Source of the DNA: Maribacter sp.
GTDB lineage: Bacteria; Bacteroidota; Bacteroidia; Flavobacteriales; Flavobacteriaceae
Direction: 5' to 3'
Assembly (NCBI GenBank): GCA_022865355.1
Contig: JALHST010000057.1
Location: 1-48,147, forward strand
Length of the DNA: 48,147 bases
The number at the start of each line of letters is the position of its first letter. Position 1 is the first letter of the stretch. Shown here in pieces: positions 1 to 48,147 of this stretch. The notes beneath the pieces were generated by a model. The model made no database searches, had not been told where the DNA came from, and saw only the letters and a program-made list of their open reading frames with translations. The position numbers and the translations under genes were made by a program.

Positions 1-825
1 AACATTTTCTTTGCCTATACCGATTTGGTCGAACCCCTTTCACTGGACGAAGCCTATTTAGATGTGACCAAGAATAAGAAAGGGAATCCTTCGGCCACCT
101 TGATTGCCGAGGAAATACGGCAACGTATTTTCGAAGAGGTAGGCATTACAGCTTCTGCCGGTATCTCAATTAATAAGTTTATCGCCAAAGTGGCCAGTGA
201 TATCAACAAACCAAACGGACAAAAAACCGTGAATCCCGAAGAGGTCGTTCAATTTCTGGAAGATCTTGAAATTCGTAAATTCTTTGGGATTGGCCAGGTT
301 ACCGCCGAGAAAATGTACAAATTGGGAATTTTTACCGGGCGTGATCTCAAGGAGAAACCCCTTGATTTTTTAGAGGGTCACTTTGGAAAAAGCGGAAGAC
401 ATTATTATCAAGTCGTTCGCGGAATCCACAACAGCGAGGTAAAGGCACATCGCATTGCGAAATCTGTTGGCGCCGAACGCACCTTTGACGAAAATCTGAG
501 CAGCGAGGTATTTATGGTACAGCGCTTGGAGCAAATTGCCGATGAGTTGGAACGGCGATTGAAAAAATCGAATCTGGCCGGTAAGACCATAACCCTTAAA
601 ATAAAATATAGTGATTTTACCCTGAACACACGGAGTAAGACCCTGCCCCATTTTGTAGCAGATAAAGCCCGGATCCTTGAAACGGCCAAAACGTTGCTTT
701 ATCAGGAAAAAATGCAGAATTCGGTTCGGCTCCTGGGAATTTCACTGGCGAATCTTAACACCGCGAAAAAAGAAAACCCTGAACCGGAAGATGCTATCCT
801 CGTACAATTGAAGTTTGAATTTTAA
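1..825 (+). CDS. dinB: DNA polymerase IV (Y-family), 5' end cut off
   Basis: This is the C-terminal 274 residues of a Y-family translesion polymerase, which copies past damaged bases with low fidelity. The reading frame is open from base 1 (NIFFAYTDLVEPLSLDEAYL), so the gene begins upstream of the window. The SLDEAYLDVT stretch is the acidic catalytic motif of the palm domain. It is followed by the SAGIS-NKFIAKVASD segment, a helix-hairpin-helix thumb (FFGIGQVTAEKMYKLGI), and the little-finger domain ending about residue 250. The stop lies only 3 bases from the stop of pyk on the other strand, so the two genes converge with no room for a separate terminator. The first roughly 90 residues, including the first catalytic Asp, cannot be seen. 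Confidence 0.95.
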   Translation, partial: NIFFAYTDLVEPLSLDEAYLDVTKNKKGNPSATLIAEEIRQRIFEEVGITASAGISINKFIAKVASDINKPNGQKTVNPEEVVQFLEDLEIRKFFGIGQVTAEKMYKLGIFTGRDLKEKPLDFLEGHFGKSGRHYYQVVRGIHNSEVKAHRIAKSVGAERTFDENLSSEVFMVQRLEQIADELERRLKKSNLAGKTITLKIKYSDFTLNTRSKTLPHFVADKARILETAKTLLYQEKMQNSVRLLGISLANLNTAKKENPEPEDAILVQLKFEF

Positions 826-828
826 GGC

Positions 829-2271
829 TTAAAAATTACGGCTTTCAATCTCGGTAACCCGCAAGGTATTTACCATCCCTTTATCTTTAATGGGCATTGC
901 GGCAAGGCTGATAAGCATATCGCCCTCTTCCAAAAATCCCTTTTTACAAGCAATGCCGTTTACGTCTTCGATGGTTTCATCAGTGGAAACAAATTTGTCA
1001 TAATAAAATGCCTTGACGCCCCAAAGTAAGTTTAATTGGGTCAATATTCTTTTGTTCGAAGTGAATACCAAAATATGGGCGCTAGGTCGCCAGGCCGATA
1101 TTTGAAACGCCGTATAGCCACTGTTCGTCAAGGTAGAAATCGCTTTTGCCTTTATTTCATTGGCCATGATCGCAGCGTGATAACAAACCGATTTGGTGAT
1201 ATATCTTTTCGTGCGAATGTGCGGGGGATCGTGTGGTACATGGATCAATTCTGAACTTTCTACGCTTTGCAGGATGCTACACATTTTTTCAATAACCTGA
1301 ACCGGATAATTCCCGACCGAAGTCTCTCCCGAGAGCATTACGGCATCGGCACCGTCCATGACCGAATTGGCCACATCGTTTACCTCGGCCCGTGTCGGAG
1401 TAAGACTGGTAATCATCGTTTCCATCATCTGGGTCGCAATAATTACAGGAATCCGTGCTTTTTTGGCGCGTAGTACCAACTGTTTCTGGATCAAGGGTAC
1501 TTCCTGGGCAGGCACTTCGACTCCTAGATCGCCCCGTGCCACCATGAGGCCATCACAATATGCTACTATCTTGTCGATGTTCTCGACTGCCTCCGGTTTT
1601 TCAATTTTAGCGATAATCGGAATCTTGTGTTCAGAATGTTCCTTAATTATATTTTGCAGGTCTATAAGGTCTTGGCTAAACCTGACAAAGGAAAGTGCTA
1701 TCCAATCCACATCCTGTGAAATAGCAAAAATGGCATCTTTTATATCTTTTTCGGTCAGTGCCGGCAAGGAGATGTTAGTGTTCGGCAAATTGACCCCTTT
1801 TTTCGATTTCAAAGGCCCTCCCTGTATGACTTTTGCCTTTACCTCGTCCTGACCATTGGTCGATATCACTTCAAACATCAACTTGCCGTCATCTAAAAGT
1901 ATGCGTTCGCCCGCTTTTACATCTTTTGGAAACGCCGCATAATTCATATATACTTTTTCAGCCGTTCCCTCAAATGGTTTCCCGGTTACAAATGTAATTT
2001 CATCCCCTGGGGAAACCACCACTTCCCCAGCCATGACCCCCACCCGGAGTTTGGGCCCTTGTAAATCGGCCAGAATAGAAATACTGGTTTCCAATTCTTC
2101 GTTCAGCTCACGTATCATTTTAATACGATCGGCAACATCCTCGTAATCTGCATGGGAAAAATTAATTCGAAAGACATCCACCCCGGCTTTGATCATATTC
2201 CTCAAAACCTCCTTAGTACTAGTTGCTGGACCTAAGGTCGCAACTATTTTGGTCTTCTTTTTATTGGGCAT
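829..2271 (-). CDS. pyk: Pyruvate kinase
   Basis: Cytosolic glycolytic enzyme that transfers phosphate from phosphoenolpyruvate to ADP, giving pyruvate and ATP. The 480-residue protein has the usual family length. It begins with a typical N-terminal strand (KKTKIVATLGPATS). The active-site helix is visible as IIAKIEKPEAVENI followed by MVARGDLGVE, and SGETSVG lies after the ATQMMETM segment; the C-terminal allosteric domain follows from about residue 350. It is the last gene of the acpP-fabF-rnc-IPExxxVDY-pyk run and starts 4 bases after the preceding gene, so it is probably co-transcribed with it. Its pyruvate output joins with that of the KDPG aldolase encoded further along the window. Confidence 0.97.
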   Translation of the reverse strand: MPNKKKTKIVATLGPATSTKEVLRNMIKAGVDVFRINFSHADYEDVADRIKMIRELNEELETSISILADLQGPKLRVGVMAGEVVVSPGDEITFVTGKPFEGTAEKVYMNYAAFPKDVKAGERILLDDGKLMFEVISTNGQDEVKAKVIQGGPLKSKKGVNLPNTNISLPALTEKDIKDAIFAISQDVDWIALSFVRFSQDLIDLQNIIKEHSEHKIPIIAKIEKPEAVENIDKIVAYCDGLMVARGDLGVEVPAQEVPLIQKQLVLRAKKARIPVIIATQMMETMITSLTPTRAEVNDVANSVMDGADAVMLSGETSVGNYPVQVIEKMCSILQSVESSELIHVPHDPPHIRTKRYITKSVCYHAAIMANEIKAKAISTLTNSGYTAFQISAWRPSAHILVFTSNKRILTQLNLLWGVKAFYYDKFVSTDETIEDVNGIACKKGFLEEGDMLISLAAMPIKDKGMVNTLRVTEIESRNF

Positions 2272-2275
2272 CCAT

Positions 2276-2740
2276 TTAAAATATTAGGTTGTTCTTAGAT
2301 TTCAATTTATCAATTTGTATTTCATACGCAGTCATTACTTTTGGAATTTCAAATAAGGACTTTACAATAGTATGGGTATTAAGGGATTCATCGGCCTCAA
2401 TTTTCAAAAAATAATCGGCCTCTTTGTACTCGGGCACTAAATAATTTGAAGTGTATGAGGGCTCATCCCTAAAAAGATCGATGCCTTTATACCGCACTTC
2501 GTTTAAACTACAGTTTACAATAAGTGTCCAAAACCTATCATTGATTTCGTCATTCCATTCAAAAAAAGGAAAAAAACCTTGTTCGGAAAGGTCTAAATCT
2601 GTTTGGGCACGTTTAAAATTCGATTTTAAACAGTGGTTTATGGCATATACCATAGCGTAATCTTCCAAACTACTATGAAGTGCTATTAAGCGAAAGGCAT
2701 CTTCATAAAAATCTTCCGTGATCTTGTGTACTGCTACCAT
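2276..2740 (-). CDS. IPExxxVDY-type small protein
   Basis: Small soluble protein of 154 residues with no known biochemical function. I call it from its position and C-terminal motif: in Bacteroidota a family named for IPExxxVDY is commonly found between rnc and pyk. Here the corresponding segment is FEIPKVMTAYEI at about residues 130-141, a diverged form of the motif. The protein has a conserved-looking LIALHSSLEDYAMVYAINH helix near the N-terminus and aromatic-rich segments (FFPFFEWND) in the middle. It has no signal peptide or membrane segment. It lies 4 bases upstream of pyk and 108 bases downstream of rnc on the same strand. The family assignment rests on context as much as on sequence. 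Confidence 0.75.
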   Translation of the reverse strand: MVAVHKITEDFYEDAFRLIALHSSLEDYAMVYAINHCLKSNFKRAQTDLDLSEQGFFPFFEWNDEINDRFWTLIVNCSLNEVRYKGIDLFRDEPSYTSNYLVPEYKEADYFLKIEADESLNTHTIVKSLFEIPKVMTAYEIQIDKLKSKNNLIF

Positions 2741-2848
2741 AGGCCCACAAAAACGTAAATATAGGATATAAAGCGAACAATGCCTACTGCAACCTCGGGT
2801 TTCAAAGGGCCTCGAGTACGAAAACGCTTGCGAAATATCTAAGACCCC

Positions 2849-3586
2849 TTACGATTTGTCCATTTTATCCTGTAAAGCGAAATAGGCACGTTTTGATGCT
2901 CTTTCCTCTGCTTTCTTTTTAGAAGTGGCGCGTGCCTTGGCTACGACATTTTCGGAAATCGACAACTTTACGGCAAAGTGTTTCAAAGTATCGTTACCTG
3001 TATCCTCATAAACATCATAGTGAAAGGTCTTTTTCTGTTTCTGGCACCATTCGATTACCAAGCTTTTGTAACTAATAACCCTTCCTTCCAACTGCTCGAT
3101 ATCTACATAGGGCTCTATGACCCGTGACTTGATAAATTTTTCACAATATTTATACCCCTGGTCCAAATAAATCGCCCCGATCAAAGCTTCGAACACATTG
3201 CCATGAATATTATCGCCAAAATGCGATTTATGGATCCTACTTTCCACGAATTGGATCAAATTCAAATCTTTGCCGAGTTCGTTCAAATGTTCCCGGCTAA
3301 CAATTTTTGATCTCATTTTGGTCAAATAGCCCTCATCACCATGGGGAACGACGTCATAAATATGTCTGGAGATTATGGTCCCCAACATTGAATCGCCTAA
3401 AAATTCAAGGCGTTCATAATTCATGGGGTTGCCATCACCATCTTTTTTATTGGCGGAACGATGTAAAAATGCTTTTTTGTAATAGCTCAGGTTTTTAGGC
3501 TTGAATCCAAGTATCCCTGTCATTCCCAAAAAAAAATCCCCATCTTCTTTAGGATGGGAATTGAATAAATTGGATGGGAAATTCAT
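2849..3586 (-). CDS. rnc: Ribonuclease III
   Basis: Endoribonuclease that cuts double-stranded RNA, needed for rRNA maturation and for turnover of structured RNAs. The 245-residue protein has the RNase III signature NYERLEFLGDSMLG at about residues 56-69, with the catalytic acidic residues there and in the second motif (HGNVFEALIGAIYLDQGY). A C-terminal double-stranded RNA binding domain begins near residue 165 and ends with the Ala/Lys-rich helix ARATSKKKAEERASKRAY. The start is 8 bases downstream of the fabF stop, so it belongs to the fatty-acid operon. The fabF-rnc neighbourhood is common in Bacteroidota. Confidence 0.97.
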   Translation of the reverse strand: MNFPSNLFNSHPKEDGDFFLGMTGILGFKPKNLSYYKKAFLHRSANKKDGDGNPMNYERLEFLGDSMLGTIISRHIYDVVPHGDEGYLTKMRSKIVSREHLNELGKDLNLIQFVESRIHKSHFGDNIHGNVFEALIGAIYLDQGYKYCEKFIKSRVIEPYVDIEQLEGRVISYKSLVIEWCQKQKKTFHYDVYEDTGNDTLKHFAVKLSISENVVAKARATSKKKAEERASKRAYFALQDKMDKS

Positions 3587-3594
3587 TTTCTGGT

Positions 3595-4845
3595 TTAACT
3601 TATTTTCTTGAATACTATACAGGCATTGTGCCCTCCAAATCCGAAGGTATTGCTAATGGCTACATTTACCGTGCGCTTTTGGGGGGTATTGAGTGTAAGA
3701 TTCAACTTGGGGTCAATATTTTCATCGACCGTAGTATGGTTTATTGTCGGTGGTACAATCCCATGTTCCATAGCCAAAATCGAAGCAATCGCTTCAATGG
3801 CTCCTGCGGCCCCAAGCAAATGCCCGGTCATCGATTTTGTCGAATTGATGTTGATGTTGGGGGCGTGGGCCCCAAAAACTTCTGAAATAGCCTTCAGTTC
3901 GGCGACATCGCCCAAAGGAGTTGAGGTACCGTGTGTGTTAATGGCGTCGACATCTTCCGGTTTTAAGCCGGCATCCTTAAGACAGTTCTGCATGACCCGT
4001 ACTACTCCAATACCGTCGGGGTGGGGTGCCGTCATATGGTAGGCATCACTTGATAGTCCCCCACCTGCGACTTCGGCATAAATTTTTGCTCCCCGGGCTT
4101 TCGCGTGTTCATATTCTTCCAGGATCAGGGCCCCTGCACCTTCCCCTAGGACAAATCCGTCCCGGGTTGCATCAAAGGGTCTAGAAGCCGTCTCTGGACT
4201 TTCATTTCTTGTGGATAAGGCGTGCATGGCACCAAAACCCCCCATCCCCGCGATGGTAACAGCGGCTTCACTACCCCCTGTGACGATTACGTCGCAATAG
4301 CCCAATCGAATATAGTTCAGGGCGTCGATCATGGCATTGGCCGCAGAGGCACAGGCCGAGACCGTCGTATAATTTGGCCCCATAAAGCCATATTTGATCG
4401 AAATGTTGCCCGGGGCAATATCGGCTATCATTTTTGGAATAAAGAAAGGATTGAATCTGGGCGTACCATCGCCTTTGGCAAAATCCATCACTTCGTTTTG
4501 AAAAGTCTCCAGACCCCCAATCCCTGCACCCCAGATAACCCCAACCCGAAATTTATCGATCTTTTCAAGATCCAATTTTGAATCAAGGATGGCTTCATCG
4601 GAAGAAATTAGGGCATATTGGGCAAAACGATCCAACTTTCTGGCTTCCTTTCTGTCAAAATAGTCCTCGGGATTATAATTTTTAAGTTCGCAGGCGAATT
4701 TTACCTTGAACTTCTCGGTATCGTAATAGGTAACAGGTGCTGACCCGCTTTTACCACTGACCAATCCTTTCCAATATTCCTCAATATTATTGCCTATGGG
4801 AGTTAAAGCTCCTAATCCAGTTACTACAACTCGCTTTAATTGCAT
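3595..4845 (-). CDS. fabF: Beta-ketoacyl-ACP synthase II
   Basis: Cytosolic condensing enzyme of type II fatty acid synthesis: it joins malonyl-ACP to an acyl-ACP and releases CO2. The 416-residue protein has the catalytic cysteine in VSACASAANAM (about residue 163), the first active-site histidine in NTHGTSTPLGD (about residue 305) and the second in KSMTGHLLGAAG (about residue 340), giving the Cys-His-His triad. Its natural partner, acyl carrier protein, is encoded just upstream on the same strand. The 106-base gap between them holds a terminator-like hairpin that could lower fabF expression relative to acpP. The ATG start matches the conserved N-terminus MQLKRVVVTGLG. Confidence 0.98.
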   Translation of the reverse strand: MQLKRVVVTGLGALTPIGNNIEEYWKGLVSGKSGSAPVTYYDTEKFKVKFACELKNYNPEDYFDRKEARKLDRFAQYALISSDEAILDSKLDLEKIDKFRVGVIWGAGIGGLETFQNEVMDFAKGDGTPRFNPFFIPKMIADIAPGNISIKYGFMGPNYTTVSACASAANAMIDALNYIRLGYCDVIVTGGSEAAVTIAGMGGFGAMHALSTRNESPETASRPFDATRDGFVLGEGAGALILEEYEHAKARGAKIYAEVAGGGLSSDAYHMTAPHPDGIGVVRVMQNCLKDAGLKPEDVDAINTHGTSTPLGDVAELKAISEVFGAHAPNININSTKSMTGHLLGAAGAIEAIASILAMEHGIVPPTINHTTVDENIDPKLNLTLNTPQKRTVNVAISNTFGFGGHNACIVFKKIS

Positions 4846-4882
4846 TGAACTTATTTTTTAGTCTTTAAGTCAAGTGTAAATT

Positions 4883-4926
4883 AAAAAAAATTATCCATGC
4901 AGCAGGTTTACCACATGGATAATTTT
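4883..4926 (-). terminator. Terminator or attenuator between acpP and fabF
   Basis: Two arms of 13 bases, 4887-4899 and 4914-4926, are exact reverse complements and enclose a 14-base loop. Read on the minus strand, the second arm runs directly into a stretch of eight T, the form of an intrinsic terminator. It sits after the acpP stop and before the fabF start. The likely effect is partial termination, leaving more acpP message than fabF-rnc-pyk message. This fits the known high demand for acyl carrier protein, but the efficiency is an inference. Confidence 0.85.
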
Positions 4927-4951
4927 GAATCTCGTTCAAGAAATCATCAAA

Positions 4952-5185
4952 TTACTTCGCTCCTTCTATATAACTTATGGCTTGGCCCACTGTTGCGATA
5001 TTTTCAGCCTGATCGTCAGGGATTTGAATATCGAATTCTTTTTCGAATTCCATGATCAATTCAACAGTATCCAATGAATCTGCCCCTAAGTCGTTGGTAA
5101 AGCTAGCTTCTGATACTACTTCGTTTTCGTCAACTCCTAATTTATCAACAATGATAGCTTTTACTCTTGATGCAATGTCTGACAT
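4952..5185 (-). CDS. acpP: Acyl carrier protein
   Basis: Small acidic carrier of growing acyl chains in fatty acid synthesis. The 77-residue protein has the family's usual length and the phosphopantetheine attachment serine in [12 protein letters not shown] (about residue 38). It also has the helical, acid-rich composition typical of ACP. It leads the minus-strand operon acpP-fabF-rnc-IPExxxVDY-pyk. A -7-like box lies about 35 bases upstream, and a terminator-like hairpin follows the stop. Confidence 0.98.
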
Positions 5186-5218
5186 AATAATATTGGTTTT
5201 AAAAATTTAAATTGTTGG

Positions 5219-5226
5219 CAAAAATA
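5219..5226 (-). promoter_or_regulatory. -7 promoter box for acpP operon
   Basis: On the minus strand these bases read TATTTTTG, an exact match to the Bacteroidota -7 consensus TAnnTTTG. They lie 33 bases upstream of the acpP ATG. I do not see a good -33 TTTG at the expected distance, so the match rests on the -7 box and position alone. Confidence 0.55.
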
Positions 5227-5476
5227 AAAAACTTTGGTTGAATAACACCATTTGTAGTTAAAATGTCATGTAATTTAAGAAATTTAAATTCAAGTGTGGT
5301 AATTTAGCCCAAAAATAATTCTTCGTTCGGAAAGTAAAAACAGAATACGTAAAGCGCAAACAAAACGGATTCGGAATGGCCTTATAACTGAGTAATTTAC
5401 TAGTTTGTCAAGGTATATTTTCTGCGCGGATTTGAATATAAAAAAACCGCTTCCTTCCTTCATAAAACGATTGCAA

Positions 5477-6049
5477 TTGAAAACCAAAAAAATTGTACTT
5501 TTTGCTTCCGGGTCAGGTTCAAATGTTGAAAATATCGTACATTTTTTTCAAAATACCCCAAACGTTGCCATTTCATGTGTACTCAGCAATAGAAAGGATG
5601 CATACGTTTTGGAGCGATGTAATAAAATGAACGTAAGTGCCTTATATTTTAATCGGACCGCTTTTTCTGCCTCTGACTGCGTCCTCGACATTTTGGTAAG
5701 CCTAGATCCCGACCTCATCGTGTTGGCCGGTTTCCTATGGAAAGTGCCAGCGGCCATCATTCAAAAATTTCCCAATAAAATAGTGAACATCCATCCCGCG
5801 CTCTTGCCCAACTATGGCGGAAAGGGCATGTACGGTATGAAAGTACACGAGGCCGTAAAAAATAATAGGGATACTGAAACCGGGATAACCATTCACTATG
5901 TAAATGAAAACTATGATCAAGGGGCCATTATTTTGCAAGTGAAAACATCGATTCTGCCGACCGATTCCCCGGAAACCATTGCCAAAAAAGTACATGAACT
6001 CGAATATGCGCATTTTCCGAAAACCATCGCAAAATTATTGGAAGTATAA
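5477..6049 (+). CDS. purN: Phosphoribosylglycinamide formyltransferase
   Basis: Third enzyme of de novo purine synthesis; it transfers a formyl group from 10-formyl-tetrahydrofolate to GAR. The fold is shown by KIVLFASGSGSNVENIV at the N-terminus, which binds the substrate phosphate, and by the catalytic region NIHPALLPNYGGKGMYG with its Asn-His pair. The later conserved segment is ETGITIHYVNENYDQGAII. The frame is open further upstream (TTG at 5405), but family members begin just before KKIVLFASG, so I prefer the TTG at 5477, giving 190 residues; an ATG is lacking. It is divergent from acpP. Its stop overlaps the next ATG by one base (TAATG), so translation is probably coupled to the RNase H gene. 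Confidence 0.93.
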   Translation: MKTKKIVLFASGSGSNVENIVHFFQNTPNVAISCVLSNRKDAYVLERCNKMNVSALYFNRTAFSASDCVLDILVSLDPDLIVLAGFLWKVPAAIIQKFPNKIVNIHPALLPNYGGKGMYGMKVHEAVKNNRDTETGITIHYVNENYDQGAIILQVKTSILPTDSPETIAKKVHELEYAHFPKTIAKLLEV

Positions 6050-6684
6050 TGGCCAAAAAGGAAAAATTCTATACGGTCTGGAAAGGGAAGCGCCCGGGTA
6101 TTTACGCCAGTTGGGACGATTGCAAGGCGGCCATTACGGGTCATAAGGGAGCGCAATACAAGTCTTTTGCAACCTTTGAAACGGCCAAAAAAGCCTTTAA
6201 TGGCAATTACGAGGAATATAAAGGAAAGAAAAAGGGGGAGGCCTCCTTAAGCTCGGAACAATTGCTCAAGATCGGGAGCCCCAATTACCATTCCATATCG
6301 GTCGATGCCGCTTCGAGTGGCAACCCTGGAGTAATGGAATACCAAGGCGTAGACACCAAAACGGGCAAACGGTTGTTCAAACAAGGCCCGTTTCCCGAGG
6401 GCACCAATAATATCGGGGAATTCTTGGCCATTGTACATGGCCTGGCCTTTTTAAAACAAAAAAATAGTGACCGCGTCATCTATACCGATTCGCGTACGGC
6501 CTTGAGTTGGGTACGCAAACAAAGCTGCAACACCAAATTGCAGGAGAACGCTAAAAACAAGGCGCTTTTTGACCTGGTGCGCCGCGCTCTTCAATGGCTG
6601 AAGACCAATTCATACCAAACCCCGATCGTAAAATGGGAGACAAAGGCCTGGGGCGAGATTCCGGCCGATTTTGGGCGGAAATGA
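6049..6684 (+). CDS. Ribonuclease H with N-terminal viroplasmin-type domain
   Basis: Cuts the RNA strand of RNA:DNA hybrids. The 211-residue protein has two domains. Residues 1-50 (KFYTVWKGKRPGIYASWDDC) form a small domain shared with caulimovirus viroplasmin and eukaryotic RNase H1, which binds hybrid nucleic acid. Residues 80-211 are RNase HI. The likely catalytic acids are in ISVDAASSGNPG, NNIGEFLAIV, VIYTDSRTALSW and the C-terminal IPADFGRK. The gene overlaps the purN stop by one base. There is no obvious purine role; the pairing with purN is simply a shared transcript, seen in related genomes as far as I recall. Confidence 0.93.
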   Translation: MAKKEKFYTVWKGKRPGIYASWDDCKAAITGHKGAQYKSFATFETAKKAFNGNYEEYKGKKKGEASLSSEQLLKIGSPNYHSISVDAASSGNPGVMEYQGVDTKTGKRLFKQGPFPEGTNNIGEFLAIVHGLAFLKQKNSDRVIYTDSRTALSWVRKQSCNTKLQENAKNKALFDLVRRALQWLKTNSYQTPIVKWETKAWGEIPADFGRK

Positions 6685-6779
6685 TGGCTATTGTATCTCA
6701 TTTATGAGTCAAAGCTGATTTCTTACTAATTTTTGATAATTTGATTTGGGGCGGACTCGTAAATCGTATAGCAATACCT

Positions 6780-6787
6780 TATCTTTG
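6780..6787 (+). promoter_or_regulatory. -7 promoter box for PfkB kinase gene
   Basis: TATCTTTG matches TAnnTTTG exactly and lies 18 bases upstream of the preferred ATG at 6806. This supports 6806 rather than an upstream GTG at 6746, because the earlier start would lie before the promoter. No convincing -33 element is visible. Confidence 0.6.
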
Positions 6788-6805
6788 CACCAAATTTTAA
6801 AATTT

Positions 6806-7732
6806 ATGGGCAAACTTTTGATCGTGGGCACCGTAGCCTTCGACGCTATCGAAACTCCGTTTGGGAAAACGGACAAGATTTTAGGGGGTGCGGCGACTTT
6901 TATCGGGTTGGCAGCTTCCCAATTTGACGTAGAATCGGCCATTGTCTCGATCGTTGGCGATGATATGCCCCAGGAATACCTAAGACTACTTTCCGATAAG
7001 GATATTGATCTCACCGGCCTTGAGATCGTCAAGGGCGGTAAAACCTTTTTTTGGAGTGGTAAATACCACAATGATCTGAATTCTAGGGACACGCTGGTAA
7101 CCGAATTGAATACCCTGGCCGATTTCGACCCAAAGGTTCCAGAAGATTTTAAGGAGGCCGATGTGGTCATGTTGGGAAATCTACATCCAAACATTCAGCT
7201 GAGTGTAATTAATCAGATGCAAAAACGACCAATGTGCATCATACTGGATACCATGAACTTCTGGATGGACAATACCTTGGCAGAGCTGAAAAAAGTTATC
7301 AAAAAGGTGGATATACTTACCATAAATGATGCTGAAGCCCGGCAATTGACCCATGAATATTCTCTGGTCAAGGCAGCTCAGAAAATACAGGATATGGGGC
7401 CCCGGTTCGTTGTAATAAAAAAAGGGGAACATGGGGCCTTGTTGTTTCACAAGGACTATATTTTCTTTGCGCCGGCATTGCCATTGGAGGAAGTTTTTGA
7501 TCCGACTGGGGCCGGTGATACGTTTGCGGGAGGTTTTGCGGGCTATCTTGCGGCTACCGAGAATATGTCTTTCAATAACCTGAAGAATGCAGTCATTCAA
7601 GGGTCGAATTTGGCCTCTTTCTGTGTCGAACGTTTCGGTACGGAGCGCATGCAAGATCTTGAAAGGGATGAAATCAATAAAAGGCTGCACCAATTTAAGG
7701 CCTTGACACAGTTTGATATTGAATTACAGTAA
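6806..7732 (+). CDS. PfkB-family sugar or nucleoside kinase
   Basis: Soluble kinase of the ribokinase superfamily, about 308 residues. The N-terminus MGKLLIVGTVAFDAIETP and the substrate-binding GGAATFIGLAAS are family features. The catalytic motif FDPTGAGDTFAGGFAGYL near residue 235 carries the active-site Asp and the anion hole. The substrate cannot be read from the sequence; the flanking purN and amidophosphoribosyltransferase genes make a nucleoside or ribose substrate plausible, but this is inference. The start at 6806 is chosen from the -7 box and the conserved N-terminus. A terminator hairpin follows 6 bases after the stop. Confidence 0.9.
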   Translation: MGKLLIVGTVAFDAIETPFGKTDKILGGAATFIGLAASQFDVESAIVSIVGDDMPQEYLRLLSDKDIDLTGLEIVKGGKTFFWSGKYHNDLNSRDTLVTELNTLADFDPKVPEDFKEADVVMLGNLHPNIQLSVINQMQKRPMCIILDTMNFWMDNTLAELKKVIKKVDILTINDAEARQLTHEYSLVKAAQKIQDMGPRFVVIKKGEHGALLFHKDYIFFAPALPLEEVFDPTGAGDTFAGGFAGYLAATENMSFNNLKNAVIQGSNLASFCVERFGTERMQDLERDEINKRLHQFKALTQFDIELQ

Positions 7733-7738
7733 ATACAC

Positions 7739-7762
7739 GCCCTGAAAAATCAGGGCTTTTTT
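7739..7762 (+). terminator. Intrinsic terminator after PfkB kinase gene
   Basis: GCCCTGA (7739-7745) and TCAGGGC (7750-7756) form a perfect 7-bp stem with an AAAA loop, followed by six T. It ends 13 bases before the ATG of the amidophosphoribosyltransferase gene, which lacks a clear promoter of its own in the remaining gap. It may therefore act as an attenuator as much as a full stop. Confidence 0.88.
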
Positions 7763-7775
7763 AATATTTCTATCA

Positions 7776-9674
7776 ATGAGTGACGCTATTAAGCATGAAT
7801 GTGGTATTTCAATAATACGTTTGTTAAAACCCTTAGAGTACTATAAGGAAAAATACGGTACGGCATTTTATGGGGTCAATAAAATGTACCTCATGATGGA
7901 AAAACAGCACAACCGGGGGCAGGATGGCGCTGGTTTTGCGAGTATTAAATTAGACGTCGCACCGGGCGAAAGATACATGAGTCGGGTGCGATCGGTCGCC
8001 CAACAGCCCATTCAGGATATTTTTGACCAGATCAATGACCGCATTAACCGAGCCAACAAGGAGCATCCAGAAGAAATCGACAACGTTGCTTGGCAGAAGA
8101 AGAACATTCCTTATATCGGTGAGCTTTTATTGGGTCACGTGCGCTATGGCACCTTTGGCAAGAATAGTATTGAAAACGTACATCCTTTTTTAAGGCAGAA
8201 CAATTGGATGCATCGAAACCTGATCGTAGCGGGTAATTTTAACATGACCAATGTTCATGAGCTTTTCGACAACTTGGTACAATTGGGTCAACATCCAAAG
8301 GAAATGGCCGATACGGTCACGGTCATGGAAAAAATTGGCCACTTCTTAGACGATGCCGTTGCCAAGCTCTACTAACAGATCAAAAAGGAAGGCTATAATA
8401 AACAAGAGGCCTCCCCCTTAATAGCCGAACGTCTAAAGGTTTCCAAAATTCTTAAAAGAGCGGCCAAAAACTTCGACGGGGGGTATGCCATGGCAGGATT
8501 ATTGGGACATGGCGATGCTTTTGTTTTACGGGATCCCGCAGGGATACGACCTGCCTATTTTTATCAGGATGACGAAGTGGTCGTAATCGCCTCTGAACGA
8601 CCTGCTATACAAACCGTTTTCAACGTGAAGTTCGAGGACGTGCATGAACTTGATCCAGGACATGCCATTATAATCAAGAAAAATGGCAATGTATCGATCA
8701 AGGAAATAGTAACGCCTACCGAACGCAGGGCGTGTTCATTTGAACGCATTTATTTTTCACGAGGAAGCGATAAAGAAATTTACCAGGAACGAAAAGAATT
8801 GGGGAAATTGTTATTTCCGCAGATTTTGGAGGCCATCGACCATGACATTAAGAATACCGTCTTTTCGTACATTCCGAATACGGCAGAGACTTCCTTTTTC
8901 GGCATGGTGAAACAAGCCCAAAATTATTTGAACAAAAAGAAAGAGGAGCAGATCTTAGCAATTGGCTCGAAAATTAGTCGGGAAGAGTTGCACGAAATTT
9001 TGGATATTCGGCCGCGGATCGAAAAAGTTGCGATCAAAGATGCGAAACTACGGACTTTTATTACCCAGGACAGTAGTCGGGACGATCTAGTGGCCCATGT
9101 TTACGATATCTCGTATGGTTCTGTTGAGCAAGGCGACAACCTGGTTATCATTGACGACAGTATCGTACGGGGCACGACCTTGAAAAAAAGTATCCTCAGA
9201 ATCCTAGACCGATTATCCCCAAAGAAGATAATCGTCGTTTCCTCAGCTCCACAAATCAGATATCCCGATTGCTATGGCATCGACATGGCCAAATTAGAAG
9301 ATTTTATTGCCTTTAAGGCAGCCTTGGAACTGCATCGTGAAAGAAATACGATGCCCCTTGTTGATGCGATCTATAAAAAATGTCTTGATCAGGTAAGTAC
9401 GAAAGACAAGGAGGTCATAAATTATGTAAAGGAATTCTACGCCCCTTTTAGTACCCTTGAAATTTCCTTAAAAATCGGGGAATTGTTGAGTCCGCCAGAT
9501 ATTAAGGCCGAAGTTCAAATCATCTATCAAACCGTAGAAAGCCTGCATAAGGCCTGTCCAAAAAATTTAGGGGATTGGTATTTCACCGGAAATTATCCAA
9601 CACCGGGTGGAAATAGAGTCGTAAATCGCGCATTTATCAATTTTTACGAAGGAAAAAATCAAAGAGCGTATTAG
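7776..9674 (+). pseudogene. purF: Amidophosphoribosyltransferase interrupted by one in-frame stop
   Basis: The enzyme commits PRPP to purine synthesis using ammonia from glutamine. The gene reads as 632 codons in one frame except for a TAA at 8373-8375. Upstream of it are 199 residues with the nucleophile Cys in HECGISI (residue 9) and the glutaminase signature NRGQDGAGFAS. Downstream, the frame continues without any shift through the rest of the glutaminase domain (GGYAMAGLLGHGDAFVLRDP) and the PRPP site NLVIIDDSIVRGTTLKKS to a normal end. The break lies inside the glutaminase domain, so neither half should work alone. One base change (for example GAA to TAA) explains it. It could be a real nonsense mutation, a sequencing error or, less likely, read-through. 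The rest of the gene shows no decay, which favours an error or a very recent event. Confidence 0.88.
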
Positions 9675-9681
9675 CCATTAG

Positions 9682-9719
9682 TATCGACCAAATACACAAA
9701 AAAGTGCATTTCGTCGATA
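9682..9719. repeat. Long imperfect inverted repeat after purF
   Basis: TATCGAC (9682-9688) and GTCGATA (9713-9719) are exact complements. Between them AAAT/ATTT and CAC/GTG also pair around an AAAAAA loop, with single mismatches. The structure begins 7 bases after the amidophosphoribosyltransferase stop. It lacks a T-run on either strand, so it is not a standard intrinsic terminator; it may stabilise the 3' end of the message or be a protein-binding site. Confidence 0.6.
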
Positions 9720-9767
9720 ATAATCCACTTTCGTCGGTATTTAGCGCTTTTTGGAAGCCCACACCAC

Positions 9768-9775
9768 TATATTAG
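9768..9775 (+). promoter_or_regulatory. -7 promoter box of small RNA copy 1
   Basis: TATATTAG resembles TAnnTTTG with one change (A for T). It ends exactly 5 bases before the conserved RNA block, the same distance as in the other three copies. Copy 4 has the same TTAG ending. Confidence 0.6.
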
Positions 9776-9780
9776 GTCTG

Positions 9781-9851
9781 CCATAGCATAAGTAGGTTAA
9801 GTTCATGGTAAGATTTGGGGCAAAAAAGGTGGAGACTTCTCCACCTTTTTT
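9781..9851 (+). ncRNA. Small RNA, copy 1 of 4
   Basis: A likely RNA of about 70 nt. The 40-base conserved block (9781-9820) begins with CCAT, which can pair with ATGG at 9805-9808 to close a 5' stem-loop. It continues with single-stranded AAGATTTGGGG. The 3' end is a terminator: GGTGGAG (9829-9835), loop ACTT, CTCCACC (9840-9845 region), then six T, with flanking A-tract and T-tract able to extend the stem. I do not recognise the family; Flavo-1 or another Rfam entry is possible and untested. Confidence 0.75.
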
Positions 9852-10019
9852 ATTTTACATACCCTTTATTTGGATTTGCGTTTCAAAGAAATTCGAATGA
9901 TGATTTTCGATTTTCTTTCGCACACATTCTGAATATACCAAAGAACTCAAACCGAATTCACAATCGACTTTCATTAAAAAATACACTTCACCCGATAAAA
10001 TGGAAATTCATCCGGGATG

Positions 10020-10051
10020 TTGCCCCCGGGCATTTTAAAACTATATTTTTG
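10020..10051 (+). promoter_or_regulatory. Promoter of small RNA copy 2
   Basis: TATTTTTG at 10044-10051 is an exact TAnnTTTG match. A TTG at 10020-10022 lies 21 bases upstream of it, within the spacing described for Bacteroidota promoters. The conserved RNA block begins 5 bases after the box. Confidence 0.7.
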
Positions 10052-10056
10052 GAGGA

Positions 10057-10126
10057 CCATAGCATAAGTAGGTTAAGTTCATGGTAAGATTTGGGGAAAA
10101 AAGGCGGGGCAATGCCCCGCCTTTTT
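10057..10126 (+). ncRNA. Small RNA, copy 2 of 4
   Basis: The 40-base block at 10057-10096 is identical to copy 1. With the preceding A, ACCAT can pair with ATGGT at 10081-10085. The terminator stem is GGCGGGG/CCCCGCC around loop CAATG (10103-10121), followed by five T. Compared with copy 1, both sides of the stem have changed together, which supports a selected RNA hairpin. Confidence 0.77.
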
Positions 10127-10378
10127 ATTTTCAAAAATCTTTTTTATACTCCGCTTGACTTTATGTCGTTTCAAAACCTTAAAATCGATATTGTTCCCAT
10201 GCCTATTGGTAGGGAGCGACTTCTTTGACGTCCCACTTAACTTTCCATAAAGTTCAAATGGATACCTATTGAAATTTGCTGACTATGAACTATTTCTTTA
10301 CTATAAGCTTGGAAGAAGCATTTTGACCCTATATATTGAACTTCATCTAAAAGATTTTATGCAGGAACACCAATGGGT

Positions 10379-10386
10379 TACATTTG
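10379..10386 (+). promoter_or_regulatory. -7 promoter box of small RNA copy 3
   Basis: TACATTTG is an exact TAnnTTTG match and is followed by the same 5-base spacer (GAGGA) as in copy 2. A TTTT lies about 20 bases upstream in place of a -33 TTTG. Confidence 0.7.
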
Positions 10387-10391
10387 GAGGA

Positions 10392-10462
10392 CCATAGCAT
10401 AAGTAGGTTAAGTTCATGGTAAGATTTGGGGAAAAAAGGCGGGGCAATGCTCCGCCTTTTTT
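10392..10462 (+). ncRNA. Small RNA, copy 3 of 4
   Basis: The 40-base block (10392-10431) is identical to copies 1 and 2. The terminator is GGCGGGG and CTCCGCC around CAATG, with one G-T wobble relative to copy 2 that keeps the stem, then six T. Copies 2 and 3 also share the 12 bases before the block, so they are probably the most recent duplication. Confidence 0.77.
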
Positions 10463-10584
10463 ATTGCTGATATCCAATTGTTTAGCAAGTTAAACCCGAC
10501 TTTTAAAGTATGATTGAAAGCATTTCCTAGAGAAAATTATACCATAATTTCTTAAAATTTCTTTTTTATTTCCCACAATACCAG

Positions 10585-10592
10585 TAATTTAG
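10585..10592 (+). promoter_or_regulatory. -7 promoter box of small RNA copy 4
   Basis: TAATTTAG, one base from TAnnTTTG, ends 5 bases before the conserved block. The same TTAG variant is found in copy 1. Confidence 0.6.
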
Positions 10593-10597
10593 TACCG

Positions 10598-10669
10598 CCA
10601 TAGCATAAGTAGGTTAAGTTTATGGTAAGATTTGGGACGAAAAGGGCGGAGACTTCTCCGCCCTTTTCT
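10598..10669 (+). ncRNA. Small RNA, copy 4 of 4
   Basis: The block at 10598-10637 differs from the other copies at two positions. The C-to-T change at 10621 turns the internal A-C mismatch into a pair, so the 5' stem becomes CCATA/TATGG. The terminator is GGGCGGAG, loop ACTT, CTCCGCCC, then TTTT. It ends about 20 bases before the sod terminator on the opposite strand. Confidence 0.75.
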
Positions 10670-10684
10670 ATTTGACAAAAAACC

Positions 10685-10717
10685 ACAAAAAAACCTTTCA
10701 TTAAAAAATGAAAGGTT
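10685..10717 (-). terminator. Intrinsic terminator of sod
   Basis: AACCTTTCATT (10692-10702) and AATGAAAGGTT (10707-10717) form a perfect 11-bp stem with an AAAA loop. On the minus strand it is followed by a run of T. It lies 24 bases after the sod stop. Confidence 0.88.
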
Positions 10718-10740
10718 CTATTTAGGGTATCGGTCAATAC

Positions 10741-11349
10741 TTATTTATTCGCCTTATATAATTCAGCAACTTTGTCCCAATTGATTATATTGTAAAAGGC
10801 ACCAATATAGTCGGGCCTTCTATTCTGATAATTTAGATAATAGGCATGTTCCCAAACATCGATCCCTAATATGGGAAAACCCCCACAGCCCGTTTTCGGC
10901 ATTAAGGGATTATCCTGGTTCGGAGTGGAGCATATTTCTACCTTGCCCCCTTTGTGTACACATAGCCAAGCCCATCCTGATCCAAATCGCGTAGCTGCCG
11001 CGTTACTGAATTTCTCTTTAAAAGCATCAAACGAACCAAAGGCATCGTCCATGGCCTTCGCCAATTCACCTGATGGTTTTCCACCACCTTTCTGAGACAT
11101 TATTGTCCAAAAAAGCGAATGATTATAAAAGCCCCCGCCGTTGTTTCTTAGGGCCATATTCGACATATCCATATTCTTGAGAATATCTAAAATGGACATA
11201 TTTTCGAGATTGGTGTCTTTAATAGCATTGTTCAGATTGTTCGTGTAGCCGTTATGGTGTTTCGTATAATGTATTTCCATGGTTCTGGCATCAATATATG
11301 GTTCCAATGCGTCATAGGCATAGGGTAATTTAGGTAATTCAAAAGCCAT
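10741..11349 (-). CDS. sod: Fe/Mn superoxide dismutase
   Basis: Converts superoxide to hydrogen peroxide and oxygen. The 202-residue protein has no signal peptide, so it is cytosolic. The four metal ligands can be placed: His in [11 protein letters not shown] (about residue 27), His in [11 protein letters not shown] (about residue 76), and Asp and His in [13 protein letters not shown] (about residues 163 and 167). Iron versus manganese use cannot be told by eye, hence the neutral symbol. It is a single-gene unit with its own -7 box and terminator and is divergent from the AddA-like gene. Confidence 0.96.
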
Positions 11350-11385
11350 AATTTTATTTTTTTATGTTAGAATAATCGTTAAGTC

Positions 11386-11393
11386 CAAATTTA
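11386..11393 (-). promoter_or_regulatory. -7 promoter box of sod
   Basis: On the minus strand these bases read TAAATTTG, an exact TAnnTTTG match, 36 bases upstream of the sod ATG. Confidence 0.6.
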
Positions 11394-11469
11394 CGTTTTT
11401 TAACAATTACAATCCATTAATAATATGTTAAGAACTGTCGAAGTTTGCGTATTTTGCAACTAAAATTAA

Positions 11470-14400
11470 GTGCAGGAAGCATCCTTTAAAATTTATAACG
11501 CCTCCGCGGGCTCTGGCAAGACCTATACCTTGGCCAAGGCATATCTTACAATAATTCTCTCCTCCCCTAAAAGTTACCGTCAAATTTTGGCTATTACGTT
11601 CACCAACAAGGCGGTGAACGAAATGAAGCACCGCATCTTGGATAGTTTATATCATTTTGGCCTTAAAGAAGTGCCAAAAAAATCACTAGGGATGTTCAAT
11701 GAAATTTCCTTGGAACTGCAAATTGATGCGCTTACCCTACAACAACGGTCGCGGTCTACATTAAAGGAAATCCTTCATAATTATTCGTTTTTTGACGTCT
11801 CGACTATCGATAAATTTACACATCGGCTTATTCGCACATTCGCCAGAGACCTTAAGCTGCCCCAAAATTTTGAGGTATTGCTCGATACCGATCTTTTATT
11901 GGCAGAATCGGTAGCCTTACTAATTGATAGGGCAGGAACCGACACCGAACTGACCCAGGTACTCATCGATTTTGCCCTTGAAAAAATAGACGATAACAAG
12001 AGTTGGGACGTAGCCTATGATTTGAATAAATTTGGCAAGCTCTTATTTGATGAGAATCAGTCGCCACACTTAAAAAAACTTCAAAACAAACCCCTCTCGG
12101 ATTTCCTGGAACTTAAAAAAGTACTTCGAAAAGGCATTGTCGCGGCCGAGAAAACAATAATTGGCGATGCTACCGAAGTTTTACGGCTCATCACAGAAAA
12201 CGGTTTGGTATTTGGTGACTTCTATAAAAAACAATTACCTGATTTCATGGTACTGTTGCGGGACCAAAAACCAAACGTTAATTTCGATGCCGGCTGGAAA
12301 AATGATTTCGAAAACTCCCCCCTTTATGTTAAAAACTGCCCGGACGACGTAAAGTCGACAATTGATGCGCTTACCCCAAGTTTCATTGAACTTTTTGATA
12401 CGATTCGATCAAATCATATGCATTGGTCATTTCTCAAAAACGCATATGGCAACATTGTGCCGCTAACCGTTCTCAATGCCATACAGCAAGAGATAAGAAC
12501 CCTGCTTGCAAAACGCGACCAACTCGCAATTTCAGATTTTAATACCATAATATCGAATGAGATCAAAAATCAACCGGCTCCTTTTATCTATGAACGATTG
12601 GGCGAAAAATATCGTCATTATTTTATTGACGAATTTCAGGATACTTCGGTCATGCAATGGAACAATTTGATCCCACTTATTAGCAATGCGCTTGAGAGCC
12701 AGGATCAACAGGGCAATTTGGGCTCCGTTTTTTTAGTCGGCGATGCCAAACAGGCCATTTACCGCTGGCGCGGCGGTAGGGCCGAGCAATTATTAACCCT
12801 TGTGAACGAGAACGATAATCCATTTGTAAAAACGCCTGAAATTCAAAATCTCCCGCGCAACTATCGCAGTAGGCAGGAGGTGGTCAATTTTAACAACGAC
12901 TTTTTTTCTGTGACCGCTCCCTTTCTAACGAACGAGTTATATCAATATTTGTTCGAGCAGGGCAACCAGCAAGCACATACTTCCGAAATCGGCGGACTGG
13001 TACAGCTGAACTTTATTGAAAAGGGCGATGGGCAGAAACTTGATGACCTTTATTGTGCGGAGGTACAAAAAACCATCGAATTTGCGCTTGATAAGAAATT
13101 TGCCCTCAACGACATCGCAGTTCTTGTCAGGGACAATAAACATGGTATCCTTTTGGCCAATTTTCTGACCCAACAGGGAATTCCAGTAATTTCGCCCGAT
13201 TCTTTGCTGATAAAGACCAACCGGAAAGTCAAATTTTTAATTCACCTGCTTCAGCTGAGCTCACAGCCAGATGACCAGGAAACCAAATATAACCTTCTTG
13301 CCTTCTTGGCAGCGGAGAAAGACAATAAACATGCGTTTATACAGAGGCATCTTCCTTCTTTGGTAAGCTACTTGAATTCAGAATATGGTTTTGATCTTGA
13401 TTATCTAGGTAAGGTATCTGTCTATGATGGTCTCGAATATGCGATCAAACAGTTTCAGCTCGTCCCTGATTCGGATGCGCATGTCTTATATTTTATGGAT
13501 GTGGTTTTTGAAGTTGAAAGACGCTTTGGAACTGGAATTCAGACATTTTTGGCCTATTGGGAAAAGAAAAAAGACCGATTGGGTATCGCCGCCCCCGAAA
13601 ACATGGAGGCCATCCAAATCATGTCGGTGCATAAGGCCAAAGGCCTCGAATTCCCCGTTGTGATCTTTCCCTTTGCAAATACGCCTTTATATAAGGAAAT
13701 AGACCCCAAATTATGGTTGCCTGTAATTAAGGAGGAATTTCATGGTTTTGAGGAACTTTTGATTAGCAAGAAAAATGAGGTCTTGCAATACGGGCCGGTT
13801 GCCACCGAGATATATAATGAAGAGCAACACAAATTAGAGTTGGACGCATTTAATGTACTATATGTTGCCTTGACACGGGCAATAAACGCCGTATTCATTA
13901 TAACCGAAAAGGACCTGACGGCAAAAGGGGAGCCGAAGATAGATCGCTATTCTGGTTTGTTCATCCATTATCTTCAGGAGAAGATGCTCTGGAATGGTCA
14001 GCAACTATACTATTCCTTTGGAAATTTGGTGGAAGCGAAGAGAAATGAATCAAGCAGGCGCCATAAAAATATCAAGTATCCGTATTCATTCAAGGAGCGG
14101 GCAAGTTTTAGGATTTTGGCTAGATCTGGCATGTTATGGGATACCGATGTGCAGCAGGCCCGCAATAGGGGCAAACTTATCCATCATATAATGGGCCTAA
14201 TAAAAAGTGAAAAAGATATAGGGGACGCCCTTGTTACTTTACATCAAAATGGAGATCTTGCACATGACGAAATGAATGACCTTGAGGTAAAGATCAAGCA
14301 GATCGTCAATCACGTCGAGTTAAAGCCCTATTTTGAAGAGGGCAACGAAGTCCTGAATGAAAGGGATATCATTACGAATGATGGATTCGTCCTTCGTCCC

Positions 14401-14580
14401 GACAGGATTGTTTTAAAAAATAAGCTTGTGACCTTGATCGATTATAAAACCGGAAAAGAGAACGAGGCCTATCGCGATCAGCTCAAAAATTATACCGAGA
14501 CCCTTGAATCTATGGGTTACGAGGTCGAAAATAAAATAATTGTCTATATAAACGAATCGATTCAACCACAATTTATTTAG
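11470..14580 (+). CDS. AddA/RecB-like helicase-nuclease
   Basis: Large UvrD-type helicase fused to a nuclease, probably the motor subunit of an AddAB-type complex that processes double-strand breaks for recombination. In 1036 residues I see Walker A in [14 protein letters not shown] (10-23), motif Ia [13 protein letters not shown], Walker [14 protein letters not shown] (about 390), [23 protein letters not shown], and the late motif [16 protein letters not shown] (about 718). The C-terminus has a PD-(D/E)XK nuclease: [10 protein letters not shown], then [10 protein letters not shown] and [13 protein letters not shown]. The start is a GTG; no ATG lies nearby. kbl follows 8 bases after the stop. 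The likely AddB partner is encoded at 17350 on the same strand, separated by kbl and the ompA gene. Confidence 0.9.
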
Positions 14581-14588
14581 AAGCGACT

Positions 14589-15782
14589 ATGTACGGAAAA
14601 ATTAAGGACCACTTAGAAAAAGAATTGGCCACTATTAAAACGGAAGGCCTTTTTAAAAAAGAAAGAATTATTATTTCGCCCCAGGATGCGGTGATCAAGA
14701 TTTCAACAGGGGAAGAAGTGATAAACTTTTGCGCCAACAACTATCTCGGCTTGTCTTCACATCCAGAAGTCGTCCAAGCTGCAAAAGATACCCTCGACTC
14801 CCATGGCTTTGGCATGTCATCGGTTCGCTTTATCTGCGGCACACAGGACATTCATAAAGAACTTGAAGCTAAAATAGCTGATTTTTATGGCACCGAAGAT
14901 ACCATATTATATGCAGCTGCCTTTGATGCAAACGGGGGTGTTTTTGAGCCTTTGTTCTCTTCCGAAGATGCCATTATTTCAGATGCGCTTAATCATGCCT
15001 CTATAATCGATGGTGTTCGTTTGTGCAAAGCGAAAAGATATCGCTATGCAAATAGTGATATGGCCGACCTCGAAAATCAGCTGCAACAGGCTATCGCAGA
15101 TAAAGCACGATTCAAGATAATTGTCACCGACGGTGTTTTTTCGATGGATGGGTTGGTGGCCCCATTGGACAAAATTTGCGATTTGGCCGATGCATATGAT
15201 GCGATGGTAATGGTCGATGAGTGCCATGCGGCCGGCTTTATTGGTAAAACTGGCAGGGGTACGCCCGAGGAAAAAGGGGTGATGGGGAGAATCGATATCA
15301 TTACAGGAACACTCGGCAAAGCCTTGGGCGGGGCTATGGGAGGTTATACCACCGGCAAAAAAGAAATCATAGAAATTTTACGGCAACGCTCCAGGCCCTA
15401 TTTATTCTCCAACTCCTTAGCGCCAGCCATCGTTGGTGCCTCGATCAAGGTCTTTGAAATGCTGGAAAATGACACCACATTGCGTGATACACTGCAAAAA
15501 AACACCGAATATTTTAAGGCAGGAATGAAAAAAGCGGGTTTTGATATCATTGATGGCGATTCGGCGATAGTTCCGGTTATGCTATACGATGCGAAACTTG
15601 CCCAACAAATGGCCGATATGTTGTTACAAAAAGGCATCTATGTAATCGGTTTTTTCTATCCCGTAGTGCCCAAAAACATGGCGCGGATACGCGTTCAGCT
15701 CTCCGCGGCCCATAAAATCGAACATTTAGACAAAGCAATCCAGGCATTTATTGAAATAGGCAAACAACTCAAAATCGTTTAA
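14589..15782 (+). CDS. kbl: Glycine C-acetyltransferase
   Basis: PLP enzyme (2-amino-3-ketobutyrate CoA ligase) that cleaves 2-amino-3-oxobutyrate with CoA into glycine and acetyl-CoA, the second step of threonine breakdown. The 397-residue length is that of the family. The alpha-oxoamine synthase features are [17 protein letters not shown], the substrate and cofactor region [16 protein letters not shown], and the PLP lysine in [16 protein letters not shown] (about residue 244). No threonine dehydrogenase gene is in the window. It sits 8 bases after the AddA-like gene, so the two are probably co-transcribed although functionally unrelated. Confidence 0.95.
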
Positions 15783-15830
15783 ATGCCGCTTTTCTACTAT
15801 TAAAAGCGTTAAAAAAAATAGGAAATTGAT

Positions 15831-15861
15831 TTTGTTAATAATATTTAACAACTTACATTTG
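15831..15861 (+). promoter_or_regulatory. Strong promoter of ompA-like gene
   Basis: TTTG at 15831-15834 and TACATTTG at 15854-15861 are separated by 19 bases, matching both the -33 and -7 elements of the Bacteroidota promoter and their spacing. This is the best promoter match in the window. The ATG at 15896 follows after an untranslated leader of about 30 bases. Confidence 0.82.
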
Positions 15862-15895
15862 CAGCAAATAAACACTTAAACTTAAAAATTTGAAC

Positions 15896-17239
15896 ATGAA
15901 ACATCTTAGCAAATTATTGGTTGTTGCCCTACTCGTTGTAGGTTTTAACAACATACAAGCGCAAGACGAGAATAACCCTTGGCAAGTAAGCTTTGGGGTA
16001 AATGCCGTAGACGTATATCCAACAGGTGATGTAAGTTCTTTTGGTAATGAATTCTTCAATGCAAACGACCACTGGAACATTCTTCCATCTATTTCTTATG
16101 TTGGTCTATCAAAGTCCGTTGGTAGTGGATTTTCCATTGGAGCTAGAGGTTCCTTGAACAAAATTAGTAAGTTCGGTGACACTGCCGTTGACGATTTTTC
16201 TTATTATGGTATCGATGGTACCATTAAATATAATTTCCTAAAGGAAACTATAATTGATCCCTTCGTTGAAATCGGTGGAGGTTATACTTGGGTCGATGAA
16301 ATCGGTGCAGGTACTGTTAACGGTGGTATCGGTATCAACTTCTGGTTTACCGAGAATGTGGGTCTTACCGTTCAAACCGCTTACAAACATGCTTTTGAAG
16401 ATTATTTGCCAAAACATTGGCAGCATATGGCCGGTATCGCCGTTAAATTTGGTGGTACTGATACTGATGGCGATGGTATCTACGACAAAGACGATGCTTG
16501 TCCTGAAGTTGCCGGTTTGGCTGCTTTCAACGGTTGTCCTGATTCAGATGGCGATGGTATCGAAGATAGTAAGGATGCTTGTCCTAACGAAGCTGGTTCC
16601 AAAGAAATGAACGGTTGTCCAGATGCAGACGGTGACGGTATTGCCGATAAAGATGATGCTTGTCCTAACGAAGCTGGTCTTGCAGCCTTAGCAGGTTGTC
16701 CAGATGCAGACGGTGACGGTGTTGCCGACAAAGACGATGCTTGTCCTAATGAGGCTGGACCAGCTGCCAACAAAGGTTGCCCATGGCCAGATAAAGATGG
16801 AGACGGAGTATTGGATAAAGATGATATTTGTCCAGATGTTGTAGGTACTATTGCTAATAAAGGATGTCCTGAACTTACAGAGGCCGTTCAAAATGCATTG
16901 AACAACTATGCCAAAACAATCTTGTTCGATACCGGTAAGTCTACAATTAAAGCTGAGTCTACCGCAGTAATGGTGGATATTATTGGAATACTGAAAGAGT
17001 ATCCTAATTCTAAGTTTACTGTTGAAGGTCATACCGATAGTGTAGGTAGTGAAAAATTAAACCAAAGCCTATCTGAATCAAGAGCACTATCAGTAAAAGA
17101 ATTCTTAGTAAATCAAGGAATTGAAGAATTCAGATTATCAGCTGTAGGTTTCGGTGAATCTAAGCCTCTTGCTACTAATAATACTAAAGCTGGAAGAGCT
17201 CAAAACAGAAGGGTTGAGATTAACCTAGTAAAAAATTAA
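15896..17239 (+). CDS. OmpA-family outer membrane protein with thrombospondin type 3 repeats
   Basis: Outer membrane protein of about 447 residues that likely links the outer membrane to peptidoglycan. An N-terminal signal peptide ([17 protein letters not shown]) ends near IQA-QD. Residues 25-180 form a beta-barrel-like domain with alternating aromatic residues. Residues 189-325 contain five Asp-rich type 3 repeats of the form DxDGDGxxDKDDACPxxxG, expected to bind calcium and act as a stiff spacer. The C-terminus is a peptidoglycan-binding OmpA domain with [20 protein letters not shown] and the NRRVEI end. The start is the ATG at 15896 rather than the TTG two codons earlier. It has its own strong promoter and terminator and codon use typical of an abundant protein. 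Confidence 0.95.
16460..16870 (+). repeat. Tandem coding repeats (thrombospondin type 3)
   Basis: Five in-frame repeats of about 75-80 bases encode DGDG and DACP blocks. Repeats 2-4 are nearly the same at the DNA level (GATGCAGACGGTGACGGT occurs twice), so copy number may change between strains by slippage or recombination. Confidence 0.85.
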
Positions 17240-17264
17240 GAAAATTCAACTCACTTAAAATGAT

Positions 17265-17293
17265 AAAAGCTCCGCAAATGCGGAGCTTTTTTA
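17265..17293 (+). terminator. Terminator of ompA-like gene
   Basis: AAAAGCTCCGC (17265-17275), loop AAAT, GCGGAGCTTTT: a perfect stem followed by a T-run, 25 bases after the stop. Confidence 0.92.
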
Positions 17294-17338
17294 TTCCACA
17301 AAATCTAATAGTCACAAAGCCTTAAAGTCATTAATCAG

Positions 17339-17346
17339 TACATTTG
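17339..17346 (+). promoter_or_regulatory. -7 box directly in front of the AddB-like gene
   Basis: TACATTTG matches TAnnTTTG exactly but ends only 3 bases before the ATG at 17350. If it is used, transcription would begin at or just inside the start codon, giving a leaderless message. No good -33 element is visible, so a chance match remains possible. Confidence 0.45.
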
Positions 17347-17349
17347 ATA

Positions 17350-20097
17350 ATGCAAAGTTTTATAGAAGGTGTTGTAACCGATATTCTCGAAAATCGCCAA
17401 AGTATCGAGGATATTGTTTTTGTACTACCTAGTAAACGAAGTGGCCATTTTTTAAAAAAAGCCATTGCCCAGTCAACAAATAGAACGCTCTTTGCTCCTG
17501 AAATCTATAGTATCGAAGGCTTTATCGAAAAATTATCGGGTATTCGATATGCCACCAATACTCAATTACTATTTGAATTATATGGTACCTATCTTAAAAC
17601 TACTCCGGGAGAAAAAGACAATTTTTACACCTTTTCAAAATGGGGTCAAACCTTACTACAGGATTTTAATGAAATAGACCGCCATCTCATAGATCCCACG
17701 GCAATATTTTCCAATTTATCTTCGATACAGGAATTATCCATTTGGTCACCAGAAGCCAAAAAAACTCCTATGATGGAGAATTACCTAAAGTTTTGGAAGG
17801 GGCTTAAGGCACTTTATTATGAATTTAATAAAAACTTGATGGCCCAAGGTCTTGGCTACCAGGGTCTCGTCTATAGACAGGCTTGGATCAATTTGGTAAA
17901 ATACCAGGAACTAAACCAAAAAAGTCATGTATTTATAGGCTTTAATGCCTTAAATACAGCTGAAAGTCAAATCATTCAACAAATGTTGACCACGGCCCAG
18001 GCAGATATCTATTGGGACTTGGATGTTCAATTCTTAGAAGATCCGGTTCATGATGCCGCTTATTTTATCAGAAAATATAATACGTATTGGCATTATTTTA
18101 AAGAAAATCCCTTGAAGGGCATCAGTGACCACTATGCTAGCCGAAAAAAAATTCAAATCATTGGTGTTCCCAAATACATTTCCCAAGCGAAATATGTAGG
18201 CAACTTATTAAAAGAAATTCATAGGGCTACGCCTGAAGCGCTTGAAAATAGTGCCTTGGTACTAGGCGATGAAACCTTGTTAAATCCTATTCTCAATGCA
18301 ATTCCGCCAGAAATAAAGGCCGTAAATATTACCATGGGCTATCCCTTGAAAAATACTCTTTTGGCAGGGATGTTCGAGCAGTTCATTGATCTTTATCTGA
18401 ACATTGATGCGCAAGGTTGGTACCACCAAAATATTACCGAGTTTTTGGCACATCCTTCAGTTTATACCCTTTTGGCAAACAAAAAGGCCAACGTTGCCGC
18501 TAAAATCATAGCGGCTATTAAACAAAGAAACCTGACCTATTTGGGTGCAGAAAAATTAAAATCCCTATTTCCCCAAACACCTCCCGAAATCACCTTGTTA
18601 TTCTTTGAGGAAAGCGCTACCCCGGTACATATCGTGGAAAGGTGTCTACATATTATTAAACGGCTAAAGAATACGCTTGAGGGATCAGGGGATTCCTTAC
18701 AATTGGAATATCTATATCGATTTCATACCCTGTTCAATCAAATCTTAGACCTTCTTGAAACGACTGATTTTATTACCGATTTAAAATCATTGCGCAGCCT
18801 CTATCGGGAATTATTGATGACAGAGAAATTAGACTTTCAAGGAGACCCTTTGGAAGGACTGCAGATAATGGGAATGCTTGAAAGCCGAAACCTCGATTTT
18901 GAGACCGTCATCATTACCTCGGTCAATGAAGGAATTCTTCCCTCGGGTAAATCAAATAACTCCTTTCTTCCCTTTGACTTAAAACTCCATTATGGGCTTC
19001 CTACCTATAAAGAGAAGGATGCCGTGTACACCTACCATTTTTACAGACTTCTTCAGCGGGCAAAAAACATTTATCTTATATACAACACAGAACCCGATGT
19101 CTTGGAAGGTGGTGAAAGAAGTAGATTGATTACACAATTGCTGACCGACGGGAATAAAAAAATGGATATAACTGAAATCATTGCCACTCCCACCATTCTT
19201 CCCACAAGAAACGTTTTACAGCTAATCGAGAAGGATCCCGAATTGATACATCTGATAAAAGACCATGCAGCACGCGGTTTTTCACCTTCTTCGCTAAGTA
19301 CGTATATCCGAAATCCCATCGATTTTTACAAACTACATATTTTGGGAATCGAAGAAAGCTTGCAAGTCGAAGAAAATCTGGCGGCAAACACGTTCGGCAC
19401 CATTGTTCATGACACCTTGGAGGACTTGTATACCCCCTTGATAGGTGACTATCTTACTCTTGAAAATCTAAGGGCCATGAAACCTAAGGTTAGAGGGCTG
19501 ATCAATCATCATTTTGAAAAAAATTATCAAGATAGCAATCTTCTAAAAGGCAAGAATTTGATTGCTTTGAACGTGATGGTAAAGTATATAGAGAATTTCA
19601 TCGATCTGGAACTGGCCGGGGCCGAGAGCCATCAAATTAAAATTATGGGGCTGGAAAAAAAATTAAAGATACAGCTTGACTTACCTGAACTAGATTATCC
19701 CGTCTATCTCAAGGGAAAAATAGACCGGATCGATATGAAAGACGGGGAACTGAGGATCATTGACTACAAAACGGGAAAAGTAGAACCTAAAAACGTGGTA
19801 CTTGCCGACTGGGACAACCTCATTGTGGATTACGATTATAGTAAGGCCTTCCAACTGCTTTGTTATGCATTACTATACCAAACTACCAATGGCTTTGACA
19901 AGGCCGAAGCCGGAATCATCACCTTTAAAAATTTAAATGCCGGATTGTTACGGTTTGCCTTGAAGGACCAAAATGGGGGCCGTAGCAAGGACACTACTAT
20001 TAATTCCGACGTTTTAAAGGAGTTCAGTTTAAAATTGAATGCCTTGATAACAGAAATCGGCAATCCCCACATCGGATTTACAGAAAAAGAAGTATAA
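17350..20097 (+). CDS. AddB-like PD-(D/E)XK nuclease
   Basis: About 915 residues; probable partner of the AddA-like protein in double-strand break processing. The N-terminus carries FVLPSKRSGHFLKKAI, typical of AddB-like proteins where the Walker A site is degenerate. The middle is helicase-like (EGLQIMGMLESRNLDFETVII resembles the late UvrD motif). The C-terminal nuclease is clear: TFGTIVHDTLEDLY, YLKGKIDRIDMKDGELRIIDYKTGK, and FQLLCYALLYQ. The start is the ATG at 17350; a TTG two codons earlier overlaps the -7 box. It converges with the SDR gene, whose stop lies 2 bases away. Confidence 0.88.
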   Translation: MQSFIEGVVTDILENRQSIEDIVFVLPSKRSGHFLKKAIAQSTNRTLFAPEIYSIEGFIEKLSGIRYATNTQLLFELYGTYLKTTPGEKDNFYTFSKWGQTLLQDFNEIDRHLIDPTAIFSNLSSIQELSIWSPEAKKTPMMENYLKFWKGLKALYYEFNKNLMAQGLGYQGLVYRQAWINLVKYQELNQKSHVFIGFNALNTAESQIIQQMLTTAQADIYWDLDVQFLEDPVHDAAYFIRKYNTYWHYFKENPLKGISDHYASRKKIQIIGVPKYISQAKYVGNLLKEIHRATPEALENSALVLGDETLLNPILNAIPPEIKAVNITMGYPLKNTLLAGMFEQFIDLYLNIDAQGWYHQNITEFLAHPSVYTLLANKKANVAAKIIAAIKQRNLTYLGAEKLKSLFPQTPPEITLLFFEESATPVHIVERCLHIIKRLKNTLEGSGDSLQLEYLYRFHTLFNQILDLLETTDFITDLKSLRSLYRELLMTEKLDFQGDPLEGLQIMGMLESRNLDFETVIITSVNEGILPSGKSNNSFLPFDLKLHYGLPTYKEKDAVYTYHFYRLLQRAKNIYLIYNTEPDVLEGGERSRLITQLLTDGNKKMDITEIIATPTILPTRNVLQLIEKDPELIHLIKDHAARGFSPSSLSTYIRNPIDFYKLHILGIEESLQVEENLAANTFGTIVHDTLEDLYTPLIGDYLTLENLRAMKPKVRGLINHHFEKNYQDSNLLKGKNLIALNVMVKYIENFIDLELAGAESHQIKIMGLEKKLKIQLDLPELDYPVYLKGKIDRIDMKDGELRIIDYKTGKVEPKNVVLADWDNLIVDYDYSKAFQLLCYALLYQTTNGFDKAEAGIITFKNLNAGLLRFALKDQNGGRSKDTTINSDVLKEFSLKLNALITEIGNPHIGFTEKEV

Positions 20098-20099
20098 TC

Positions 20100-20813
20100 C
20101 TATTTTTGATCGGGCCGGGTCGGTCGTACCTCAATCTTACTTGGCAAGGTCCGTGGATGCATGTGTAATAAGTCTACTACCAATTCCCCAATATCCTGAG
20201 GTTGTATTTTCCAAGCATCCGAGGCATCTGGTTCATGACCCCCAAAATGAGTGGCCACCGAACCGGGCATGATGGTCGAGACCTTGATATCATATTTGCG
20301 CAAATCGAGCATGGCGGCTTGTGTAAATCCGACCACTCCAAATTTCGTAGCATTGTATCCTGCCCCACCTGCGAAAAAGTTGGTGCCTGCCAAACTAGCC
20401 AAGGTGATATAGTAGCCTTTTGAAATCTTCAAAGGGGCAACGCACGCTTTGAGGGTATGAAAGACGCCGTTAAGATTCGTATCGATCATCTCATGCCAAG
20501 CCTCCTCGGTCAATTGATCGATCGGTGCAAAATGACCAACGCCGGCATTCGCAAGAACAACATCTAAACGTCCCCATTTCCCGAGGATTTTGGCTACCGC
20601 TTTATGCTCATCCTCACAATTTGACACATCGGAGACGACGGCAAGCACCTCGTTATCATTTCCTAAATGACGCGCCGCACTTTCGGCCGATTTAAGCGTC
20701 CGCCCGCTTATGGCTACCAACATCCCTTCTTTGCGCAAACGTTCGGCCACGCCGTAACCAATTCCTTTAGTCCCACCCGTAATATAGGCCACTTTGTTTT
20801 CTAAATCATTCAT
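20100..20813 (-). CDS. Short-chain dehydrogenase/reductase
   Basis: NAD(P)-dependent oxidoreductase of the classical SDR family, 237 residues. The cofactor site is ITGGTKGIGYG (residues 10-20), the structural motif LANAGVG (about 87-93), and the catalytic Ser and Tyr-Lys are in ITLASLAG and GYNATKFG. It resembles FabG-type 3-ketoacyl-ACP reductases, but the substrate cannot be assigned. It is on the same strand as the uronate operon, 130 bases downstream of uxaA, so a link with sugar acid metabolism is possible but not supported by tight spacing. Confidence 0.9.
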   Translation of the reverse strand: MNDLENKVAYITGGTKGIGYGVAERLRKEGMLVAISGRTLKSAESAARHLGNDNEVLAVVSDVSNCEDEHKAVAKILGKWGRLDVVLANAGVGHFAPIDQLTEEAWHEMIDTNLNGVFHTLKACVAPLKISKGYYITLASLAGTNFFAGGAGYNATKFGVVGFTQAAMLDLRKYDIKVSTIMPGSVATHFGGHEPDASDAWKIQPQDIGELVVDLLHMHPRTLPSKIEVRPTRPDQK

Positions 20814-20943
20814 ATCTCATTTTTTTATAAAAGTAAAAAAAGGTATTGGTAAAAATCAAAGTATTTTAACCCCCTTTTTAAAAGAGGGATAATCACAGAA
20901 CAGCTTGGGTTTCGATGCAAGGATCGCCGAAAAACTTAGTCCG

Positions 20944-22560
20944 TCAAAGCGAAACACCCCTGCGCCATGGGATAAAATCATTTTGGTTCAGCTGGTCTGC
21001 CTTGGCTACCACCTCGCCACTTGCTACTTTCAGGACAAAGTCTAATATTTCCTCTCCCATTTCTGGTATCGATTTTTCACCCCTAAGAATGGCTCCGGTA
21101 TCAAGGTCTATGATATCGGGCATTTTTTCAGCCAAAGGCGTATTTGATGCCACCTTTATAATGGGTGTAATCGGATTTCCGGTGGGTGTTCCCAGGCCTG
21201 TAGTAAAAACCACGATATTGGCACCTGAACCCACCATGGCCGTGGTGCTCTCGACATCGTTTCCTGGAGTACAAAGCAGATTCAATCCGGGTTTTGTTAC
21301 ATATTCGGTATAGTCCAAAACATCCTGAATCGGTGAAGTTCCTCCCTTTTTGGAGGCCCCGGCCGATTTCATGGCATCGGTAATCAAGCCATCCTTGATA
21401 TTCCCGGGAGACGGATTCATATCAAAACCGGATCCCGCTGCCTTTGCCGAATTTTCGTAGACCGTCATCAACGACATAAAGCGTTCCGCCGTGTTCTGAT
21501 GGGTACAGCGATTTACAAGTTCTTGTTCTACCCCGCACAATTCTGGAAATTCAGAAAGAATGGGCGACCCTCCCAGGGCGGCCAATAAATCGGAAGCATA
21601 CCCTAATGCCGGATTGGCCGTTATGCCCGAAAATCCGTCGGAGCCTCCACATTCCAATCCCATTTTAAGTTTTGAAATAGGGGCCGGTGCACGTTGTATT
21701 TTGTTGGCGGCCTTTATACCTTCGAACGATTCCTTGATTATAGTATTGAGCATATTATCGGTAGTACCCAATTCTTGTTGTTCAAAAATCAGCACCGGTT
21801 TATCCATGGATGGATTAAGTGCTTTCAAGGCGTGGCGAAATACCTCCGCCTGTAGGTTTTGACAGCCTAAACTGAGTACGCTCGCCCCCGCTACATTCGG
21901 ATTGTGAACGTATCCGGCGAGTAATCTTCCAAGGGATTCAGAATCTTTTCGCATACCCCCACAGCCCCCGGGATGGGTAATAAACTTCACTTCGATATTA
22001 TCAAATACCGCAGGTTCAGCCAGCGTTGGCGTGGTCAGATTAGCATCGTCATTACCATGTATCAGATTGCGCAATAATTGTCGCTGTTGGCTCGCCTTCC
22101 GAAGCGACAGTTCGGTTTCAAAAATCTCCTTAAGCAATTCTATATTTCTGTTTTCGCAGAAAACCAGTGGAAAGAACAACCATACATTCGCCGTTCCTAC
22201 TTGCCCATCATTGCGATGATACCCCATAAATGTACGGTCCTTCCATCTCGTAATATCGGGTGGGACCCATATTATATCCTTGGTTTTTTTATGCACGGGA
22301 CTGCTTTGATGCCGTACATTGTCAACCGTCAAAACATCCCCCTTTTTGATAACCGATAGTGCCTTGCCAACCAACACTCCGTACATAACTATTTTGTCTT
22401 CGGCTGCCAAATCGACCAAGGATATTTTATGTTTGGCCTTGGTGTTCGACAAAATAAGGATGTCTTCGCCCTCAAACAAAATCCGATTTCCCTTAGAAAG
22501 ATTCGACAAGGCAATAGCCACGTTATCGGCCGGATGCACCTTTATTAATTTTTGTTGCAT
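20944..22560 (-). CDS. uxaA: Altronate dehydratase
   Basis: Removes water from D-altronate to give 2-keto-3-deoxygluconate. The 538-residue protein has the two-part UxaA arrangement: an N-terminal SAF-like domain of about 95 residues (MQQKLIKVHPADNVAIALSN) and a large C-terminal catalytic domain with conserved Cys/Gly segments such as THPGGCGGM, SLGCQNLQAE and GLECGGSDGFSG. It is the last gene of a seven-gene operon and starts 6 bases after uxaB, which makes its substrate. A galactarate or related dehydratase would look similar, but the uxaB partner favours altronate. Confidence 0.93.
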   Translation of the reverse strand: MQQKLIKVHPADNVAIALSNLSKGNRILFEGEDILILSNTKAKHKISLVDLAAEDKIVMYGVLVGKALSVIKKGDVLTVDNVRHQSSPVHKKTKDIIWVPPDITRWKDRTFMGYHRNDGQVGTANVWLFFPLVFCENRNIELLKEIFETELSLRKASQQRQLLRNLIHGNDDANLTTPTLAEPAVFDNIEVKFITHPGGCGGMRKDSESLGRLLAGYVHNPNVAGASVLSLGCQNLQAEVFRHALKALNPSMDKPVLIFEQQELGTTDNMLNTIIKESFEGIKAANKIQRAPAPISKLKMGLECGGSDGFSGITANPALGYASDLLAALGGSPILSEFPELCGVEQELVNRCTHQNTAERFMSLMTVYENSAKAAGSGFDMNPSPGNIKDGLITDAMKSAGASKKGGTSPIQDVLDYTEYVTKPGLNLLCTPGNDVESTTAMVGSGANIVVFTTGLGTPTGNPITPIIKVASNTPLAEKMPDIIDLDTGAILRGEKSIPEMGEEILDFVLKVASGEVVAKADQLNQNDFIPWRRGVSL

Positions 22561-22566
22561 GTTTGA

Positions 22567-24018
22567 TCAGTTTAGAACATTTATTTTAAATAGGTCGAAT
22601 CCCGCTTCAACTCCTTGCTCCTCAATGAGTTGCAGGGCCAGCTTTAGCGCGCTTGAAAGGCCGGAATAAACAGTGAGATCCTGGCCCCAAAAACTAGTAT
22701 TGGCCAACACATTGTTTGCGATCGTTTCATAATTCCCAGACTTCCATATCCCCGCCATTTCGATAATTATCTTGGGATCGTCCTTGACCGGCAATTCTTT
22801 CATTTTCCAATCTCCCTTATAAAATCGGATCAAACCCGCGAATGCAAATATCAAATTCACCGGTAATTTATGTTTCAAAGAAATATATTTCAAAATACTC
22901 GGAAGCACACGTACCTTAAATTTCGATATTGAGTTCAAGGCGATACTTGCCAATTCATGTTTTATAAACGGATTTCTAAACCGATCAAAAACAGAGTCAG
23001 CGAATACTTCCAAAGCAACCCTATCCATCCCCACTACAGGAATTATCTCATCGCAAACGGCGTGCTTTATGAAAGGACCCATAAATTTATCTTCCATGCT
23101 TTCCCGCACGGTTTCAAGGCCATACAAAATCGCCAAGGGTACCATCACGGTATGTGCGCCGTTCAAAATACGTACTTTTCGTTCCCGATAGGGCCCAAGG
23201 TCATTTACAAACTCCACATGAAGCCCCGTATCGCTAAAAGGAAGCTCCTCCTGAGCGGGCTCACTGCCCTGTATCACCCAACTATGGTAGTTCTCACCCG
23301 CCACCAATAGTTCATCCCGATACTTCAAATCTTTAAATATGGCATGTTCCTGGTCTTTGGGAAAACCAGATACAATGCGATCGACCAGTGTATTACAAAA
23401 GTGGTTATTATTTTGTAACCAATCTTTAAATTCCGGAGTCAATTGCCAGTGGTCCGCGTATTGCATTATAGATGCTTTGAGTGCTTCCCCATTTTTTTCA
23501 ATGAGTTCACAAGGTAGCAGAATGCAGCCTTTATCGACTTCCCCATTAAAGTGTAGAAAACGCTGCCACAACCAAATCGTAAGTTTGGCGGGAAATTCTT
23601 TCGGTGGTCGGGAATCAAAGGTGTCGTTGGCATTAAATCGTATTCCTGCTTCGGTCGTGTTTGAAACGACGAACCGTACGTCTGCATTCGTTGCCAATTT
23701 CAAGAATTGGTCCCATTCGCCATACGGATTTATCACTTGCTGTACGCAGGTGACTAATTTTTTCTCGGTGACTACATGTCCATTGTCGATTCCTTCTAAA
23801 ATTACGGTAAAGAGGCCGTCCTGCATTTTTAAGGTTTGGTAATTCCCGTGCTCGGTCGGTTTGATTACTGCTACCCCGCCATTGAAATCGGTTTTTTCAT
23901 TTAGGATTTCCACCATCCAATCTACAAAGGCACGCAAAAAATTGCCTCCGCCGAATTGTAGTATCCGAATAGGAAGCTTGGCCTCTAACCCGATATGATG
24001 TCTGTTTAATCTTTTCAT
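22567..24018 (-). CDS. uxaB: Tagaturonate reductase (altronate oxidoreductase)
   Basis: NADH-dependent reductase converting D-tagaturonate to D-altronate. The 483-residue length is that of the family. It belongs to the polyol/mannitol dehydrogenase group: nucleotide-binding segment ILQFGGGNFLRAFVDWM near the N-terminus, VVSNTTEAGI in the middle, and the catalytic region RKVRILNGAHTVMVP with Lys/Asn/His. It lies between dctM (21 bases) and uxaA (6 bases). A fructuronate reductase (uxuB) is the main alternative; the neighbouring uxaA rather than uxuA supports tagaturonate. Confidence 0.92.
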   Translation of the reverse strand: MKRLNRHHIGLEAKLPIRILQFGGGNFLRAFVDWMVEILNEKTDFNGGVAVIKPTEHGNYQTLKMQDGLFTVILEGIDNGHVVTEKKLVTCVQQVINPYGEWDQFLKLATNADVRFVVSNTTEAGIRFNANDTFDSRPPKEFPAKLTIWLWQRFLHFNGEVDKGCILLPCELIEKNGEALKASIMQYADHWQLTPEFKDWLQNNNHFCNTLVDRIVSGFPKDQEHAIFKDLKYRDELLVAGENYHSWVIQGSEPAQEELPFSDTGLHVEFVNDLGPYRERKVRILNGAHTVMVPLAILYGLETVRESMEDKFMGPFIKHAVCDEIIPVVGMDRVALEVFADSVFDRFRNPFIKHELASIALNSISKFKVRVLPSILKYISLKHKLPVNLIFAFAGLIRFYKGDWKMKELPVKDDPKIIIEMAGIWKSGNYETIANNVLANTSFWGQDLTVYSGLSSALKLALQLIEEQGVEAGFDLFKINVLN

Positions 24019-24039
24019 GACTAAATGGAATTTCCCGAA

Positions 24040-25338
24040 TTATAAACCGAACAGGCTCGGGAGCCATAAGCTAAGCTGGGGGATATAGGTTACCAAAAAT
24101 AAGGCGGCCAGCATGGCCACGAACAACGGCAATAAGGGTTTGAACACCTTTTCAATGGTGGTCTTGGCAATCCCAACCCCTACAAAGAGCACTGAACCTA
24201 CCGGTGGCGTACAGAGGCCAATGCACAGATTAAGAACCATAATAATTCCAAAGTGTACCGGATCAAGACCTAATTTGGTGACAACGGGTAAAAAAATAGG
24301 AGTAAAGATCAACACGGCCGGGGTCATGTCCATAAATATCCCAACGAACAACAACAGCAAATTGATGATCAACAAAATAACGATCTTGTTATCACTAATA
24401 TTCAATAAGGCCGTACTGATGTCCTGTGGAATATTTTCATAGGATAAGGCCCAGGACATACACATCGAGGCACCGATGAGCAGCATGACGATAGCGGTGG
24501 TAGCCGAGGAATCAAGGAGTATCTGAGGCAATTTTTTAAACGTAATTTCCTTGTAAAAAAAGCCGAGTAAAAGACTGTAGAGTACGGCAATGGCAGAGGC
24601 TTCGGTAGCCGTGAATATCCCAGTGACAATTCCGCCGATGACCACGACCAACATAAACAAACTGGGCAAGGCATCTAGAAGCGTTCTGAAAAAATCTTTG
24701 AAAGTACTCCGTTTTCCTACCTTAAACCCTTTTTTCTTGGCCCAGACGGAGGCCACGATCATTAAAAAAAGTCCGGTCATAATACCGGGAATATAGCCCG
24801 CTAAGAACAATGCGGCAATCGATGCGCCTCCGCTGGCAAGCGAATACACTATAAGAACATTGCTGGGCGGTATCACCAAACCGGTCGTCGAGGAGGTTAT
24901 ATTCACGGCTGCACCAAATTCTTTCGTATAGCCTTCCTTTTCCATTTCCGGTCCTAAAATGCTGCCCATGGCAGAGGCAGAGGCCATGGCCGAACCGGCG
25001 ATGGCCCCCATGAGCATCGCGGCCATGATGTTTATGAGGGCAAGCCCTCCAGGTAAGGAGCCTACCAAGGTTTTTGCAAAGGCGATCAAACGATGGGCTA
25101 TGCCCCCCTTGTTCATCAACTCCCCGGAAAGAATGAAGAATGGGATGGCCAATAAAGCGAAACTGTCAAGCCCGGTGGCCATGCGTTGGGAAACGGTCGT
25201 AAAAGCGGGTATTGCAGGAATGCTTACCAGCATAGTCAAAAGGGAGGAAATGGCGATACTCCAGGCAACAGGGGTCCCAATGGCCAAAAGGCATAAAAAA
25301 CTGATGACCAAAACGAGCACAGGAATATTCTCCAACAT
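24040..25338 (-). CDS. TRAP transporter large permease (DctM type)
   Basis: Ion-driven membrane transporter subunit of about 432 residues with some 12 hydrophobic segments over its whole length. Family marks include the N-terminal LVISFLCLLAIGTPVAWSIAIS, the FFILSGELMNKGGIA segment, GSAMASASAMGSI, and GLCTPPVGSVLFVG near the C-terminus. The start is the ATG at 25338, 2 bases after the stop of the small permease. In this operon it probably imports a hexuronate or a hexonate such as galacturonate or altronate. Confidence 0.93.
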   Translation of the reverse strand: MLENIPVLVLVISFLCLLAIGTPVAWSIAISSLLTMLVSIPAIPAFTTVSQRMATGLDSFALLAIPFFILSGELMNKGGIAHRLIAFAKTLVGSLPGGLALINIMAAMLMGAIAGSAMASASAMGSILGPEMEKEGYTKEFGAAVNITSSTTGLVIPPSNVLIVYSLASGGASIAALFLAGYIPGIMTGLFLMIVASVWAKKKGFKVGKRSTFKDFFRTLLDALPSLFMLVVVIGGIVTGIFTATEASAIAVLYSLLLGFFYKEITFKKLPQILLDSSATTAIVMLLIGASMCMSWALSYENIPQDISTALLNISDNKIVILLIINLLLLFVGIFMDMTPAVLIFTPIFLPVVTKLGLDPVHFGIIMVLNLCIGLCTPPVGSVLFVGVGIAKTTIEKVFKPLLPLFVAMLAALFLVTYIPQLSLWLPSLFGL

Positions 25339-25340
25339 AA

Positions 25341-25799
25341 TCAACTTTTTAAAAGATCGGAAACTTTATAATAGATAATGAATAGGCCGCTTATGGGCAG
25401 TATCGCATACACCAAGGCTAGGGGTATTTGTAGTGCCGGTGAATGCTGTCCGAGCAAATAGGATATATATACCAACCGTAAGCCACCAATTATGAAGGCT
25501 ACGGCAACAAAAGCAATTATCAAAATCTTTACCAAGCTCATAAGCCTTTTTCGCGTCCGAGGTTTGGATCTTGAGGGAATAATATCGATGGCCACATGCA
25601 TGTTTTTACCAGAGACATAGGCGGCGCCGAGCACTCCGATCCAAATCATAAGATACCTTGCAAGTTCATCGGTGAACGAACTGGGGGCGCCCATGACAAA
25701 ACGCGTGAATACCTGCCACAAAACATTGATTACCATAACCGCCATAATAAAGATCAGGGTTTTGGCAAGTACATTATCAATAAACGCCCGTAGTCTCAT
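25341..25799 (-). CDS. TRAP transporter small permease (DctQ type)
   Basis: Membrane protein of about 152 residues with four hydrophobic helices, the size and form of the DctQ subunit, which stabilises the large permease. The typical VMGAPSSFTDELARYLMIWIGVLGAAY segment spans helix 2 with its conserved Glu-Leu-Ala-Arg (about residues 42-45). I place the start at the ATG at 25799, one base after the dctP stop; a GTG at 25814 would overlap dctP. Confidence 0.92.
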   Translation of the reverse strand: MRLRAFIDNVLAKTLIFIMAVMVINVLWQVFTRFVMGAPSSFTDELARYLMIWIGVLGAAYVSGKNMHVAIDIIPSRSKPRTRKRLMSLVKILIIAFVAVAFIIGGLRLVYISYLLGQHSPALQIPLALVYAILPISGLFIIYYKVSDLLKS

Positions 25800-25800
25800 T

Positions 25801-26778
25801 TCAATTGGTTTCACGTATTTCCTGGATCAGTTTTGACATGACCACATCGCTTTCATGCGCCTTGAATATGCCTTGTACCTTATCTGCAAACAACGACTTA
25901 TCAGGATATATGATTTCAACCCCGGCCTTTTGAACTGCTGCCATGGCTTCCGCCTCGGATTCGGCCCAAAGAACCCGCTGGTATTTAATAGATCTTTTTA
26001 CTGCTTCAAGTACCCAAACCCTTTCCTGCTCTGAAAGCCGGTCCCACAATTGAGTCCCCATGATCAAAACATCGGGCAATACAGTGTGCTCGTCAAGTGA
26101 ATAATACTTGCAAACTTCATAATGTCTGGATAAGTAAAAACTAGGTGGATTGTTCTCGGCACCGTCCACCACGCCTTGTTGCAGAGCGGTATAGAGTTCG
26201 CCCCAAGAAATTGGCGTCGGTGAACCCCCGAGTTCTTTGACCATCTCTACGGCCGTAGCACTTTCCATAACCCGTATCTTCAATCCTTTAAGGTCTTCGG
26301 GCTTATTAATGGGACGGTCTTTGGTATAAAAACTACGACTCCCCGCATCATAATACCCTAATCCCTTGAGCCAATATTTAGTCCCATCATTCAAGAGTTG
26401 CTGTCCGATGGGGCCATCGAGAACATCAAAGGAATGTTGCTTATCCCTAAATAAAAAAGGAAGGCCCAATACCTTCATTTTAGGTGCAAAATTTTCCATA
26501 ACCCCGACGGATACCTTGGTCATGTCCAAACTTCCTATTTGAAGAAGTTCCAAACATTCCCTTTCGCTGCCGAGTTGTTGGTTGGGATAGATTTCGAGGG
26601 TAAGCTTACCCCCGGACAATTTTTTCAAATCCTCACCCATTTTCACCATGGCCTTATGTACTGAATGATTTACATCAAGGCCATGGGCTAGTTTCAAGGT
26701 TCTGGTTCCCGCTATTTCACTACAGCTGTGAAGATATATACAGCCAATTAGCAAAACAAAGTATTTGAGGGAACCCAT
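25801..26778 (-). CDS. TRAP transporter solute-binding lipoprotein (DctP type)
   Basis: Binding protein that delivers the sugar acid to the permease, 325 residues. The N-terminus has a short hydrophobic signal and the lipobox LHSC (Cys at about 19), so it is membrane-anchored rather than freely periplasmic. The family core is visible as GSERECLELLQIGSLDMTK, GLKIRVMESATAVEMVKELGGSPTPISWGELYTALQQGVVDGAENN. In this family the Arg of the KIRVMES segment commonly binds the substrate carboxylate, which suits a uronate. It lies between eda and dctQ with 6- and 1-base spacing. Confidence 0.93.
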   Translation of the reverse strand: MGSLKYFVLLIGCIYLHSCSEIAGTRTLKLAHGLDVNHSVHKAMVKMGEDLKKLSGGKLTLEIYPNQQLGSERECLELLQIGSLDMTKVSVGVMENFAPKMKVLGLPFLFRDKQHSFDVLDGPIGQQLLNDGTKYWLKGLGYYDAGSRSFYTKDRPINKPEDLKGLKIRVMESATAVEMVKELGGSPTPISWGELYTALQQGVVDGAENNPPSFYLSRHYEVCKYYSLDEHTVLPDVLIMGTQLWDRLSEQERVWVLEAVKRSIKYQRVLWAESEAEAMAAVQKAGVEIIYPDKSLFADKVQGIFKAHESDVVMSKLIQEIRETN

Positions 26779-26784
26779 CTGAGA

Positions 26785-27453
26785 TTATTTTTGAACTCTT
26801 TTAATTATATCCAAGGCGTCTTGTACCTTGTTTTTCAAGAGCGTAAAGTCTTTTTTTGCCAAAATTTCCTTAGAAATTAGTTGAGAGCCCATTCCTACGC
26901 AGGTAACACCGGCATCAAACCAGCTTTTTAAATTTTCCTCGGTCGGGGATACCCCACCTGTAGGCATGATACTGGTCCAAGGACAGGGGCCTTTTATGGC
27001 CTTTACAAAGTTGGGGCCAAAAAGGTCCCCAGGAAATAACTTGACAATTTCACAGCCCAGCTCCTCGGCCCTTGCAATTTCTGTAAGCGACCCGCAGCCA
27101 GGTGACCATAGTACTTTTCGTCGGTTACAGACCAAGGCGATATCTTCCCGTAAGACGGGGGTCACAACAAAATTAGCGCCTAGTTGCATGTAGAGGGAAG
27201 CCGCCGCCGCGTCGGTGATCGAACCGACCCCCATGATCATCCCGGGAAGATTTGTCAGGGCATATCTGTTCAGTTTCCCGAAAATTTCGTGGGCAAAATC
27301 CCCACGTGCCGTAAACTCCATTAATCTTGCCCCGCCATCATAACATGCTTTCAGGACTTTTTCGCCAAGTTCGACATCGGGATGGAAAAATAATGGGACC
27401 ATGCCTGTTTCCTTCATTACCGTGGCTACTTCGAGCCTTGAATACTGCGCCAT
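26785..27453 (-). CDS. eda: KDPG/KHG aldolase
   Basis: Class I aldolase splitting 2-keto-3-deoxy-6-phosphogluconate into pyruvate and glyceraldehyde 3-phosphate. In 222 residues the Schiff-base lysine is in CEIVKLFPGDLFG (about residue 136), the catalytic Glu in LMEFTARGDFAHE (about residue 47), and the phosphate site in SIMPTGGVSPTEENLKSW. It follows kdgK by 23 bases, so the two act in sequence on 2-keto-3-deoxygluconate. Confidence 0.95.
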   Translation of the reverse strand: MAQYSRLEVATVMKETGMVPLFFHPDVELGEKVLKACYDGGARLMEFTARGDFAHEIFGKLNRYALTNLPGMIMGVGSITDAAAASLYMQLGANFVVTPVLREDIALVCNRRKVLWSPGCGSLTEIARAEELGCEIVKLFPGDLFGPNFVKAIKGPCPWTSIMPTGGVSPTEENLKSWFDAGVTCVGMGSQLISKEILAKKDFTLLKNKVQDALDIIKRVQK

Positions 27454-27476
27454 TGTATCTATGATTGAATTTTAAT

Positions 27477-28517
27477 CTATCTAGCCACCCTTCCGGAAGC
27501 ATCGCCCCCCATCAATTTTTTAACCTCATCTACCGTTACTAAATTTGCATCTCCCTTGATCGTGTGTTTTAAACAGGACGCCGCCACTGCAAAATCCAAC
27601 GCGTGCTGATCATCTTCTGGGTATTCAAGGAGTCCATAGATCAATCCTCCCATAAAGGAATCCCCGCCACCGACACGGTCTACAATATCGGTAATCTGAT
27701 ACTGCGGCGATTGATACATTTTCTTGCCGTCATATAATACGCCAGCCCAGGTATTATGGGAAGCACTTATAGAGCCCCGTAGCGTCGTTATGACTTTTTT
27801 GGCTTTTGGAAATTTTACCATCATCTGTTGGCATACCGATAAGAAAGCCTCCGCGGTAATCTCATGGCCCTGAAGATGCACATCGAGTCCCTCGGGATGT
27901 ATTCCAAAATGTTTTTCGGCATCTTCCTCGTTTCCCAGGATGATGTCACAATAGGAAGTAAGCTCTGTCATTATGGCCTCAGGTTCAACGCCATATTTCC
28001 AAAGTTTTGCACGATAATTAAGATCTGTGGATATCGTTATCCCCATGCTGCTGGCTGTCTTTATCGCTTCAAGACAGGCATCTGCGGCCCCTTGTGAAAT
28101 GGCCGGCGTGATGCCTGTCCAGTGAAACCAATTGACTCCGTTGAATACCTTTGGCCAATCGATCATTCCCGGTTTAATTTCCGATATGGAAGAATGGGCC
28201 CGATCATAGATAACTTTGCTGCCACGACTAACGGCACCGGTTTCAAGAAAATAAATTCCCAATCGTTCGCCCCCATAAATGATTTTATCGACGCCAACCC
28301 CTCTCTTGCGCAATTCCATCATGGCACACTCCCCGATATCGTTTTTAGGCAAACGCGTTACAAAATCGACCGGAACACCATAGTTGGCCAAGGAGACTGC
28401 CACATTCGATTCTCCACCACCATACACCACATCGAAATTATCAGCTTGTGAAAATCTTAAAAATCCAGGTGGTGACAAGCGCAACATAATCTCACCAAAG
28501 GTTATTACTTTATTCAT
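27477..28517 (-). CDS. kdgK: 2-keto-3-deoxygluconate kinase
   Basis: PfkB-family kinase phosphorylating KDG at the 6-position, 346 residues. It begins with VITFGEIMLRLSPPGFLRF and has the substrate segment GGGESNVAVSLANYG; the catalytic motif is DRVGGGDSFMGGLIYGL (about residue 280). It is the first gene of the operon. The 200 bases upstream separate it from the divergent hydrolase gene and should hold the operon promoter, but I found no clear -7/-33 match and no regulator gene adjoins it. Confidence 0.93.
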   Translation of the reverse strand: MNKVITFGEIMLRLSPPGFLRFSQADNFDVVYGGGESNVAVSLANYGVPVDFVTRLPKNDIGECAMMELRKRGVGVDKIIYGGERLGIYFLETGAVSRGSKVIYDRAHSSISEIKPGMIDWPKVFNGVNWFHWTGITPAISQGAADACLEAIKTASSMGITISTDLNYRAKLWKYGVEPEAIMTELTSYCDIILGNEEDAEKHFGIHPEGLDVHLQGHEITAEAFLSVCQQMMVKFPKAKKVITTLRGSISASHNTWAGVLYDGKKMYQSPQYQITDIVDRVGGGDSFMGGLIYGLLEYPEDDQHALDFAVAASCLKHTIKGDANLVTVDEVKKLMGGDASGRVAR

Positions 28518-28807
28518 TTATAAGTCTAAATTGATGTTTGCTATACTTTAAAAATATTCTTTTCGTTCGTTATAACCTACTTGATCTTCGTATTTCTAGG
28601 AAACTTTCGAAATTTTCCAACGTAGAATGAAAAAGAACTTATCCTGAATGATGTGTGTCATTTTCTTCTTCAAAGTATTGAATTAATTTCATCATCCCAT
28701 CTTGTAAAAGAAGAGACTTTGACCGTGTCGTGATAGGGGTATCGCAAGCACCACTTTATGTGCCCGTATTTCGCACCCTCTTTGTTTCAGGTTTAAATCA
28801 GCGTCCT

Positions 28808-29455
28808 ATGGAAATCAAACTAGACGGACTTACCCTTGAAGGAAATCTTGTAGTTCCTAAAAATGCGATGGGGATTGTGATTTTTTCCCATGGTAGTGGT
28901 AGCAGTAGATTGAGTCCCAGAAACAATTATGTGGCAAAAGTCATTCAGGAAAAAAGATTGGCTACCCTGTTGTTCGACCTTTTGACAGAAGAGGAAGATA
29001 CCGTGTATCAAAACCGATTTAATATTGATTTGATTACGATGCGCCTCATCGACGTAACCCAATGGGTACAAAACCATACAGAATTTAAGGCCTTACCAAT
29101 CGGGTATTTTGGAGCGAGTACCGGGGCCGCATCCGCTTTGCGGGCAGCGGCTTTTTTTGGCCATGATATCAAAGCCGTGGTCTCAAGGGGCGGAAGGCCT
29201 GATATGGCCATTGACGACCTTTTTAGGGTAACCGCCGCGACACTATTAATTGTGGGTGGCTGGGATGATGTGGTCATCGAATTGAATGAAAAAGCCTATC
29301 AAAAATTACAATGTACGCGCAAGTTGGAAATCATTGCCAATGCCACCCATTTGTTTGAAGAGCCAGGCAAACTGGAAGAAGTTGCCCATATTTCCGCCAC
29401 TTGGTTCGCCAAATATCTGCCCCCACAAAAAACAGAAGACCATGTTCAAAGATAG
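28808..29455 (+). CDS. Alpha/beta hydrolase (dienelactone hydrolase-like)
   Basis: Cytosolic hydrolase of about 215 residues. It has the oxyanion segment VIFSHGSGSSRLSPRN (about 23-38), a nucleophile elbow GYFGASTGAASAL in which Ser of GAST is the nucleophile, a late Asp in VGGWDDVV, and the catalytic His in ANATHLFEEPG. The frame extends upstream to a GTG at 28730, but the ATG at 28808 fits the fold. It overlaps the next gene by 14 bases, showing translational coupling. Its substrate is unknown. Confidence 0.85.
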   Translation: MEIKLDGLTLEGNLVVPKNAMGIVIFSHGSGSSRLSPRNNYVAKVIQEKRLATLLFDLLTEEEDTVYQNRFNIDLITMRLIDVTQWVQNHTEFKALPIGYFGASTGAASALRAAAFFGHDIKAVVSRGGRPDMAIDDLFRVTAATLLIVGGWDDVVIELNEKAYQKLQCTRKLEIIANATHLFEEPGKLEEVAHISATWFAKYLPPQKTEDHVQR

Positions 29456-30083
29456 AATTGACGCAGGCCTACGATTATCGGAAAAATTGCAGCCGTTAAA
29501 AAACCAAAATATGGTAATCATGGCCATTCCCAGAGGTGGCTTGCCCATAGGAAGTATTATAGCAAAAGCCTTGAATGCACCCTTGGATGTTGCGCTTTCC
29601 AAAAAAATCGGCCATCCATACCAACCGGAGTACGCCATAGGCGCTGTGAGCCTTGATGACGTCATACTAACCAATGCCCAAGGAATTTCACAAAGGTATA
29701 TCGATGAAGCGACCGTCAATATTCGCAAAAAACTTAAGGAACGCTACCATCAATATTATGAACATAGGTCACCACAAAAATTAAAGGATAAAACGGTCAT
29801 CATTGTCGATGACGGTATCGCTACGGGCAATACCCTTATGGCCACGATACGTTTGATACATAAACAAATGCCGACCCAAATCGTAGTAGCCGTCCCCGTG
29901 GCGCCAGGGTCTGCAATTCGTAAATTAGAAGAGATGGCCGAAGTCGATAAAGTAATTTGCCTGGAGGTACCCCATGATTTTCAGGCCGTGGGCCAATTTT
30001 ACGAAGCATTTGATCAGGTTTCGGATAAAGAGGCGATCCAATTATTGGAAGAAAGTAATTTGCCTCGGAAGACTCCCGGTTGA
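29442..30083 (+). CDS. Phosphoribosyltransferase-family protein
   Basis: Type I phosphoribosyltransferase fold, about 213 residues. The PRPP-binding motif is VIIVDDGIATGNTLMA (about residues 115-130), and a conserved AIPRGGLPIGSIIAKAL lies near the N-terminus. The acceptor base, if any, is unknown; it is not one of the standard purine or pyrimidine salvage enzymes by eye. It overlaps the hydrolase gene by 14 bases and lies 157 bases before the erythromycin-esterase-like gene. These three families often occur together in bacterial genomes. Confidence 0.85.
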   Translation: MFKDRIDAGLRLSEKLQPLKNQNMVIMAIPRGGLPIGSIIAKALNAPLDVALSKKIGHPYQPEYAIGAVSLDDVILTNAQGISQRYIDEATVNIRKKLKERYHQYYEHRSPQKLKDKTVIIVDDGIATGNTLMATIRLIHKQMPTQIVVAVPVAPGSAIRKLEEMAEVDKVICLEVPHDFQAVGQFYEAFDQVSDKEAIQLLEESNLPRKTPG

Positions 30084-30240
30084 TTCGGACGATTGGCTTG
30101 TGGTTTTGCCCTTTTATGAAATTGTAGATAGCGTATCCATAATTGGGTAGCGGATTAAAAAGCGGCATACGAAACTGTCGGTAATTTGAAATAAAAATGC
30201 GTTGAAAGTTTCCTTTAAAAATGTTTCTAAATAAATTAGA

Positions 30241-31551
30241 ATGGATATATCGCATAAAAGAACGGCCATCCTAAAAGAGAATACAAAGCAATTGACCGAC
30301 ACCTTGGCCATTGACGAATTAATCGGCGAACTTTCCGGTTCACGGATCGTGCTACTCGGCGAAGCATCGCACGGGACGCACGAATATTACACGTGGCGTG
30401 CCGCTATCAGTAAGCGGTTGATTCAGGAGCACGGATTTGATTTTATTGCGGTTGAAGGGGATTGGCCCGATTTTTATCGCGTCAATCGATATGTAAAACA
30501 CTATGGCAGTAGTGATTCTAGTTCGGTCGAGGTCTTGAAACAATTCAACAGATGGCCAACTTGGATGTGGGCCAATTGGGAAATGGAGACCCTAACGAAC
30601 TGGTTACATTCGCACAATGAACATTTGCCGGCGAACAAAAGAGTGGGCATCTATGGCCTGGATGTGTACAGTCTTTGGGAATCAATGGAGGCCATCATCG
30701 ACTATCTAAAAACCCATGATGCCAACTTATTGCCGGCGGCGAAAAGGGCTATGGGCTGTTTTGAGCCCTTTGGTGACGAAAAAGGCATGGCCTACGCACG
30801 ATCCTTGCAGCGCTTTATGCCGAAGACCTGTGAAGATGAGGTCGTCACTCTACTTCGCGATATCAGACAACGCGCAAAAAATTTCAATACCGATGTTGAG
30901 GCCTCGCTCAACATGGAACAAAATGCCTTTATTGCGAAAAACGCGGAAAAATACTACCGATCTATGGTGCATGTGAACCAAAGTTCCTGGAATTTGCGCG
31001 ACCACCATATGATGGATACGTTAAAGAGGTTATTCGACTTTTATGGGCCAGAATCAAAAGGAATCGTCTGGGAACATAATACCCATGTAGGAGATGCCAG
31101 GGCCACTGACATGGTGCTGGAGGGCACCATCAATGTTGGCCAACTCGTTCGTGAACAGCTCCCGGGATACCATCCTAAAATTGTAGGATTTGGATCATAT
31201 AAAGGTACCGTAATCGCCGGTTCGGAGTGGGGAGCACCCATGCGCAATATGCATGTTCCGGAGGGCATCGTTGGTTCTTGGGAATACCTTCTGCATCAAA
31301 CCGGGAAAGGTGATCAATTGTTATGTATGGATACCTTGAAGACAAATGACCTATTCAACACCGCGATACTGCACCGGGCCATCGGGGTGGTATATCACCC
31401 TCAGTACGAACATTTCGGTAATTATGTACCGTCGATGATGCCCGAAAGATATGATTACTTTATCCATATCGATACCTCCGAGGGCGTTCATGCCATGGAT
31501 ATTTATGTTGATAGATCGCAATTGCCCGAGACCTACCCTTGGGCCTTTTAG
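30241..31551 (+). CDS. Erythromycin esterase-like protein
   Basis: Member of the EreA/SurE-unrelated esterase-like family, 436 residues. It has the family's active-site segment VLLGEASHGTHEYYTWR (about residues 36-52, Glu and His catalytic in Ere enzymes), then FIAVEGDWPDFYRVNRYV, MWANWEMETLTNWL, and WEHNTHVGDARATDM. Chromosomal members of this type are widespread and most have not been shown to act on macrolides, so resistance should not be assumed. It has no signal peptide. It follows the hydrolase and phosphoribosyltransferase genes on the same strand. Confidence 0.88.
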   Translation: MDISHKRTAILKENTKQLTDTLAIDELIGELSGSRIVLLGEASHGTHEYYTWRAAISKRLIQEHGFDFIAVEGDWPDFYRVNRYVKHYGSSDSSSVEVLKQFNRWPTWMWANWEMETLTNWLHSHNEHLPANKRVGIYGLDVYSLWESMEAIIDYLKTHDANLLPAAKRAMGCFEPFGDEKGMAYARSLQRFMPKTCEDEVVTLLRDIRQRAKNFNTDVEASLNMEQNAFIAKNAEKYYRSMVHVNQSSWNLRDHHMMDTLKRLFDFYGPESKGIVWEHNTHVGDARATDMVLEGTINVGQLVREQLPGYHPKIVGFGSYKGTVIAGSEWGAPMRNMHVPEGIVGSWEYLLHQTGKGDQLLCMDTLKTNDLFNTAILHRAIGVVYHPQYEHFGNYVPSMMPERYDYFIHIDTSEGVHAMDIYVDRSQLPETYPWAF

Positions 31552-32100
31552 ACTTGAAACGTTTTATCGGAATATCTTATAAAGAACCTAGTATATTTAA
31601 TGGGAACGGGGTTCGCATCGTCATAATGTTCATACTACCTCTTTTAACTAGCCCAAGCTCTTTTACTGTGTTTCGTCAATGATCGAATCGTACTAAATTC
31701 CCAAAATCTAGATTTATATCAAACAAATTATGATTCAAATAATGATAATAGAACGATGTCTATAAAGCGATAACCATAAAAACCCTGGTTTTAAAATGAT
31801 ATCGGATAAAATAGGTCTCCGAAATGCCCGGCAACCCGAGGTCGCGGGTCCAAAAAGAACAATGCCAAAGCACGCCTCTAATTTATTATTTTAAGTACTG
31901 AATTTTTGAGCTGTGATAATATTCGCCTCATCCGCATTTGACTTTTTTTTTAACAAAACTTTCCCTACCTTGATTACGCCGTTTGAAACGGAATGATAAT
32001 TTTCTCCCCGTTCGATATTTCATTTACACATCCAAATCTCGGTTTTGTATATGTTTAGGTTGTATCAAACCTATTACGAACCAAAATCTATAGTATAATT
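31552..32100. other. Intergenic region, 549 bases
   Basis: AT-rich and without a credible gene. It contains a CCGGCAACC segment near 31828-31840 within a G/C-rich patch, a short palindrome CCGTTTGAAACGG (31979-31991) and an inverted repeat just before the patatin gene. No clear promoter was found. Confidence 0.6.
32056..32073. repeat. Inverted repeat upstream of patatin gene
   Basis: TAGGTT and AACCTA are exact complements separated by GTATCA, 27 bases before the ATG at 32101. The place and size suit a repressor site, but no regulator is encoded nearby. Confidence 0.4.
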
Positions 32101-33189
32101 ATGACCACCAAACAACCAAAACGTATTTTAGCCCTCGACGGTGGGGGCATCCGCGGAGCACTGACCCTTGGCTTCCTCGAAAGAATAGAAACCATTCTGC
32201 GTGAACGCGAGGGAAACCCCAATCTGTTGTTATGCGACTATTTTGATCTGATGGGCGGCACGAGTACCGGGGCAATCATCGCCGCCGGACTTTCAATAGG
32301 AAAAACGGCCAGTGAAATCAAAGATTTATATTTACAGATAGGGGATAAGATTTTTGGCGAAAAATACAGTTGGTTTGCCAATCCCGTTAAGCGCTGGAAA
32401 GCCAAGTATAATTTTGAGCCACTGGATGAGGCCTTGAAAGCGTTTTTTGGGGATATCACCATAGGGAGTGAAGAAATCAAGACCGGTCTTTGTATTGTAA
32501 CCAAACGGGCCGACACCTTTAGTACCTGGCCCATCCTGAATCATCCGGACGGCAAATACTTTTCCTCAAATAAAAATTTTCTTTTGCGCAAGGTGGTTAG
32601 GGCAAGCGCTGCTGCGCCAACCTATTTTATGCCTCAGCAATTGGATGTAGGTGCAGGGGAGATTGCCACTTTTATCGACGGTGGTTTAAGCCTGGCCAAT
32701 AACCCTTCCCTGCAACTGTTTCTAGTAGCCACTTTAAAGGAATTTCCATACCGTTGGAAAACCGGAGAAGATCAATTGTCGCTTGTATCAATTGGCACGG
32801 GGACATCCAAAAAAACCGGGATTGCAGATAAGATTGCCAAATATGGCCTTACTGATTGGGCCGCGATGATACCCGAACTTTTTATGGAGGATGCAAATTT
32901 TATGAATCAGACGATTTTGCAGTACCTATCGAATTCACCCACTGCCAAGGTAATTGACAGTGAAATTGGAGATCTTCATAACGATCTTCTCAATGATAAA
33001 GCGGCCTTACATTATGTTCGCTACAATGTTACAATGAGTCAAAATGAGCTGGGTAATCTTGGGATGCATTTTGATCTGGAACAGGTGAAATCATTGACCA
33101 AAATGGATGAAGCAAAAAATAAGAATACCTTATATGAAATTGGATCCAAAGCGGCTGCCGAATTCATTAAACCGGAACATATTATATAG
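32101..33189 (+). CDS. Patatin-like phospholipase
   Basis: Serine lipid acyl hydrolase, 362 residues, no signal peptide. The oxyanion motif is LALDGGGIRGALTLGF (residues 10-25), the nucleophile Ser is in MGGTSTGAIIAAG (about residue 55), and the catalytic Asp is in TFIDGGLSLANNP (about residue 200), giving the Ser-Asp dyad. Similar enzymes act as membrane-degrading effectors in CBASS phage defence or in ordinary lipid turnover. No cyclic nucleotide synthase is adjacent, so a CBASS role is not supported. It stands alone between two gene-poor stretches, near a TIR protein. Confidence 0.92.
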   Translation: MTTKQPKRILALDGGGIRGALTLGFLERIETILREREGNPNLLLCDYFDLMGGTSTGAIIAAGLSIGKTASEIKDLYLQIGDKIFGEKYSWFANPVKRWKAKYNFEPLDEALKAFFGDITIGSEEIKTGLCIVTKRADTFSTWPILNHPDGKYFSSNKNFLLRKVVRASAAAPTYFMPQQLDVGAGEIATFIDGGLSLANNPSLQLFLVATLKEFPYRWKTGEDQLSLVSIGTGTSKKTGIADKIAKYGLTDWAAMIPELFMEDANFMNQTILQYLSNSPTAKVIDSEIGDLHNDLLNDKAALHYVRYNVTMSQNELGNLGMHFDLEQVKSLTKMDEAKNKNTLYEIGSKAAAEFIKPEHII

Positions 33190-33322
33190 AAACCTATATT
33201 GCTTTATCAAGGGGCAAAACAACATAGTGGAAATGAAACGGCAAGTGGAAAATGGTTTGTCAGGTTGAAGATAAAACTGATGATCACATTAGCATGCGAA
33301 GTGGTTTCAACACGAATTCAAA

Positions 33323-33342
33323 ATTACGGCCTTGGCCGTAAT
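33323..33342. repeat. Perfect palindrome after patatin gene
   Basis: ATTACGGCC and GGCCGTAAT, 9 bases each, are separated by TT. No long T-run follows on either strand. It lies in the 272-base stretch 33190-33461 that has no gene. It may terminate transcription weakly or bind a protein. Confidence 0.55.
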
Positions 33343-33461
33343 GCCTCAGAAGAACAAACGTAAAAATCACTACCCTTGATTTTAGGGTTAATTACTATCT
33401 AAAATTTTGTCGAAGCATTGAACTCTTGAGATATGCCAAGAATATTTGGCCTGTTCTATTG

Positions 33462-33728
33462 TTAAAATTTAACGTGCCAAACCCAAGCAACTTGCTTATC
33501 ATGGATCATTCGAAACGTACCCCCCGCCAATGAGCCTAAAATTTGATCATGCATTTTTTTTGATATGTCAAAATCATAATAAAGGGTAATAGGCGTTTTG
33601 GCGTTCCGGATAACCGGGGTGAGATACTTCTTAATAGTTTGGCAGATACTCTCATCCTCAGGCGCTGCCAATAAGTATACTCCAATGGCTTCCGGAGTAG
33701 TGACCTCTTGTTTGTTTCTTACCTCTGG
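33462..33728 (-). pseudogene. Decayed fragment resembling the start of a TIR domain
   Basis: An open stretch of 88 codons after a TAG at 33731-33729, with no ATG. Its text includes GVYLLAAPEDESICQTIKKY and LTPVIRNAKTPITLYYDFDI. The spacing of hydrophobic, acidic and KYL residues resembles the beginning of the neighbouring TIR protein (YIFTSYAHKDEELKTEMDKY). The same frame stays open on the far side of the TAG, back to the TIR gene's end, where it is offset by one base. The picture is of a gene broken by a stop and a frameshift. A short unrelated hypothetical gene starting at a TTG (33671) is the alternative. Confidence 0.45.
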
Positions 33729-33804
33729 CTAGCCATTAGAATTTAAGTCCCCATCAATCAGAAAGGGTTCAATACAACGCTTATGGCGGGTCCTAAAAAC
33801 TCGA

Positions 33805-34257
33805 TTATTTAGCGAGCATGTGGTCTACCAGCCTCTCAATGCCTTTGGCCACTTCCGTAAAGGCCCCATCCCGATCCGCGAATTCGGTAATCGGTTGGGC
33901 ATTCCTGGGCAATGCCTGTAATTTGGCATAGGGCTGACTGGTCCATGGGCATTTTCTTAGTATAATTGGAACTACAAAAGCAGTTCCTGCTTCATGCCGT
34001 TTCATGGCCTCTGCCAATTCCTTGTCCCAGATAAAATCGGAGTCGATGAAATCGATACTGATCAATAATAGGATGATGTTCGCCTTGGCAAGTTCATCCA
34101 TAATTTCCTTGTTCCATTCCTGACCGGCCATAAGGGCCCTGTCATTCCAGGTATCAATTTTACCCGAGCGTTTAAGTACTTTCAGGTATTTGTCCATTTC
34201 TGTTTTTAGCTCTTCGTCCTTATGGGCATAGGAGGTAAAAATATACGGTTTGCTCAT
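33805..34257 (-). CDS. Stand-alone TIR-domain protein
   Basis: A single TIR domain of 150 residues. It starts with KPYIFTSYAHKDEELK (strand A and box 1-like), has the WNDRALMAGQEW loop, LLLISIDFIDSDFIWDKELAEAM (the likely catalytic Glu is about residue 80) and a C-terminal VVPIILRKCPW. Bacterial TIR domains often hydrolyse NAD+ in phage defence, usually fused to or beside a sensor; none is evident here. The downstream fragment at 33462-33728 may be the rest of a longer ancestral protein. It lies in a gene-poor area with the patatin gene. Confidence 0.88.
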   Translation of the reverse strand: MSKPYIFTSYAHKDEELKTEMDKYLKVLKRSGKIDTWNDRALMAGQEWNKEIMDELAKANIILLLISIDFIDSDFIWDKELAEAMKRHEAGTAFVVPIILRKCPWTSQPYAKLQALPRNAQPITEFADRDGAFTEVAKGIERLVDHMLAK

Positions 34258-34696
34258 AATGTTGGTTTGATTTAAATAAATATATGGTTTTTCCCGGACA
34301 TTTAATATTCAGAGGTGAAAACCGTTTGGGAACAATTCTCATAAAGGTGATTGAAAAATAGACCTACTACCAAATTGTAGTTGAAAACATAGTTCGGCAA
34401 TAGGTCAAAACCTTCTAATTCCTTTCCATTGGATAGTCCCGAAAATCATTTCAGCATATGAATTACTAGCCTATATGCCCATCCAAAATAGCCTATTTGC
34501 CGAATTTTGCAATGACTTCAACCTGTACAAAGCTCATGTAAATGCCCACAGTAATGGCGTTGTCCAAATCCTATATAAGAATATCCCTTTCATTATCGCG
34601 ATGCCATCATAAAAATTGGGGCCTTGTAACATGTCCAGTAGAATTTAAACGTGTTAGGGCCTGGGAACGGAAGAAAAAGTGGTGACAAATGGCAAA
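34258..34696. other. Intergenic region without a gene
   Basis: About 440 AT-rich bases. I see no gene. Near 34621-34664, GGCC-AACATG and CGTGTT-GGCC can pair into an imperfect stem. Otherwise nothing recognisable. Confidence 0.6.
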
Positions 34697-34728
34697 TAAA
34701 AAAAGACCATCACTTTTGTGATGGTCTT
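34697..34728 (-). terminator. Terminator of tRNA-Ala
   Basis: AAGACCATCAC (34703-34713) and GTGATGGTCTT (34718-34728) form a perfect 11-bp stem with loop TTTT. On the minus strand a T-run follows at once. The hairpin starts 1 base after the tRNA 3' end. Confidence 0.92.
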
Positions 34729-34806
<78 letters not shown>

Positions 34807-34866
34807 ATTTCAGGCCTCAAAGGAAATACTTTTTGTGAAAGTATCAAAATGAAGTCCCGTAAAAAA

Positions 34867-35676
34867 TCAATCTTTCTTTACACTCAAAACCAAAACTGGG
34901 ATACGAGAATAAAATTCAGATTTCGGAATCGTATTTTTTTCCCATAAATTTTTAAAAAAACCCCGCTTTCTTCTAAATACGCATAGCAAATCGGGATGTT
35001 GTGATTGAAAATGTTCAAGTACCCCCAAATAGGTTGATGGTGCCTCCGTTAAGGTCAGGTGTGAGCTAATGTCCATCAAGGCCGTGTTGATTTTCAAATC
35101 ATCGTCGGAGTACCCGGGTGTTTTTACCAACAACAAGTTGACTTCGGCCTTAAATTTCCTTTTTATGGCCATTAAAGGGTCCAAGATCCGTTTTCTCTTT
35201 AATATCCCCGATCTAAAAGCGGTCAATATGGTTTTCAGGGGCTTCAATGTACTCCCCCTGGGGACGATCAAAGTTGGGATATCGGTTCTTTTAATGATTC
35301 TTCCCGAGGTGTGGCCTAAATATAGCTCTTCGGTGACCTCGTTGCTCCTAGGGGCGATAATAAGCAAGTCTATTCCTATTTCCTTGTCGATATCCTTTAA
35401 TCCATCGATCAAATCGCCGTTATACGTGGCAACTTTTATTTTTACATTCTTGGTATCTACTTTATCGATTGCCTCCTTTAAATGTTCCTTGCTGCTTTCA
35501 ACCACTTTTTCCTCAACATTCATCAAACTTCTTCCCGCCCCGATCGAAACGCTAAAGACTTCCATCACATAAATTTCCGCAGAAAATTCAGAAGCGAAGT
35601 CTACTGCATATTGTAGGGTATGATGTGCATCGGGCGACGTGCCTATAGGAACAAGGATTTTTTTTATTTTTTCCAT
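34867..35676 (-). CDS. Universal stress protein, two tandem domains
   Basis: Cytosolic stress protein of 269 residues made of two Usp domains, about 1-142 and 148-269. The first is well kept: KKILVPIGTSPDAHHTLQYA at the start and GHTSGRIIKRTDIPTLIVPRG, close to the ATP-binding pattern G-x-x-x-G. The second is more diverged (LKTILTAFRSGILKRKRILD) and ends with SRIPVLVLSVKKD. It stands alone next to the tRNA. The trigger is unknown. Confidence 0.92.
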   Translation of the reverse strand: MEKIKKILVPIGTSPDAHHTLQYAVDFASEFSAEIYVMEVFSVSIGAGRSLMNVEEKVVESSKEHLKEAIDKVDTKNVKIKVATYNGDLIDGLKDIDKEIGIDLLIIAPRSNEVTEELYLGHTSGRIIKRTDIPTLIVPRGSTLKPLKTILTAFRSGILKRKRILDPLMAIKRKFKAEVNLLLVKTPGYSDDDLKINTALMDISSHLTLTEAPSTYLGVLEHFQSQHPDLLCVFRRKRGFFKNLWEKNTIPKSEFYSRIPVLVLSVKKD

Positions 35677-35809
35677 TTATTTGCTTTTAGTTGGTTACAT
35701 GTCGCGTTCAGACATCTGAAACGAGTCTTATTCACGTTTCTCGATTCGTGTTATTTCGTTCGAATCAAGGATATTAACTCTAAATTTACAATTTAATTGA
35801 AATCAAACG

Positions 35810-36310
35810 ATGATTCAACGTGCAAAGATATCGGAAATTCACGAAATTCTAGCCATGACAAAGGCCTGTGCAGCGCATATGGCCGAAAATGGAATCTTTC
35901 AATGGAACGATGACTATCCGTCGGAACATGCTTTTAAAAATGATATTACGAGAAAAGAACTTTACACTTTTAAAATTGATACACAGATCATTGGGTCGAT
36001 CGTCATTTCAACGAAGATGGACGAAGAGTATCTGCCCGTTACATGGCTTACCCCGAATAAAAATAATATCTATATTCATCGCCTGGCGGTATTACCTTCC
36101 TTCCAGGGCAAAGGCTTTGCACGGAATTTAATGGATTATGCTGAAACCTATGCCCAACAAAATTCGTATGCCTCGATTCGCTTGGATACTTTCAGTAAAA
36201 ACAAGCGCAACCAAAAATTTTATGAAACTAGGGGATACCAGCGATTGGGCGATATCTATTTTCCGAAACAAAGTGTCTATCCGTTTCATTGTTATGAACT
36301 CGTTTTTTAA
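35810..36310 (+). CDS. GNAT-family N-acetyltransferase
   Basis: Acetyl-CoA-dependent acetyltransferase, 166 residues. The acetyl-CoA motif is IHRLAVLPSFQGKGFARNLMDYAE (about residues 83-106) with the Q-x-x-G-x-A loop; the C-terminal strand is KFYETRGYQRLGD. The substrate is not predictable. It is followed 14 bases later by the MATE transporter gene, so the two may form an operon. Confidence 0.92.
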   Translation: MIQRAKISEIHEILAMTKACAAHMAENGIFQWNDDYPSEHAFKNDITRKELYTFKIDTQIIGSIVISTKMDEEYLPVTWLTPNKNNIYIHRLAVLPSFQGKGFARNLMDYAETYAQQNSYASIRLDTFSKNKRNQKFYETRGYQRLGDIYFPKQSVYPFHCYELVF

Positions 36311-36324
36311 ACCGATTCGCCAAC

Positions 36325-37659
36325 TTGAAAACAGCAATTAGTTTTAAGACCATAAACCATTTGGCCATCCCTGCAACCATTGCCGGAATTGCCGAACCCC
36401 TGTTGTCTATTACCGATACCGCCATCGTGGGCAATATTCCTGAAAATGGGTTGGAGTCCTTGGCAGCTGCCGGTATCGTTGGCTCCTTTCTTTCGATGTT
36501 GATTTGGATATTGGGACAGACACGCAGTGCTATTTCCGCCATTATCTCACAATATTTAGGAGCCGGAAAACTTGATGATATTAAAAACCTTCCTGCCCAG
36601 GCCATTTTCCTGAACATTGGCCTGAGTATTCTAATTTTGCTTTCTACCGTGTTCATTGCCGATGATATCTTTGAACTTCTGAACGCATCCGGAAAAATAT
36701 TGCAATACTGTATTTCCTATTATGGCATTCGGGTCTGGGGATTTCCCTTAACCTTGTTCGTATTTGCCGTCATGGGTATATTTCGAGGTTTACAAAATAC
36801 GTTTTGGCCCATGCTCATCGCAATCGTCGGGGCATTACTCAATGTTGTGCTTGACTTTATTTTGGTCTTCGGCATAGAAGGACTCATTAGCCCCATGTAC
36901 TTAGAAGGTGCGGCATGGGCAAGTCTTATTTCACAAGCCGTAATGGCATTGTTGGCATTTTTTCTGCTCCTCAGGAAAACCGATATCGATCTGAAAATAC
37001 GATTGCCCGTTCATCCTGAATTGAGCAGATTGGTACTTATGAGCCTTAATCTGTTCGTCCGGGCCTTGGCCTTGAACATCGCGTTGGTACTGGCTGTTCG
37101 GGAAGCCACCCGTCTAGGGGGCAATTTTATTGCTGCCCACACCATTGCCATAAATCTATGGCTTTTTACCGCATTTTTTATAGATGGCTATGGGGCGGCC
37201 GGGAATATTATGGGAGGAAGACTTTTAGGGGCAAAGGATTACAACGGACTTTGGACCCTAGCGAAAAAGGTAATTAGTTATGGCCTCATGGTGAGTCTCG
37301 TCCTTGTCCTCCTATGCTTTCTTTTTTATCGGCCCCTTGGAAGATTGTTTTCTAACGAAGCCTCGGTCTTGGATACTTTTTATTCCGTTTTTTTTATTCT
37401 TATCCTCGGATTGCCAATGAACACGATAGCGTTCGTTTTTGATGGCCTTTTCAAAGGACTTGGCGAAATGAAATACTTGAGAAATGTTTTGCTCACAGCT
37501 ACCTTTATGGGGTTTGTGCCGGCGCTTTATTTCGGGAAATATATGGGTTGGGGACTATATGGTATTTGGATGGCTTTTACAATTTGGATGATGATCCGTG
37601 GTGGGGCCTTGGTATGGAAATTCAGAAGAAAGTTTCGACCGCTATTACAAAACGCGTAA
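36325..37659 (+). CDS. MATE-family efflux transporter
   Basis: Inner membrane exporter driven by a sodium or proton gradient, 444 residues with about 12 hydrophobic segments in two halves. The N-terminus KTINHLAIPATIAGIAEPLLSITDTAIVGNI is typical of the DinF-like branch, and the second half repeats the pattern (NIALVLAVREATRLGG). The start codon is TTG; no ATG lies near the conserved N-terminus. It is placed between the GNAT gene (14 bases) and the enoyl-CoA hydratase gene (21 bases). The exported compound is unknown. Confidence 0.92.
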   Translation: MKTAISFKTINHLAIPATIAGIAEPLLSITDTAIVGNIPENGLESLAAAGIVGSFLSMLIWILGQTRSAISAIISQYLGAGKLDDIKNLPAQAIFLNIGLSILILLSTVFIADDIFELLNASGKILQYCISYYGIRVWGFPLTLFVFAVMGIFRGLQNTFWPMLIAIVGALLNVVLDFILVFGIEGLISPMYLEGAAWASLISQAVMALLAFFLLLRKTDIDLKIRLPVHPELSRLVLMSLNLFVRALALNIALVLAVREATRLGGNFIAAHTIAINLWLFTAFFIDGYGAAGNIMGGRLLGAKDYNGLWTLAKKVISYGLMVSLVLVLLCFLFYRPLGRLFSNEASVLDTFYSVFFILILGLPMNTIAFVFDGLFKGLGEMKYLRNVLLTATFMGFVPALYFGKYMGWGLYGIWMAFTIWMMIRGGALVWKFRRKFRPLLQNA

Positions 37660-37680
37660 TTTTGAATCAAATATACTGGT

Positions 37681-38448
37681 ATGGCCACCGAAAGGGTAAA
37701 CGGAAGTTTATACACCAAAATTGAAAATAGCATTGCAACGGTTGAATTCGGACATCCCGCAAGTAATTCGTTCGTGGCGGAACTTCTGGATAGATTGACC
37801 AATGAACTGCACAAGCTATCAGAGAATGTGAATGTTTCGATTATCGTTTTGAAATCGGAGGGAGACCGTGCCTTTTGTGCGGGGGCTTCCTTCGATGAAC
37901 TAATGGCCATTACCACTTTGGAAGAAGGCAAAATTTTCTTTAGTGGATTTGCAAACGTCATCAATGCCATGCGCACCTGTTCAAAAATAATCATCGGCCG
38001 CATTCAGGGAAAAGCCGTTGGAGGTGGCGTCGGGCTGGCAGCCGCCTGTGATTATGTCTTCGCTTCGGTCGACGCGGCGATTCGCCTTTCTGAATTGACG
38101 ATCGGCATAGCGCCTTTGGTGATAGCCCCGGCCGTTGAACGTAAAATCGGCAAGGCGGCCTTGTCAGAATTAGCGCTGGCACCAACCGATTGGAAAAACG
38201 CCTATTGGGCCCAAGAAAAGGGCCTGTACGCTAAAGTTTTCGATAGTATCGATGCTATGGACACCGATCTTGATTTTTTTTCAAGAAAAATGGCTTCCTA
38301 TAACCCACGGGCGTTATGGGAAATAAAAAAAATGCTTTGGGAAGGTACGGCACATTGGGATGCCCTCCTAAAGGAGCGTGCCGCCATTTCAGGTACGCTG
38401 GTCTTATCTGAATTCGCTAAAAACGCAGTGTCTAATTTTAAAAAATAA
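37681..38448 (+). CDS. Enoyl-CoA hydratase/isomerase family protein
   Basis: Crotonase-fold enzyme of 255 residues acting on an acyl-CoA. The two oxyanion-hole segments are RAFCAGASFDELMAI (about 64-78) and IQGKAVGGGVGLAAACDYVFAS (about 105-126). A Glu needed by classical hydratases is not clear at the SELTIGIAPLVIAP segment, where the hydratase pattern would have a second Glu, so it may be an isomerase or another crotonase activity. It lies 21 bases after the MATE gene. Confidence 0.88.
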   Translation: MATERVNGSLYTKIENSIATVEFGHPASNSFVAELLDRLTNELHKLSENVNVSIIVLKSEGDRAFCAGASFDELMAITTLEEGKIFFSGFANVINAMRTCSKIIIGRIQGKAVGGGVGLAAACDYVFASVDAAIRLSELTIGIAPLVIAPAVERKIGKAALSELALAPTDWKNAYWAQEKGLYAKVFDSIDAMDTDLDFFSRKMASYNPRALWEIKKMLWEGTAHWDALLKERAAISGTLVLSEFAKNAVSNFKK

Positions 38449-38452
38449 TTTC

Positions 38453-38566
38453 ATGAATATTCTTCAATATTTCAATGGTCAGCTGTTATTCGCCCTCTTG
38501 GCGTTTTTCTTGGTAATTGTATATGTTGTCAATCGCTTTCGAAATAATCGAAAATTCAAGAGGTAG
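38453..38566 (+). CDS. Small single-span membrane protein, 37 residues
   Basis: Starts 4 bases after the hydratase stop. The peptide begins MNILQYFNGQ, has one hydrophobic helix (LLFALLAFFLVIVYVV, about residues 11-26), and ends with a strongly basic tail NRFRNNRKFKR, the usual form of a small inner membrane protein with a cytoplasmic C-terminus. I know of no family. Its tight spacing and helix make it more likely real than chance. Confidence 0.6.
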   Translation: MNILQYFNGQLLFALLAFFLVIVYVVNRFRNNRKFKR

Positions 38567-38618
38567 TTAAAACATTGCCTCCCTTAAAGAATCCTTACCT
38601 TTACGATGTAAAACTACC

Positions 38619-39071
38619 ATGGGCACAATTAGAATTACAAAAGAATTTACCTTCGAGACCGGTCACGCACTGTACGGCTACGATGGCAAATGCAGAAACG
38701 TTCATGGGCACAGTTACAAGCTTTCGGTAACGGTCATTGGCACCCCGATCGGTGACCCATCGCATGTAAAGTTGGGTATGGTGATTGATTTTGGTGATTT
38801 AAAAGCCATTGTAAAGGAGGAAATCGTGGATCCTTTTGACCATGCCACCGTTTTCAATAGGAATACGCCCCATTTTGAATTGGCCCATGAATTAATGGAC
38901 CGGGGACATAAGGTTATTTTGGCCGATTATCAGCCAACGAGCGAAAATATGGTAATCGATTTTGCACATAAAATTAAGTCCCGCTTGCCTAAGAACATTG
39001 CGTTGCATTCGTTACGTCTTCGGGAAACCGAAACTGCTTTTGCCGAATGGTTTGCAGAAGATAATCAGTAG
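38619..39071 (+). CDS. queD: 6-carboxytetrahydropterin synthase
   Basis: Converts 7,8-dihydroneopterin triphosphate to 6-carboxytetrahydropterin in queuosine/7-deazaguanine synthesis. The 150-residue protein has the zinc histidines H16, H29 and H31 and the catalytic C25 in GHALYGYDGKCRNVHGHSY. The later motifs are GMVIDFGDLK, FDHATVFN, and the final LRLRETETAFAEWF with the active-site Glu. A -7-like TACCTTTA lies at 38596-38603. Other queuosine genes are not in the window. Confidence 0.94.
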   Translation: MGTIRITKEFTFETGHALYGYDGKCRNVHGHSYKLSVTVIGTPIGDPSHVKLGMVIDFGDLKAIVKEEIVDPFDHATVFNRNTPHFELAHELMDRGHKVILADYQPTSENMVIDFAHKIKSRLPKNIALHSLRLRETETAFAEWFAEDNQ

Positions 39072-39184
39072 GGCGCGTATAAGAGCGAAGGTCTTTCCCG
39101 CAGTCAATATTGTGGCTTATTGGAACGCCTGATCTTATTCCGCTAGGATACTAATTTGCCCTTGGGAGGCAAGGGGGCATTTCC

Positions 39185-39192
39185 TATCTTTA
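39185..39192 (+). promoter_or_regulatory. Possible -7 box at the lpxH start
   Basis: TATCTTTA differs from TAnnTTTG only in the last base. It ends 1 base before the first ATG (39194) and 7 bases before the second (39200). If used, the second ATG would be the start of a nearly leaderless message. Confidence 0.35.
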
Positions 39193-39193
39193 C

Positions 39194-39970
39194 ATGCATA
39201 TGACGTCCATTAAAATACCTTCGGGAAAAAAAATATATTTCTCAAGCGACAATCACTTGGGGGCGCCGACCAGGGAACTAAGTTTACCGCGGGAAAAAAA
39301 ATTTGTGGCCTGGTTGGATGAAATAAAAAGCGACGCCGCAGTGATTTTTCTTCTAGGTGATCTTTTCGATTTTTGGATGGAATACAAAACCGTGGTCCCC
39401 AAAGGTTTTACCCGTACCTTGGGCAAATTGGCGGAGTTATCGGATGCCGGAATACCCATCTATTATTTTGTAGGCAATCATGATCTTTGGATGAACGGCT
39501 ATTTTGAGGAGGAACTTGGGATTCCGGTCTTTCATGAACCACAACTATTCGAATTCAACGATAAATCATTTTTTATCGGCCACGGAGATGGTCTGGGACC
39601 CGGTGACAAGGGCTATAAACGGATGAAAAAAGTCTTTACCCATCCCTTTTCCAAATGGCTTTATCGTTGGGTACATCCCGATTGGGGCGTGCGTTTGGCC
39701 CAGCATTTTTCAGTAAAGAACAGGATGATTTCAGGGAAAGAGGATGTCAAATTCCTGGGGACCGAAAATGAGTGGTTGGTACAATACGCCAAACGGAAAT
39801 TGGAAAAAGGCCATTTTGATTATTTTGTTTTCGGACACCGACATCTTCCGTTGGAAATAGATTTGGGCAATGGTTCTAAGTACGTCAATTTGGGAGATTG
39901 GATTACCTACTTTACCTATGCCGTTTTTGATGGGGAACAATTGGTCTTAGAAAAATATCCAATCACGTAA
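39194..39970 (+). CDS. lpxH: UDP-2,3-diacylglucosamine diphosphatase
   Basis: Metallophosphoesterase of lipid A synthesis, removing UMP to leave lipid X; peripheral membrane enzyme, 258 residues from the first ATG or 256 from the second. The metal-binding motifs are in order: YFSSDNHLG, LLGDLFDFW, VGNHDLWM, IGHGDGLGPGD, and FGHRHLP. The size and motif set fit the Bacteroidota LpxH group. Its end overlaps the end of the convergent MFS gene by 8 bases. Confidence 0.92.
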   Translation: MHMTSIKIPSGKKIYFSSDNHLGAPTRELSLPREKKFVAWLDEIKSDAAVIFLLGDLFDFWMEYKTVVPKGFTRTLGKLAELSDAGIPIYYFVGNHDLWMNGYFEEELGIPVFHEPQLFEFNDKSFFIGHGDGLGPGDKGYKRMKKVFTHPFSKWLYRWVHPDWGVRLAQHFSVKNRMISGKEDVKFLGTENEWLVQYAKRKLEKGHFDYFVFGHRHLPLEIDLGNGSKYVNLGDWITYFTYAVFDGEQLVLEKYPIT

Positions 39971-41222
39971 TCGCCTCATGCTCTTCGATGTCCTTTCGTA
40001 AATCGAGTCTTCTAAAAGTAGGGGAAACATAGGCGGTTATCCCGACCGTAAGCAAGGTCATGCAGCCCCCGAAAACAACAGCTGCAACCGTCCCCATCAA
40101 TTTGGCGGTTAGTCCGCTTTCAAAGGCGCCAAGTTCATTTGACGAACCCACGAACATAGAATTCACCGAAGCTACCCTTCCCCGCATATGGTCCGGGGTC
40201 TTCAATTGCAAGATGGTCTGCCGTACTATCATAGAGATCCCATCCAAGGCGCCACTTAAAAATAAGGCCCCGACCGAGAGCCAAAACGATGTGGATATTC
40301 CGAATAGTATCATACAAATGCCAAATCCAAATACCGCCAACAGCAGTTTTTTTCCGGCATTGTGATGTAAGGGAAAGCGCGTGGAGCCGATCATGGTTAT
40401 CGATGCCCCCACCGCCGGAGCGGCCCGTAAAACGCCGAAACCTTCTGCGCCGACGTGCAAAATATCCTGTGCATAGATCGGAAGCAAGGCCATTGCCCCC
40501 CCAAAGAGTACTGCGATCATATCGAGCGTCAATGCCCCGAAAATCGACTTTTTACCAAATACAAAGCGAATGCCCTCCTTAAGGCTCTGTAATATAGGTT
40601 CCCCCAATTTCGGATTAAGGATAGGTTTCCTGGAAATTTGTAAGAGCCCGATCAATGCGATGATCGAAAAGCCGAAAATAAGGCACATCGACCAGTGAAT
40701 ACCGATCCAACTAATTGAAAATCCCGCCAAGGCCGGGCCCAAAACCGATGCGAATTGCCAGGTGGTACTGCTCCATGTAGCGGCATTCGGGTACGCTTTT
40801 TTGGGGACGATCAGTGCAATCAACGAAAATATGGTAGGGCCCAAAAAGGCGCGTACAATGCCACCGAGGAAGACCAAGAAATAAATGCTGTACAAAATAG
40901 TTGACGCTGAAATATGATTCGCAAGTTGCGGTAGGCTGAGAATAAAGAGTCCAAGACTGACGATGGAAAACCCGATGATGCATTTTACCAAGAGGTTCCT
41001 TTTTTCCTTTTGATCCACAAAATGACCGGCGAACAATGCCGTTGACACGGCAGGAATGACCTCCATAAGACCTATAATTCCAAGGGATAAGGGATCTTTT
41101 GTCAATGAATATACTTGCCATTCGATTACGATAAATTGCATGGCCCAAGCAAAGACCATGGCAAAACGTACGCCTAAAAAAATATTGAATTCCCTATACC
41201 TTAAGGCAGCGTATGGATCCAT
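39963..41222 (-). CDS. MFS transporter
   Basis: Major facilitator with 419 residues and about 12 membrane segments. It resembles the EntS-like exporter branch: RYREFNIFLGVRFAMVFAWAMQFIVIEWQVY at the start, the loop GHFVDQKEKRNLLVK after helix 2, and RGRVASVNSMFVGSSNELGAFESG in the second half. The substrate cannot be assigned. Its 3' end overlaps lpxH by 8 bases on the other strand. Confidence 0.92.
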   Translation of the reverse strand: MDPYAALRYREFNIFLGVRFAMVFAWAMQFIVIEWQVYSLTKDPLSLGIIGLMEVIPAVSTALFAGHFVDQKEKRNLLVKCIIGFSIVSLGLFILSLPQLANHISASTILYSIYFLVFLGGIVRAFLGPTIFSLIALIVPKKAYPNAATWSSTTWQFASVLGPALAGFSISWIGIHWSMCLIFGFSIIALIGLLQISRKPILNPKLGEPILQSLKEGIRFVFGKKSIFGALTLDMIAVLFGGAMALLPIYAQDILHVGAEGFGVLRAAPAVGASITMIGSTRFPLHHNAGKKLLLAVFGFGICMILFGISTSFWLSVGALFLSGALDGISMIVRQTILQLKTPDHMRGRVASVNSMFVGSSNELGAFESGLTAKLMGTVAAVVFGGCMTLLTVGITAYVSPTFRRLDLRKDIEEHEAIT

Positions 41223-41371
41223 GTAACTATTTCAAGGCTGAATTATGGTGTCAAAGATATTATTATAAAATGGTATGATATGCTTATCTCCTTTAAAAAT
41301 GGCCCATTTAAAAATAATCCGCTTGGGCATATTCACCCGACAGGGGTTCGGGCCTTATTGTTCCTGAAAGC

Positions 41372-43060
41372 CTAACGGATATCCCGAATTTTTAATTGCA
41401 GACTTACGTTGCCTTGCCACTCATTTTCATCAAGGGAAAATACTGCACTGAAAGGTTTTCCGTTTTGAACCAATTCTAGTTTATGCCCCAAATTAAAGCC
41501 GATTGCCGAAATAGGAGGGCTTCCCTTTTGGGTAACCGTTAGCTTTAGATGTTTTCCATCTTCCCCGACGCCTTTGGCATAGCCCGTGTCGGATAAATTC
41601 TCGGCCAGGAAAACAGGCATCATATTTCCTGGGCCGAAAGGTGCCAACTGACTGATAATCCGCAATAACTTGGGTGTAATTTGATCGAGTTGCAATTGGG
41701 TATCCACTGAAATTTCAGGCGTCAGCAGATTGGGATCTATGGTTTCCGATACTACCTTTTCGAATTGCTTTTTAAAATTTTCATATTGGTTTTCCAGCAG
41801 AGTGAGGCCCGCCGCGTATTTATGCCCCCCGAACTGTTCGATGGTCTCCGCACACCCCTCCAAGGCATTGTAAACATCGAAACCTTTTACCGACCGCGCC
41901 GACGCAGCCAGCTTATTGCCGCTTTTTGTGAATACCAAGGTAGGACGATAATAGGTTTCCGTCAATCGCGAGGCGACAATGCCGATGACCCCCTTGTGCC
42001 ACGTATCTTTATACACGACCGAGGTAAAGCCTACGGTCTCATTATTGGCCTCTATCTGCAGTAATGCCTCCTGTGTAATTTCTTGGTCCAAATTTTTTCT
42101 ATCCAAATTGTACCTTTCGATCTCTCCCGCAATTTGGCTTGCTTGTTCCATATCCTGGGCCGTAAGTAGGTTAACGGCATGTTGCCCATGCTTCATACGG
42201 CCTGCGGCATTGATACGGGGGGCTATAATAAACACCACATCGGTAATGGTAAGTTCGTTCTTTTTAATATGATCGATAATGGCTTTGAACCCTGTCCGGG
42301 GAGCCGTATTCATTAGCTCGAGACCATAATAGGCAAGTACCCGGTTTTCCCCTGTTATAGGAACGATATCGGCCCCTATGGCCGTGGCTACCAAATCCAA
42401 GTAGGGAACAAGATCCTGAATGGTCTGGCCTCTTTTTGAGGCCAGTGCCTGTATCAATTTGAATCCGACCCCACAACCACAAAGTTCGTCGTACGGGTAC
42501 TGGCAATCGTCTCTTTTAGGATCCAAAACGGCCACGGCATTTGGCAAACGATCTCCTGGCCTATGATGATCACATATTATAAAATCGATGTCTTTTTCAT
42601 TGGCATAGATGACTTTATCAAGGGCCTTCACGCCGCAGTCCAAGGCAATGATCAAGGAGAAACCGTTATCCTCGGCAAAATCGATGCCTTGAAAGGAAAT
42701 CCCATAACCCTCCTCATAACGGTCCGGGATATAGGTAGCCACATTGGGATAGTAGGTCAATAGATAGGAAGATACGAGTGCTACGGCCGTAGTGCCGTCG
42801 ACGTCATAATCGCCGAATACCAGGATGTTCTCGTTGTTAGCGATGGCAGCTTGAATTCGGGCGACCGCTACCTCCATGTCTTTCATCAAAAACGGGTCGT
42901 GGAGGTGGCCCAGTTGGGGACGGAAGAATGATTTTGCCTCGGCATACGTCGTGATATTTCGCTGCAACAATAAGTGCGCTACCAATCCGTCGACCTTCAA
43001 TTCTTTGGCCAAGGCATCGATTTGATCTTGTTTCGGTTTTGGTTTTATTGTCCAGCGCAT
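41372..43060 (-). CDS. recJ: Single-strand DNA exonuclease RecJ
   Basis: 5'-3' single-strand exonuclease used in recombination and mismatch repair, about 562 residues. DHH-family motifs: VFGDYDVDGTTAVAL (about residue 75), IALDCGVKA, FIICDHHRPGDRLP, and INAAGRMKHG; the DHHA1 part has KGVIGIVASRL and GGHKYAAGLTL. The frame has an ATG at 43078, but the next at 43060 fits the conserved start MRWTIKPKP. It is a stand-alone gene. Confidence 0.95.
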   Translation of the reverse strand: MRWTIKPKPKQDQIDALAKELKVDGLVAHLLLQRNITTYAEAKSFFRPQLGHLHDPFLMKDMEVAVARIQAAIANNENILVFGDYDVDGTTAVALVSSYLLTYYPNVATYIPDRYEEGYGISFQGIDFAEDNGFSLIIALDCGVKALDKVIYANEKDIDFIICDHHRPGDRLPNAVAVLDPKRDDCQYPYDELCGCGVGFKLIQALASKRGQTIQDLVPYLDLVATAIGADIVPITGENRVLAYYGLELMNTAPRTGFKAIIDHIKKNELTITDVVFIIAPRINAAGRMKHGQHAVNLLTAQDMEQASQIAGEIERYNLDRKNLDQEITQEALLQIEANNETVGFTSVVYKDTWHKGVIGIVASRLTETYYRPTLVFTKSGNKLAASARSVKGFDVYNALEGCAETIEQFGGHKYAAGLTLLENQYENFKKQFEKVVSETIDPNLLTPEISVDTQLQLDQITPKLLRIISQLAPFGPGNMMPVFLAENLSDTGYAKGVGEDGKHLKLTVTQKGSPPISAIGFNLGHKLELVQNGKPFSAVFSLDENEWQGNVSLQLKIRDIR

Positions 43061-43159
43061 AGTTTCATTTTCTTCCATATCGCGAGCACAGCGAAACGAC
43101 CTTTAAGTTTTGAACCTCTATCCGTCATTCTTTGAACTTGTCACTTAAACTTGAACCTT

Positions 43160-43588
43160 TTATTTGGAATGAAAGACTGTCTTGATTTCCAATTCGGCAA
43201 ACTGCCTGAACATTTCCATCACCCCACAATATTTCTCTACCGAAAGGTCAACGGCCCTTTGCAACTTCTTTTTATCGAGATTGGCCCCATGAAAATGATA
43301 TTCGACGGCCACGTGGTCATAGTATTTGGGATGTTCGTCTGTCAGGTTGGCAATCGTTTCAATTCGAAAATCAGTGACTTTAAGTTTCATTTTTTTGATG
43401 AGGGCCACAACATCCAAGCCCGAACATCCTGCCAAACTTGACAACATTAAGGCCTTCGGCCGATACCCATTTCCTTCTCCCCCATCCTCGGGGCTCGCAT
43501 CGATTTTCAATGCAAGTCCAGATGGGTTTGTACTTTCAAAGGCCATATTTCCTAGCCATTTGGTCGTGATATGATTTGTTGATCCCAT
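43160..43588 (-). CDS. OsmC-family peroxiredoxin-like protein
   Basis: Cytosolic thiol peroxidase of the OsmC/Ohr fold, 142 residues from the ATG at 43588. The two redox cysteines are in SLAGCSGLDVVALI (C55) and VEKYCGVMEMF (C121). The frame is open far upstream, but that part overlaps the divergent AhpD-like gene and does not resemble the family. The gap between the two divergent starts is 49 bases and must hold both promoters. Confidence 0.92.
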   Translation of the reverse strand: MGSTNHITTKWLGNMAFESTNPSGLALKIDASPEDGGEGNGYRPKALMLSSLAGCSGLDVVALIKKMKLKVTDFRIETIANLTDEHPKYYDHVAVEYHFHGANLDKKKLQRAVDLSVEKYCGVMEMFRQFAELEIKTVFHSK

Positions 43589-43637
43589 TAATTTTTGTTT
43601 CTTTTGATGCATAAAAATACAACAAAAAGAAAGTATA

Positions 43638-44228
43638 ATGCCACTAGTTGACCCTCTTGACCCAGACCATGATTCGGATACAAAAATGTTGGCCGAATTT
43701 TTTAATGAAACCTTGGGGTTTTGTCCGAATTCAGTTTTGACCATGCAACACCGTCCGGCAATTTCCAAGGCATTTATCAACCTGAACAAGGCCGTAATGG
43801 CGAACGAAGGCCGCGTAACCTCGGCCCTCAAACGCTTGATCGCCTGGGTCAGTAGCAATGCAACGGGATGTCGCTATTGCCAGGCCCATGCCATCCGGGC
43901 GGCTGAACGATATGGTGCGGATCAGGAACAGCTCGAGAATATTTGGGAGTACCGTACCCATCCCGCCTTCTCAAAAGCCGAGCGTGCGGCGTTAGAATTT
44001 TCCCTTGCCGCATCCCAAGTCCCAAACACGGTTAACAAGCGAATCAAGAAAGAACTTTATGAATATTGGGACGAAGGTGAAATCGTAGAAATATTAGGGG
44101 TTATATCGCTATTTGGATTTCTGAATCGCTGGAACGATTCAATGGGCACCACCCTTGAGGAGGGCGCTGCCGAAAGCGGGGATAGGTATTTGGGAAAATA
44201 TGGCTGGGAGAAAGGCAAGCATATTTAA
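43638..44228 (+). CDS. Carboxymuconolactone decarboxylase/AhpD-like protein
   Basis: AhpD-fold protein of 196 residues. The redox motif CRYCQAH (C78, C81, H84) is the alkyl hydroperoxidase D signature, preceded by helical LKRLIAWVSSNATG. The C-terminal half (AERAALEFSLAASQVPNTV) belongs to the same all-helical repeat. Reduction of peroxides is likely; the reductant is unknown. It is divergent from the OsmC gene. Confidence 0.9.
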   Translation: MPLVDPLDPDHDSDTKMLAEFFNETLGFCPNSVLTMQHRPAISKAFINLNKAVMANEGRVTSALKRLIAWVSSNATGCRYCQAHAIRAAERYGADQEQLENIWEYRTHPAFSKAERAALEFSLAASQVPNTVNKRIKKELYEYWDEGEIVEILGVISLFGFLNRWNDSMGTTLEEGAAESGDRYLGKYGWEKGKHI

Positions 44229-44852
44229 AAAAATTTGTTTACGGGGATTTATACCTTTTTACACTCATAATTGACTTGAACTGTCTGTAGGGTCAGGATA
44301 TAAAATGAATTGTATATTCGATTTATGAAGGGATTCTATTTAAAGGGTATATGAGTTTTTTTCCTTTAAGTAGCGACCTTCGGGAACTGCCTTCCACGAA
44401 TATGCCAAGACATGCCTAAAGCGTTTTTGTAAGGCATCCATTTACTTCTAATTTAGAGAAAATGTCGTTTTCATCTGTTGGTTACTAAGTGGGGCGTTAG
44501 TATCAAAGTTAGGGATCACAGAGCCAAAACCTTCTGTGGTTGATAATGCGTATAGCATATCTAGTTATTGAAATATTTATTTTATCTTTAAGGTATCATT
44601 TATCTGATTTATAGTTGTTTGTATCTTAAATCTTAGATAAGATTGTTTCATAGCCCTAATTCTTGTTCCCTACTTCCTTAGGCCTTGGGCACGTTATGGT
44701 AAGGCAGTGAAAGTAGCTTTGGAATTATTACAAATCCCTGCCCCCCTTTGTGAGAATGTATCTATAGCAAAAACCCTTCCATGCAATTGTCTGGGATGGT
44801 TTCGACCTACCCTATTAGACATTCATCAATAAGTGCAGTTTGATCAGTAGAT
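44229..44852. other. Intergenic region, 624 bases
   Basis: AT-rich with no credible gene, RNA gene or terminator. It should contain the promoter of the cytochrome gene, but no TAnnTTTG box lies close to its ATG. It may hold decayed sequence. Confidence 0.6.
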
Positions 44853-45890
44853 ATGAAAGATGAAACCACATACTTGCTCAAAACTTTGATACGTCAAATT
44901 TATCTTTGCTGTGGTGGTATGGTTTTAGTATCATTAATAACCTTACTGCTTTATTTTAATGTCTTTTCCCAAGATAATTTTCAACCAGCGGAAACAACCA
45001 GTACGCCCAGTGATCCAGAATATGATGCAACCCGCTTAAACGATTCCGAGGAAAATAAAATCATAAAATACGGCCATGAACTCTTTGTAAATACGCCCAA
45101 GTACATAGGTCCGGATAATGGCAAGCAAGAATTCATTTTTACCGGAAATAGACTTGCCTGCAACAATTGCCACCTGTATTCGGGAACAAAACCATTTTCT
45201 GCTTCCTTGATTGGAATCGTAAATAGATTTCCACAGTTTAGGGCAAGGGAGAACAAAATTGGTACAATTGAGGAACGCATAAATGGCTGCATGGAACGGA
45301 GTATGAATGGCAAGCCCTTACCGCTCGATGGTAATGCGATGAAAGCCTTTGTTCAGTACCTTACGTGGCTAAGTCGATTTGCGCCGAAAGATGGGGAAAT
45401 AGAAGGTCAAGGCTTCGTGAAAATTGAAATTCCGAACAGAAAAGTTGATCTTGCCAATGGAGAAAGGGTTTTTAAAATGACCTGCGTCGAATGCCATGGC
45501 CTGGATGGCCAGGGTAAAAAAGCCTCGGGTAGTTTTGCCTATGAATATCCTCCACTTTGGGGGCCAGATTCGTTTAATAACGGTGCGGGCATGAATCGTG
45601 CCATCACGGCCGCCCAATTTATCAAGGCCAATATGCCCTTTGGAACGACCTTTGACGCTCCTTTGCTTACGGATGAAGAAGCGTACGATGTGGCCGGTTA
45701 TATTACTCAACAAAAAAGGCCCATTAAAGCCCATACCGAGAAAGATTTTCCCGATTTGAAGAAAAAACCTGTATCTACACCCTATCCCCCATATGCAGAT
45801 TTATTCCCTTTGGAACAACACCAACTAGGACCTTTTCAGCCAATAATAAACTATTACAAACAGAAGTATAACACAACTAAAACCAAATAA
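44853..45890 (+). CDS. TsdA-like dihaem cytochrome c
   Basis: Periplasmic or membrane-anchored cytochrome of 345 residues. A hydrophobic helix at about residues 19-36 serves as a signal or anchor. Two haem-binding motifs are present, CNNCH (103-107) and CVECH (211-215). Between them is INGCMERSMNGKPLP, whose Cys146 matches the unusual Cys haem ligand of thiosulfate dehydrogenase TsdA; ANMPFG (Met261) is a likely ligand of the second haem. TsdA oxidises two thiosulfate to tetrathionate or runs in reverse. The next two genes, both DsrE-like, strengthen the link with sulfur. A SoxA-like or generic cytochrome is the alternative. Confidence 0.85.
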   Translation: MKDETTYLLKTLIRQIYLCCGGMVLVSLITLLLYFNVFSQDNFQPAETTSTPSDPEYDATRLNDSEENKIIKYGHELFVNTPKYIGPDNGKQEFIFTGNRLACNNCHLYSGTKPFSASLIGIVNRFPQFRARENKIGTIEERINGCMERSMNGKPLPLDGNAMKAFVQYLTWLSRFAPKDGEIEGQGFVKIEIPNRKVDLANGERVFKMTCVECHGLDGQGKKASGSFAYEYPPLWGPDSFNNGAGMNRAITAAQFIKANMPFGTTFDAPLLTDEEAYDVAGYITQQKRPIKAHTEKDFPDLKKKPVSTPYPPYADLFPLEQHQLGPFQPIINYYKQKYNTTKTK

Positions 45891-45897
45891 ATGTATT

Positions 45898-46578
45898 ATG
45901 AGCACAATAAATAATAATTCTAGACGACAATTTATCGGAGCTATGGCCCTTGGTGCAACAGCAAGCACCATTGCGGTACTTACAAATCCCATTTATGCGA
46001 ATTCCCCTGCGGTCAACGCTTCAAAGATGAATGATGCGGATAAATGGTTTGAAAAAATCAAAGGAACACATCGAATTGTTTATGATGGCGCTACCCCCCA
46101 TGGCGGGTTCCCGATTATCTGGAATTGGGCATTTTACATGACCAATAATGAAACCGGTACCAAAGATGCCGATATGACCGCTATGACCGTATTAAGACAT
46201 AGTGCCTTAGGACTAGCTTTGGAAGACCGTCTGTGGGCGAAATATAATCTCGGGGAGGTCTTTGGCATCAATGATCATGCCACGGGAAAACCATCGCTAC
46301 GAAACCCCTATTATGAGCCGAAAGAAGGGGACTTTCCTTTGCCCGGCATTGATGGAATAAAACGTTTGCAGGAACGGGGTGCTATGTTTTGTGCTTGTGA
46401 TCTGGCCACCAAGGTATATAGCAATTCAGTGGCCCAGAAAATGAACTTGGATCCAGCGCAGGTATATGCAGATTGGGTCAGTGGTATTCTCCCTGGAATT
46501 CAACCTGTTCCTTCAGGGGTTTGGGCACTTGGTCGGGCTCAAGAGCACGGTTGTGGGTACATATTTGCAGGGGATTAA
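45898..46578 (+). CDS. Tat-exported protein with a DsrE-like C-terminal domain
   Basis: 226 residues. The N-terminus NNSRRQFIGAMALGATAST is a twin-arginine signal, so the protein folds, perhaps with a cofactor, before export. Residues 45-225 form one domain beginning with GTHRIVYDGATPHGGF. Its C-terminal part (AMFCACDLATKV, then LPGIQPVPSGVWALGRAQEHGCGYIF) has the same order of a Cys segment, an LPG-VP turn and a GYI strand as the secreted DsrE protein encoded next, so I infer a DsrE fold. The start is 7 bases after the cytochrome stop: a tight operon. The function is unknown; carrying or reducing sulfur is a guess from context. Confidence 0.72.
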   Translation: MSTINNNSRRQFIGAMALGATASTIAVLTNPIYANSPAVNASKMNDADKWFEKIKGTHRIVYDGATPHGGFPIIWNWAFYMTNNETGTKDADMTAMTVLRHSALGLALEDRLWAKYNLGEVFGINDHATGKPSLRNPYYEPKEGDFPLPGIDGIKRLQERGAMFCACDLATKVYSNSVAQKMNLDPAQVYADWVSGILPGIQPVPSGVWALGRAQEHGCGYIFAGD

Positions 46579-46699
46579 AAATAATCATGGGCGATTTAAC
46601 GGCTATATTATGAACAATGCCAGAACAAAATGTCACTGTTCGCCGACATTTTCGATGGTTAATTATAATTGCCTTTTTATAATATTTAATTAAAACAGG

Positions 46700-47113
46700 A
46701 TGAAATCATATGTAAACATAGTATTCTGTTGCTTAATTGCCTCAATCGGCTTTGGGCAAGAAAAACCGGTAAAAATAGTATTTGATGTAACAAGCAGTAA
46801 CATAGCTGTTCATCAATCTGCCGTTCGGCACATGACCATGATGTCTAATGCATACCCCGATTCAAAGTTCGAAATGGTTGTGTATAGTGGAGCTTATGAA
46901 ATGATGGTCAAAGACAAATCTGCTGTTTCGAAAGAAATAGAAACACTGGCCAAAAACAAAAACGTTGATTTAGTGGTATGCCAAGCGTCATTGAATCGTC
47001 ATAAGATAGAGGCTTCTCAGTTGTTACCAGGTGTCCGGGCAGTTCCCGATGGCATTTTGGAGATAATTGAAAAAGAAGGACTGGGTTGGGGATATATAAA
47101 GGAAGCGCATTAA
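46700..47113 (+). CDS. Secreted DsrE-family protein
   Basis: 137 residues with a Sec signal peptide (MKSYVNIVFCCLIASIGFGQ) and then a DsrE-type domain: VKIVFDVTSS, EMVVYSGAYEMM, a single Cys in LVVCQASLNRHKI (about residue 95), and LPGVRAVPDGILEIIEKEGLGWGYI at the end. In sulfur oxidisers, DsrE proteins carry sulfur as a persulfide on a Cys; Cys95 is the candidate here. It lies 121 bases after the Tat protein gene on the same strand. Confidence 0.85.
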   Translation: MKSYVNIVFCCLIASIGFGQEKPVKIVFDVTSSNIAVHQSAVRHMTMMSNAYPDSKFEMVVYSGAYEMMVKDKSAVSKEIETLAKNKNVDLVVCQASLNRHKIEASQLLPGVRAVPDGILEIIEKEGLGWGYIKEAH

Positions 47114-47259
47114 AAAAATCGGATGGCACTAAGGGGTTTTAAAAAGTTTCCAATAAGAATTGCCAACAAGGTAAGTTCTAGTATGGCATTGAATTATTTG
47201 TAAGACCGGAATAATTTTAAGTGGCATTGACCTTTTCTTCAATGACTATTTAAGATATT

Positions 47260-48147
47260 TTATAATTGCAAATAGTTCTGTAATAAATAAATCGTCAATA
47301 TCCCCCAAAAAGTACCCGTCGCCATGCTTAGAATGGCCAAAACAATGGCGTGTGGCATCCATTTTACTTCATAGGCGGCGGTCACTGCCGGGGCAGTGGC
47401 AATGCCCCCCACATTGGCCATACTCGCAATGGGCACCCAGGCCATGTGGATGTTCAACAATTTGGCGATAATCATCATAAAAATAAAATGGCCTAGTAAC
47501 CAAATGATCAGGAACAGCAGGAAAGCCGTATTAAAACCCAGGGTTGCAAACTGCAATTTCAATCCCAGCACCGCCATGACCACAAGAATCAGGATGCCCC
47601 CGGCCTTTAGGGTAAATCGAAAATTCCAATGGGGAAAGAGATTACTTAAGGCCAAACCTGCTAGTGAAAGTATGACAATCCGCCCGATAAAGCTATCAAT
47701 CAAGGCATTGCACATCAATACCGTCACCAAAAGAATAGCCGCACACGCCCACGGGGGCATTTTATATTCGGTGTCGGTCCTCATTTCTTCGGGCATTGCG
47801 GTATCGGAAATTCGGAATGTACGATTCAGCCAATCGCTTTTTTTGATACACTGGAACATCAATATCGTCCAGATGTTCACGAGGATATTGTCCATTACCA
47901 ATACCGATAAAAATATATTCTCAGGACATTCGACCAACTCCTTCAACACCAATTGACTTGTGCTCCCCCCGATCCAGCTACCAACGATGGGGGGAATGCC
48001 CTTCCAATAGCCTTGCGTAATCAAGGTTTTTGAAACCAAATCGGTATCGACTAGCCCTACCGTCAACAAGACAGGAAAAAGGGCTATAAAAAAAGAACCT
48101 GCAACAAAAAGGAAGATGGGTTTCCAGCCAATGGCTTTTAACTGTCC
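47260..48147 (-). CDS. DUF819-type membrane protein, 5' end outside the window
   Basis: The C-terminal 295 residues of an integral membrane protein; the frame is open to the window edge (LKAIGWKPIFLFVAGSFF), so the N-terminus is missing. It has about eight hydrophobic segments and resembles the DUF819 (YjcL-like) family: GYWKGIPPIVGSWIGGSTSQ, then WVPIASMANVGGIATAPAVTAAY, a Gly/Ala-rich re-entrant-like segment typical of ion-coupled carriers. The function of the family is unsettled. Confidence 0.85.
   Translation of the reverse strand, partial: GQLKAIGWKPIFLFVAGSFFIALFPVLLTVGLVDTDLVSKTLITQGYWKGIPPIVGSWIGGSTSQLVLKELVECPENIFLSVLVMDNILVNIWTILMFQCIKKSDWLNRTFRISDTAMPEEMRTDTEYKMPPWACAAILLVTVLMCNALIDSFIGRIVILSLAGLALSNLFPHWNFRFTLKAGGILILVVMAVLGLKLQFATLGFNTAFLLFLIIWLLGHFIFMMIIAKLLNIHMAWVPIASMANVGGIATAPAVTAAYEVKWMPHAIVLAILSMATGTFWGILTIYLLQNYLQL

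Follow-up and report, generated by a model that had tools for sequence, protein, structure and literature searches.

The four-copy array between purF and sod

The window, meaning the whole 48,147-nt stretch of Maribacter DNA analysed here, contains purF on the + strand (7776..9674, interrupted by an in-frame TAA at 8373-8375) and, downstream, a convergent sod gene for superoxide dismutase on the - strand (10741..11349), the two syntenic neighbours of an array of short repeated units. Between them, a 40-nt block occurs four times on the + strand, at 9781, 10057, 10392 and 10598; it is identical in three copies, and copy 4 carries C to T at position 24 and G to A at position 40. A TAnnTT[TA]G box of the -7 type always lies exactly 5 nt upstream of the block (TATATTAG at 9768..9775 for copy 1, TATTTTTG at 10044..10051 for copy 2, TACATTTG at 10379..10386 for copy 3 and TAATTTAG at 10585..10592 for copy 4), and every block is followed directly on its 3' side by a G/C hairpin and T-run, forming putative intrinsic terminators at 9821..9851 (copy 1), 10096-10127 (copy 2), 10431-10463 (copy 3) and 10637-10669 (copy 4), boxes and terminators alike being on the + strand. 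The four-fold block, the box spacing, the hairpins and the changes in copy 4 had been described in an earlier note made from the sequence alone, and all were confirmed at these positions.

Each unit is predicted to yield a small RNA (sRNA) of about 72 nt from the + strand, located at 9780..9851 (copy 1), 10056..10126 (copy 2), 10391..10462 (copy 3) and 10597..10667 (copy 4); the 5' end of copy 1 is inferred as the purine 5 nt after the box, and both ends of the other copies are inferred likewise. Copy 1 is of a first type with C at block position 24, copies 2 and 3 are of a middle type, and copy 4 is of a last, sod-adjacent type with T at that position. Two putative pairing stretches are the same in all four copies on the + strand: S1 (TAAGTAGGTTAA) at 9789..9800, 10065-10076, 10400-10411 and 10606-10617, and S2 (GATTTGGG) at 9812..9819, 10088-10095, 10423-10430 and 10629-10636. 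The four units have folding z-scores of -3.2 to -4.3 on the + strand, relative to their own shuffles. Throughout the genome of the same organism (3.97 Mb), a 22-mer core allowing up to 3 mismatches has 4 matches in all, at this single locus, with 0 on the opposite strand and 0 for the reversed control.

Comparison across relatives used two covariance models, R1 built from the four window copies and R2, broader, from 107 sequences. Two stretches of the sRNA are near-invariant: UAAGUAGGUUAA, located in the 5' hairpin loop, and GAUUUGGG, which belongs to the linker leading to the terminator. Across the 107 sequences selected by the model, hardly any variation is seen in the core AAGTAGGTTAAGTT.ATGGTA(AG)ATTTGGGGC, near-invariance extending over about 30 nt, and the 5' hairpin arm is variable in both length and sequence. 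The box is strongly conserved, and the base preceding CC is a purine in 291/291 full units, all of which were picked by the 22-mer, so that no variation could appear at those 22 positions. Depending on the lineage, the linker reads GGTAAGATTT or GGTAGATTT, and because this 1-nt indel would break any frame there is no shared reading frame, in keeping with the earlier statement that no peptide is conserved.

The terminator shows two-sided changes at 9 of 10 pairs, with 98.6% of cells paired (97 distinct sequences, window copies included), so the paired changes first noted among the four hairpins, which keep the stem as its sequence drifts, are real. The alignment was fitted to the structure of the model and its counts lean towards that structure; slid versions of the structure score much lower than the fitted one. 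The 5' stem-loop that had also been proposed survives in part: all four copies have it in their minimum-energy folds, making two predicted hairpins per RNA, and its stem is 98.5% paired across relatives, but covariation gives it only slight support (two-sided change at 1 of 7 pairs), and conserved pairing with so little covariation leaves the stem consistent with the data rather than proven.

Distribution, copy identity and promoters

In a covariance-model search of the family, which the earlier note had put forward as a check, R1 matches 242/299 Flavobacteriaceae genomes, 214/249 good-quality genomes and 195/236 genera, with 1-7 matches each, mostly as tandem arrays of 1-6 copies at purF-sod. 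R2 matches 66 of 395 genomes sampled from the order, 64 of them in Flavobacteriaceae, and 10 of 395 sampled from the class, all 10 in Flavobacteriaceae; the two order-level matches outside the family comprise a strong one in a 74%-complete genome and a weak one (E 4.9e-5). In these samples, and with strict search filters, the sRNA appears essentially confined to Flavobacteriaceae.

The exact 22-mer was found in at least 117 stretches of species genomes, the genera among the matches listed including Maribacter, Zobellia, Arenibacter, Flagellimonas/Allomuricauda, Cellulophaga, Robiginitalea and Eudoraea, as well as Aquimarina, Kordia, Christiangramia, Dokdonia, Ulvibacter and others. Among the matches listed, purF and/or sod is present in 113/117 stretches (up to 8 kb long), the exceptions being L064, L075, L078 and the short L086, and the copies share the strand of purF in 97/97 and oppose that of sod in 93/93 of the stretches with that gene. 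In a few genomes, additional copies lie in stretches that contain neither purF nor sod (L171, L186-L190). Where both genes were required and arrays of identical sequence were left out, 137 distinct loci remained, with one copy in 25, two in 24, three in 46, four in 31, five in 9 and six in 2, and a median purF-sod intergenic length of 697 bp.

Position within the array leaves a mark on the copies. For arrays of at least two copies, block position 24 is C in the first copy in 105/112 and T in the sod-adjacent copy in 103/112; it is C in 141/143 middle copies, and the bases 3' of ATTTGGG likewise vary with copy position. Judged by these counts, copy positions are orthologous across genera, with separate identities kept and the rest of the block much alike, which suggests that each copy is under its own selection.

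Many copies are preceded by a direct repeat of [N]TT[CT][AG][AT]C, with halves 20-21 bp apart and the second half near -51. Both halves are found at 69/142 first, 96/156 middle, 11/31 single and 9/117 last copies, shuffled means being 0; the 'first' and 'middle' classes are approximate, since they include some copies of sod-less loci, the shuffling was by single base, and the sequences are mutually related. Within the window (+ strand throughout), both half-sites occur at copy 1 (CATTTCGTCGAT at 9707..9718 and, 20 bp from it, ACTTTCGTCGGT at 9727..9738) and at copy 3 (CATTTTGACCCT at 10319..10330 and, 20 bp from it, AACTTCATCTAA at 10339..10350), one occurs at copy 2 (AAATTCATCCGG at 10004..10015, with no second motif match) and none at copy 4, where a conserved last-copy promoter stretch (CACAATACCAGTAATTTAGT, 10574..10593) replaces the repeats. 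More generally, last copies in Maribacter-like loci carry a conserved CACAATACCAGTAaTTTAGT stretch instead of the repeats. The proposal that the copies might be differently timed is partly supported, the part that stands being that their promoters differ: repeats characterize first and middle copies, and sod-adjacent copies mostly lack them, having a promoter of their own in Maribacter-like loci. The promoter-repeat pattern as such is not enriched in the window's own genome (17 matches vs 13 for the control).

The extended flavobacterial repeat (TGCATTTCATC, 19-21 bp apart) resembles the direct repeat of GGCATTTCAT bound by YpdB, a LytTR response regulator of E. coli, and the parts of that report available here describe LytTR sites as a pair of 9-11-nt repeats, direct or inverse, with a separation of 11-13 nt and without a common consensus (PMC4847170). 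The repeat period, 20-21 bp at first and middle copies and 19-21 bp in the leaders of the target T1 described below, fits the lower end of this range at 20-21 bp and is just short of it at 19 bp. The likeness to YpdB is, however, limited to the sites, and the flavobacterial regulator is unidentified.

Complementarity to mRNA leaders

The promoter-repeat search gave three perfect matches in the window's own genome: copy 3, C179:354-384 (L256) and C102:18131-18161. Downstream of the C102 match, at a distance of about 90 nt, is CATACTTAACTTACTTGCATG, which forms 14 contiguous pairs with the sRNA core (two of them G-U, aligned by hand) and lies one base 5' of the start codon of a 147-aa protein, T1. 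Orthologues of T1 are present in 30/199 family genomes, each with at least three sRNA matches. Their leaders have repeats in common and also two conserved elements, TCCCAAATC and, immediately before the ATG, ACcTA.Tta; these two are reverse complements of the two invariant sRNA stretches, arranged in antiparallel order.

A two-site test, requiring CCCAAATC with at most one mismatch and then TTAACCTAC with at most two, was applied to each distinct leader once. It is met by 20/30 T1 leaders (shuffled mean 0.14, max 1, 50 shuffles), or 19/29 when the window organism's own discovery leader is excluded (shuffled 0.18, max 1), and the S2 complement alone is found in 27 of these 29 (shuffled 1.8). 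The control leaders of sod (0/35) and addA (0/64) do not meet it. The organism's own T1 duplex has a predicted energy of -25.3 kcal/mol, with 0/500 shuffles as good. Repeats 19-21 bp apart are present in 29/30 T1 leaders, as against 0/31 for sod and 0/65 for addA.

A second candidate target, T2, was found by the two-element pattern alone, and encodes a lipoprotein of about 122 aa (own copy, G000:C115:13736-14104) present in 24/167 genomes, all with at least three sRNA copies. Many T2 leaders retain CCCAAATC or CCCGAATC together with ACCTAC before the ATG, and 10/24 meet the two-site test (shuffled mean 0.10, max 1); four of these ten (L397, L404, L412 and L416) had been matched by the discovery pattern itself, and without the discovery leaders the count is 6/20 (shuffled 0.12, max 2), the S2 complement alone being found in 17/20 (shuffled 1.2). 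The 24 leaders do not include those of four second, weaker paralogues (L421-L424), the query L344, or L349. The organism's own T2 duplex is unexceptional, with 8% of shuffles as good. The repeat pair at 19-21 bp is found in 0/24 T2 leaders and at 30-31 bp in 6/24; upstream, TTCAACGAAG occurs in 13/24 and a [CA][AG]TCGA element in 21/24. Across both targets, the best S1 match lies at or a few bases from the AUG in most leaders, and 10/30 T1 and 14/24 T2 leaders fail the two-site test, mostly at S1.

The products of the two genes give few clues. T1 has no family in Pfam or NCBIfam, the best match being DUF559 at E 0.047, below the cut-off. Its AlphaFold model (pLDDT 83, poorer near residues 91-110) has structural matches to 3hrl (E 7e-4, TM 0.48 by query length) and I-Bth0305I (E 2e-3), and on this predicted structure T1 matches a Vsr-like endonuclease fold, a statement about fold only, with no function assigned; the T1 sequence, compared with solved structures, matched nothing but repeat proteins, along 20 residues. 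For T2 there is neither a Pfam family nor a Foldseek hit at E 0.001, and its structure model is beta-rich and lipocalin-like at best.

A wider search for targets was made in 249 genomes with a two-site pattern that excludes the sRNA itself, yielding 50 matches in 40 genomes by manual count, vs 15 for the reversed control. It replaced a first family pattern, CCAAATN{3,33}TAACCTACTT, which mostly hit the antisense strand of the sRNA and left 18 non-self matches among those listed. Of 49 sites examined (G020 was left out), 20 lie at the first ATG of an ORF that is 90 aa or longer, compared with 4.6% of random positions in the same loci; under a looser start rule the figures are 26/49 and 36%, only a weak excess. 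The sites are not independent, as T1 and T2 recur and the 20 strict sites include mutual homologues. Three genera (G129, G005, G044; 34% identity between the two compared) have a pattern site for a lipoprotein-like protein, and other sites belong to two small proteins with T9SS sorting domains, and CAP-domain, PKD-domain, subtilase, DUF5060 and Ig-domain proteins, signal peptides and lipoprotein motifs of candidate targets having been assigned by eye. These matches, each in one or few genomes, point to possible further targets, several of them predicted envelope or secreted proteins. Several matches of the two patterns have no nearby start, among them L354, L370, L379, L382, L390, L355 and L385, and were put down to chance.

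Several other leads were followed less far or dropped. Two matches between gldK and gldL (L332 and L333, gene names assigned by eye) are no more than a lead. Taken by itself, the S1 complement shows no enrichment in the window's own genome (93 matches vs 328 for the reversed control); the organism's own T1 leader was already among these matches and was noticed only via the promoter element. Cis regulation of the neighbours was considered in a duplex-energy test of the sod, purF and addA leaders (purF was not in the two-site test), in which sod and purF scored somewhat better than mononucleotide shuffles, but neither has a conserved site and both were rejected; the purF score arises partly because the GGGG of the sRNA matches a GC-rich stretch upstream, and a 9-pair match in the organism's own sod leader (GGACTTAAC) is not conserved among relatives. 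An idea based on AGGUUAAGU, presumably similar to a segment of 16S rRNA, was also dropped.

Proposed mechanism and related systems

The reading favoured here, at a probability of about 0.78, is that the units are base-pairing sRNAs that block translation initiation and are partly co-regulated with a target. Comparison of genomes establishes its groundwork in anatomy, distribution, synteny, terminator covariation, two-site complementarity and shared repeats; transcription, pairing in the cell, repression and the regulator are inferred. Conservation, a box and terminator for each copy, covariation, the lack of an ORF and leader complementarity likewise support the original proposal of a multicopy regulatory RNA of about 70 nt. 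Each unit would be a self-contained gene for a trans-acting RNA of about 72 nt, with its own housekeeping-type promoter and terminator, displaying UAAGUAGGUUAA in the hairpin loop and GAUUUGGG in the linker. In a target leader, CCCAAAUC would pair with the linker and then UUAACCUACUU, at or beside the AUG, with the loop, in antiparallel fashion, and the resulting duplex over the start codon region would block translation initiation. Since the repeats are shared by many sRNA promoters and nearly all T1 leaders, one regulator, possibly a LytTR-type response regulator, may drive both; with the sRNA limiting T1 output, this would make an incoherent feed-forward loop, in which paralogues would raise the dose and the last copy would bring in a different promoter input.

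The opposite sign of regulation, in which pairing with these leaders activates them, for example by opening an inhibitory structure or protecting the mRNA, is improbable. In its favour, conserved pairing leaves the sign undetermined, and loss of the sRNA Rfp18 lowers two protease mRNAs in Flavobacterium psychrophilum, according to the part of that study available (PMC9723704). The placement of the best S1 match at or near the AUG in most T1 and T2 leaders argues against it, as does FopS, an sRNA family of another member of the Bacteroidota, which in the available portion of its description pairs beside the start codon and represses (PMC11697453). By analogy, the similar action of FopS on susC mRNAs supports repression as the likeliest mode of working.

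Somewhat less credible still is the view that CCCAAATC and TTAACCTACTT are protein sites, the sRNA being a decoy or a chance carrier of them on the opposite strand, with no RNA-RNA pairing. It draws on the near-invariance of about 30 nt, which exceeds the need of a seed, and on the substitutions within the sites, which favour pairing only weakly: the G-U-tolerated changes A to G and C to T account for 23/37 and 15/25, and none of 48 changes at T preserves a pair, a pattern too weak to decide. Multicopy RNAs that titrate proteins also exist, for example CsrB/RsmZ. However, the leaders hold the reverse complement, whereas a shared RNA-binding protein would require the same strand, the distance between elements varies greatly among leaders, which ill suits a single DNA-binding footprint, and the antiparallel order of the elements is maintained. 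A functionless mobile or relic repeat, the mobile form of which the earlier note had named as what would refute it, can virtually be discounted, despite the few copies without purF or sod nearby, as the own genome has its four copies at one locus, positions are orthologous across genera, and neither blastn of copy 1 (75 nt, E 0.01) against 72,556 plasmid and 50,697 phage records nor an exact search of viral contigs with the 24-position core pattern gave a match.

Translational repression by start-codon pairing may also be one arm of something larger. A tentative extension, judged rather less than an even bet, holds that the array forms the core post-transcriptional arm of an envelope regulon common to the Flavobacteriaceae: a LytTR-type two-component system would induce surface-protein genes and the sRNA array via the same promoter element, the sRNA, pairing at the start codon through two sites, would cap their translation, the number of copies in an array (1-7) would tune this cap from lineage to lineage, and the sod-adjacent copy would link in a second signal. 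As T1 and T2 occur in one clade and the sRNA in about 80% of the sampled genomes, the main targets elsewhere remain unaccounted for.

The family is absent from Rfam, the search of which had been named as a check. At the gathering level of Rfam 15, the whole window gives only a tRNA, outside the array, and permissive thresholds over 9660-10760 give 83 weak, sub-threshold matches, largely on the terminators and including FopS; Flavo-1, the family suggested in the earlier note, has no gathering-level match in the window and is absent from these 83. Membership of FopS (RF04319) was rejected, since copies 1 and 2 score 20.2 and 17.5 bits against a 56-bit cut-off; the best match of the FopS model in the organism's own genome, elsewhere than the array, reaches 22.9 bits, also below the cut-off. 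Nor is the FopS architecture, a single-stranded 5' seed followed by a terminator hairpin, met by the four copies, all of which have a 5' hairpin.

FopS is nonetheless the closest point of comparison. As far as the available text of its description goes, the FopS sRNAs and GibS of Bacteroides thetaiotaomicron are paralogues of about 65-70 nt with canonical promoters and a terminator hairpin, pairing at the translation starts of envelope genes, including susC mRNAs; nine genes are intergenic, four antisense and one derived from a 3' UTR, with 12-15 per Bacteroidaceae genome (PMC11697453). Shared with the purF-sod RNA are the phylum, many paralogous copies with their own promoters, the terminator and pairing at start sites; FopS genes, as there described, fall into several genomic classes and use a single-stranded 5' seed, whereas the purF-sod RNA is tandem, with a predicted 5' hairpin and two pairing stretches.

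Within the same bacterial family, Rfp18 of F. psychrophilum is, on the part of the study available, conserved outside its species, required if two protease mRNAs are to reach their normal levels, and said to pair via a third stem-loop (PMC9723704), in contrast to the two predicted hairpins of the purF-sod RNA. The words purF and superoxide are absent from the main text of that study as available, and some of the 85 newly described F. psychrophilum RNAs could be the RNA described here (PMC9723704). RNA-seq candidates from Flavobacterium columnare ATCC 49512 are alike in belonging to the same family and having no Rfam match, and the available part of that source offers no sequences, copies, targets or regulator for comparison (PMC5395568). 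Among the matches listed in the open-licence literature, there was no sRNA between purF and sod, nor one with these stretches.

Regulatory RNAs of the Flavobacteriaceae, which include marine polysaccharide degraders and fish pathogens, are little explored, and the present one is an sRNA kept in about 80% of sampled genomes and 195 genera, usually at one fixed locus, with explicit predictions as to its pairing stretches, two conserved target genes and the sites in their leaders, and a common promoter element. Several near-identical sRNA copies, signal-dependent promoters and pairing at mRNA starts are also features of Qrr, LhrC and PrrF, which resemble the purF-sod RNA in their tandem or multicopy pairing design and belong to other hosts, no homology being claimed. 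The purF-sod RNA, absent from Rfam and as yet uncompared with the 85 Rfp RNAs, would belong to this known kind, the multicopy base-pairing sRNA, and would make the role of such sRNAs in Bacteroidota, represented here mainly by FopS, directly testable in a second lineage.

Surroundings of the sod-adjacent copy

At Maribacter-like loci, the sRNA copy next to sod carries a conserved promoter stretch (window 10574-10593, and its counterparts in relatives), which in some members only contains the short palindrome AATACCAGTATT, and which differs from the direct repeats of other sRNA copies. Directly 3' of this copy (copy 4) lies the hairpin AACCTTTCAT/ATGAAAGGTT (window 10692-10718), possibly the terminator of sod on the minus strand. 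The only match to Rfam at gathering level in the window is a tRNA gene (34730-34803, minus strand).

purF and sRNA copies at other loci

The purF gene is interrupted by an in-frame TAA (window 8373-8375, context CTC TAC TAA CAG), which is either a sequencing error or a genuine nonsense change; purF of one relative (locus L116, 632 aa) is uninterrupted at this position. Copies of the sRNA also adjoin unrelated genes, in stretches of relatives' genomes without purF or sod (loci L064, L075, L078, L171 and L186-L190), including one flanked by priA-like and rpsF-like genes, named by eye (L171).

Leaders of the proposed targets

The leaders of the proposed target T1, encoding the 147-aa Vsr-like-fold protein, share the additional elements GGgtG.caTacatCGA and GGTTATaa (L272-L301), and those of T2, encoding the 122-aa lipoprotein, share TaC.TCG-AATttta.CAATA (L397-L420). 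These T1 and T2 elements probably represent a related promoter class. In two genera (L332 and L333, in genomes G058 and G245), the two-element pattern complementary to the sRNA pairing stretches also lies 5' of a gene identified by eye as gldL-like, and gldL might be an sRNA target in some lineages.
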